From Solobacterium sp. (lineage in GTDB: Bacteria > Bacillota_I > Bacilli_A > Erysipelotrichales > Erysipelotrichaceae), in NCBI GenBank assembly GCA_024696355.1, contig JAILGV010000040.1, positions 1 through 38,850 of the forward strand: a stretch of 38,850 nucleotides of DNA, given 5' to 3'. Shown in pieces: positions 1 through 38,850 of this stretch. Every line of letters starts with the position of its first letter. Positions within the stretch are counted from its first letter, which is position 1. Under the pieces are notes generated by a model. It was not told the origin of the DNA. It did no database searches and worked only from the letters and a program-made list of their open reading frames with translations. The position numbers and the translations under genes were made by a program.

Positions 1-212
1 ACCGTCACATGAATGCGGGACCCGTACTGCTTCGCAAACGCACAGGCTTCCCTGATATCTTCCATGCTGAAATTGGATGCCCTCGAACGCAGAGAAAATT
101 TCTGTCCGCCGATATATACTGCATCCGCTCCGTATCTGATCGCTGTCCTGGCTCTGGCAAGATCACCTGCCGGTGCCAGCAGCTCCGGTTTACTGTATCG
201 TTTTCTGTCCAT
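1..212 (-). CDS. U32 family peptidase / tRNA hydroxylation protein, partial (N-terminus only)
   Basis: The reverse strand from 212 reads an open frame starting MDRKRYSKPELLAPAGD and continuing through GADAVYIGGQKFSLRSRA to the window edge. The PELLAPAG start and the GADAVYIGG motif are the hallmark N-terminus of U32-family proteins. About 70 residues are present; the rest lies outside the window. A weak Shine-Dalgarno (GACGGGAT) precedes the ATG. The start lies inside the last codons of the upstream gene (23-base overlap), so the two are translationally coupled. Paired U32 genes in Bacillota (yrrN/yrrO, TrhP1/TrhP2 in Bacillus subtilis) act in prephenate-dependent hydroxylation of tRNA U34. 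That role is inferred from family and pairing; the collagenase annotation often given to U32 is less likely. Confidence 0.85.
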   Translation of the reverse strand, partial: MDRKRYSKPELLAPAGDLARARTAIRYGADAVYIGGQKFSLRSRASNFSMEDIREACAFAKQYGSRIHVT

Positions 213-1044
213 AATATCCCGTCGATAAATTCAAATATCCGAATTCACGGCTGTATCTTTCCCCGACCGTTCCGCTGTCCTGGCCGTCAATAACAGCCCG
301 GTATGCCCTGACCGTTTCTTCCGCTGCTTTTTCATCCATGAATACCGTGTCTATATAGAACCGTTCCGCACACTTCATAAAGTCAGGCATAGCTTCAAAG
401 CTTTCCTGCACAAAATCCGTATATATCATCGTTCCCCATTCATTCTGATATACCGGCATCAGTTCCTTCCGCTTGCTTTCCCGGATCATAAGATTTCTGT
501 TTTCATCCGTCCTGAACTCTTTTGAAAAATCCGATGCATAAACATCAAGCAGTTTTCTTCTGGAAACAGACATCAGCAGTCTTCCGTGCACGGTGATTTC
601 CGTATGCGGCACGGATGATGCGATCTTCAGAACTTCTTCTTTTGTCAGAAGCGGTGACACAGATATTCCCCTGATTCCGCAGGCAAGCCACCACTGTGCA
701 TCATTCGTGCTGGTCATCAGTGTGTCCGGACGGTAAATCAGTTTTTCCCTGAGGGTATCCGATGCATAATAAAGCACAGCGGGATCTGCGAAATATATAC
801 TGACCGGATCAATGTCTTCGATCCTTTTCAGCATATTCTTCAGATCTTCCGTTTCCTCTTCAAAGAACAGTCTGTTCATCAGCAGGGAAATCCCCCTGCA
901 GCCGCTGATCTGTTCCGGCGCAAAGGAAGGAAGCGCAGTAAAAGAATATCCTTTCAGAGCAATTACAGGCTCGTCACATCCCAGTGCCTTGTATTTTTCA
1001 ATATCTTCAGTTCTCTGCACACAGGCAGCCAGTATCTTTTCCAT
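190..1044 (-). CDS. U32-family partner protein (YrrN/TrhP1-like, small subunit)
   Basis: This is a 285-residue protein beginning MEKILAACVQRTEDIEKY. It has the layout of the short, divergent U32-like protein encoded just upstream of the main U32 gene: an ALKGYSFTAL segment near the start, a central LIYRPDTLMTS segment, and a GRLLMSVSRRKLLD stretch where U32 proteins carry their conserved core. The frame is open up to 1155, but protein similarity begins at 1044, so I place the start there. No Shine-Dalgarno is visible; a TAAAAT hexamer sits 8 nt upstream of the ATG, so a near-leaderless mRNA is possible. The likely job is the first subunit of a two-part tRNA U34 hydroxylation enzyme. Family assignment is good; function is inferred. 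Confidence 0.65.
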   Translation of the reverse strand: MEKILAACVQRTEDIEKYKALGCDEPVIALKGYSFTALPSFAPEQISGCRGISLLMNRLFFEEETEDLKNMLKRIEDIDPVSIYFADPAVLYYASDTLREKLIYRPDTLMTSTNDAQWWLACGIRGISVSPLLTKEEVLKIASSVPHTEITVHGRLLMSVSRRKLLDVYASDFSKEFRTDENRNLMIRESKRKELMPVYQNEWGTMIYTDFVQESFEAMPDFMKCAERFYIDTVFMDEKAAEETVRAYRAVIDGQDSGTVGERYSREFGYLNLSTGYYGQKTIQ

Positions 1045-1217
1045 GCGTATGCATTTTAACGTATTTGCCATTCTTTGAAAAGGATACATACCCGCATGCC
1101 TGAAAAACAGAGATAACGTTTCCTGTTTCCTGCATCCTGATTCAAAAAAATGCATTTTATCATAATTTATTATTGACTCATCTTCCTGTCACTGCTATCT
1201 TTAGCACATACAAAAAA

Positions 1218-1300
1218 ACAGCTGTATCGCGTTAAGTGCTGTGAGGTAAAGGGATATCTCACGGACGAAAAGAATATCTTGCGGTGGTACAGAATCTCCC
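1218..1300 (+). promoter_or_regulatory. Tetrahydrofolate (THF-I) riboswitch aptamer
   Basis: The leader of folT matches the THF aptamer: GCGTTAAGTG (1229-1238), a hairpin GTGAG (1241-1245) / CTCAC (1258-1262) enclosing GTAAAGGGATAT, then ACGAA and TTGCGGTG (1279-1286). The closing helix CTGTA (1222-1226) pairs with TACAG (1288-1292). GGGA (1251-1254) can form the expected pseudoknot with TCCC (1297-1300). Location directly before a folate transporter supports the call. The ligand is a reduced folate by family knowledge. Confidence 0.88.
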
Positions 1301-1305
1301 CCAAT

Positions 1306-1352
1306 GTGAAAGAAGCCCTTCTTTCTTCACAAATACAGGGTGAGAAAGGAGG
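1306..1352 (+). promoter_or_regulatory. Riboswitch expression platform sequestering the folT Shine-Dalgarno
   Basis: Two mutually exclusive hairpins are visible. GAAAGAA (1308-1314) can pair with TTCTTTC (1319-1325). Alternatively CCTTCTTTC (1317-1325) pairs along its whole length (one G-U) with GAAAGGAGG (1344-1352), which is the folT ribosome binding site; two further base pairs extend the stem. No poly-U run follows, so control looks translational: the second hairpin would hide the ribosome binding site. Which state the ligand favours is inferred (folate bound, site hidden). Confidence 0.7.
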
Positions 1353-1359
1353 ATTTTTT

Positions 1360-1908
1360 ATGTTTACAAAAGAATACTGGATGTCGTCCGTTTCAAAACT
1401 GAAGTCTACAAAATATCTGACAATCATGGCTCTGACGATTGCCCTGCGGTGTGTCATCGGAAACCTGTATATTCCCGTTTCTGAAAATCTGCATCTGTCT
1501 GTCACCTTTCTGATTGTTGCGGTTGAAGCGATTATCGTGGGACCGGTCGCCGGCATGGTCTGCGGAGCCGTCGCAGACATCGTCGGATTTATGCTGGTTC
1601 CTGCCGGCACATTCTTTCCCGGCTATACCCTGACCGCCATGGCAGGAGACCTGACTTATGCACTCTTCCTGTACAGGCAGAAAATCACACTGCCCAGGAT
1701 TATCGGCGCAAAGCTTGTCACGAACTATATTGTCAATGTACTGATGGGATCGTTATGGTCTTCCATCCTCTATTCCAAGGGATATTATTACTACTTCACC
1801 AAGTCCCTGGTCAAAAACACATTGTATCTGCCCTTTCAGATCGTCATGCTGGTTGTTGTTCTGAAAGCCGTTATGCCCATCCTCAGAAAAAGACGTCTGG
1901 TTGAATAA
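1360..1908 (+). CDS. folT: FolT, substrate-binding (S) component of an ECF folate transporter
   Basis: This is a 182-residue membrane protein starting MFTKEYWMSSV, with the start fixed by AAAGGAGG at 1345-1352. About six hydrophobic segments are seen. The ADIVGFMLVPAGTFFPGYTL region matches the folate-family S component signature (PxGxFFPG(Y/F)TL). It binds folates in the membrane and works with the shared ECF energising module (EcfA, EcfA', EcfT), which is not in this window. An upstream in-frame extension from 1279 is rejected because it runs through the riboswitch. Regulation by the THF riboswitch fits a folate salvage role. The gene is monocistronic, ending in a terminator that overlaps its stop codon. 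Confidence 0.9.
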   Translation: MFTKEYWMSSVSKLKSTKYLTIMALTIALRCVIGNLYIPVSENLHLSVTFLIVAVEAIIVGPVAGMVCGAVADIVGFMLVPAGTFFPGYTLTAMAGDLTYALFLYRQKITLPRIIGAKLVTNYIVNVLMGSLWSSILYSKGYYYYFTKSLVKNTLYLPFQIVMLVVVLKAVMPILRKRRLVE

Positions 1909-1920
1909 CCGGACGTTTTC
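1893..1920 (+). terminator. Rho-independent terminator of folT
   Basis: ACGTCTGGTT (1893-1902), loop GAAT, AACCGGACGT (1907-1916), then a T-rich tract. The hairpin overlaps the folT stop codon at 1906-1908. Confidence 0.8.
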
Positions 1921-1953
1921 TTTCACGATAAAGCAGATCATAAGAATTTTTTG

Positions 1954-1981
1954 TTGTGCTTTTGAAAAGTTATGGTATTAT
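1954..1981 (+). promoter_or_regulatory. Promoter of tRNA-Ser
   Basis: TTGTGC (1954-1959), 16-bp spacer, TATTAT (1976-1981), about 21 bp before the mature tRNA 5' end. Confidence 0.55.
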
Positions 1982-2002
1982 AGATAAGCACTAATAAGCA
2001 CT

Positions 2003-2093
2003 GCAGGAATACCCAAGCGGTTGAAGGGGCAGGCTTGGAAAGCTTGTAGACCTGTAACAGGGTGCCAGGGTTCAAATCCCTGTTCCTGCGCCA
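2003..2093 (+). tRNA. tRNA-Ser (anticodon GGA)
   Basis: The acceptor strands GCAGGAA (2003-2009) and TTCCTGC (2083-2089) pair fully, followed by discriminator G (2090) and encoded CCA (2091-2093). The anticodon loop TTGGAAA puts GGA at 2037-2039. A long variable arm and a T arm CAGGG-TTCAAAT-CCCTG complete a class II (serine) tRNA. Confidence 0.95.
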
Positions 2094-2103
2094 TTTAAAG
2101 AAT

Positions 2104-2126
2104 CCGCATGTATGTGCGGTTTTTTT
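2104..2126 (+). terminator. Terminator after tRNA-Ser
   Basis: CCGCA (2104-2108), six-base loop, TGCGG (2115-2119), followed by seven T residues. Confidence 0.8.
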
Positions 2127-2222
2127 ATGCCCGGAACACATGTGCCGGGAACAGATTGCCGTATGAAACGCTGTCTGTTGGGCATATAATAAAAACAGAA
2201 AAAATACAGACGGAGAAAACAC

Positions 2223-2519
2223 ATGAAACTTTCAAAGCACATTGCCGGACCGCTTCTGACAGCATCCCTCATATCATCACTGCTCTTTACAGCAGTACAG
2301 ACAGTCAGTGCGGAAACAAACAATGCAGAATATGCAGTATCCGCACCGTATACTGCAGAACGGTATGAGATCAGAGGAAACAGTACGGTTTCCTTTGCGG
2401 AAGAGGTGCCTGCGGAAACCGAAACAAAGGATGAGAATGTTTTTATGAATTTTGTCCTTCCCCTGATTGTGATGTTTGCCATATCCGGTCTCGGTGCGTG
2501 GAAGCTCTCCAGAAAATAA
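2223..2519 (+). CDS. Small secreted protein with C-terminal membrane anchor, unknown function
   Basis: This 98-residue protein has a classical signal peptide (positively charged start, hydrophobic core at residues 9-25, VSA cleavage motif near 30). A short polar region rich in Glu/Thr follows, and then a C-terminal hydrophobic helix (about residues 74-94) ending WKLSRK. There is no LPxTG. A Shine-Dalgarno (CGGAG) lies about 7-11 nt before the ATG. The architecture predicts a type I membrane protein displaying about 45 residues outside the cell. I do not recognise a family. It sits alone between the tRNA-Ser terminator and its own terminator. Confidence 0.7.
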   Translation: MKLSKHIAGPLLTASLISSLLFTAVQTVSAETNNAEYAVSAPYTAERYEIRGNSTVSFAEEVPAETETKDENVFMNFVLPLIVMFAISGLGAWKLSRK

Positions 2520-2531
2520 TATCAGTTCACG

Positions 2532-2560
2532 AAAGCCGGCAGTCAGGCCGGCTTTGATTT
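2532..2560 (+). terminator. Terminator after the small secreted protein
   Basis: AAAGCCGG (2532-2539) pairs with CCGGCTTT (2548-2555), followed by a T-rich tract. Confidence 0.7.
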
Positions 2561-2623
2561 TCCGTTTCATCCGCATCAATGCATTATATTGATTTCTTTA
2601 TGAAATGTTTTCCGTTTCATAAA
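2558..2623. repeat. Direct and inverted repeats upstream of the MATE gene
   Basis: TTTTCCGTTTCAT occurs twice exactly (2558-2570 and 2608-2620), 50 bp apart. The second copy is also part of a perfect 9-bp inverted repeat TTTATGAAA (2597-2605) / TTTCATAAA (2615-2623) with a 9-bp spacer. The placement upstream of a drug-efflux type gene suggests a regulator binding site. No T run follows, so it is not a terminator. Confidence 0.45.
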
Positions 2624-2724
2624 ATATTGATCATATCCGAAGTTTTTGACATTTGTTGTGTATCATCCCACTAATACGGCATTTGCAACATTATAATAAT
2701 TAAAACAGTACCTGCGGAGAACAT

Positions 2725-4107
2725 ATGCCAGTAAGTAAAGAAGAACATTATGCGCGGATGACCGGAACCCCCGTCACATCACTGATTCTGCGTCTGGGCA
2801 TCCCGACAATTATTTCCATGCTTGTAACAAACATCTACAACATGGCAGATACATATTTTGTCGGAACAATCGGGACCAGCGCCTCCGGGGCAACCGGTGT
2901 CGTTTTCGGTCTGTCCGCCCTTCTGCAGGCTTTCGGCTTTATGTTCGGCCACGGTGCAGGCTCCAGCATCGCCAGAAAACTCGGTGTCCTTGATGTAGAC
3001 AGCGCTTCCGAATATGCCTCCACGAGCTTTTTTGCGGCTATGGGCACAGGCATCCTGATCCTCGTTTCGGGAATGCTTATGATGAATCCCATGCTCAGGC
3101 TGCTCGGTTCGACAGAGACCATCCTCCCCTATGCAAGAGACTACGCATTCTGGATCCTGCTGGCAGGGCCTGCGATGACGACTTCCTGTGTTATGAACAA
3201 TATTCTCCGCTATGAAAGCAAAGCCTTCTTTGCCATGATCGGCCTGACTTCCGGCGGAATTCTCAATATCTTTCTGGATTATCTGATGGTATCCGTTCTG
3301 CACATGGGGATCGGAGGTGCAGGACTGGCAACGTGCATATCCCAGTATATCGGAGCAGTCATCCTGCTGATGCCGTACCTGAACAGGAAAACACAGTCAC
3401 AGATTGCACCGAGATACGTTACGCATGATTTCAACGTACTGAAAAACATCGCTGCGGTTGGCAGCCCCTCCCTTGCCCGTCAGGGTCTTAATTCCCTGTC
3501 GACAATTGTCATCAATGCCACAGCCGGTCCCTACGGCGATGCCGCCGTGGCTGCCATGTCAATCGTAAACAAAATCACCAACTTCCTGTTCTGCGTGGCT
3601 ATAGGCATCGGACAGGGTTTCCAGCCAGTCAGTTCCTTCAATTTCGGCGCAGAGATTTACAGCCGCGTGAGAGAGGGATTCCGGGTGGCATTCCGGATCG
3701 GCCTGATCCTCATGCTTGTGCTCGGAACAGTCAGCTTCCTGTATGCCGGACCCTTTGTAGCTTTCTTCCGTGATGACCCGCAGGTTATTGAAATCGGAAC
3801 GGCTGCACTTCGCTGGCAGGCGGCGTCAATGTTCCTGATGCCTGTCACACTTTACGGAAACATGCTCTTCCAGTCCATCGGACAGTCTGCGACAGCGCTT
3901 CTTCTGGCTTCTTTCAGAAGCGGCCTTATCCTGATCCCCGTTCTCATCATCAGCAATCTCCTGTTCGGGCTGACAGGTCTGGAAGCTTCCAGAGCAGTCG
4001 CCGATGTTATTTCATCCCTGCTTACAATTCCGTTCCTTCACAGCTTTTTCAAAAATCTGCCTGAGGACCACACACAGTATCCCTCACGCAGAAAACATCG
4101 ATCATAA
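2725..4107 (+). CDS. MATE family efflux transporter
   Basis: This 460-residue protein has about 12 hydrophobic segments and begins with the usual MATE N-terminus (LILRLGIPTIISML, then NIYNMADTYFVG). The two half-repeats show the pattern of DinF/NorM-like and MepA-like exporters, which use Na+ or H+ gradients to expel cationic drugs. The start is supported by GCGGAG about 7 nt upstream. A TATAAT (2692-2697) lies close upstream without a convincing -35. Substrate cannot be told from sequence. Its terminator is shared with the convergent chromate-type transporter pair. Confidence 0.9.
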   Translation: MPVSKEEHYARMTGTPVTSLILRLGIPTIISMLVTNIYNMADTYFVGTIGTSASGATGVVFGLSALLQAFGFMFGHGAGSSIARKLGVLDVDSASEYASTSFFAAMGTGILILVSGMLMMNPMLRLLGSTETILPYARDYAFWILLAGPAMTTSCVMNNILRYESKAFFAMIGLTSGGILNIFLDYLMVSVLHMGIGGAGLATCISQYIGAVILLMPYLNRKTQSQIAPRYVTHDFNVLKNIAAVGSPSLARQGLNSLSTIVINATAGPYGDAAVAAMSIVNKITNFLFCVAIGIGQGFQPVSSFNFGAEIYSRVREGFRVAFRIGLILMLVLGTVSFLYAGPFVAFFRDDPQVIEIGTAALRWQAASMFLMPVTLYGNMLFQSIGQSATALLLASFRSGLILIPVLIISNLLFGLTGLEASRAVADVISSLLTIPFLHSFFKNLPEDHTQYPSRRKHRS

Positions 4108-4111
4108 AGCA

Positions 4112-4143
4112 AAATACAGATTCCTGAGGAATCTGTATTTTTA
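4112..4143. terminator. Bidirectional terminator between MATE and chromate-type genes
   Basis: AAATACAGATTCC (4112-4124) and GGAATCTGTATTT (4128-4140) form a 13-bp perfect stem with T or A tracts on either side, serving the MATE gene on + and the transporter pair on -. Confidence 0.8.
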
Positions 4144-4713
4144 TACTGCCATACCGAGAACGGCATAAATCAGGGCGCCGGTCACCCCGCTGAGCAGTAT
4201 TGCCTGTACTGCTCCGATTTTTTTATTCTGAAGCAGAACAATCATCACAAGACTGATCAGCACTGCCGCTGCGTTTGCATTGCCGAATGATATGTTATCC
4301 TGACCGCCGAACCAGGCATTTGCCGTAATTTTCACTGCCGAAGCCATAACCATAGCCGCAACAGCCGGACGCAGTCCCTTCAGAACGCCCTGGATTCCCT
4401 TCAGCGAACGGTATCTGTAATAGAACCAGCTGAGGGCAATTACAATTACGAATGCCGGAAGAACATACGCCATCGTAGCAACGACCGTTCCGGGTACGCC
4501 TGCCACCCGCACACCGACAAACGATGCAATATTAATTCCCAGAGGACCGGGCGTCATTTCCGAAATCGAGATGATATCCGTAAACTCCGCATTGGTCAGC
4601 CACATCCGCTGTTCAACGACACGGCTTCTGATCAGTTCCATCGAGCCCATCCCTCCCCCGAAGCTGAACGCCCCGAGCAGAAGGAAAGTCACCAGAAGAT
4701 CCCAAAGAATCAT
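4141..4713 (-). CDS. Chromate transporter family (CHR) half-size protein, second gene of pair
   Basis: This 190-residue membrane protein carries the CHR signature near its start (GAFSFGGGMGSMELI), then WLTNAEFTD and EMTPGPLGINIASFVG. Full-length ChrA proteins contain two such halves; short CHR proteins such as this are encoded as adjacent pairs that together form the transporter. The ATG overlaps the stop of the upstream half by 4 bp, indicating coupling. Substrate may be chromate/sulfate-like anions, but in gut-type anaerobes this is uncertain. Confidence 0.85.
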   Translation of the reverse strand: MILWDLLVTFLLLGAFSFGGGMGSMELIRSRVVEQRMWLTNAEFTDIISISEMTPGPLGINIASFVGVRVAGVPGTVVATMAYVLPAFVIVIALSWFYYRYRSLKGIQGVLKGLRPAVAAMVMASAVKITANAWFGGQDNISFGNANAAAVLISLVMIVLLQNKKIGAVQAILLSGVTGALIYAVLGMAV

Positions 4714-5291
4714 GCGCTTCCCTCCTCTTTTTTCATTTCAGCGAATGTCATGATGCCGCCGGCACAGCCGCATGCCAGAATAATCAGGATAATATCCACT
4801 CCCATGAAGACAGCCGCATACACGGCAGCCGCAAGCATGATCACCGAAAAGACCCTGCGGTCTTTCAGAACATTGCGGCACATCATGATTGTCGTATGAA
4901 TCAGCACTGCCGCAACACCCGCCTGCATTCCCTTCAGAAGGAGTGCAATCACATAATTGTCGCGGAACTGCCTGTAGAACATTGAAATCACCGACAGAAT
5001 GATCATCGGCGGAAGCACCGTGCCTATCAGGGTGATGAAAGCACCTGCTGCTCCGGCTGTACGGTATCCGATGATTATGGCGGAATTGACAGCCATAACA
5101 CCCGGACACGACTGGGCAATGGCAATCAGGTCCATCATTTCGTCCTGACTGATCCATTTCAGTTCCTCCACGAACTTTTTCTGCAGAAGAGACATAATCA
5201 CCATGCCGCCGCCGAACGTGCATGCGCTGATCATAAAGCATGTTGTAAACAGTTTTCTGTATATATGCGGTTCCCTGATCTGTTTTTCCAT
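4710..5291 (-). CDS. Chromate transporter family (CHR) half-size protein, first gene of pair
   Basis: This protein of about 193 residues has the same CHR signature as its neighbour: CTFGGGMVIMSLLQKKFVEE, WISQDEMMDLIAIAQSCPGVMAVNSA, then several hydrophobic segments. I choose the start at 5291 (MEKQIREPH), which has a weak GGGAA upstream; an in-frame ATG at 5309 is possible and has no Shine-Dalgarno. The pair is expected to assemble as a heterodimer in the membrane. The two halves are homologous to each other, in keeping with duplication of an ancestral six-helix unit. Confidence 0.85.
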   Translation of the reverse strand: MEKQIREPHIYRKLFTTCFMISACTFGGGMVIMSLLQKKFVEELKWISQDEMMDLIAIAQSCPGVMAVNSAIIIGYRTAGAAGAFITLIGTVLPPMIILSVISMFYRQFRDNYVIALLLKGMQAGVAAVLIHTTIMMCRNVLKDRRVFSVIMLAAAVYAAVFMGVDIILIILACGCAGGIMTFAEMKKEEGSA

Positions 5292-5458
5292 ATATGTTCC
5301 CGAATCCATTTATATCACGATTGCCGCACTGATTGTACAGAATTGCCTGAAATCCCCCATGCCTTAAAGCAGGAAATTCCTGTATCTGCCGCCGGTGTGC
5401 GCCTGAAAGAGTTTCCCGATATGACGTAAATCTTCATCTGATCACAGATCATCCTGAT

Positions 5459-5486
5459 AAAAAAGGACAGCAGTTTACTACTGTCC
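5459..5486 (-). terminator. Terminator of the metY-metA operon
   Basis: On the minus strand GGACAGTAG-TAAA-CTGCTGTCC (one G-U) is followed by six T residues (plus-strand A run 5459-5464). Confidence 0.8.
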
Positions 5487-5492
5487 AGATAC

Positions 5493-6449
5493 TCAGAGCG
5501 GTGTGTCCGGCAGATCTTCCGTACGCAGACCCTTTTCAATATCTTTCGGATCATACGGAACTGTCTGATAGACACAATAGTTCAGCCAGTTGGAGTAAAG
5601 CAGATGCGCACAGCTGCGCCATGTGACGGGCGGTTCTCTGGAAGGATCATCATCCGGGAAATAGTTTTCCGGCACATGAATCTCCGCGCCTGCCTTTACA
5701 TCTCTTTCATATTCCTTTTTCAGGGTATCCCTGTCATATTCGGCATGTCCCATCAGATACACCTGACGGTAATTCTCTGTCTTGATGGCATAGATTCCGG
5801 CCTCTTCCGATGCCGCAAGAATCTTCAGTTCCGGCACTTTTTCAACATCCTCGCGCAGAATGGTGGTGTGTCTTGAATGGGGAACCAGGAAACTGTCGTC
5901 AAATCCCCGGAAAAGGACGAAGTACGGAGCTTCCAGTTTGTGAGGGAATACGCCGAACAGTTTTTCCTTCAGAGGAACCTTCGGAACGCCGTAATGATAA
6001 TACAGGCCGGCCTGTGCACCCCAGCAGATATACAGGGTGGAATGAACATGCTTTTTCGACCATTCCATAATCTCGCACAGCTCATCCCAGTAATCAACTT
6101 CCTCAAAATCAAGCTTTTCAACAGGCGCACCGGTAATAATCAGGCCGTCAAAGGAACGGTCCTTCACATCCGCAAACGTCTTGTAGAAATTTATCATATG
6201 CTCCTGCGAAGTATTCTTTGATTCATGTGATGCAGGCGCAATCAGCTCCAGCTGAATCTGAAGCGGCGTATTTCCGAGAACTCTTGCAAGCTGTGTTTCC
6301 GTATCGATCTTGGTCGGCATCAGATTCAGCAGAAGGATATTCAGCGGACGGATCGCCTGCGTAACGGCACGCGTTTCCGTCATGACAAAAATATTCTCTT
6401 TTCTCAGTGTATCCGTTGCCGGCAGTTCATTCGGGATTTTAATCGGCAT
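5493..6449 (-). CDS. metA: Homoserine O-acetyltransferase (MetA type)
   Basis: This is a 318-residue protein of the MetA family (class I glutamine amidotransferase-like fold). Catalytic residues are visible: nucleophile Cys142 in [10 protein letters not shown], His235 and Glu237 in GHAEYD. Residue 111 is Glu (in ITGAPVEKL); in the Bacillus cereus enzyme Glu111 directs use of acetyl-CoA, whereas Gly111 in E. coli MetA goes with succinyl-CoA, so acetylation of homoserine is predicted. The start at 6449 is fixed by AAGGAGG; the longer frame to 6506 overlaps metY and is rejected. It lies 25 bp after metY in the same operon and supplies its substrate O-acetylhomoserine. Confidence 0.93.
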
Positions 6450-6474
6450 ATACAGTTGCCTCCTTCGGTCGTGT

Positions 6475-7749
6475 TCAGTCTTCCAGTGCCTGTCTGAGAT
6501 CCTCAATCAGATCTTCTTTGTCTTCCAGCCCGCATGACATGCGCACCATGCCGGCCGGAACACCTGCAGCTTTCAGCTGCTCATCATTCATCTGTCTGTG
6601 CGTGGACGTTGCCGGATTCAGAACGCAGGTTCTTGCATCGGCTACATGTGTTTCGATTGCACAGAGCTTCAGCTTCTTCATGAATGCCTCCGCTGCTTTT
6701 CTGCCTCCCCTGATTTCAAAGGATACAACTCCGCAGCCTCCTTCAGGCATATACTTCATGGCTGTCTCATAATATTTATTTGACGGAAGATGAGGGTAAT
6801 TCACATATTCCACTTTCGGATGGCTTTCCAGGAATTCCGCAACCGCTTTTCCGTTTTCAACATGTCTGGGCATGCGGACATGCAGTGATTCCAGACCCAG
6901 ATTCAGATAGAACGCATTCTGCGGTGACTGTATGGAACCGAAGTCACGCATCAGCTGCGCTGTTGCCTTGGTAATAAAGGCCCCTTCCTTTCCGAACTTT
7001 TCGGCATAGGTGATTCCGTGATAGGAATCATCCGGCGTGCACAGTCCGGGGAATTTGTCTGCGTGGGCCATCCAGTCAAATTTGCCGCTGTCCACGATTG
7101 CACCGCCTACTGCAGTGCCGTGTCCGTCCATGTATTTCGTCGTACTGTGAGTTACGATGTCAGCGCCCCATTCGATCGGACGGCAGTTGACGGGAGTCGG
7201 GAATGTATTGTCAACAATCAGAGGCACACCGTGTCTGTGGGCAGCCTCTGCGAATCTTTCAATATCAAAGACAGTCAGTGCAGGATTGGCGATGGTTTCC
7301 CCGAACACACATTTCGTATTCTCACGGAATGCAGCCTCGAGTTCTTCATCACTGCAGTCGGGTGATACAAACGTCGCTTCAATGCCCATCTTTGCCATGG
7401 TTACGGAAATCAGATTGAACGTTCCTCCGTAAATCGAAGAGGAGGAAACAATATGATCACCGCAGCTGCATATATTGAATAATGCAAAGAAATTCGCAGC
7501 CTGTCCGGAACTCGTCAGCATTCCTGCCGTTCCCCCTTCAAGTGCGGCGATCTTGGCTGCCACATGGTCATTGGTGGGATTCTGCAGTCTTGTATAGAAA
7601 TAACCGCTTGCCTCAAGATCAAACAGTTTTCCCATATCTTCGCTGGTATCATACTTGAAGGTTGTTGATTGAATGATCGGGATCTGCCTGGGTTCTCCGT
7701 TTCCCGGAGTATATCCGGCCTGGACACACTTTGTGTTAATCTTTGTCAT
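6475..7749 (-). CDS. metY: O-acetylhomoserine aminocarboxypropyltransferase (sulfhydrylase)
   Basis: This 425-residue PLP enzyme of the Cys/Met metabolism family converts O-acetylhomoserine plus sulfide to homocysteine. Visible motifs are [17 protein letters not shown] at the start, [19 protein letters not shown], and [16 protein letters not shown] with the PLP lysine. The inserted region and length fit MetY rather than cystathionine synthases. The start at 7749 is chosen because family similarity begins there; GGGGGCG upstream is a poor Shine-Dalgarno. With metA it forms the direct sulfhydrylation route to homocysteine. I see no SAM riboswitch or T-box in the 200-bp divergent region upstream. 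Confidence 0.93.
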
Positions 7750-7801
7750 ATTCGCCCCCATTGATATTGAAACTATTTTATACCATGATATGACTGTTTT
7801 C

Positions 7802-7815
7802 ATTCAAAAATGAAT
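7802..7815. repeat. Small inverted repeat in the metY / 7950-gene divergent region
   Basis: ATTCA (7802-7806), AAAA, TGAAT (7811-7815). Placed between the two divergent genes, it could be an operator, but it is short and AT-rich. Confidence 0.25.
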
Positions 7816-7842
7816 CTTCTGTCAGTTTTTTCAGGTTGCTGT

Positions 7843-7848
7843 TATAAT
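7843..7848 (+). promoter_or_regulatory. Probable promoter -10 for the 7950 gene
   Basis: A perfect TATAAT with only a weak -35 (CTGTCA, 7819-7824). Transcription would start near 7855, giving a leader of about 95 nt with two hairpins. Confidence 0.45.
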
Positions 7849-7868
7849 CATTTTGTTTTGAGATAAAT

Positions 7869-7938
7869 GGCCTGCACTGCACACGCAGTGAAAACAGAGG
7901 CCGGAAAGGAAAACATCAGACTGCATGCAGATCTGATG
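7869..7938 (+). promoter_or_regulatory. Structured 5' leader with hairpin between SD-like site and start
   Basis: Hairpin 1: GGCC (7869-7872) with GGCC (7899-7902), enclosing CACTGC-ACAC-GCAGTG (7875-7890). An SD-like GGAAAGGA follows at 7903-7910. Hairpin 2: CATCAGA (7914-7920) with TCTGATG (7932-7938), enclosing CTGC-AT-GCAG. The ATG is at 7950, so hairpin 2 would have to fold to bring the SD near the start. No known riboswitch class recognised. Confidence 0.5.
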
Positions 7939-7949
7939 ATATGTGAACT

Positions 7950-8534
7950 ATGGAAATTATTGATCTGTTAAGCGGATTTGATCTGGACAAGCTGAAAGAC
8001 AAGGATATTCAGGCAGTAGCCAGAGGTCTCTCCGTAACATTTGTATTAAAGCCGTTCAGGCAGTTTGTATCACCCGGCACCGCTGTCAGCGCATCCCTCA
8101 TCAGTTCCATCAGGAGCGCATGTGAAAATGAACTGATCCGGTATATGCACAAGGCAATCGACGGAAGTATCCTCGATAAAATATCCATGGTCGCTGCCGT
8201 GACACGCAATGCCGGAAAGGCCGACCGTTATCCGGCTGTCAAAGCCATGGACGTCGATCCCTCCGAAATGCTCGAGACAGTAAAAAACATGCATATTCAC
8301 AGCATGTCGCAGGAAGACTACAGGGCATGTGCCCGGGCATTCACCAATATCATTTTCTCTCAGGGAGCCCTGGCTGAAATCGCGGGAAGACAGACAGCAG
8401 ATGAATCAGCCATCCGGGCAGTCGAAGGTGATGTAATCAGCCGCATTTACAGCTTCCTTCTTCTGGCAGCGGGAAAAAAGAACGAACTCATCAGTCTGGC
8501 CGAGGAAAGCAAAAAGCGCGCAGAAAAAAAATAA
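7950..8534 (+). CDS. Hypothetical protein, 194 residues, mostly helical
   Basis: A soluble protein starting MEIIDLLSGFDLDKLKD and ending in a lysine-rich tail (KKRAEKK). No signal peptide, no strong membrane segment and no Cys motif are seen; the composition suggests an all-helical fold. I do not recognise the family. An in-frame stop (TGA 7944-7946) lies directly before the ATG, so translation cannot begin further upstream, yet no Shine-Dalgarno sits at normal distance; the only candidate is separated by a hairpin. The gene is alone between a divergent promoter region and a strong terminator. Confidence 0.7.
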   Translation: MEIIDLLSGFDLDKLKDKDIQAVARGLSVTFVLKPFRQFVSPGTAVSASLISSIRSACENELIRYMHKAIDGSILDKISMVAAVTRNAGKADRYPAVKAMDVDPSEMLETVKNMHIHSMSQEDYRACARAFTNIIFSQGALAEIAGRQTADESAIRAVEGDVISRIYSFLLLAAGKKNELISLAEESKKRAEKK

Positions 8535-8542
8535 ACAGACCG

Positions 8543-8568
8543 GCAGCTTCATTTGTGAAGCTGCTTTT
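8543..8568 (+). terminator. Terminator after the 7950 gene
   Basis: GCAGCTTCA (8543-8551), TTTG, TGAAGCTGC (8556-8564), TTTT. It overlaps the 3' end of the convergent membrane-protein gene. Confidence 0.8.
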
Positions 8569-9307
8569 CTGTCTCATATACAGCCTTTGCGGATAACGAC
8601 AGCAGGCAGAGATACAGAATGCTTTCCGGTATCTTTCCGTATGCTTTCGCGATTCTTCCGAAAAACGGCTGCGTGTTATATGTATAGGGCGAAATGTAAA
8701 ACATATCCGCCGGCATGCCGCTGCTGTACGGATAGCTGAGAATATTCACTGCCGAAGCAGCCACGGCACATACCGCAAAGATCAGCAGCGCCTGAAGGAA
8801 GGAGCCTCCCCTGATGCGGCACAGCCGCGCGGAAACAAGCGCTGCCGTGATCATCAGACCGTGCCAGGCAAAGCTGATGAATGTAATCACAACATACGGC
8901 TTCAGCATATCTTCGGGAAACATCAGGGCACAGACGGCAGCGATCAGTCCGTAGGAGGAAAGAAACGCATAGATTCCCGGCTGAAGCTTCTCATGCCGCA
9001 CCAGAAGACAGAGATACATCGGCATGCTGCAGAGCTGAAAAGGAAAATAGAACCAGTTGTATGTTTCATCAAACATCACGAAATAGAGAAACAGCTGCCT
9101 GAAGCATTCCGCACAAAGAAAAACAATCCCGGCAGTCTTCAGAAAACCCAGCAGCTTCTCTGCCGGACGGTTCCTGACTGCCAGATACAGAAAAATACCG
9201 CAGACAGCGGCGCTCAGCGACATGATGATCTGCCCTGCCGAAAACAACTCCGGCGCCTCCATCGTCCACGCAGCCGCATTCAGAATCCCGAGCAGGATTT
9301 CCTTCAT
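8549..9307 (-). CDS. Integral membrane protein, TIGR02206 / YwaF-like family
   Basis: This 252-residue protein has about seven hydrophobic segments. The FQLCSMPMYL stretch, an acidic/aromatic NWFYFPFQL lead-in, the WHGLMI segment and the SYPYSSGMPADMFYISPY region resemble the TIGR02206 family (B. subtilis YwaF, spirochaete TP0381), whose function is not established. The start codon overlaps the stop of the phosphoesterase gene (ATGA), and GGAAGGAAG precedes it, so the two are co-translated. Confidence 0.7.
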   Translation of the reverse strand: MKEILLGILNAAAWTMEAPELFSAGQIIMSLSAAVCGIFLYLAVRNRPAEKLLGFLKTAGIVFLCAECFRQLFLYFVMFDETYNWFYFPFQLCSMPMYLCLLVRHEKLQPGIYAFLSSYGLIAAVCALMFPEDMLKPYVVITFISFAWHGLMITAALVSARLCRIRGGSFLQALLIFAVCAVAASAVNILSYPYSSGMPADMFYISPYTYNTQPFFGRIAKAYGKIPESILYLCLLSLSAKAVYETEKQLHK

Positions 9308-9855
9308 ATATTCTTCCTTCCGAACAGAAAATCGAGAAACGACCTTCCCTCATTCCGGTGATAATCCCCGGATTTTTTCTGTCTTTTGTAGTTCATGCGT
9401 CTGGCATGGACTCCCTCTTCATCAATGGTCAGTTCCATATAGCACGGTGCACTGCCGTCACGGTTATGGCTGATGCTGCCCGGATTCAGCATACGGACCC
9501 CGTTCACAACGGAATCATGATAGATATGCGTATGACCGAAGCACGCAATGTCGCATCCCATGGAAGCCGCCTTATCCGCCAGCCGTTCATAATGACCGGT
9601 ATACATATCCCTGTGTCCGTGGCACATCAGAATCTTATGTCCGCAGACACTCACTGTCCGACAGTTCGGAAATCCGGAATCCCAGTCATTGTTTCCCCTG
9701 ACACAGATGTAGCCCTGCAGTTCGGATGCAGTCAGTTCACTGTCACCGAGATGCAGAAAATAATCCGCATCCGGATACAGATGCTTCAGATCTTCGATGG
9801 GTGCTGCGGCACCGTGATTGTCCGAGACAACAATGATTCTGCATGTCTTTTCCAT
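9304..9855 (-). CDS. YfcE/MJ0936-type metallophosphoesterase
   Basis: This 183-residue calcineurin-like phosphoesterase shows all metal-binding motifs in order: SDNHG near the start, HLGDSE, RGNND, CHGH and FGHTH, followed by NPGSIS. Such proteins are Mn2+-dependent phosphodiesterases of unknown physiological substrate. I start at MEKTCRIIVVSDNHG (9855); an ATG at 9879 lies within the upstream terminator region. There is no Shine-Dalgarno, but TACATT lies 6 nt before the ATG, so the mRNA could be leaderless. Coupled to the downstream membrane-protein gene. Confidence 0.88.
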   Translation of the reverse strand: MEKTCRIIVVSDNHGAAAPIEDLKHLYPDADYFLHLGDSELTASELQGYICVRGNNDWDSGFPNCRTVSVCGHKILMCHGHRDMYTGHYERLADKAASMGCDIACFGHTHIYHDSVVNGVRMLNPGSISHNRDGSAPCYMELTIDEEGVHARRMNYKRQKKSGDYHRNEGRSFLDFLFGRKNI

Positions 9856-9893
9856 ATAAGAAATGTACCACAATTTCATGCCGGTCAGAAAGA

Positions 9894-9921
9894 CAATGAG
9901 CGGGTTTTGCCCCGCTCACTG
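9894..9921 (-). terminator. Terminator of rubrerythrin
   Basis: On the minus strand CAGTGAGCGGG-GCAAAA-CCCGCTCATTG forms an 11-bp stem (one G-U) followed by TCTTTC. Confidence 0.7.
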
Positions 9922-9934
9922 TTTTTCATGATTC

Positions 9935-10474
9935 TCAGTAATTTTCTGCGTTTACTTCAAAGTATGCCTGCGGATGTGCGCATACCGGACATACATCCGG
10001 TGCTTTTGTTCCGATCACGATATGACCGCAGTTTCTGCACTCCCAGACCTTGACTTCGCTCTTCTCGAATACTGCCGCTGTTTCAACATTCTTCAGCAGT
10101 GCTCTGTATCTTTCCTCATGATGCTTTTCGATTGCCGCAACACCTCTGAACTTTTCAGCCAGTTCGGGGAAGCCTTCCGCATCGGCAGTCTTTGCGAACT
10201 CATCATACATGTCGGTCCACTCATAGTTTTCACCGTCAGCTGCTGCTTTCAGATTTTCTGCTGTTGTTCCGATTCCGCCGAGTTCCTTGAACCACATCTT
10301 TGCATGTTCCTTCTCATTGTCAGCAGTCTTGAGGAACAGCGCCGAAATCTGTTCAAACCCTTCCTTCTTTGCCTTGCTTGCAAAATAAGTGTACTTGTTT
10401 CTCGCCTGCGATTCACCGGCGAAAGCTGTCTGCAGATTCTTCTCTGTCTGTGTTCCTGCGTATTTGTTTGCCAT
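9935..10474 (-). CDS. rbr: Rubrerythrin
   Basis: This 179-residue protein has a ferritin-like di-iron domain with carboxylate motifs ([28 protein letters not shown]) and a C-terminal rubredoxin-like domain with CRNCG and CPVC that ligates one iron. It reduces hydrogen peroxide to water in anaerobes using electrons from rubredoxin or ferredoxin. The start is set by AAGGAGG at normal spacing. It is transcribed alone, divergent from the CBS-pyrophosphatase. I looked for a PerR box in the divergent region and did not find a convincing one. Confidence 0.95.
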
Positions 10475-10597
10475 AATTCCTCCTTCAGTGCATTTCGGTC
10501 CGGATAAAGATGATTATCCTCCGTCAATTCTAATCGTAATACCCGAAAAGCTATAAGACAATAGAACGTTTGAATTATATTAGATCATCTGAAACAG

Positions 10598-10603
10598 TAT
10601 AAT
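10598..10603 (+). promoter_or_regulatory. -10 element of the first CBS-pyrophosphatase gene
   Basis: A perfect TATAAT 23 bp upstream of the ATG, with a weak -35. Confidence 0.45.
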
Positions 10604-10626
10604 AGATTTATCCAGAGGTGAAACAA

Positions 10627-12264
10627 ATGATTTCTGAAAAACGTCCTGTTTATGTAATTGGTCACAAGCATCCGGATACAGATGCCATAGCCAGTGCCTA
10701 CTCCTATGCAGAGCTCAAAAGAAAAATGGGCGTCAACGCAGTAGCCGGAAGACTCGGAACTCTGAACGAGGAAACTAAATTTGCCACACGTTATTTTGAC
10801 GTGGAAGCCCCGGCGCTGATTCTTGACGCAAGATCACAGGTCAGTGAGCTTGACATTGACCCGCCGGTCACGATTCACGAGGATGCTTCCGTCAATGAAG
10901 CACTGAATATCACACGTGAATACAAGAACAGATCGATCTGTGTCGTTGATGACAGCGGCAGACTTGTCGGGATCGTTTCCGGCTCCGACCTTCTGAGTAT
11001 CCGCACCGCTGATCAGAAAAAGAGAAACAGACTGCTCAGCCACACCACTCCCGAGATCATGGCAAGAGACTTCTCCGGACGCATCAGCGTGCCTCAGGAC
11101 GGTTTCAAAACAAACGGTCATGTGATTATCTGCACGAGAAACGACGTCAGTTCCCTGGGAAAAGAGATTCATTCCAGCATCTGCATCCTGTCGGACAACA
11201 TTGCCAATCAGAAGACGCTGATCGAGCATAATGCAGCGCTTCTTCTGCTGACCAACAGCATTCATGCATCGAAGGAAATCCGTTCTCTTGCCGTACAGCA
11301 CGGCACCGTCATTATCGAATCAAAGATGTCAACGATAGCCGCAGCCAGGATTATCGACAACTGCTTCCCGGTAAAGCTGATCATGACAAAGAAGCCGATT
11401 GTTTACCACGGTTCGGAATATGTCGAGGATGTCGCAGAACAGATCAGCGCCACCAGATTCCGTTCCTATCCGGTGCTTGATGAAGCAGGCCATCCGATCG
11501 GCTCAATTTCCAGATACCATCTGTTCCGCTATCCCCGCAAGCAGTTTATTCTTGTTGACCACAGTTCCAAGGTGCAGTCCATCGATTACATCGATCAGGC
11601 GGAAATCTGTGAAATCATCGACCACCACAACATCGGCAATATCGAAACCGTCAAGCCGATTTATTACAGAAACCAGCAGTGCGGGTGCACATGCACGATC
11701 ATATCCCAGCTTTATCAGGAAAACGGACTCGTTCCCGAGCAGAGTACGGCAGGCATGATGCTCTCTGCCATCATCTCGGATACACTGAACTTCAAGTCCC
11801 AGACAACAACCCCGCTGGACAGAAAGACAGCAGACTGGCTGGCAAGGATTGCCAAAGTCGATGTAGGCGAATATGCGCAGCTGCTTCTCAAGGCATCCGT
11901 CAATCTGAAAAACGCCGACCCGTATGATCTGCTGACACGCGACCTCAAGCAGTATCAGTTCGGAAAATACCATGTGGCGATCGGTCAGACGAACTACAGT
12001 GATATCGAAGATATTCAGAGCCGGCTCAAAGCATTCCGTGCCGTTGTTGAAAAAGAACAGCAGGATAAGCATTACGACCTGATCATCATGATGTTCACGG
12101 ATGTCAATGCCGAAGGAACAATGTTCCTCTACAAGGGTCCGCTGAGTCATATCATGAAGAATATCATCAGCACCCAGTTTGACGAGGACACCGGATTTGA
12201 CCACAAGATCATGTCAAGAAAGCAGCAGATGATTCCCCTGCTTTCCGACAACATCATCCAGTAA
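10627..12264 (+). CDS. Manganese-dependent inorganic pyrophosphatase with CBS and DRTGG domains (copy A)
   Basis: A 545-residue family II (DHH) pyrophosphatase interrupted by a regulatory insert. The N-terminal DHH motif is GHKHPDTDA (His13, Asp17, Asp19). CBS 1 follows, then a DRTGG-type domain (around FKTNGHVIICTRND), CBS 2 (RSYPVLDEAGHPIGSISRYH), then the rest of the catalytic part: LVDHSS, EIIDHHNIGN, SDTLNFKS and C-terminal SRKQQ. CBS-PPases split pyrophosphate and are tuned by AMP/ADP/ATP; DRTGG forms also bind diadenosine polyphosphates. The start is ATG 10627 after AGAGGTG; a GTG at 10618 overlaps that site. Monocistronic, and paralogous to the gene at 22078-23712. Confidence 0.93.
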   Translation: MISEKRPVYVIGHKHPDTDAIASAYSYAELKRKMGVNAVAGRLGTLNEETKFATRYFDVEAPALILDARSQVSELDIDPPVTIHEDASVNEALNITREYKNRSICVVDDSGRLVGIVSGSDLLSIRTADQKKRNRLLSHTTPEIMARDFSGRISVPQDGFKTNGHVIICTRNDVSSLGKEIHSSICILSDNIANQKTLIEHNAALLLLTNSIHASKEIRSLAVQHGTVIIESKMSTIAAARIIDNCFPVKLIMTKKPIVYHGSEYVEDVAEQISATRFRSYPVLDEAGHPIGSISRYHLFRYPRKQFILVDHSSKVQSIDYIDQAEICEIIDHHNIGNIETVKPIYYRNQQCGCTCTIISQLYQENGLVPEQSTAGMMLSAIISDTLNFKSQTTTPLDRKTADWLARIAKVDVGEYAQLLLKASVNLKNADPYDLLTRDLKQYQFGKYHVAIGQTNYSDIEDIQSRLKAFRAVVEKEQQDKHYDLIIMMFTDVNAEGTMFLYKGPLSHIMKNIISTQFDEDTGFDHKIMSRKQQMIPLLSDNIIQ

Positions 12265-12268
12265 CAGA

Positions 12269-12288
12269 GCGGCATTCAGCCGCCTTTT
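12269..12288 (+). terminator. Terminator of CBS-pyrophosphatase copy A
   Basis: GCGGC-ATTCA-GCCGC followed by CTTTT. Confidence 0.7.
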
Positions 12289-12302
12289 CATATGCATACA
12301 AA

Positions 12303-12340
12303 AAGCAGGAATCCTTCTGCATATGCATTGATTCCTGCTT
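12303..12340 (-). terminator. Terminator of the CapA-like gene
   Basis: AAGCAGGAATC (12303-12313) pairs with GATTCCTGCTT (12330-12340); on the minus strand it runs into TTTTTG. The loop holds a GCATATGCAT palindrome. Confidence 0.75.
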
Positions 12341-12355
12341 CATTCAGTTAATTGT

Positions 12356-13465
12356 TTACTGCAGTCCGCCGATACGGATGCTGTCATCCATTCTCTGTAT
12401 CACGGAAGAATATCTGCTGTAAATATCATCCTTGCCTTCAATATTCTCAGCACAGTCATTCAGCATCTTAACCATATATCCGTTGTCACACGGAACCGAT
12501 GCCACAAAATCCACACGCGGATTCGTCAGCTCGATCCGGCGGCTGTCACCGCTGATTGTTTCAGTAATCGTTACGGCACCGACCGCACCGATGCGGTTCA
12601 TCTGATCCCCGTCGTCGCTGATAAAGCTTCCCATTGAGTAGAAGATCAGCGTATCATCAATCCACGCAGCCGGCTGGATGGCATTCGGGGCATTTCCTAT
12701 GATAACGGAAGCTCCGGCATCGGCCATGGCCTGTGCCATTTCCTTCTGCCTGTCGGTCGGCAAAGCGGAATCCTCACCGTCCCAGAAAACCGATACAACC
12801 ACAATATCCGCCATGGACCTTGCCTTGGCAATGATCTGCGGTGTCTTTACATCATCGTATACATTTACCAGATAATGCTGTGATTCAGGAAGCTCGGCTG
12901 ACAGATGATCCGTGAAGGAAAGGAATACTGCCGAAATATCATTGTAGGAGAACGGATTCATCTGATTCTGATAGTCGGTTCCCGTATTCGTTCCGGAAAT
13001 ATGCGCATCGGTTGTCAGCCAGTATTCCATGGAAGCGTCAATGCCCTTCTTTCCGTATTTCAGACTTTCCGGATTGGCCAGACCGATCATATCGAATCCC
13101 ATGTCCGTCATGATCTCTCCGAATGAAGCAGGCAGATCCATGCCCAGCAGGGAATACTGTGAATACGCGGCCATGTTGTAGTTGTTGATCAGCTCGTCAA
13201 CATTTCCGAACATCGTCAGATATTCACCCGGCAGAGCCGCTCTTGTACCGTAGTCGGCAGTACCTGCCGCAAATACATTGATTACATGAATTTCGTCTTC
13301 AATTGTCCAGCTCTGTGCCGAAGATGTAGGCTTGGGATGCTTTTCCTGTTCTGATTCAAAATGCATTGAAAGAAAGTTCATCGTCAGGGAGACCAGTCCG
13401 AGAACCAGTGCAAGTATGACAAGAACCTTGAAAGTCCCGTTGAAACGTTCGTCTTTGATATTCAT
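12356..13465 (-). CDS. CapA-family (poly-gamma-glutamate capsule) protein with degenerate active site
   Basis: A 369-residue protein with an N-terminal membrane anchor (about residues 13-34) and an external PGA_cap-like domain. The family skeleton is clear (GASVIIGNAPNAIQP, IFYSMGSFISD near 251-284), but the metal-ligand motifs are altered: the early GD reads GT (residues 68-69), the ANNHxxDYG site reads ANPESLKYG (130-138), HWG reads FWD (227-229), and GxHPH reads GNAPN (257-261). It is therefore probably not an active metallophosphoesterase-like enzyme. It has no Shine-Dalgarno; TATAAT lies 7 nt before the ATG. Divergent from yggS. A role at the cell surface, binding rather than catalysis, is inferred. 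Confidence 0.75.
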   Translation of the reverse strand: MNIKDERFNGTFKVLVILALVLGLVSLTMNFLSMHFESEQEKHPKPTSSAQSWTIEDEIHVINVFAAGTADYGTRAALPGEYLTMFGNVDELINNYNMAAYSQYSLLGMDLPASFGEIMTDMGFDMIGLANPESLKYGKKGIDASMEYWLTTDAHISGTNTGTDYQNQMNPFSYNDISAVFLSFTDHLSAELPESQHYLVNVYDDVKTPQIIAKARSMADIVVVSVFWDGEDSALPTDRQKEMAQAMADAGASVIIGNAPNAIQPAAWIDDTLIFYSMGSFISDDGDQMNRIGAVGAVTITETISGDSRRIELTNPRVDFVASVPCDNGYMVKMLNDCAENIEGKDDIYSRYSSVIQRMDDSIRIGGLQ

Positions 13466-13472
13466 GTTATCT

Positions 13473-13478
13473 ATTATA
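13473..13478 (-). promoter_or_regulatory. -10 element giving a leaderless capA-like mRNA
   Basis: Minus-strand TATAAT ends 7 nt before the ATG at 13465 (intervening AGATAAC). Transcription would begin at or next to the start codon. Confidence 0.6.
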
Positions 13479-13491
13479 GCATGAGAAGGTG

Positions 13492-13497
13492 TATAAT
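13492..13497 (+). promoter_or_regulatory. -10 element just upstream of yggS
   Basis: TATAAT followed by TTTTGC and ATG at 13504. A start 7 nt after the -10 would fall on the A of the ATG. A weak AGAAGGTG (13484-13491) is an alternative ribosome site if transcription starts further upstream. Confidence 0.5.
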
Positions 13498-13503
13498 TTT
13501 TGC

Positions 13504-14148
13504 ATGCAGAAATTACACTACGAAAAAGTTAAGGAAAGTATCAGCGGCAGAGCACAGCTCGTCGTGGTAACAAAGAAGCGTTCCGATGAAGAGGTCATGG
13601 CATTCTATGACTGCGGGGAACGTCTGTTCGGTGAAAACAAGGCCCAGGACCTCATCGCAAAGGCAAAACGCTTTCCCGAAGACATTCAGTGGCAGTTTAT
13701 CGGTCACCTGCAGCGCAATAAAGTCAAACAGGTTGTTCCGTATGTATCACGGATTCAGTCTCTGGATTCTGCAGAACTCGCAAAGGAAATCGAAAAAGCA
13801 TGCGCAAAGGCAGACAAAGTCATGCCCTGCCTGGCCGAATTCCATCTTGCTCTCAACGACACGAACAAAACCGGACTTTCGGCAGATGATGCATCCGGAT
13901 TTATCAGGGACATGGCGCAGTATCCTCATATTCAGATTGAGGGAATCATGGTAATGGGTCCCCATACCGAAGATGAGCAGGAAATCCGTGCGGTATTTGC
14001 AGAAGCCGAACAGCTGTTTAAATCCCTGCAGAAGGAATTCGGCAGTGACCGCATCCGCATTCTCAGCATGGGAATGAGTGACGATTACCAGCTTGCTCTG
14101 GAAAACGGATCAAATATGGTAAGGATCGGCACATATCTTTTCGAATAA
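13504..14148 (+). CDS. yggS: YggS-family pyridoxal phosphate homeostasis protein
   Basis: This 214-residue PLP-binding protein shows the PLP lysine in LVVVTKKRS, followed by GERLFGENKAQDL, WQFIGHLQRNKVK, LALNDTNKTGL and the C-terminal LSMGMSDDYQLALENGSNMVRIG that binds phosphate. It acts as a PLP carrier and regulator of vitamin B6 and amino acid pools, without known catalysis. It is slightly short at the N-terminus. The GTG at 13489 is rejected as start because it overlaps the -10. It is followed 28 bp later by the HD-domain gene. Confidence 0.9.
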   Translation: MQKLHYEKVKESISGRAQLVVVTKKRSDEEVMAFYDCGERLFGENKAQDLIAKAKRFPEDIQWQFIGHLQRNKVKQVVPYVSRIQSLDSAELAKEIEKACAKADKVMPCLAEFHLALNDTNKTGLSADDASGFIRDMAQYPHIQIEGIMVMGPHTEDEQEIRAVFAEAEQLFKSLQKEFGSDRIRILSMGMSDDYQLALENGSNMVRIGTYLFE

Positions 14149-14176
14149 TCAACAACATCACGGACTCTCTGAAATT

Positions 14177-14710
14177 ATGCTGATTATCAATAACAAAAAC
14201 ACATTTCTGGATGCCGATGACGAAACAGCGATGGAGTTTCTGAAAACCGTTGCGGACATTACCGCATGCGAAGATTATCAGAAGCTCAAGCTGTTTACGC
14301 ATCACCGTCACACAACACGCTATCAGCACTGTCTGAATGTTGCGTGGTATTCTTTCATATGGGCAAAAAAAGCCGGTCTGAATTACAAATCATGTGCCAG
14401 AGGCGCAATGCTTCATGATTTTTATCTGTATGACCCCAAAACCGGCGGCCAGCCGATCAAGGGAAACCATATTGAAATCCATCCCATCGTGGCACTGGCC
14501 AATGCCGAAAAGTATTATGAAGTGGACGAAGTTATGAAAGACTGCATTCTCCATCATATGTGGCCGATGAATAATATCCGTCCCGTGACAAAGGAAGGCA
14601 TGATCGTACAGGCAGCCGACAAATACTGCGCTTCGCTGGAATGGTCCATCTATAATGTCAGGCGGATCAAGCCTGTTATCCGCGAAGCATACAACAGATT
14701 GATACATTAG
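14177..14710 (+). CDS. HD-domain phosphohydrolase-like protein
   Basis: A 178-residue protein with HD superfamily motifs in order: His in HHRHTTRYQHC, the HD pair in GAMLHDFYLYD, His in LHHMWP, and Asp in AADKYCAS. HD proteins are metal-dependent phosphohydrolases of nucleotides or cyclic nucleotides; this small stand-alone form has no assigned substrate. No Shine-Dalgarno precedes the chosen ATG (14177), and an internal ATG at 14231 is no better. The next gene begins 9 bp after its stop, so they are one unit with yggS upstream. Confidence 0.8.
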   Translation: MLIINNKNTFLDADDETAMEFLKTVADITACEDYQKLKLFTHHRHTTRYQHCLNVAWYSFIWAKKAGLNYKSCARGAMLHDFYLYDPKTGGQPIKGNHIEIHPIVALANAEKYYEVDEVMKDCILHHMWPMNNIRPVTKEGMIVQAADKYCASLEWSIYNVRRIKPVIREAYNRLIH

Positions 14711-14719
14711 GAGGTTATT

Positions 14720-15577
14720 ATGCCTGCTGCTACAACACATTGTGATTTTTCAAAAAGTGTATATGAAGCGCTTCCCTATTCCGCCAGATGCTCCGTCAGC
14801 AATCTTCATATGTTCTGGCTCGGTTCCCAGGGTCCGGATCTTTTCTTCTTTTCCAACGCCATGTTTTTTCCGGGTTCCCTGAAGCCGCTGGGCAGTCAGA
14901 TGCATAAGGAGCACATCCGGGAAACCGTAAAATTCCTGCTGGATTATTCCAAAGGCAATCCTGATCTGGAAAGCTATGTCAGCGGCTATCTGACGCACTA
15001 TGCCCTGGATTCAACAATGCATCCGATCATTTACTGGGCGAGCGCGAACGAAAGCAGAAAAAACGGAACTTCGGAAATAGAGGAACATTTCCGCATAGAG
15101 GCGGAGCTCGACGTCTGGATGCTGAACAGGCAGAAAAAAGGATATACCGTTGACAAAGATCTTCTCATTACCAGAGAAGACGCAAAACTGCTCTCCCAGA
15201 TGTATCATGCACTGTTTCTCAACATATACGGCAGAAACATCCCCGCCTCCAAAATCAGCCGCACCTGCTTCCAGACAGCCTGGATCACCGGCTTCCTCGA
15301 CGGCGGAAAACGCAAATACAGCTTCCTTGAGAAGTTTGAAACAATCGCCCGCATGGATCATCTGATTACCGGAATGATGCTGTACGGAAAGACAGGCACA
15401 AATCTGCCGATCGCAAACGAAGAGAAGCAGCCGGTTGAAATCTTCGGCAGAACCGAAACATACTCCATGGAGGAACTGTTTGACAGGGCACGCAGGCTTG
15501 CCGTAAAGCTTATCACCGATCCGCAGCCGGAAGACTTCTGCAGAACATTCGACGGTGAGGAAATAAAGAAGAGCTGA
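14720..15577 (+). CDS. Zinc-dependent phospholipase C family protein
   Basis: A 285-residue protein with the Zn_dep_PLPC layout: THCDFSKSVYE at the start, GSQGPDLFFF, a His in QMHKEHIRET, then GYLTHYALDSTMHPIIYW with clustered His/Asp ligands. No signal peptide is present, so it probably works inside the cell, unlike secreted clostridial alpha-toxin; related cytosolic proteins are common in Bacillota and uncharacterised. A strong AGGAGG (14709-14714) fixes the start. Last gene of the yggS-HD-PLC unit. Confidence 0.82.
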   Translation: MPAATTHCDFSKSVYEALPYSARCSVSNLHMFWLGSQGPDLFFFSNAMFFPGSLKPLGSQMHKEHIRETVKFLLDYSKGNPDLESYVSGYLTHYALDSTMHPIIYWASANESRKNGTSEIEEHFRIEAELDVWMLNRQKKGYTVDKDLLITREDAKLLSQMYHALFLNIYGRNIPASKISRTCFQTAWITGFLDGGKRKYSFLEKFETIARMDHLITGMMLYGKTGTNLPIANEEKQPVEIFGRTETYSMEELFDRARRLAVKLITDPQPEDFCRTFDGEEIKKS

Positions 15578-15590
15578 ATGCTCTTCTTTT
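15568..15590 (+). terminator. Terminator of the yggS-HD-PLC unit
   Basis: GAAGAGC-TGAAT-GCTCTTC-TTTT, overlapping the stop codon of the last gene. Confidence 0.8.
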
Positions 15591-15598
15591 CATATAAA

Positions 15599-15618
15599 AA
15601 GCTGCCCTCAGGCAGCTT
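15599..15618 (-). terminator. Terminator of the PPase-like gene
   Basis: AAGCTGCC (15599-15606), four-base loop, GGCAGCTT (15611-15618), reading into TTTTTAT on the minus strand. Confidence 0.8.
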
Positions 15619-15619
15619 G

Positions 15620-16006
15620 TCAAAGATCTGTTTCTCCCCAGGCCGGAATATTCTTTCCCTTTCTGATCAATACTGTTTTCTGGAAATCAGTCTGATTCAG
15701 GAATCTCAGTACATCCAGCACTTCATCTTCCGTACATCCCGCAAGAATTTTAACATCAAGAGTTTTCTTGAGGATATCGGCAGCCACTACCAGTGCGGTG
15801 ATGCTGCTGCGGTTCTTGCTGCCGAGATACAATGACACCCCTTCGGTTTCACTGTTGGTATCAACAAGGTGTGCATAATCAACAGGATAGACCAGATTGG
15901 CAAACTGCGGATGCGTATCTCCCTTTTTCCGTGTGATTTTTGTTTTGCCGGACAGGTAAAGCGTGTCCAGTTTCTGCCAGAAATAAGCATTGTTCTCGTA
16001 TTCCAT
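15620..16006 (-). CDS. Small inorganic pyrophosphatase-like (family I fold) protein
   Basis: This 128-residue protein resembles the short proteins annotated as inorganic pyrophosphatase in clostridia: GDTHPQFANLVYPVDYAHL, an LGSKN stretch, ADILKKTLDVKILAGCTEDE, and a C-terminal FQKTVLIRKG. It is shorter than true family I enzymes (about 170 residues), and the Asp-rich catalytic signature is missing: the position usually reading DVxVGS reads SLYLGS. Pyrophosphatase activity is doubtful. The start has GAGG at 6 nt spacing and a good promoter. Alone between two terminator or promoter regions. Confidence 0.65.
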   Translation of the reverse strand: MEYENNAYFWQKLDTLYLSGKTKITRKKGDTHPQFANLVYPVDYAHLVDTNSETEGVSLYLGSKNRSSITALVVAADILKKTLDVKILAGCTEDEVLDVLRFLNQTDFQKTVLIRKGKNIPAWGETDL

Positions 16007-16018
16007 ATAATCCTCACT

Positions 16019-16028
16019 TATACGTATA
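16019..16028. repeat. Perfect palindrome at the PPase-like gene start site
   Basis: TATACGTATA, 10 bp, exactly where transcription from the 16035-16063 promoter should begin. A repressor site is possible. Confidence 0.3.
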
Positions 16029-16034
16029 GGAACT

Positions 16035-16063
16035 ATTATAGGCGCTAACCCAAAGAATGTAAA
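16035..16063 (-). promoter_or_regulatory. Promoter of the PPase-like gene
   Basis: On the minus strand TTTACA (16063-16058), 17-bp spacer, TATAAT (16040-16035). Confidence 0.75.
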
Positions 16064-16128
16064 CTGATTTCAGAATTATTGAAAATTTTACAATTCTTTG
16101 ACTGTTTCTGATCAAAAAAAACGCTCAT

Positions 16129-16692
16129 TCAGTACAGATAATTGACTCTTACCCCGAATTTTCCGAGCAGTTCCTCAATCTCATAGCACCCTGCCCTGTT
16201 CATGGCATGCGCCACGATCATCAGACATCCGGATGCGTCACTGGCCGCATTATGATGATTCAGTTCGATATCAAGGTAGCCGCACATGTCGTTCAGCCTG
16301 TGATGCGGCAGTTCCGGACACATTCTTCGGGAAAGCGCGACCGTATCAAAATACTTCAGATGCGGCACCCTGATGCCGACATTTTCACAGGCCGCTTTCA
16401 TGCAGCCCATATCAAATCTTGCATTGTGCGCACATACCACGGAATCCTTCAGATACGGATAAATATCCGTGAAAACCTCCCGGAAGGTCGGAGCATCCTC
16501 GACGTCTTCGGGACGGATGCCGTGAATCTGGATATTGATATTAAAAAAACGGGAGACGTTCTCAGCCGGTCTGATCAGTGAATAATATTTTTCTTCAACT
16601 GCACCGTCCTCCATAACCGAAATTCCCACGGCACATACCGATGCCGGGGAACTGTTTGCAGTCTCAAAATCTATAGCCGTTACTCTTGTCAT
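16129..16692 (-). CDS. DEDDh 3'-5' exonuclease (DnaQ-like)
   Basis: This 187-residue nuclease has Exo I (AIDFETAN, Asp and Glu), Exo II (CAHNARFDMG, Asp) and Exo III (HHNAASDASG, His and Asp), the DEDDh set that binds two metal ions. It is a stand-alone proofreading-like domain without polymerase, helicase or BRCT parts, so it may trim DNA or RNA. The start has GAGGACAG and overlaps the ArsR stop by 4 bp. Third gene of a three-gene operon. Confidence 0.88.
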   Translation of the reverse strand: MTRVTAIDFETANSSPASVCAVGISVMEDGAVEEKYYSLIRPAENVSRFFNINIQIHGIRPEDVEDAPTFREVFTDIYPYLKDSVVCAHNARFDMGCMKAACENVGIRVPHLKYFDTVALSRRMCPELPHHRLNDMCGYLDIELNHHNAASDASGCLMIVAHAMNRAGCYEIEELLGKFGVRVNYLY

Positions 16693-17048
16693 CTGTCCTC
16701 GGTTATATGTTCGTAAGCCATTTTATAAATATTTGCAATGTGCTCGTCTGCCATCGAATAGTAGACCAGCTTGCCGATCTTTTTGGTTCTGACCAGCTTG
16801 ACCTTTTTCAAAGATGCCAGCTGATGGCTGACCGCACTCGGAGACATTTCAATCAGGGCGGAAAGATCACCGACGCACAGTTCATTCGTGAACAGTGCAT
16901 TCATAATCTTCAGCCGTGTGCTGTCAGCGAACATAGTAAAAATCATTGACATATCGTCATAGTCATCTTCGCATATCATCGCTTTCCGGCACTCTTCCAC
17001 TTTTTCCGGATCAACCAGTTTCAATTCATTTTTCATTTTCCGCACCAT
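16689..17048 (-). CDS. ArsR/SmtB-family zinc-type metalloregulator
   Basis: This 119-residue winged-helix repressor has the family DNA-reading helix (SPSAVSHQLASLKKVKLV) and ELCVGDL before it. The last helix reads DEHIANIYKMAYEHITE, giving Asp101, His103, His114 and Glu117 (DxH-x10-HxxE), the alpha-5 zinc site of SmtB/CzrA-like repressors. It should leave DNA when Zn2+ or Co2+ binds. No metal efflux gene is adjacent; it shares an operon with a PH-like membrane protein and an exonuclease. The start overlaps the upstream stop (TAATG); an alternative start is at 17036. Confidence 0.9.
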   Translation of the reverse strand: MVRKMKNELKLVDPEKVEECRKAMICEDDYDDMSMIFTMFADSTRLKIMNALFTNELCVGDLSALIEMSPSAVSHQLASLKKVKLVRTKKIGKLVYYSMADEHIANIYKMAYEHITEDR

Positions 17049-17491
17049 TATCTGACACTCTTGATTTCCTTGCCTGCAGCGTACATATTCATCTGCCGGA
17101 GTATCGCATATTTTCCGAACAGATCCTGTGACTGCGTGCTTCCGTCCACAAGATATACAACCAGTTCATCGTGCGCCTGATGATAGTCATACCGCCACTG
17201 CACGATCTCATCCCAGTAAATAATCATGCAGGAATCATTATCCCTGAGATTGTACATGATCAGAAAATCAGGCGTAAACTCAATCAGCTTCTTATCCGGC
17301 AGCATCGTCAGCGCAAACATTGCCGAAACACACAGCACCAGTCCGGTCGGCGCAGCCGAACTGCCGGTGACTGCCACGGCCAGCCCGGCCGCTGCGCACA
17401 GCAGAAGCAGTTCCGTCGGTTTTACTCTTACCGCTTTCGGTTTTTTCTCCTGTTCCGGCAGATTCCTGATTTTAATTACCTGGGACTTCAT
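17048..17491 (-). CDS. Small membrane protein with PH-like C-terminal domain, unknown function
   Basis: This 147-residue protein has a basic cytosolic start, two hydrophobic segments (about residues 27-46 and 49-64), and a C-terminal beta-rich part (FTPDFLIMYN, IIYWDEIVQWRYDY, LVVYLVDGSTQ) typical of YcxB/bPH-like proteins with two short membrane helices. I do not recognise a function. It heads the operon with the ArsR regulator and exonuclease. No Shine-Dalgarno is present; a TATAAT ends 6 nt before the ATG, so the operon mRNA is probably leaderless. Confidence 0.65.
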   Translation of the reverse strand: MKSQVIKIRNLPEQEKKPKAVRVKPTELLLLCAAAGLAVAVTGSSAAPTGLVLCVSAMFALTMLPDKKLIEFTPDFLIMYNLRDNDSCMIIYWDEIVQWRYDYHQAHDELVVYLVDGSTQSQDLFGKYAILRQMNMYAAGKEIKSVR

Positions 17492-17497
17492 AATATT

Positions 17498-17503
17498 ATT
17501 ATA
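17498..17503 (-). promoter_or_regulatory. -10 element giving a leaderless mRNA for the 17491 operon
   Basis: Minus-strand TATAAT, then AATATT, then ATG at 17491. No SD-like sequence lies at usable distance. Confidence 0.6.
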
Positions 17504-17524
17504 ACACCCGAACGACTTTAACTC

Positions 17525-17533
17525 TGCTATACT
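17525..17533 (+). promoter_or_regulatory. Extended -10 promoter of tgt
   Basis: TGCTATACT (TG extension plus TATACT) about 20 bp before the tgt start; -35 not recognisable, as expected for extended -10 promoters. Confidence 0.5.
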
Positions 17534-17535
17534 GA

Positions 17536-18684
<1,149 letters not shown>

Positions 18685-18685
18685 A

Positions 18686-18716
18686 AAAAATGATTTCCCT
18701 GAAGGAAATCATTTTT
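18686..18716. terminator. Bidirectional terminator between tgt and xpt
   Basis: AAAAATGATTTCC (18686-18698) and GGAAATCATTTTT (18704-18716) form a 13-bp stem flanked by A and T tracts. Confidence 0.8.
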
Positions 18717-18718
18717 CT

Positions 18719-19294
18719 TTACTGTTCTCTGAATGTGATGCCGTTTTCATCCATGGCGTCTACGATCGCAAGGCTTTCCACATGGTAGCCCATCTCGCGG
18801 ATCTGCTTTCCGCCTCTCTGGAAGCCTTTTTCAACGCAGATTCCGATTCCTCCGATTGTTGCCCCGGCCTGCGAACACAGGCTGATCAGACCTCTTAAAG
18901 CCTCTCCGTTGGCCAGGAAGTCATCAATCAGAAGCACCCTGTCGTTTTCACTCAGATAGTCTCTTGATACAGTGATGATATAGTCCCTGTCATAGGTAAA
19001 TGAATGAACAGGTGCCGAAAACACATCATCTCCGATATTGCGGCTCTTGCTTTTTTTCGCAAATACCATCGGCAGATTCATTTCGAGTGCCGTCATCATT
19101 GCCACAGCGATGCCGCTCGCTTCAATTGTCAGGATTCTGGTAATTCCGTCTTCCGCAAAGAGTTTCGCGAATTCTTTGCCCATTGCCTTCATCATGGAAG
19201 GATCGATCTGATGATTCAGAAAACTGTCAACTTTCAATATTTCATTTCCCAGTACTTTTCCGTCCTTCGCAATACGTTCCTCCAGCAGTTTCAT
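18719..19294 (-). CDS. xpt: Xanthine phosphoribosyltransferase
   Basis: A 191-residue type I phosphoribosyltransferase that makes XMP from xanthine and PRPP. Family features are MKLLEERIAKDGKVLG, SFLNHQIDP, ILTIEASGIA, FAKKSKSRN, and the PRPP loop VLLIDDFLANGEAL. The start at 19294 follows AAGGAGG; the frame extends to 19309 without an SD. It lies 11 bp after the carboxypeptidase gene and is therefore cotranscribed, with no room for the purine riboswitch that often controls xpt. Confidence 0.95.
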   Translation of the reverse strand: MKLLEERIAKDGKVLGNEILKVDSFLNHQIDPSMMKAMGKEFAKLFAEDGITRILTIEASGIAVAMMTALEMNLPMVFAKKSKSRNIGDDVFSAPVHSFTYDRDYIITVSRDYLSENDRVLLIDDFLANGEALRGLISLCSQAGATIGGIGICVEKGFQRGGKQIREMGYHVESLAIVDAMDENGITFREQ

Positions 19295-19305
19295 AGACTC
19301 CTCCT

Positions 19306-20808
19306 TCAATCAAGATGATACAGTTTTGTATATTTCTCTTCAAGGTATTCGATGTAGTATTCCGGATCAAACGGTTCACCGGTTGCCATCCGCATGATCT
19401 CATCCGCATTGTAGCGGCATCCGTACTGATGGATATGCTCCTTCAGCCAGGAAATGCATGCCAGGTAGTTTCCGCTTCTGAGCGCCTCATCCACGTCCAT
19501 CTCTTTCCTCATCTGACGGTAGAACTGTGCGCCGAAGGCACTGCCCAGTGCATATGTCGGGAAATATCCGAAATCTCCGGATGACCAGTGCACATCCTGC
19601 AGAATTCCTTTTGCTGCATTAGGAACATCCACGCCGAGGAACTTTTTATACATCTCATTCCACGTCTGATCCAGTCCCTCAACAGATATCTCACCGCTGA
19701 AGAGTCCTTTTTCAATCTCATAGCGGATCAGTATATGAAGCGGATATGTCAGCTCATCTGCCTCGGTTCTGACAAACGAAGGCTCCGATGCATTGCAGGC
19801 ATTTACAAACTGCTCAACAGTGACATCACCGAGCTGTTCGGGGAACTGCTTCTGCAGTGATTCATAATTGGCCTCCCAGAACGGAAGTGATCTTCCCAGA
19901 TAATTCTCACAGAATCTTGACTGGGACTCATGCATGCCGGATGATACACCGGACGAAAGAATCGAGCCGTCATATTTCGGGGAAATATTATGCTCATACC
20001 AGGCATGACCTGTCTCATGGATTGTCGAGAAAATACTGGACATGACATTGTTTTCGAGATACTTCGTTGTAGTACGGCAGTCATTCTGGCATGTCCAGCT
20101 TGTAAACGGATGTTCCGTTTCGTTCTGATAACCCCAGTTCTTTGTAAAGCCGAGATACGGAAGCAGCTGCTTTTCCGTCCATGCCTTCTGAAGTCCGGTC
20201 GGATAGCTGCGGAATGCAAAGCTTTCATCCACCTGTTCTGCGGCGGTCACTTTTCTGATCAGGGGAACGAGCCTTTCCTTCAGTTTTCCGAAGAATTCAT
20301 CATACTTCTCAGCTGTCATGCCGGGTTCATAATCATCCAGCATCCTGTCATACAGCGGCAGCGCACTGTCCCTGTAGCCGTACATCTTTTTTCTGGCTTC
20401 AATGATCTTTTTCAGATACGGTTCAAATATTGAGTAATCAGACTTTGTTTTTGCCTCGTACCACGCATCATACGCCTGATCCGACAGATGTCTGAAAGCA
20501 ACATACTCCTCCTTCGGAATGCAGAGGATATCGCTGACTGATTTAAAGTTAAGCTCTGCCTCTTTTCTGATATCCGGGTCGATCGTTTCATCATTCTTCA
20601 GAACCTTCAGTATTTCAGCAATTTCCGGATCTGTCCGGATGCTGAAAAGCTCACCCGCCAGATATGCAGTTCTTTCGTCACGGTATGCACTTCCGTCAGG
20701 GGGTGCCACCGTCAGCTTGTCAATGCCGATAATGCTCAGAGCCATTTCGTATGCGGAGCAGCGGAATTTCCAGTCATTATACTTTTTCAACATTTCTTCT
20801 TTATTCAT
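19306..20808 (-). CDS. Carboxypeptidase M32
   Basis: A 500-residue zinc metallocarboxypeptidase (Taq type) with the HExxH motif in STIHETGHAWYE, third-ligand region GMHESQSRFCENYLGRS, and EADELTYPLHILIRYEIE, all M32 hallmarks. It removes C-terminal residues from peptides in the cytosol. I start at 20808 because GGAGATG lies at correct spacing; the ATG at 20820 lacks one. First gene of a two-gene unit with xpt. Confidence 0.93.
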   Translation of the reverse strand: MNKEEMLKKYNDWKFRCSAYEMALSIIGIDKLTVAPPDGSAYRDERTAYLAGELFSIRTDPEIAEILKVLKNDETIDPDIRKEAELNFKSVSDILCIPKEEYVAFRHLSDQAYDAWYEAKTKSDYSIFEPYLKKIIEARKKMYGYRDSALPLYDRMLDDYEPGMTAEKYDEFFGKLKERLVPLIRKVTAAEQVDESFAFRSYPTGLQKAWTEKQLLPYLGFTKNWGYQNETEHPFTSWTCQNDCRTTTKYLENNVMSSIFSTIHETGHAWYEHNISPKYDGSILSSGVSSGMHESQSRFCENYLGRSLPFWEANYESLQKQFPEQLGDVTVEQFVNACNASEPSFVRTEADELTYPLHILIRYEIEKGLFSGEISVEGLDQTWNEMYKKFLGVDVPNAAKGILQDVHWSSGDFGYFPTYALGSAFGAQFYRQMRKEMDVDEALRSGNYLACISWLKEHIHQYGCRYNADEIMRMATGEPFDPEYYIEYLEEKYTKLYHLD

Positions 20809-20860
20809 AAGCATCTCCATTGATGGAACAATTATATGAGAAAAACATCCCCGATAACAG

Positions 20861-20887
20861 AAAAAAGATTCCGAAGAATCTTTTTTT
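20861..20887 (-). terminator. Terminator after tRNA-Ala
   Basis: AAAAAAGATTC-CGAA-GAATCTTTTTTT; symmetric, so it can act on both strands. It stops transcription of the HAD/tRNA-Ala unit. Confidence 0.75.
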
Positions 20888-20890
20888 CAG

Positions 20891-20963
20891 TGGAGCCGAA
20901 GAGGCTCGAACTCTCTACCTCATCGCTGCCAGCGATGCGCTCTCCCAGGTGAGCTACGACCCC
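20891..20963 (-). tRNA. tRNA-Ala (anticodon GGC)
   Basis: On the minus strand GGGGTCG pairs with CGGCTCC (G-U allowed), discriminator A at 20891. The anticodon arm CATCG-CTGGCAG-CGATG gives GGC. D and T arms are normal. CCA is not encoded (CTG follows). Confidence 0.95.
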
Positions 20964-20971
20964 GTACCAAG

Positions 20972-21000
20972 ATTTTAGCACTCTATTTACGCAATGCCAA
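20972..21000 (-). promoter_or_regulatory. Promoter of tRNA-Ala inside the HAD gene 3' end
   Basis: TTGGCA (21000-20995), 17-bp spacer, TAAAAT (20977-20972) with a TG extension; 8 bp later the tRNA begins. The -35 lies within the last codons of the HAD gene. Confidence 0.7.
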
Positions 21001-21799
21001 GATCTTCCAGCACTTTTGCTGCACCATCCTCTGCACAGTCATCCGCGACGATGTCTGCATACTGCTTTACATCGTCCTTTGCATTTCCCAGAGCGACGCC
21101 GACTGCCGCCTTTCTGATAAACGGCGTATCATTGCCGGCATCTCCGAAGGCAATTACGTTATCCCATGTTATGCCGTAATGCTTCAGCACCGGTTCCACG
21201 GCAGTTGCCTTGTTTGTATCTTTGATATAGATGTCATACCCGTCCTTGTATGACCATGCCCATGCCATTTCCGGAACAGCATCCCTGTAAAGTTCGATGG
21301 TCTCACTCTTTCCGATGATGAATACGCCGATCGGCAGTCCGTATTTCAGATGATGGCTTCTGTTCTCATCATCATTGATCACGGCATTTCTCAGACGGAC
21401 ATCATCTTTGCAGTATCCGTCCACGAACTTCATGTGATTGGCATATGTCACGACGGCATCCTCAAATTTGAAGCCGAGGCCGATATCATTCTGCTCACAT
21501 ATTTCCGTGATGCGGTTCATGCTCTCCAGACTCATCGTATGTTTTTCAATGACATTTCCCTGCCTGTCAACCAGACACGCACCGTTGATCGTGCCGATAA
21601 ATTCCAGGGGAAGATCCTCGAACAGTGATTCCTGCAGGAATGTATAATGCCTGCCCGTATCAACAAGGATATGGATTCCTTTGGCCATCGCACTGTCAAA
21701 GGCCCGTTTCAGCCTTCTTGAAATTGCCGGCTGGCCTGCCGGTATAATTGTATTGTCAACATCACATACGATCAGTTTAATATCACTTGTATTTACCAT
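20987..21799 (-). CDS. Cof-type HAD-IIB family phosphatase
   Basis: A 270-residue HAD hydrolase. Motif I is CDVDNTI (nucleophile Asp), motif II is in LVDTGRH, the C2 cap spans the middle, and motifs III/IV are KATAVEPVLKHYG and AFGDAGNDTPFIRKA. Cof-type enzymes dephosphorylate sugar phosphates, FMN or PLP; the substrate is unknown here. The start at 21799 is fixed by AAGGAG. The frame to 21925 runs through tRNA-Arg antisense and is rejected. Confidence 0.92.
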   Translation of the reverse strand: MVNTSDIKLIVCDVDNTIIPAGQPAISRRLKRAFDSAMAKGIHILVDTGRHYTFLQESLFEDLPLEFIGTINGACLVDRQGNVIEKHTMSLESMNRITEICEQNDIGLGFKFEDAVVTYANHMKFVDGYCKDDVRLRNAVINDDENRSHHLKYGLPIGVFIIGKSETIELYRDAVPEMAWAWSYKDGYDIYIKDTNKATAVEPVLKHYGITWDNVIAFGDAGNDTPFIRKAAVGVALGNAKDDVKQYADIVADDCAEDGAAKVLEDLGIA

Positions 21800-21836
21800 A
21801 ACTGTTCTCCTTGTGGTAAAATAGTCCATGGACTCT

Positions 21837-21913
21837 GTGCCCGTGGCGCAATTGGATAGCGTGTCAGATTCCGAATCTGGAGGTTGTGGGTTCGATCCCC
21901 ATCGGGCATACCA
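21837..21913 (+). tRNA. tRNA-Arg (anticodon CCG)
   Basis: Acceptor GTGCCCG (21837-21843) pairs with CGGGCAT (21903-21909), discriminator A, encoded CCA (21911-21913). Anticodon arm TCAGA-TTCCGAA-TCTGG gives CCG. T arm GTGGG-TTCGATC-CCCAT. Confidence 0.95.
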
Positions 21914-21916
21914 TTG

Positions 21917-21938
21917 AAACCGCATATAATGCGGTTTT
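21917..21938 (+). terminator. Terminator of tRNA-Arg
   Basis: AAACCGCAT-ATA-ATGCGGTTTT followed by CTTTTTC. Confidence 0.75.
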
Positions 21939-22040
21939 CTTTTTCAATTTTATTTGATAGACAGGAAAAAGCAACTGCTTTATGAATGCCGCTGCATTTA
22001 TCATATCCGTCCCGGCAGCGGTTATGCATATCCGCGCAGA

Positions 22041-22069
22041 AGAAAAGAAGGACGGTTATCCCGTCCTTC
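22041..22069 (-). terminator. Terminator of the patatin-dut-map-pyrophosphatase genes
   Basis: GAAGGACGG (22047-22055) with CCGTCCTTC (22061-22069); reads into TTTTCT on the minus strand. Confidence 0.8.
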
Positions 22070-22077
22070 CCGTATTT

Positions 22078-23712
22078 CTAAATGTTCTTGATAGCCTCAA
22101 ACAGCTTCGGCATCAGCTGCTGCTTTCTGGAAATGATCGTGGGATCGAATCCGCTGTGATCATCGAAATTCGTTTCGATGACATCAGCGACCAGATAGCT
22201 CAGCGGACCGTAGAAGACAAACAGCGAGCCTTCTCCCATAACATCCGTGAACAGCATAACTTCCAGATCGAGCTTCTTTTCCTGCTGCTCCTTCTGCATG
22301 TTTTCCTTGAATTCGGGAAGCAGCTTCTGTACATCCTCCATGTGGCTGAAGTTGGTCTGACCGATTGCGAAATGATACTCTCCGACATCGTAGTACTTCA
22401 GGTCCCTGTTGAGGATCGTATGCATCGAGCTGTCCTTCAGGGCGACAGAGGCACCGAGCATATCCCTTGCATATGCATCAACGTCGTCGATTCCCGCCCT
22501 CTTTGCCAGCCAGGCTACCGCAACATGATCCATCTCTGTTGTTGTGGCGCTCTTGAAGTTCAGCGTATCAGAGAGAATCGCCGACATTAACAGACCGCTC
22601 ATTTCTTTATCCGGAAGAAGTCCGTTTTCCTGATACAGCATCGAAATAATCGTGCATGTGCAGCCGCACTTCAGATTTCTGTAATAAATCGGATGATCGG
22701 TTGTGATATTGCCGATATGATGATGGTCCACGATTGCCTCAATATAAGCGGTTTCGATATGACCGATCGACTGGTTGACTGCACTGTGGTCCACAAGCGC
22801 CATCCTTCTTCTCGGATAATTCAGGGTATGATAGCGGGAAATCGCACCGATGATATTTCCCTCATCGTCAAGCACCGGATAGCTTCTGACTCTGTGCTTT
22901 GCCATTTTCTGTGCCACATCATCCACATATTCATCCATTGTGAAGTACATGACATCTTTGGACATAATGTTTTCAACCGAATATGACTCAGTGATAACTC
23001 TTGCGGTATGCATGGTATCCTGGTCTGTTTCAATGACGGCAACACCCTGTTCCTGCGCTTTTCTGACGATTTCACTGTCCACTTTCTGTGCGCATGTGAC
23101 AACAAGCAGCCTGCATCCCATATCGATGACCAGCTTCTGCTTTTCACTGCCGCTGGAAAGGATTGAAATGCCGCCGGCAAGGGTATAGATCATCGTTTCA
23201 CGGTTGTCCAGCGTGATTACGTGCACAACACCGTTTGTCTTGAATTCCTTCGGCCTGACAATGATTCTTCCGCCGATTGTTCTGGCAATGTTGTCAAGCG
23301 TTGCGGTAGCCATCAGATTGCTCAGGACAACCTCTTCCTTCAGTCTTACATAAGACAGATTCGAGGTTGTGCAGATGCCGCAGAGCTTGTTGTTTTCATC
23401 CACAACGAACAGTGATCTGTTCTGTGTCTGCAGCATTACATGCCATGCGTGATGAACGGTTTCATCCCGTCTGATGATTGCCGGCTCATCAATGTCAATA
23501 TCACTGATGGTCGTCCTCGCATCTGTCAGAAGCAGAGGATTTTCCTGATTGAATTTCTTAAGAATAAATTTGGTTTCTTCATTCAGCGGTCCCTGTCTGC
23601 AGGCAACGGAATCCTCACCGAGGTGTCTCAGAAGATCAGCGTAGGTAATTGCCGCACAGATCGCATCGGAATCAGGATGCCTGTGACCCGTAACATAAAT
23701 TTTCTTATTCAT
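22078..23712 (-). CDS. Manganese-dependent inorganic pyrophosphatase with CBS and DRTGG domains (copy B)
   Basis: A 544-residue paralogue of the 10627 gene with the same order: GHRHPDSDA, CBS 1, DRTGG-type domain (FKTNGVVHVITLDN), CBS 2 (RSYPVLDDEGNIIGAISRYH), LVDHSA, AIVDHHHIGN, SDTLNFKS, SRKQQ. All DHH/DHHA2 catalytic motifs are intact in both copies. Copy B differs mainly in the first CBS domain (SLFVVDENNKLCGICTTSN against SICVVDDSGRLVGIVSGSD), so ligand response may differ. AAAGAGG precedes the start; the gene follows map by 15 bp and ends the operon. Confidence 0.93.
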   Translation of the reverse strand: MNKKIYVTGHRHPDSDAICAAITYADLLRHLGEDSVACRQGPLNEETKFILKKFNQENPLLLTDARTTISDIDIDEPAIIRRDETVHHAWHVMLQTQNRSLFVVDENNKLCGICTTSNLSYVRLKEEVVLSNLMATATLDNIARTIGGRIIVRPKEFKTNGVVHVITLDNRETMIYTLAGGISILSSGSEKQKLVIDMGCRLLVVTCAQKVDSEIVRKAQEQGVAVIETDQDTMHTARVITESYSVENIMSKDVMYFTMDEYVDDVAQKMAKHRVRSYPVLDDEGNIIGAISRYHTLNYPRRRMALVDHSAVNQSIGHIETAYIEAIVDHHHIGNITTDHPIYYRNLKCGCTCTIISMLYQENGLLPDKEMSGLLMSAILSDTLNFKSATTTEMDHVAVAWLAKRAGIDDVDAYARDMLGASVALKDSSMHTILNRDLKYYDVGEYHFAIGQTNFSHMEDVQKLLPEFKENMQKEQQEKKLDLEVMLFTDVMGEGSLFVFYGPLSYLVADVIETNFDDHSGFDPTIISRKQQLMPKLFEAIKNI

Positions 23713-23727
23713 TGTCTTTCCTCTTTG

Positions 23728-24585
23728 TCAGTAACTGAGAATTTCAATTCCGGTTTCCGTAATCAGAAGCGTATGTTCCCACTGGGCACTGTCCCTGCCG
23801 TCATTTGTATAGATCGTCCACCCGTTGTAGGGGTCAATCGATACGCCTGCTCTTCCGGCATTGATCATCGGCTCGATGGTTATCACCATGCCCGGCACCA
23901 GCACCATTCCGGTATGTGCCTTTGCAATATGTGCCACAAAGGGATCTTCATGGAATTCAACGCCCACGCCATGGCCGCCGAGCTCGCGCACTACCGAATA
24001 TCCCTTCGAATGTGCATATTTCGATATTGCCGCCCCGATGTCTCCGACCGTATTCCACGGCTTCGCGGCTTCAAGACCGATCTCAAGGCACTTTTTCGTT
24101 TCTTCGACAAGCTTTCTTCTTGCCTCGCTGACTTCACCGATCAGAAACATGCGGCTGGCATCACCGTAGTAGCCGTTTTTGATCGTGGTGCAGTCAACGT
24201 TGACGATGTCTCCGTTTTTCAGCTTCCTCCTTCTGGCAGGAATGCCGTGGCATACTTCATCATTGACCGATGTGCATACATGTTTGGGATATCCTTCAAA
24301 ATGCAGCGGTGCACAGACGGCTCCGTACTGTTCCGTCACCGCCGCCACGATATCGTCAATTTCCTGCGTGCTCATGCCCTCACGGATTTCTCCGGCCACC
24401 GCATCGAGCACCAGTGTATTTATTCTTGAGGCCTCCCGGATTCCTTCAATCTGGGAAGGTCTTTTGATCAGCTTTTCATCCGGAACCGTCATTCCCTTTT
24501 TCCGGCATTCCTCCATACGTTCAAGGATATGCGCGGGAATGGGCTCCGTCTGAAAATAGCTGTATTTCTGTTCCTGTTCTGTCAT
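23728..24585 (-). CDS. map: Methionine aminopeptidase, type I, with N-terminal extension
   Basis: A 285-residue enzyme that removes initiator Met. Metal ligands: Asp in NVDCTTIKNGYYGDASRMF (two Asp), His in LGGHGVGVEFHEDP, Glu in VITIEPM, Glu in SAQWEHTLLIT. About 40 extra residues precede the usual start of the pita-bread domain, with EPIPAHILERMEECRKKG, as in longer type I forms that contact the ribosome. It begins 2 bp after the dut stop. Confidence 0.94.
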   Translation of the reverse strand: MTEQEQKYSYFQTEPIPAHILERMEECRKKGMTVPDEKLIKRPSQIEGIREASRINTLVLDAVAGEIREGMSTQEIDDIVAAVTEQYGAVCAPLHFEGYPKHVCTSVNDEVCHGIPARRRKLKNGDIVNVDCTTIKNGYYGDASRMFLIGEVSEARRKLVEETKKCLEIGLEAAKPWNTVGDIGAAISKYAHSKGYSVVRELGGHGVGVEFHEDPFVAHIAKAHTGMVLVPGMVITIEPMINAGRAGVSIDPYNGWTIYTNDGRDSAQWEHTLLITETGIEILSY

Positions 24586-24587
24586 GT

Positions 24588-25109
24588 TCAGTCCTGCTTT
24601 CTGTCTGTACTTCCGAATCCTCCGGTCCGCTGTCCTTCCGCTTCATCATCTTCGGTAATTCCGAACGGAACGAAGATGCCCTGAACCATTCCTGTTCCCT
24701 TCTTCAGTTCCAGAACCTTTCCCCGGTTCGAATCATTGGTCAGTCTGCAGAAAATATGTCCTTCGTTTTCGGCGAAGAAGTAGTCACTGTCAATAATTCC
24801 GACAGTATTGTTCAGCTGAAGTCTGTATTTGAAACCGAGCGAACTCCTCGGAAACAGCATCAGTACATAGCTCCCCTTCATTTTAACACGGATGCCGGTC
24901 GGTATCAGTATTTCGTCCTTGGGGTGCAGGACAATATCGCACGGGGCAAAGAAATCGTAGCCTGCAGAACCTGCGGTGGCCCGTTCGGGAAGCCTGATCT
25001 GTCCGTATACCTCCCTGATTTCCTCCTCCGTCATTTCCGGTCTGAAGGCATGAAAGCCTTCATAAAACCGGCTGAAGCTCACTTTTTCAAACTTTGCGCA
25101 TCTTTCCAT
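24588..25109 (-). CDS. dut: dUTP diphosphatase
   Basis: A 173-residue trimeric-type dUTPase. Five motifs in order: AGSAGYDFFAP, PRSSLGFK, NTVGIIDSDYF, GTGMVQGIF, and the C-terminal RTGGFGST. It hydrolyses dUTP to dUMP. The N-terminal extension (KFEKVSFSRFYEGF) is typical of Bacillota forms and supports the start at 25109, which overlaps the end of the patatin gene by 31 bp; GGGAAG lies upstream. Confidence 0.94.
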   Translation of the reverse strand: MERCAKFEKVSFSRFYEGFHAFRPEMTEEEIREVYGQIRLPERATAGSAGYDFFAPCDIVLHPKDEILIPTGIRVKMKGSYVLMLFPRSSLGFKYRLQLNNTVGIIDSDYFFAENEGHIFCRLTNDSNRGKVLELKKGTGMVQGIFVPFGITEDDEAEGQRTGGFGSTDRKQD

Positions 25110-26398
25110 ATTCTTCCCGCTTCCTTTTCCTCAAGGATATAAATAATAAACAGTGCCGCTGCCGCCTCGAACGGATACATGGTGAGAAGTGCATTGTCCG
25201 AAACGATCCTGTGATCAGGATAATACACAGCATGCACAATATGTCCGATCCTTCCCGGTCTGTCCAGTGAAGAGACGAATGCATGAAGCTGGCTCATATT
25301 CATGCCGGGACGGTATGTATAGCTTTCGCTTCTGCATGCATCAAAACGCTCCGTCACGAGTTTCCTGAATTCTCTGTACGTATATACATGACCGATATCC
25401 CCGGAAAGCAGATCCAGAATATAATCAGCCATCCCGTAGAAAAATTCCTTTTCCGACAGGATTTTCTTGTGCTGGACGGCAAGAAGCGCATCCGTAATCA
25501 GCTGTGCGCTCCTGAGCTTTTCGTTGATTTCCCCGGCCCTTGTGATCCTCGTCTCAAGCATCAGGATATCCCTGCGGAAGCTTCCGTTCCAGTCCGGAAG
25601 CCGGCGGTGCTCAAATGTGTACTTCACCCCGTCAAAAACGCCGCAGGCTTTCATTGCGTCATAGTATCCGGCTGTCTCCAGCATGTTCAGATAGCTTCTG
25701 TCAAACGACAGGAACATATCCGCGGTGACCTTCGGATAAATATAGGTAATCCCGGGGCAGTCCATATAATTCGGATGCTGGGGAACATTCCGCAGATCGA
25801 CCGCAATGATCTCCTCTGCACCGAGCTGCAGGGCAAAATCCACGGGAAGATTGTCATAATATCCCCCGTCAATGAAATCCCCTTCTTCAAATCTGTGAAC
25901 AGGAAATACCGGCCATGCACTGGCAGAGGAAATCAGCCAGTCAGCCCCGTGTTCGCGCATCATTTCCTTCGTGACCATGACGCCTTCCCTTGTCCTGTAT
26001 CTTGCCGCAATACATCCGAAATCTGTTTTGGAAGCGAAGAATTTCTCCGGGTTGTACAGGCGTCTGATGCCTTCGATCAGCGGCCGGTTGTCGGCGCCTT
26101 TTTCCTCGAAATAGTTTCTGACAAAAGGTATAATCTGTGAACGTTCGTTCATCAGCGTCATCAGGTCAATATCCATGGAGATCGGACTGTTGATGATCTG
26201 GTCCTGACTCAGGTTATGCCAGAGATCATCCATTGCCCTGTAGTCCGACTGGACCGCAAGGGCTCCGTTGAGCGCTCCTATGGACGTTCCCGTGATAATA
26301 TCAAATCTGTTTTTCTGAATCCTGCAGAGAGCACGCATCACGCCGTTCTGATAGCTGCCGCGTGTTCCGCCGCCGGAAAGTACGAGTGCTTTTTTCAT
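25079..26398 (-). CDS. Patatin-like phospholipase family protein
   Basis: A 439-residue cytosolic serine hydrolase. It has the oxyanion motif SGGGTRGSYQ at the start, nucleophile GTSIGALNGAL, and the catalytic Asp in FIDGGYYDNLPVDFA. Patatins hydrolyse acyl esters of phospholipids; the second half is variable and may recognise the substrate. AGGAAC lies at the right distance. Gene order is lrgA-lrgB-patatin-dut-map-pyrophosphatase with short gaps. Confidence 0.9.
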   Translation of the reverse strand: MKKALVLSGGGTRGSYQNGVMRALCRIQKNRFDIITGTSIGALNGALAVQSDYRAMDDLWHNLSQDQIINSPISMDIDLMTLMNERSQIIPFVRNYFEEKGADNRPLIEGIRRLYNPEKFFASKTDFGCIAARYRTREGVMVTKEMMREHGADWLISSASAWPVFPVHRFEEGDFIDGGYYDNLPVDFALQLGAEEIIAVDLRNVPQHPNYMDCPGITYIYPKVTADMFLSFDRSYLNMLETAGYYDAMKACGVFDGVKYTFEHRRLPDWNGSFRRDILMLETRITRAGEINEKLRSAQLITDALLAVQHKKILSEKEFFYGMADYILDLLSGDIGHVYTYREFRKLVTERFDACRSESYTYRPGMNMSQLHAFVSSLDRPGRIGHIVHAVYYPDHRIVSDNALLTMYPFEAAAALFIIYILEEKEAGRIWKDAQSLKK

Positions 26399-26419
26399 TT
26401 CAGTTCCTGATACTTTCTG

Positions 26420-27112
26420 TTACAGCAGTCCGGCAAACATCGGTGCAAGAATCACGGTAATCAGTCCCGCCGTGACAATAGACAGGGAGCTCATGGCGCC
26501 TTCCACCTCTCCGAGTTCCATCGCCCTCGCCGTACCGATCGCATGTGCCGAAGTACCCAGACCGATTCCCCTGGCAACCGGCTCCGTGATTCTGAAAACC
26601 GAGAACACCGTTTCCCCGAGAACATTTCCGACGACACCCGTCAGGATAATCACAGCCACGGCAATCGAAACATAGCCTCCGAGCTCCTCCACGACGCCCA
26701 TGCCGATCGCCGTCGTAATGGACTTGGGAAGGAATGTCACATACTGCGCATGGTCAAAGCCGAACAGCAGGGAAAAAGCAAATACCACAAGAATACTGGT
26801 AAGAACACCCGACAGAATACCGGCAATAATTGCCTTCCAGTTGTCCTTCAGCAGCCGGATCTGTTCATACAGCGGAATAGCCAGGCATACCGTGGCGGGC
26901 GTCAGAAAATAGCTCAGGTATTTCGCACCGGCATTATATGTTTCGTAATCAACATCAAAAACGATCAGAAACGCAATCACCAGCAGAATCGCAATCAGAA
27001 TCGGATTGCACAGAGGATGCTTCAGTTTTTTCTTCAGAAGTACGCCTGCATAATAAGCAAGCAGGGTAAACAGCACGCCGAAGAACGTGGAACCTGCCAG
27101 AAATTCATTCAT
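26420..27112 (-). CDS. lrgB: LrgB/CidB-family membrane protein
   Basis: A 230-residue protein with about seven membrane segments and the family core FLTPATVCLAIPLY, FLPKSITTAIGMGVVEELGG, and GLGTSAHAIGTARAMELGEVEGAMSSL. LrgAB/CidAB modulate murein hydrolase activity and, in several species, move pyruvate or other small acids. It overlaps lrgA by 4 bp. The patatin gene follows after 21 bp. Confidence 0.92.
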   Translation of the reverse strand: MNEFLAGSTFFGVLFTLLAYYAGVLLKKKLKHPLCNPILIAILLVIAFLIVFDVDYETYNAGAKYLSYFLTPATVCLAIPLYEQIRLLKDNWKAIIAGILSGVLTSILVVFAFSLLFGFDHAQYVTFLPKSITTAIGMGVVEELGGYVSIAVAVIILTGVVGNVLGETVFSVFRITEPVARGIGLGTSAHAIGTARAMELGEVEGAMSSLSIVTAGLITVILAPMFAGLL

Positions 27113-27465
27113 GACTTCCTGCCTCCCTTTCTGATCACAAACTGCGTAACGGATGCGGAGACCACCATAACAACAACCGTCGAAACAACCATCAGAACAA
27201 GATACTGAACCCAGTATGCGCGTATCATATCCCAGGAAACGATCAGTCCGGCAGCCGCGGGAATAAACATCACTGCCATAATCTCAATCAGATACTTTCC
27301 CGCCGTGCTGACTGCCTCCAGGGGTATTACATGCGTCGTCAGTGCCGCAAACATCAGAATAATGCCGTAAATACTTGCCGGTACCGGAAGCGGGAGAACT
27401 TCATGAAGAACCTCCCCGATAAAGGACACCAGCAGGATAATGCCAAACTGCTTCAGTAATTTCAT
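27109..27465 (-). CDS. lrgA: LrgA/CidA-family holin-like protein
   Basis: A 118-residue protein with four membrane helices; LPLPVPASIYGIILMF and the MFIPAAAGLI segment are typical of CidA/LrgA. It partners with LrgB. AGAGGTT precedes the ATG. It is separated from the upstream vor operon by a terminator, so it starts its own transcript, although the promoter is not clear. Confidence 0.9.
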   Translation of the reverse strand: MKLLKQFGIILLVSFIGEVLHEVLPLPVPASIYGIILMFAALTTHVIPLEAVSTAGKYLIEIMAVMFIPAAAGLIVSWDMIRAYWVQYLVLMVVSTVVVMVVSASVTQFVIRKGGRKS

Positions 27466-27510
27466 ACAGAACCTCTTTATCAGTAACTAATAATATGATA
27501 CCAAAGCATT

Positions 27511-27544
27511 AAAAAAAAGCAGAGATTTTCATATATCTCCGCTT
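27511..27544 (-). terminator. Terminator of the T-box/vor operon
   Basis: On the minus strand AAGCGGAGAT and ATCTCTGCTT pair (one G-U) around an 8-nt loop, followed by a long T run. Confidence 0.8.
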
Positions 27545-27556
27545 TCTTCTGATGAT

Positions 27557-28096
27557 TTATCCGTTGACGGAATATCCTGTTTCAATCGCCTTCAGGTTGA
27601 TATCAAGCAGATCTGCGTGTCTTGAGGATACCACCTTGCGGAGGGCATCTTCCAGATGATCATGAGATACAACCGGACATTCACGGATCAGTTTTCCTGT
27701 CATTACCATGTTGGCAAGACCCGGAGCGCCGAGTTCCTGGGCAATCTTCGTAGCCGGCAGATAATAAACAGTCACATCATCACGCTTTACTTTTCTTTCA
27801 ATCAGCGTGGATTCCACAAAGATCACACCGCCCGGCACAACCGTATTCTCAAATTTTTCCAGTGAAGGAAGATTCATGGCAATGAGAATATCCGGGTTTG
27901 TAATAATCGGTGAGCCGATCGGCTCGTCACTGATCGTAACGCTGCAGTTTGCCGTGCCGCCACGCATTTCAGGTCCGTAGGAAGGAAGCCAGCTCAGCTG
28001 CTTTTCCTCCATCAGCGCCTTGTACGCAAGGAACTTGCCGGCAAACAGAACACCCTGTCCGCCGAATCCGGCAATCAGTATCTGTGTCACTGCCAT
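27557..28096 (-). CDS. vorC: 2-oxoacid:ferredoxin oxidoreductase, gamma subunit
   Basis: This 179-residue subunit has the family start [16 protein letters not shown], then [19 protein letters not shown] and a Rossmann-like body. It forms the domain that binds coenzyme A with the alpha subunit in VOR/KOR-type enzymes. AGGGAGG precedes the ATG, 2 bp after the beta stop. Last gene before the terminator. Confidence 0.92.
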
Positions 28097-28098
28097 AT

Positions 28099-28845
28099 TC
28101 AGTCCTCCCTGCTCCTGTCTTTATAGACACCGAGCGGATAATAAGGGATCATGCTGTTTTCAACAAATTCAAGAGCTTTCTGCGGTGTCATGCCCCAGTT
28201 GGTAGGACAAGAGGACACAACCTCAACGAGTGAGAAGCCTTTCTTCTCAATCTGATTCCGGAACGCCTTCTCGATTGTTTTCTTTGCCTCACGGACGTTT
28301 CTGACATTGTTGACGGCAACACGGGCAATAAATTCCGGTCCGTCCAGAGAGGAAAGAAGCTCACTGACTCTGATCGGATAGCCTGCCGTCAGGACATCTC
28401 TTCCGTAAGGGGAAGTCTGCGTTACCTGTCCGGGAAGTGATGTCGGAGCCATCTGGCCGCCTGTCATGCCGTAAATCGCATTATTCACGAAAATGATCGT
28501 AATGTTTTCATTTCTCGTTGCTGCATGGACGATCTCCGCCATACCGATGGATGCCAGGTCACCGTCTCCCTGATAGGCAAATACAACGCTGTCGGGAAGT
28601 GAACGCTTGATGCCGGTCGCCACTGCCGGAGCTCGTCCGTGCGCAGCTTCAACCATGTCGCATCTGAAGTAATTGTAGGCCATAACCGCACAGCCTACGG
28701 GAGCCACACCGATGGTATCGCCTTCAACGCCGAGCGTGTCGATTGCTTCGGCGACAAGCCTGTGAATAATACCGTGTGTGCAGCCGGGGCAGTAATGAAG
28801 TTCCGCATCCGTCAGTGCATGCGGCTTTTCAAATACAACTGTCAT
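28099..28845 (-). CDS. vorA: 2-oxoacid:ferredoxin oxidoreductase, TPP-binding beta subunit
   Basis: A 248-residue subunit with YCPGCTHGIIHRL at the start, the TPP motif GDGDLASIGMAEIVHAA..NNAIYGMTGGQM, and VGCAVM. It holds thiamine pyrophosphate and forms the carbanion or enamine intermediate. The start overlaps the alpha stop (TAATG) and AAGGAGGTG lies inside the alpha end. Confidence 0.93.
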   Translation of the reverse strand: MTVVFEKPHALTDAELHYCPGCTHGIIHRLVAEAIDTLGVEGDTIGVAPVGCAVMAYNYFRCDMVEAAHGRAPAVATGIKRSLPDSVVFAYQGDGDLASIGMAEIVHAATRNENITIIFVNNAIYGMTGGQMAPTSLPGQVTQTSPYGRDVLTAGYPIRVSELLSSLDGPEFIARVAVNNVRNVREAKKTIEKAFRNQIEKKGFSLVEVVSSCPTNWGMTPQKALEFVENSMIPYYPLGVYKDRSRED

Positions 28846-29906
28846 TACTCAGCACCTCCTTCCAGCTTTTCAACAAGTTCCGTAACTTCCTGCGGTGACG
28901 GGATAATTCCTCCCGAACGCTGGCAGAGATATACCGGACGGATGCATTCTTCCGCAAGCTTCACATCCTCAATCATCTGGCCCATGGAAAGCTCAACGGA
29001 GACAAATGCCTTTACATGGTCAGCAGCCTCGCGGATGACCTTCTTCGGGAACGGCCATACCGTAATCGGGCGGATCATTCCTGCCCTGATACCCTTCTTT
29101 CTCAGCGCCGTAACGGCATTTCTGGATACACGGGCAGCGATTCCGAAAGCCACGATGCAGTAGTCCGCATCATCCATCATATAGCTTTCATAGCGCACTT
29201 CATGCTCTTCAATGTATTTGTAGCGCTCAAAGCGGTCATTATTGGTCTTTTCCAGAATTTCCGGAACCAGATACAGTGAATTGACGACATTGTGCTCACG
29301 TGCCATTTTTGTGCCTGTGACTGCCCACGGCTTTTCAACCACATTGACATGTTCCTCGGGAAGAACAACCGGCTCCATGGTCTGTCCGAGCGTGCCGTCC
29401 GCCAGGATCATGGCAGGCATGCGGTATTTGTCGCCCAGATCGAACGCAAGCGCAGTCAGGTCAGCCATTTCCTGAACGGATGACGGTGTCAGAACAATCA
29501 GATGATAGTCGCCGTGTCCGCCGCCCTTTGTTGCCTGGAAATAGTCACTCTGCGAAGGCTGGATGCCGCCGAGTCCGGGGCCGCCTCTCTGAACATTGAT
29601 GATCAGCGCCGGAAGATCAGCGCCGGCAATATAGGAAATACCTTCCTGCTTCAGGGAAATTCCCGGAGAGGAGGAAGATGTCATGACACGCTTTCCTGTC
29701 GAAGCAACACCGTAAACCATATTGATTGCGGCAATTTCCGACTCTGCCTGCAGGAATACACCTCCCATTTTCGGCAGACGCTTCGCCATGTAGGCAGTCA
29801 GTTCTGTCTGCGGTGTGATCGGATAACCGAAGTAATGCCTGCAGCCTGCTCTCAGGGCAGCTTCAGCGATTGCCTCGTTCCCCTTCATAAGTACTTTTTC
29901 AGCCAT
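28845..29906 (-). CDS. vorB: 2-oxoacid:ferredoxin oxidoreductase, alpha subunit (VorB type)
   Basis: A 353-residue subunit with GNEAIAEAALRAGCRHYFGYPITPQTE, VMTSSSSPGISLKQEG and RGGPGLGG, as in 3-methyl-2-oxobutanoate dehydrogenase subunit VorB. With the beta, gamma and ferredoxin subunits it interconverts branched-chain 2-oxoacids and acyl-CoA plus CO2, with ferredoxin. Specificity between VOR and KOR/IOR types cannot be settled from motifs; linkage to ilvE favours branched chains. Confidence 0.9.
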   Translation of the reverse strand: MAEKVLMKGNEAIAEAALRAGCRHYFGYPITPQTELTAYMAKRLPKMGGVFLQAESEIAAINMVYGVASTGKRVMTSSSSPGISLKQEGISYIAGADLPALIINVQRGGPGLGGIQPSQSDYFQATKGGGHGDYHLIVLTPSSVQEMADLTALAFDLGDKYRMPAMILADGTLGQTMEPVVLPEEHVNVVEKPWAVTGTKMAREHNVVNSLYLVPEILEKTNNDRFERYKYIEEHEVRYESYMMDDADYCIVAFGIAARVSRNAVTALRKKGIRAGMIRPITVWPFPKKVIREAADHVKAFVSVELSMGQMIEDVKLAEECIRPVYLCQRSGGIIPSPQEVTELVEKLEGGAE

Positions 29907-29915
29907 GACTTCACC

Positions 29916-30122
29916 TTACCTTTCCACCGTGATCACACAGTCGGGACACATAATTGCACAGCTTGCGCATCCGATGCATGCCTCCTGATCGGTAATGACC
30001 GCAGGAGAGTGTCCTTTTTTGTTGATCCTGTCAGCTGCGATTACCAGAATATGCTTCGGGCATACACTGACGCAGAGTCCGCAGCCCTTGCAGATATCGG
30101 TATTGAAAGTAACCTTTGCCAT
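29916..30122 (-). CDS. vorD: Ferredoxin-like delta subunit with two 4Fe-4S clusters
   Basis: A 68-residue protein, MAKVTFNTDICKGCGLC, with two CxxCxxCxxxCP motifs (CKGCGLCVSVCP and CIGCASCAIMCP). It is the electron carrier subunit of the oxidoreductase. Start at 30122 after GAGGAG; an ATG at 30146 overlaps the ATPase gene end. The alpha gene follows after 9 bp. Confidence 0.9.
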   Translation of the reverse strand: MAKVTFNTDICKGCGLCVSVCPKHILVIAADRINKKGHSPAVITDQEACIGCASCAIMCPDCVITVER

Positions 30123-30142
30123 AATATCCGTTCTCCTCAGTC

Positions 30143-30814
30143 TCATTCATCTGTGATCTTCTTCTGCAGTTTCAGCGGAAACAGATCCGGAATGAGGTCC
30201 TTTAAATCTTCGTAAAGCGTATCATGCACTGCCGTCATGACAACAGGCAGTCCGGAAAGCTCAGACAGCTTCTGAACATGCACCTGTGAATCAAGCACGG
30301 TCCCTGCCGTTGTTTCCGGGCCGAGATTGGTATTGTTGATGATTCCCGTAAAATGCATGCCGCATGCATATTCAATTTCGTGCAGAACTTCCATGGCATC
30401 TTCCGCATTCTGCGTCAGAGGCCTGCAGAAATTTGCTACAAAGAACATGTCATAGTTATTTTCTTCCAGAATATAAGGCGTAAACCTTCCCAGTGCCAGA
30501 GCGCCTCTGTCATCTCCTCCGATATCCAGAACCGCATACCTGGATTTGTTCTGCACCAGTGAATATGCACTTGAAGGCAGTGCCGGAAGATCAACATTGC
30601 TGTTGGCATACGGAAGCGCAATCACATCGATTCCCCTCTTCCGCATTTCTTCCTCGCTGTCCTTCATGCGGAAGTACGGATTGACAATATCCAGATCCGC
30701 GATGGCAACCGGAAGCCCCAGTTCCCTGAGATACAGTGCATAATTTACTGCGATATTGGTCTTGCCGCTGCCGTAGTGTCCCATCAGCAGCGACAGACGT
30801 TTCGGTTTCAGCAT
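30143..30814 (-). CDS. P-loop (SIMIBI/MinD-like) ATPase of the vor operon, unknown role
   Basis: A 223-residue protein with Walker A GHYGSGKTN near the start, a switch-like ADLDIVNPYFR, Walker B-like AVLDIGGDDRG, and a base-recognition-like segment GIINNTNLG. It resembles ParA/MinD/CobQ-type NTPases but lacks the deviant KGGxGKT lysine. No Cys pair or membrane target sequence is seen. It overlaps ilvE by 7 bp and is followed by the ferredoxin subunit, so it is an integral part of the operon. Possible roles (Fe-S loading, ATP-driven electron transfer) are guesses. Confidence 0.75.
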   Translation of the reverse strand: MLKPKRLSLLMGHYGSGKTNIAVNYALYLRELGLPVAIADLDIVNPYFRMKDSEEEMRKRGIDVIALPYANSNVDLPALPSSAYSLVQNKSRYAVLDIGGDDRGALALGRFTPYILEENNYDMFFVANFCRPLTQNAEDAMEVLHEIEYACGMHFTGIINNTNLGPETTAGTVLDSQVHVQKLSELSGLPVVMTAVHDTLYEDLKDLIPDLFPLKLQKKITDE

Positions 30815-31881
30815 ACTTTATGGATCCAGTTTTTCGTATCCTCGATATGACCCCACTGAATGCCTGTCAGTGTGTCATAAAGCTTCTGTGTCACTTCACC
30901 GATCCTGCCGTCACCGATCGTGTATTCTTCACCCTGATAGCTGAGCCAGCCTACCGGTGAAACAACCGCTGCGGTACCGGTTCCCCAGAACTCTTCCAGT
31001 GTTCCGTTTTTGGCAGCTTCAATCACTTCGTCAACGGAAATCAGACGTTCCGTTACCTTGTAGCCCATATCCCTGAGCAGTTCGATGCATGACTTTCTGG
31101 TGATGCCGGGAAGAACTGATCCGGTCAGCGCAGGAGTGATGATCTCCCCGTTGATCTTGAACATGACATTCATGGCACCGACTTCCTCGATGTATTTTCT
31201 TTCAACGCCGTCAAGCCAGAGAACCTGTGTATAGCCGTGCTCGGCTGCCACTTTTCCTGCTCTCAGGGATGCCGCATAGTTGCCGCCGCACTTGGCATAG
31301 CCTGTGCCGCCTCTGACTGCACGGACATCTCTGGATTCAATCGCAATCTTGACCGGATTGATGCCTTCTGCATAATATGCACCGCTCGGTGAAAGAATTA
31401 CGGCAAAAGTCGTATTGTGAACTGCATGCACGCCCAGATTTTCATCATTTCCGAATTCAAACGGACGGATGTACAGGGAGGAACCCTCAGAGTAAGGAAC
31501 CCAGTCTTTTTCCATCTTTACGAGCGTATCAAGAATTTCCATCCACATCTGTGAATCGATTTCCGGCAGACATAAACGTTCGGCACTGTTGTTCATTCTC
31601 TTTCCGTTCTCATCCGGGCGGAACATTACGATCTCACCCTTCACGTTGCGGTATGCCTTCATGCCTTCAAAAATCTCAACGCCGTAATGAAGAACTGTTG
31701 ACGCCGGATGAATCGGCAGATAGCCGAACGGAACAATACGGAGATTGTGCCAGCCTTCCTTTTCATTGTGATCCATCAGGAACATGTGATCGGTAAAGAT
31801 TCTGCCGAACCCGAGCTTTGATTCATCCTGCGGACGCTCCCTGGGTTCTGTTGTTTTTGTAACCTTAATGTCTAAACTCAT
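30808..31881 (-). CDS. ilvE: Branched-chain amino acid aminotransferase
   Basis: A 357-residue fold-type IV PLP enzyme. Features: FGRIFTDHMFLMDH, HYGVEIFEGMKAYR, RPFEFG, the PLP lysine in GGTGYAKCGGNYAASL, WLDGVERKYIEEVGAMNVMF, and EFWGTGTAAVVSPVG. It interconverts Val, Leu, Ile with their 2-oxoacids using glutamate. AGGAGGAG sets the start at 31881. It sits 28 bp after the acyl-CoA synthetase fusion gene in the T-box operon. Confidence 0.95.
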   Translation of the reverse strand: MSLDIKVTKTTEPRERPQDESKLGFGRIFTDHMFLMDHNEKEGWHNLRIVPFGYLPIHPASTVLHYGVEIFEGMKAYRNVKGEIVMFRPDENGKRMNNSAERLCLPEIDSQMWMEILDTLVKMEKDWVPYSEGSSLYIRPFEFGNDENLGVHAVHNTTFAVILSPSGAYYAEGINPVKIAIESRDVRAVRGGTGYAKCGGNYAASLRAGKVAAEHGYTQVLWLDGVERKYIEEVGAMNVMFKINGEIITPALTGSVLPGITRKSCIELLRDMGYKVTERLISVDEVIEAAKNGTLEEFWGTGTAAVVSPVGWLSYQGEEYTIGDGRIGEVTQKLYDTLTGIQWGHIEDTKNWIHKVC

Positions 31882-31909
31882 GAGATTCTCCTCCTGCTTT
31901 TTCCTGTAG

Positions 31910-34183
31910 TTACAGCTGTGATCTGATAATCTTTCCGTTGATTGTCTTCGGCAGTTCATCACAGAAGACAACTTTGCGGGGATACTTGTAAGGTGCGGTA
32001 TGCTGCTTGACGTAGTTCTGAATTTCCTTCTTGAGCTCTTCGGTCGGCTCCTTGTCCTTCATCAGCACAACGGAAGCCTTAACGATCTGTCCTCTGACTT
32101 CGTCCGGTTCCGGAGAAACCGCACAGTCAAGGACATACGGCAGTTCAAGAATTACGGATTCGATCTCGAACGGCCCGATACGGTAGCCGGAAGACTTGAT
32201 GATATCGTCTCCGCGTCCGACATACCAGTAGTAGTCATCCTCATCACGCCATGCAATATCACCGGTGTGATAGAAGCCGTCATGAACCTGCTCACGTGTT
32301 TTTTCTGTGTCTCTGTAGTATTCCCGGAACAGTCCTGTCGGCGAACCGTCAGCAAGACTGATGCAGATTTCTCCCGGTTCACCGTCAGCGACAGGCTTGC
32401 CGTCCCTGCTCAGCAGTGAAATCTGATACTGCGGCGATGCCTTGCCCATGGAACCGAGCTTGACCGGATTGCCGCCGAAATTGGCGATAACCAGCGTCGT
32501 TTCCGTCTGACCGAATCCCTCCATGACTTCCAGACCGGTTGCCTTCCTGAAAAGTCTTGCAACTTCCGGATTCAGCGCCTCACCGGCTGTTGTCATATGC
32601 TTGACCGATGAGAAGTCATATTTGGAAATATCTTCGCGGACCATCATTCTCAGCATGGTCGGCGGTGCACAGAATGTCGTAATGCCGTACTGCTTGAACA
32701 GCGGCAGGATATCCGATGCATGGAATCTGTCGAAGTCATATACGAATACGGCGCCTTCGCACATCCACTGTCCGTATAATTTGCCCCAGAGGGATTTTCC
32801 CCATCCGGTGTCGGATATCGTAAAGTGCAGTCCGTCAGGTTCGCATCTGTGCCAGTAGCGCGCTGTCATAAAGTGACCGAGCGCATATGTATGCTTGTGT
32901 TCAACCATTTTCGGGTTGCCCGTTGTACCGCTTGAGAAGAACATCAGGGCCGGTTCCTCACCTGCCGGGGTATCTTCCGATCTTGCGAATACGGAAGAAT
33001 ACATTTTGTATTCACTGTTGAAGTCACGCCAGCCTTCCTTCGGCTCTCCTACGATCATTTTCAGCTTTACGCTCGGACATTTGGCAATTGCCGCATCGGC
33101 AATATCAGCCACGTCACCGTCCGAAGTGCAGATGATCGCGGAAACTCCCGCAGAATCAAATCTGTAGCAGAAATCATGCTCGCGCAGCTGATAGGTTGCC
33201 GGAATTGCAATCGCTCCCAGCTTGTGCAGGCCGACCATCGCAAACCAGAACTGATAGTGGCGCTTCAGTACAAGCATGACTTTGTCGCCCTTTTTGATGC
33301 CCAGTGACTTGAAGTAGTTTGCGCAGCGGCTGGACTCTTTCTTAATGTCCTTGAATGTATACCGGCGTTCCGTCTTGTTCACATCAAGGTGAATCATTGC
33401 CAGCTTGTCCGGATATTTGTCTGCGATTTTGTCAACGACGTCAAATCCGAAATTGAATCTGTCTGTATTTTTGAAATTGATTTCCTTCGGTGAACCGTTG
33501 GGATTTTCGGTGACTTCAACAAATTCATCGACAAGAAGTCTGGAATCAGCGAACTTCTCGGCAGATACATCCTCGTACTCGACTTCCTCATGCTTTGCTT
33601 CGCCGGGAAGAATAATTGCAAGGAATACGCAGTCTTTTCCGCCTACGGCAATCATGCCGTGCGGTGAGGAACTGTTGTAGAGAATACTGTCGCCCTTATG
33701 CAGGATTTCCTGATTGTCGCCGATCTGAATTTTCAGGGATCCTGATACAACATAGTCGAATTCCTGCCCGTCATGCGTCGTCGTATGAATCGGCGCATTC
33801 TGAAGTTCATCCGAATATTCGTATCTTACCCAGTACGGCTCGGCAATCTTGTTGCGGAAACGCGGGGCAAGATTCTTGATCAGGATGCCTTCTTCCTTGG
33901 CAGTTTCCAGACCTTCGTCTTTTCTTGTTACTGTGTATGAACTGAGTCTTGCTGTAGAGTTGCCTTCAAGAAGTTCCGAAAAATCAACTCCGAAGGTTAA
34001 TGCACATTTGTGGATAAAACTGAACGGCAGGTCCGCCTCACCGCTTTCATATCTCCGGTAATCCTCGACAGTCACTTCAGTGGAGCGCGCTACTTCCTCC
34101 TCCGACATACCCAGTACGTCACGGATTTCCCGGACACGTGAAGCAATTTCTTTCAGTCTGGTCCTCGTGTTCTGTGTGCTCAT
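31910..34183 (-). CDS. XRE-HTH / cupin / acyl-CoA synthetase fusion protein
   Basis: A 757-residue protein with three parts in one frame. Residues 8-73 form an XRE-type helix-turn-helix (LGMSEEEVARSTEVTVEDYRR). Residues about 111-195 form a cupin (HTTTHDGQEFDYVVSG, then HKGDSILYNSSSPHG). Residues about 240-757 form an AMP-forming acyl-CoA synthetase of the medium-chain (ACSM) type: SSGTTGNPK (417-425), GFGQTETT, YHTGD, GRGDDIIKSSGYRIGP and catalytic Lys751 in TINGKI. XRE-cupin regulators and acyl-CoA synthetases are often neighbours; here they are one chain. AGGAGGG at normal spacing sets the start. First gene after the T-box. The acyl substrate is inferred to be short or branched chain. Confidence 0.92.
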   Translation of the reverse strand: MSTQNTRTRLKEIASRVREIRDVLGMSEEEVARSTEVTVEDYRRYESGEADLPFSFIHKCALTFGVDFSELLEGNSTARLSSYTVTRKDEGLETAKEEGILIKNLAPRFRNKIAEPYWVRYEYSDELQNAPIHTTTHDGQEFDYVVSGSLKIQIGDNQEILHKGDSILYNSSSPHGMIAVGGKDCVFLAIILPGEAKHEEVEYEDVSAEKFADSRLLVDEFVEVTENPNGSPKEINFKNTDRFNFGFDVVDKIADKYPDKLAMIHLDVNKTERRYTFKDIKKESSRCANYFKSLGIKKGDKVMLVLKRHYQFWFAMVGLHKLGAIAIPATYQLREHDFCYRFDSAGVSAIICTSDGDVADIADAAIAKCPSVKLKMIVGEPKEGWRDFNSEYKMYSSVFARSEDTPAGEEPALMFFSSGTTGNPKMVEHKHTYALGHFMTARYWHRCEPDGLHFTISDTGWGKSLWGKLYGQWMCEGAVFVYDFDRFHASDILPLFKQYGITTFCAPPTMLRMMVREDISKYDFSSVKHMTTAGEALNPEVARLFRKATGLEVMEGFGQTETTLVIANFGGNPVKLGSMGKASPQYQISLLSRDGKPVADGEPGEICISLADGSPTGLFREYYRDTEKTREQVHDGFYHTGDIAWRDEDDYYWYVGRGDDIIKSSGYRIGPFEIESVILELPYVLDCAVSPEPDEVRGQIVKASVVLMKDKEPTEELKKEIQNYVKQHTAPYKYPRKVVFCDELPKTINGKIIRSQL

Positions 34184-34206
34184 GGCCACCCTCCTGCTGA
34201 GACGAA

Positions 34207-34242
34207 GAAAGGCTCGTCTCAAATAATTGTTTGAGACGAGCC
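34207..34242 (-). terminator. Regulated terminator of the T-box leader
   Basis: GGCTCGTCTCAAA and TTTGAGACGAGCC (34211-34242) form a 13-bp stem with a six-base loop, followed by TTTCTT on the minus strand. It competes with the antiterminator containing the T-box sequence. Confidence 0.88.
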
Positions 34243-34492
34243 CGAATTCTGCATCGGTATCCCGCGGTACCACTCAAATTGCATTTCTTTATGAAATGCC
34301 CCTCATCAGCGCCATCACGCCTTTTGCTTTTACGCAGCAACTACGTGCAGTATTACTTGAGACCGTTCACACTGCCGGCTCGGAAGTGATAGGTTCAGAA
34401 ACGTTCACTGCCGGAATTTCACCATCCATCCGGATCTCTGCATCAGCTTCGTGTTTCGCCCGTCTTCGTCTGTGCCTTTCACTATTTGATTT
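34207..34492 (-). promoter_or_regulatory. T-box leader, predicted isoleucine (AUC specifier)
   Basis: On the minus strand the leader has a Stem I with distal helix CCGGA/TCCGG and CAGA/TCTG, and a specifier loop whose 3' side is AACCTATCA. It also has a GAAG/CTTC helix below it, and the conserved T-box GAGTGGTACCGCGG (plus 34262-34274). Placing the specifier directly before the last loop purine gives ATC (34388-34390), isoleucine. The TGGT bulge matches a tRNA with discriminator A, as tRNA-Ile has. CTA (Leu) in the same loop is the main alternative. It controls the operon starting at 34183. Confidence 0.88.
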
Positions 34493-34498
34493 GCGTTA

Positions 34499-34527
34499 AT
34501 ACTATCGTTAAAGTCCTGTTCAGTCAA
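34499..34527 (-). promoter_or_regulatory. Promoter of the T-box operon
   Basis: TTGACT (34527-34522), 17-bp spacer, TAGTAT (34504-34499), just after the stop of the TIM-synthetase gene. No terminator for the upstream genes is visible, so readthrough into the leader is possible. Confidence 0.75.
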
Positions 34528-34551
34528 GCATTATTTTTTCTGAAACAATTT

Positions 34552-37008
34552 TCATTTCAGACCGAGCTCTTCTTCGGACTGTTCCTTCATCTTGTATTTC
34601 AGAATCTTGCCTGCCGCATTCATCGGGAAATCAGGCACAAATTTGAAATAGCGCGGCACCTTGTGGCGTGCCATTCTTTCATATCCGTAATCCTTGAGCT
34701 CCTGCTCTGTTGCGGTCTCATGCTCATGCAGAATGACCCATGCACATGCTTCCTCGCCATAGCGTTCATCCTTTACGCCGACCACCTGAACATCACGGAC
34801 CTTCGGATATGTCAGATAGAATTCTTCAATTTCACGCGGATAGATATTCTCGCCGCCGCGGATAATCATATCCTTCAGTCTGCCGGTCACCTTGTAGTAG
34901 CCGTCTTCCGTCCGGCAGCAGATATCACCGGTATGAAGCCATCCGTCTTCATCAATAACCTGGGCAGTTGCCTCCGGCATTTTGTAATAGCCGCGCATGA
35001 TGTTGTATCCCCTGGCAACAAACTCACCGTTCTGTCCGTCCGGCAGGTCTTCACCTGTCTCCGGATCGATAATCTTGCACTCGACACCGGGGAATGCGGA
35101 ACCGACCGTCTCCACACGGTGATCAAGATCTTCATTGACTTCACCCATCGTGCAGCCCGGGGAAGACTCCGTCTGACCGTATACCGAGATGATTTCCTTC
35201 ATATTCATCTCTGCGGCAGCCTTGCGCATCAGATCCGGCGGACAGTTGCTGCCGGCCATAATGCCGGTACGGATATATGAGAAGTCCGTTTTGCTGAAAT
35301 CAGGATGATTGAACATGGCAATAAACATCGTGGGAACACCGTTGAAGCAGGTAATCTTTTCCTGATTGATGCATGCCAGGGATGACTTCGGTGAAAAATA
35401 CGGAACCGGGGAAAGCGTTCCGCCGTGCGTCATGGTCGAAGTCATGGAAAGGACCATTCCGAAGCAGTGGAACATGGGAACCTGTATCATCATGCGGTCG
35501 GCAGTGGAAAGATCCATGCGGTCGCCGATTGTCTTGCCGTCATTGATAATATTGTTGTGCGTCAGCATAACACCCTTCGGGAAACCCGTCGTGCCGGAAG
35601 TGTACTGCATATTGCACACGTCATCCGGACTTACCAGGCTGGCACGCCTCAGCACTTCCTCATGCGGTACCTTTTCCGCATAATCCGGCATTTCCTCCCA
35701 TGCCAGAGCCCCTTCCATGCGGAAGCCTACGGTGATCACGTTTCTGAGGAACGGGAGCTTTTTCGCATACAGCGGTTTTCCCGGTGTATGTCCCTCCAGT
35801 TCGGGACACAGTTCCTGAATGATCTGTCTGTAGTTTGAGTCTCTGGTATATTCAATCATGACCAGTGTATGCGTATCGGACTGGTTCAGAAGATATTCAA
35901 CCTCATGAACCTTATATGCCGTGTTGACTGTTACAAGGACTGCCCCGATCTTGGTTGCCGCCCAGAATGTCAGATACCATGCCGGCACATTGGTCGCCCA
36001 GATCGCAACATGCGAGCCCGGCTTTACGCCGATGGCGATAAAAGCCGCAGCCAGTCTGTCAACATCCCGCCTGAACTGCGCATAGGTGCGTGTATAATCC
36101 AGCGTTGTATATTTAAATGCATACTGGTCCGGATAAGTTTCGGCCATCGTATCAAGCACCTGCGAAAAAGTCATATCAACGGTTTCGTACTTTTTCCAGG
36201 GGAACGTCCCGGTATGGGAACGGTTGTAATACAGAGCGTTGGATGTATCACTCTCCCTGTCGATCCTGTTGATAAAGCTCTCAAAGTGCGTCAGGACAAT
36301 ATCGGGATCCTGGATCTCATCATTCCAGTCCACTGCAATGCATCCTTCATAATGAAGAGAGCGCATGCCGCTGACAAACTTGTCAATCGGAAGAACCCCT
36401 TCACCTGCCAGAACATTCACACCGTCCCTGCAGTCACCGAGCCTGACATAACGGATATATGCACCGAGTGTCTTGATCGTTGTCTCAAGGCTTTCCCCTG
36501 CCTGAAAATATGTGCCTCTGGTATTCCAGGAAACACCTACGGCAGTGGATGAGAAGCAGTTGATCAGTTCGAGACAGCGCCTGCCCGAGCAGAGAGCCCC
36601 GACTGTTTCAAACAGTATTTCCACGTCCGTGTCCTCGGCTCTTCTGACAGCCGCCTGCATTTTTCTGCGGAATCCCTCAAGATCATCACAGCTTTCAACC
36701 GTAAAGATTACACGCTGGATCCCGCTCGCAGCCGCCATGTCGACATATCTCTGCAGATAATCCGCAGCTGCGGCGTCACTGTCTGCACTCAGCGGGCAGA
36801 ACAGAGCTGTCAGCTCAAGCGCTCTGTTTCTCAGCTTGCGCTTGGCATCGGAAAGATTCTCCATGCGCAGCACACTGTCCCTGTGCTGTTTTCTTTCGGA
36901 AAAAGCATCATAAATTTCAAAGCCGTGATATCCGTAATCACGTGCCATGTTGCATACAGAAATGAACGAAGGCCGGCTCACATCCCGGGTTGAAAATACG
37001 TACCGCAT
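34552..37008 (-). CDS. TIM-barrel (sugar isomerase/AP-endonuclease 2-like) / acyl-CoA synthetase fusion
   Basis: An 818-residue fusion. Residues 1 to about 262 look like an AP_endonuc_2-type TIM barrel: ARDYGYHGFEIYDAF, ILFETVG, IRYVRLGDCRDG, and GVLPIDKFVSGMRSLHYEGCIAVDW. Residues from about 285 form an AMP-forming acyl-CoA synthetase of the fatty-acyl type: TSGTTGFPKGV, YGQTESSPG, GWLHTGD, GRLKDMIIRGGENIYPREIE, and catalytic Lys801 in AAGKI. The barrel lacks some usual metal ligands (the HxKD stretch reads VRLGD), so its activity is uncertain. The ATG lies 2 bp past the stop of the upstream isopropylmalate synthase-like gene. Its terminal genes run into the T-box promoter. Confidence 0.88.
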   Translation of the reverse strand: MRYVFSTRDVSRPSFISVCNMARDYGYHGFEIYDAFSERKQHRDSVLRMENLSDAKRKLRNRALELTALFCPLSADSDAAAADYLQRYVDMAAASGIQRVIFTVESCDDLEGFRRKMQAAVRRAEDTDVEILFETVGALCSGRRCLELINCFSSTAVGVSWNTRGTYFQAGESLETTIKTLGAYIRYVRLGDCRDGVNVLAGEGVLPIDKFVSGMRSLHYEGCIAVDWNDEIQDPDIVLTHFESFINRIDRESDTSNALYYNRSHTGTFPWKKYETVDMTFSQVLDTMAETYPDQYAFKYTTLDYTRTYAQFRRDVDRLAAAFIAIGVKPGSHVAIWATNVPAWYLTFWAATKIGAVLVTVNTAYKVHEVEYLLNQSDTHTLVMIEYTRDSNYRQIIQELCPELEGHTPGKPLYAKKLPFLRNVITVGFRMEGALAWEEMPDYAEKVPHEEVLRRASLVSPDDVCNMQYTSGTTGFPKGVMLTHNNIINDGKTIGDRMDLSTADRMMIQVPMFHCFGMVLSMTSTMTHGGTLSPVPYFSPKSSLACINQEKITCFNGVPTMFIAMFNHPDFSKTDFSYIRTGIMAGSNCPPDLMRKAAAEMNMKEIISVYGQTESSPGCTMGEVNEDLDHRVETVGSAFPGVECKIIDPETGEDLPDGQNGEFVARGYNIMRGYYKMPEATAQVIDEDGWLHTGDICCRTEDGYYKVTGRLKDMIIRGGENIYPREIEEFYLTYPKVRDVQVVGVKDERYGEEACAWVILHEHETATEQELKDYGYERMARHKVPRYFKFVPDFPMNAAGKILKYKMKEQSEEELGLK

Positions 37009-37010
37009 AC

Positions 37011-38396
37011 TTATTTCCCCTCGTACACAATCTTATTCAGAGCATTGATATATGCGCGGATACTTGCACCGACGATATCCGTCGAAAGTCCGTTTCCCGA
37101 ATACAGCCTGCCGTCTCTTCTCAGACGGACCAGGGATGAACCGAGAGCTTCCTTTCCCTCCGTGACCGACTGGATTTCGAAGTCATCCAGTTCATAATGG
37201 AATCCGACAGCTTCTTCAATCGCCTTGAATGCCGAGTCAATCGGTCCGTCTCCGTAACCGAGTCCGCTCAGAACTTCATCATTGCGCTTCAGACGCACAT
37301 ATGAAACCGAAGTCGCATTATGCGCTGTTGTTGTCGTGAAATAATCAAGATGATACGTGGACGGCACCTGCATTGCCGAGGAAGCAATAATTGCCTCGAG
37401 TTCCTTGGCCTCCACTGACGTCTTCTTCTCAAGCACGCGCTGCAGCGAATCATAGACATGGCCCACATCGACAGATGAAAGCTCATAGCCCAGCCGGGCA
37501 GCCGCAGAAGCGGTATCGGACAGCGTACTGCCGCCGTCAAGCAGAATATCAGATGTTCCCTGTGCGGCATTCATATCTTCCGACACACGGGAAACCTGCT
37601 TCAGAAGTGTATCAATATCCCTGTGAATTCTTGTCTGTTCAAGCGAGCACTCAAGTCCGAGAACGTCTCCCTTAACTCTGACAGCCTCCGCAAACTCACC
37701 CGTCAGAAGCACACTGTCCCCTGTGACAGCGGTCTTCACTCCGTCAGCGCCGGCATTCAGTGCCGCAAGCGCATCAGCCACAGCCAGTCTCAAAGCGTCA
37801 CTTACCTGTACATACACAGGAACGCTGACACTTTTCTTCGCTTTCGCCGCAAGTGCCGCAAACTCTTCCGGCATATAGATTCCGGCTTCATCCGTCAGCG
37901 TTACGGCTGTCGCACCGGCTTCTTCGGCCTTCTTCAGCAGTGCGGCGAGAACATCTTCCTCTGCCCTTGTGGCATCAAGCGCAATGAATTCAACCTCACT
38001 GCACAGAGCAGCTGCCGCTTTGACGAGCTCTTCAATTTTCAAAGCCATTTTATCGGCTTTCAGATGATAGATATATTCCATCTGCACGGTTGATACAGGC
38101 ATTTCGATCTGAAGACATGCCTTCTTTGCATTTTTAATGCATTCCCATGCCGTCTGTACAGATTCCACGGTGGATCCGGCAGGTATGCACAGCATACTGT
38201 GTTCAACAGATTCAGCGATTGTTCTGCAGATCACCTTGTCCTCCGCCGGCTTCTTCACGGGAGCCAGTTCAATGGCATCCGCCCCGAAACCGTCAATACA
38301 CTCGGCAATTGCCTTCTTTTCCCTGAACAGCAAAGCATGGCCGTTTAATTTACCGATATTTTTCAGTGTACCGTCTGCCACAAAGATCTTTCTCAT
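37011..38396 (-). CDS. Isopropylmalate synthase-like protein with LeuA regulatory domain, catalytic site lost
   Basis: A 462-residue protein. The N-terminal half is an HMGL-type TIM barrel: GAGxxVECT-like ALNAGADGVKTAVTG, and DEAGIYMPEEF. The C-terminal part (from about 330) is a LeuA allosteric/dimerisation domain: SYVRLKRNDEVLSGLGYGDGPIDSAFKAIEEAVG and GLSTDIVGASIRAYINALNK. The catalytic LRDGxQ reads VADGTL (residues 6-11), and the metal-binding HxHND reads VQVSD (196-200). Condensation activity is therefore unlikely. The start at 38396 has AGAAGG at 7 nt. Cotranscribed with the TIM-synthetase fusion. Leucine binding by the intact domain is inferred. Confidence 0.8.
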   Translation of the reverse strand: MRKIFVADGTLKNIGKLNGHALLFREKKAIAECIDGFGADAIELAPVKKPAEDKVICRTIAESVEHSMLCIPAGSTVESVQTAWECIKNAKKACLQIEMPVSTVQMEYIYHLKADKMALKIEELVKAAAALCSEVEFIALDATRAEEDVLAALLKKAEEAGATAVTLTDEAGIYMPEEFAALAAKAKKSVSVPVYVQVSDALRLAVADALAALNAGADGVKTAVTGDSVLLTGEFAEAVRVKGDVLGLECSLEQTRIHRDIDTLLKQVSRVSEDMNAAQGTSDILLDGGSTLSDTASAAARLGYELSSVDVGHVYDSLQRVLEKKTSVEAKELEAIIASSAMQVPSTYHLDYFTTTTAHNATSVSYVRLKRNDEVLSGLGYGDGPIDSAFKAIEEAVGFHYELDDFEIQSVTEGKEALGSSLVRLRRDGRLYSGNGLSTDIVGASIRAYINALNKIVYEGK

Positions 38397-38449
38397 GTGC
38401 ATGCCTTCTTTCCGACGCAAAGCGTTTTCATAATTTACAGATATTGAAA

Positions 38450-38478
38450 GAATTATCATAAAACATGAAAACTGTCAA
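38450..38478 (-). promoter_or_regulatory. Promoter of the isopropylmalate synthase-like operon
   Basis: Minus-strand TTGACA (38478-38473); a -10 could be TAATTC (17-bp spacer) or GATAAT (15-bp spacer). Confidence 0.5.
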
Positions 38479-38521
38479 TCATTTCACCTGTTCCGCATAA
38501 ATTCCGCAATGTCCTCTCTCT

Positions 38522-38610
38522 CAGAACGGGCTACTCTTCCCGTTCTGCGCATATACCGTCTGTGCATCATTTTCCGAAATGCCCGATGCCGTCTGTATGA
38601 ACGGTTTTTT
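38522..38610 (+). other. Structured intergenic region, possible small RNA or leader
   Basis: Hairpin CAGAACGGG (38522-38530) / CCCGTTCTG (38539-38547). Then nested stems ACCGT (38555-38559)/ACGGT (38601-38605), GCATC (38564-38568)/GATGC (38585-38589), ATTT/AAAT, ending in a run of six T on the plus strand. It has no open frame and no known RNA class. It lies upstream of both divergent promoters, so neither flanking gene explains it. Confidence 0.35.
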
Positions 38611-38654
38611 AAAAGCAGAAGCCGAATATTGATGAGGTTTTCTGCGGATGATTA

Positions 38655-38698
38655 TTGGGCTGCGCCAAATATATTGATATAATGTATATTGGTATAAT
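38655..38698 (+). promoter_or_regulatory. Tandem promoters of the 38748 gene, built on a direct repeat
   Basis: TTGGGC (38655-38660), 17 bp, TATAAT (38678-38683). A second extended -10, TGGTATAAT, ends at 38698. The two -10 boxes lie in 13-bp near-identical repeats ATATTGRTATAAT (38671-38683 and 38686-38698). Confidence 0.6.
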
Positions 38699-38747
38699 AT
38701 ATTTTGATTCTTTCTTATTAAACCAGAAACACTTTGAGAAAAACGTT

Positions 38748-38850
38748 ATGAAGAAGAAACCGGAAAAACTTATCAGAAAACTCTTCCTGTGTACCAGTCT
38801 GTTTTTAGCTGCGGTACATTTCAGTACAGCTTCGATTTCCGCCGAAAACG
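38748..38850 (+). CDS. Secreted protein, partial (signal peptide only)
   Basis: The frame opens MKKKPEKLIRKLFLCTSL and stays open to the window edge (34 residues). A basic start, a hydrophobic core (LFLCTSLFLAAVHF) and an ISA-E cleavage site mark a Sec signal peptide. TTGAGAA lies upstream as a weak ribosome site. The mature part is outside the window, so no function can be given. Confidence 0.65.
   Translation, partial: MKKKPEKLIRKLFLCTSLFLAAVHFSTASISAEN

Follow-up and report, generated by a model that had tools for sequence, protein, structure and literature searches.

A T-box with an isoleucine specifier precedes a putative operon for reductive isoleucine synthesis from 2-methylbutyrate in Solobacterium sp.

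We analysed a stretch of 38,850 nt from a Solobacterium sp. genome (contig JAILGV010000040.1 of GCA_024696355.1), hereafter called the window. The window carries a T-box leader followed by seven genes for an acyl-CoA synthetase fusion (acs1), a branched-chain aminotransferase (ilvE), a P-loop ATPase and four subunits of a 2-oxoacid:ferredoxin oxidoreductase, with a leuA-like gene and a second ligase fusion upstream (Table 1). Domain and family matches agree with the gene content given in a preliminary description of this DNA, and the hairpin behind the last gene bears out the terminator that it had placed there, although a simple terminator pattern scan of the region did not list this hairpin. 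Because the intergenic gaps from acs1 to the gamma subunit gene range from -7 to 28 nt, the genes likely form a single transcription unit. The gamma subunit lies just below the cut-off of TIGR02175 (78.8 versus 81.1 bits) and the ferredoxin subunit stays under the cut-offs of the NCBIfam models. Taken together, the VorB-type alpha subunit and the beta, gamma and ferredoxin subunits suggest an enzyme of the VOR type. The P-loop ATPase gene accompanies the ferredoxin and vor genes in many related loci.

Table 1. Features of the acs1 locus and its upstream neighbours in the window.
Feature	Position	Strand	Evidence
LeuA-like gene, LeuA_dimer domain	37011..38459	-	Pfam; likely start 38396
TIM-barrel (AP_endonuc_2) + AMP-forming ligase fusion	34552..37008	-	Pfam; proposed ligase of a leucine (isovalerate) unit
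Promoter-like site 5' of the leader	34499..34527	-	Consensus match alone, 9/12 matches, weak
T-box leader, AUC (Ile) specifier, T-box core GAGUGGUACCGCG	34229..34481	-	RF00230, 90.4 bits, E 1.6e-20
Intrinsic terminator of the T-box, 5' arm common to antiterminator	34210..34243	-	14-pair stem + T-run
acs1, XRE helix-turn-helix + cupin + AMP-forming acyl-CoA synthetase fusion, 757 aa	31910..34183	-	HTH_3, Cupin_2, AMP-binding
ilvE, type II branched-chain aminotransferase	30808..31881	-	TIGR01123, 384.9 bits (cut-off 250)
P-loop ATPase, CbiA/ParA type	30143..30814	-	PF01656 and PF10609, weak, under gathering scores
2x[4Fe-4S] ferredoxin subunit (delta)	29916..30122	-	Fer4, translation
2-oxoacid:ferredoxin oxidoreductase alpha subunit, VorB type	28845..29906	-	NF005507, 542 bits (cut-off 399)
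2-oxoacid:ferredoxin oxidoreductase beta subunit (TPP)	28099..28845	-	PF02775; best NCBIfam models all under cut-off
2-oxoacid:ferredoxin oxidoreductase gamma subunit	27557..28096	-	PF01558, 129 bits
Terminator-like hairpin closing the operon	27500..27555	-	-20.3 kcal/mol, z -4.7, 0/200 shuffles

The leader is a T-box of the transcription-attenuating class with an AUC specifier, which confirms what had previously been read as a probable isoleucine codon. The Rfam covariance model RF00230 aligned to it over its full length (model positions 1-219); because its score lies 2.6 bits below the curated gathering score of 93, a gathering-level Rfam scan missed it. A whole-genome search returned 18 T-boxes, the window leader among them at the same position. 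In the Rfam alignment, AUC occupies the specifier column (GAAC-cu-AUC-ACUUCC-GAGC), and the other T-boxes of the genome served as calibration: the cognate codon was found at, or a few bases off, the same place before 13 genes whose names were assigned by eye from translated starts (tyrS, metG, alaS, leuS, valS, hisS, lysS, trpS, asnB, ileS, pheS, thrS and cysS). The terminator hairpin (34243-34210) has a folding energy of -30 kcal/mol (z -7.6) that none of 200 shuffles equalled. A shorter fragment folds into the competing antiterminator pairing with an energy like that of shuffles (z -0.4), and the two predicted structures would exclude each other as in a T-box switch. Simple scans of the region were barely above shuffled sequence, with 9 terminator sites versus 6.8 and 10 promoter sites versus a mean of 6.5, and the promoter-like site upstream of the leader is considered weak because of the latter comparison. 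The leader therefore shares Stem I with the specifier, the T-box core and the antiterminator/terminator pair with known transcription-attenuating T-boxes but differs from them in the genes that follow; in the accessible portions of the literature searched, we met no precedent for a T-box before an acyl-CoA synthetase and VOR gene set.

The isoleucine specifier is not peculiar to the window. Of at least 583 relatives, we compared the 80 with the highest similarity, which together with the window gave 81 distinct acs1 copies (L114, a duplicate of L091, was dropped). A T-box precedes acs1 in 78 of the 80 related loci and in 79 of the 81 distinct copies; the exceptions are L044, in which acs1 lies directly behind the TIM-barrel ligase gene, and L084, which is cut by a contig edge. 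Many loci also contain a synthetase paralogue, acs2, or a third unit consisting of a degenerate LeuA and the TIM-barrel ligase. Using a first codon caller that, among several candidates, picked the codon of the expected amino acid, we obtained AUC in 78/78 readable acs1 leaders including that of the window (L050 was read by eye, and L085, truncated by a contig edge, was unreadable), a valine codon in 40/40 acs2 T-boxes (33 GUA, 7 GUC) and the leucine codon CUC in 19/19 T-boxes of the third unit (L056 by eye). A codon-blind place rule returned AUC in all 73 picks for acs1 (6 without a pick), GUA or GUC in 33 of 36 for acs2 (other codons in 3, no pick in 4) and CUC in 17 of 19 for the leucine unit (other codons in 2). 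In the acs1 leader of L104, which has a 5-base insertion, UUC stands in the Rfam specifier column. Three of the 43 distinct acs2 copies (L036, L037 and L109) have no T-box of their own. All three T-boxes occur together at 13 loci, and L048, L061 and L104 each have three by Rfam, with 7 of these 9 below the Rfam cut-off. The specifiers thus appear to fit the amino acids to which the downstream genes are assigned.

The closest solved structure to the Acs1 synthetase is 3ETC, the Macs enzyme of Methanosarcina acetivorans (E 5.7e-191, residues 217-755 aligned), which prefers 2-methylbutyrate according to the available text of PMC10455477. The replacement of Trp416 of Acs by Gly and the alternative pocket tryptophan of Macs, assigned as Trp259 by its place in the alignment, are kept in 80/80 Acs1 and 36/36 Acs2 proteins; the roles of these residues are taken from the same partly available source (PMC10455477). 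Both paralogues thereby resemble branched-chain acyl-CoA synthetases of the Macs type, and we propose Acs1 as a 2-methylbutyryl-CoA synthetase. It shares with Macs the synthetase domain and the pocket Trp and Gly but differs in its XRE-cupin fusion and in its place among amino acid synthesis genes. The nearest NCBIfam model, MbcS (NF047394), gives 433 bits, about half its equivalog cut-off of 850. In a tree that leaves out the Acs2 of L068, which was misread and did not align, the other 36 Acs2 sequences form a single split with a support of 1.0. Within the synthetase domain, only site 462 in the motif GW(G/A)K is at least 90% fixed and different between the paralogues, being Gly in 80/80 Acs1 proteins and in Macs and Ala in 36/36 Acs2 proteins. 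Because ten N-terminal sites are also fixed and different and 18 further synthetase-domain sites differ mostly, we regard site 462 as a candidate specificity site and no more.

In many loci, the fusion gene directly upstream of the leader is flanked by the leuA-like gene on one side and the acs1 T-box on the other. In an active-site comparison with 3RMJ, the His pair (HxH) of 2-isopropylmalate synthase, which we take to be metal ligands, is gone from the LeuA-like protein in 26/26 sequences including that of the window, and an ordinary 2-isopropylmalate synthase was rejected on this ground. LeuA of Geobacter, a 2-isopropylmalate synthase, has a leucine T-box according to the accessible part of PMC2700814; the leuA-like unit has in common with it LeuA similarity, the LeuA_dimer domain and, in 19 relatives, the leucine T-box but is set apart by the loss of both His residues. 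Neither the Rfam scan, the whole-genome T-box search nor the locus comparison gave a leucine T-box upstream of the leuA-like gene in the window. None was found either in L039, L040, L041, L050 and L103, all labelled as spirochaetes, and the leucine unit of L026 is cut by a contig edge.

Of the standard branched-chain pathway, ilvA (TIGR01127), ilvC, ilvD, leuB and cimA were all without a match above cut-off in the window genome, which is 83% complete; threonine dehydratase was searched with TIGR01127 alone, a model that passes its cut-off in 5 of 14 control genomes. The lack of ilvC, ilvD and this dehydratase is in line with the preliminary description. Across carrier genomes, ilvC was found in 1 of the 36 that have acs2 and in 10 of the 15 that lack it (Fisher p 2e-6), a test that treats related genomes as independent, which they are not, in a set of mostly probably incomplete bins and with G169 counted as lacking acs2 on a second match that is just 50% partial. 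Counting against our reading, ilvA, ilvC and ilvD were all above cut-off alongside the operon in 5 of 51 genomes.

Among 115 genomes from the window's family, and likewise among 395 from its class, the window genome is the only one with the acs fusion. The same contig carries a further gene (17554-18684), presumably tgt as read from its translation, that is 81-88% identical to its counterparts in 23/23 genomes of the same genus and 64-68% to those in 16 genomes of the other family. We therefore assign the contig to the genus and reject the idea that the operon stems from contamination; it was probably acquired.

Because relatives hold other units with valine and leucine T-boxes, the window operon most likely serves the conversion of 2-methylbutyrate to isoleucine. 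This narrows the four substrates originally listed, with the first put ahead of isobutyrate, isovalerate and propionate; the earlier interpretation of reductive branched-chain synthesis under the control of isoleucine shortage is otherwise supported. From the leader, specifier, gene set and conservation, which the sequence itself gives, we infer substrates, flux direction and regulation in the cell as follows. Uncharged tRNA-Ile would pair both with the AUC of the specifier and with the antiterminator, allowing the operon to be read. Acs1 would then convert 2-methylbutyrate, supplied by isoleucine-fermenting neighbours, to 2-methylbutyryl-CoA, which the ferredoxin-dependent oxidoreductase would carboxylate to 3-methyl-2-oxopentanoate, and IlvE would aminate the latter to isoleucine. 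In relatives, the valine T-box and Acs2 would serve isobutyrate, and the leucine T-box with the degenerate LeuA and the TIM-barrel ligase would probably serve isovalerate, with IlvE and the oxidoreductase shared. We hold with considerable confidence that an isoleucine-specific transcriptional T-box controls reductive isoleucine synthesis from 2-methylbutyrate within a regulon for branched-chain acid assimilation.

VOR enzymes are reversible and commonly annotated as catabolic, so the operon could be read as degrading isoleucine to 2-methylbutyrate behind a T-box that is there by chance. Induction upon isoleucine shortage would then be futile, the ligase is AMP-forming and hence spends ATP, three specifiers match three units and the presence of acs2 goes with the absence of ilvC, all of which makes this reading very improbable. 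Somewhat less improbable, though still unlikely, is a route in which Acs1 makes propionyl-CoA, the oxidoreductase makes 2-oxobutyrate and the normal ilv enzymes complete isoleucine. Genomes with ilvC may need a source of 2-oxobutyrate, given that 6 of these 11 have no TIGR01127 threonine dehydratase above cut-off and that none of the 51 operon-bearing genomes has a citramalate synthase above cut-off. A genome that truly lacks ilvC and ilvD, as the window genome appears to do, could not use this route, and Acs1 proteins from both genome classes have the same pocket residues. Macs can form propionyl-AMP but finishes the CoA step with 2-methylbutyrate, as far as the available text of PMC10455477 goes.

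Least probable of all is a role in providing membrane lipids with branched-chain acyl-CoA primers. MbcS of Staphylococcus aureus, whose family model is nearest to Acs1, takes 2-methylbutyrate and isobutyrate and serves fatty acid synthesis (PMC10026030, available in part), but Acs1 scores far below the MbcS cut-off, and the aminotransferase and oxidoreductase in the unit together with tRNA-Ile control point to an amino acid as the product.

Reductive isoleucine synthesis from 2-methylbutyrate would fit a route known in rumen since the 1960s. Rumen anaerobes make isoleucine from 2-methylbutyrate, valine from isobutyrate and leucine from isovalerate, and reductive carboxylation of branched-chain acids was described for rumen bacteria and methanogens (Robinson and Allison 1969; Allison and Peel 1971; Allison et al. 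1962, 1966; cited in the accessible parts of PMC2812497 and PMC7356843). The proposed reactions and the habitat are the same, but the window operon differs in being a dedicated gene cluster under amino-acid-specific RNA control; for the rumen route, the literature searched, as far as accessible, yielded no gene cluster with its regulation. It seems to us somewhat probable that herbivore-gut bacteria have a three-way regulon in which isoleucine, valine and leucine T-boxes each switch on a ligase for 2-methylbutyrate, isobutyrate or isovalerate, with VOR and IlvE shared. The specifier would then label enzyme specificity, the pocket Gly or Ala would help to set isoleucine versus valine, the catalytically dead LeuA would act as the leucine sensor of the third unit, and the cluster with its leaders would have spread to spirochaetes with few other T-boxes.

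From sequence alone, the T-box suggests that a reversible enzyme runs in the biosynthetic direction, and the codon in the RNA suggests which acid each ligase paralogue acts on. The locus family offers candidate genes with which the pathway is testable gene by gene and may serve as a marker for users of branched-chain acids in herbivore guts.

The T-box leader that the preliminary description had placed ahead of the operon, with a probable AUC specifier, is recovered over the full length of the Rfam T-box model (90.4 bits, E 1.6e-20), and in the alignment to that model the specifier column reads AUC, followed by ACUUCC-GAGC. Because its score is 2.6 bits under the curated threshold, the leader is absent from a plain threshold-level scan; a whole-genome search yielded 18 T-boxes in the window genome, this one included. 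The specifier-reading rule was checked by eye on other T-boxes of this genome, and the cognate codon was no more than a few bases from the expected place before 13 genes (names by eye: tyrS, metG, alaS, leuS, valS, hisS, lysS, trpS, asnB, ileS, pheS, thrS and cysS). Folding against shuffles gave a terminator hairpin of -30 kcal/mol (z -7.6), the 5′ arm of which is also used by the antiterminator; the antiterminator alone folded no better than shuffles.

Downstream of the leader lie seven genes separated by -7 to 28 nt, encoding an XRE helix-turn-helix/cupin/AMP-forming acyl-CoA synthetase fusion (acs1), a type II IlvE, a P-loop ATPase, a small ferredoxin and the alpha, beta and gamma subunits of a VorB-type 2-oxoacid:ferredoxin oxidoreductase. 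With the strong hairpin 3′ of the last gene, this matches the gene set described earlier (synthetase fusion, ilvE, P-loop ATPase, four oxidoreductase subunits and closing terminator). Both the operon and its Ile T-box are confirmed. The best solved-structure match of the synthetase domain is 3ETC, Macs of Methanosarcina acetivorans (E 5.7e-191; next structure 2.7e-99), whose preferred substrate is 2-methylbutyrate according to the part of PMC10455477 consulted. Among NCBIfam models MbcS comes nearest, reaching half of its cut-off score. In both acs paralogues, the XRE-cupin regulator domain (approximately residues 1-200 in acs1) is fused to the synthetase, and the fusion is a possible trigger enzyme.

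Coordinates of the features discussed
Feature	Location	Strand	Remark
P-loop ATPase gene	window 30143-30814		adjoins ferredoxin and vor genes in many loci
acs1	window 31910-34183	-	
T-box leader	window 34229-34481	-	
Xylose-isomerase-like TIM barrel/AMP-forming ligase fusion (TIM-ligase) gene	window 34552-37008	-	beside the operon in many loci
leuA-like gene, LeuA_dimer domain	window 37011-38459	-	beside the operon, together with the TIM-ligase gene
Inverted repeat AGAACGGG...CCCGTTCT	window 38523-38546		upstream of the leuA-like gene; no T-box score
acs2 of the window genome (locus L105)	G000:C119:8349-10892		on another contig
Carbon-nitrogen hydrolase gene (PF00795), example	L040:10280-11071		
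Lysine riboswitch RF00168	L104:644-816		114 bits; near a three-T-box cluster

A scan of the genome_contigs collection supplied the relatives, and we used the best 80 of at least 583. The order acs-ilvE-ATPase-ferredoxin-vor, which was to be sought in other genomes, recurs among these 80 loci with variations (acs2 inserted, ilvE last, or ends lost at contig edges). A T-box core is located upstream of acs1 in 78 of the 80, given a corrected acs1 start in L038; the exceptions are L044, where acs1 directly follows the TIM-ligase gene, and L084, where a contig edge cuts it. All 78 readable acs1 leaders, that of the window included, carry AUC (L050 read by eye; the cut-off leader of L085 is outside the readable set). 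Record titles name a host animal for 44 of these best 80 loci, and all 44 hosts are herbivores (ruminants, horse, rabbit).

Two further T-boxes accompany the family. In 37 of the 80 best loci (out of at least 583 relatives), a T-box core lies 3′ of acs1, where a second paralogue, acs2, is placed. Of 43 distinct acs2 copies, 40 have their own T-box, always with a valine codon (GUA 33, GUC 7). The third, with the leucine codon CUC in 19 of 19, precedes the leu unit, that is, the leuA-like and TIM-ligase genes; no T-box was found upstream of these genes in the window. All three occur together in 13 of the best 80 loci, and at L048, L061 and L104 Rfam detects three each (65-98 bits, 2 of 9 above the gathering score). 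The acs2 of the window genome, 59% to acs1, has a T-box read as GUC (Val), and no vor genes follow it because the next gene is on the opposite strand. In the protein tree, a single split with support 1.0 groups the 36 acs2 proteins that aligned well, and the specifier codons therefore go with the paralogues.

Where several candidate codons were available, our first codon caller took the one matching the expected amino acid; a second rule fixed the specifier place codon-blind. At acs1 this second rule picked AUC every time it made a call (73 of 73; no pick in 6 of 79). It returned GUA or GUC in 33 of its 36 acs2 picks (no pick in 4 of 40) and CUC in 17 of the 19 leu-unit leaders, and the five deviating acs2 and leu leaders are those where it settled on a different place. 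Aligned to the Rfam model, the acs1 leader of L104 takes an insertion and preferentially reads UUC.

Comparison of 80 acs1 with 36 acs2 proteins, for positions that differ between the two sets and are at least 90% conserved within each, returned ten sites in the N-terminal XRE-cupin part and a single one in the synthetase domain. The latter is residue 462 of the window protein, which is Gly in acs1 and Macs but Ala in acs2; 18 further synthetase-domain sites are mostly different. Residue 462 lies in a GW(G/A)K motif, which we take to be the border of the acyl pocket. Judged from sequence, Ala here would fit the prediction of the Ile/Val assignment, namely a larger side chain for a smaller acid. 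The two hallmark Macs pocket residues, Trp259 and the Gly replacing Acs Trp416 (roles from the part of PMC10455477 consulted), are invariant in the compared proteins.

The leuA-like protein has lost both metal-binding His in 26 of 26 sequences and is possibly a leucine sensor. In 19 of the best 80 of at least 583 loci, the cluster contains a carbon-nitrogen hydrolase gene, directly behind acs1 in 16; the NCBIfam models closest to it belong to the nitrilase superfamily, and for none of them is the cut-off reached. If an omega-amidase, this hydrolase would possibly pull transamination towards the amino acid.

The preliminary description had called for a check whether ilvC, ilvD and threonine dehydratase are missing, and in the 83% complete window genome none of these (the dehydratase as TIGR01127), nor leuB or citramalate synthase, was over cut-off. 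We searched 51 operon-bearing genomes (the window genome plus the genomes of 50 loci from the 80 best among at least 583) and found, over cut-off, ilvC in 11, ilvD in 13 (with matches under cut-off in three more), TIGR01127 in 5, leuB in 9 and citramalate synthase in none. In 14 control genomes, ilvC and ilvD were each over cut-off in all 14 but TIGR01127, leuB and citramalate synthase only in 5, 9 and 5, and the latter three are therefore narrower tests. Of the 36 genomes with acs2, ilvC and ilvD were each detected in 1, whereas the 15 without acs2 had ilvC in 10 (p 2e-6) and ilvD in 12 (p 3e-8). For leuB, the figures were 0 of 24 genomes with a leuA-like or TIM-ligase gene beside the operon versus 9 of 27 others, in which the leu unit may lie elsewhere (p 0.002). 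All these p-values are only indicative because related genomes are not independent. Genomes with the capacity to make valine by the usual route thus mostly lack the Val-T-box ligase and keep the Ile one. The exception, G191, which has both acs2 and ilvC, is possibly a mixed bin, with four acs and two leuB matches over cut-off. Counting against a biosynthetic role, five genomes (G170, G182, G183, G188 and G190) possess ilvA, ilvC and ilvD besides the operon.

Six spirochaete-labelled carriers (G156, G161, G162, G163, G166 and G199; loci L033, L039, L040, L041, L047 and L103) have 1-3 T-boxes per genome, compared with 5-12 in most others but 2, 2 and 4 in G159, G169 and G154, all lower bounds because this search used stricter filters. 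Such low numbers suggest that the leaders arrived in these genomes together with the operon.

Rumen microbes form Ile from 2-methylbutyrate, Val from isobutyrate and Leu from isovalerate, as cited in the consulted parts of PMC2812497 and PMC7356843. The Geobacter Leu T-box described in the part of PMC2700814 consulted precedes an ordinary leuA, whereas the one in the relatives precedes a leuA-like gene without the metal-binding His; a T-box with the present genes was not met in the literature searched, which was consulted in part and extended to sources other than subscription reviews of T-box regulons. On genomic grounds, the biosynthetic direction originally proposed for the operon appears well supported, and the new element here is a predicted three-amino-acid regulon for Ile, Val and Leu.
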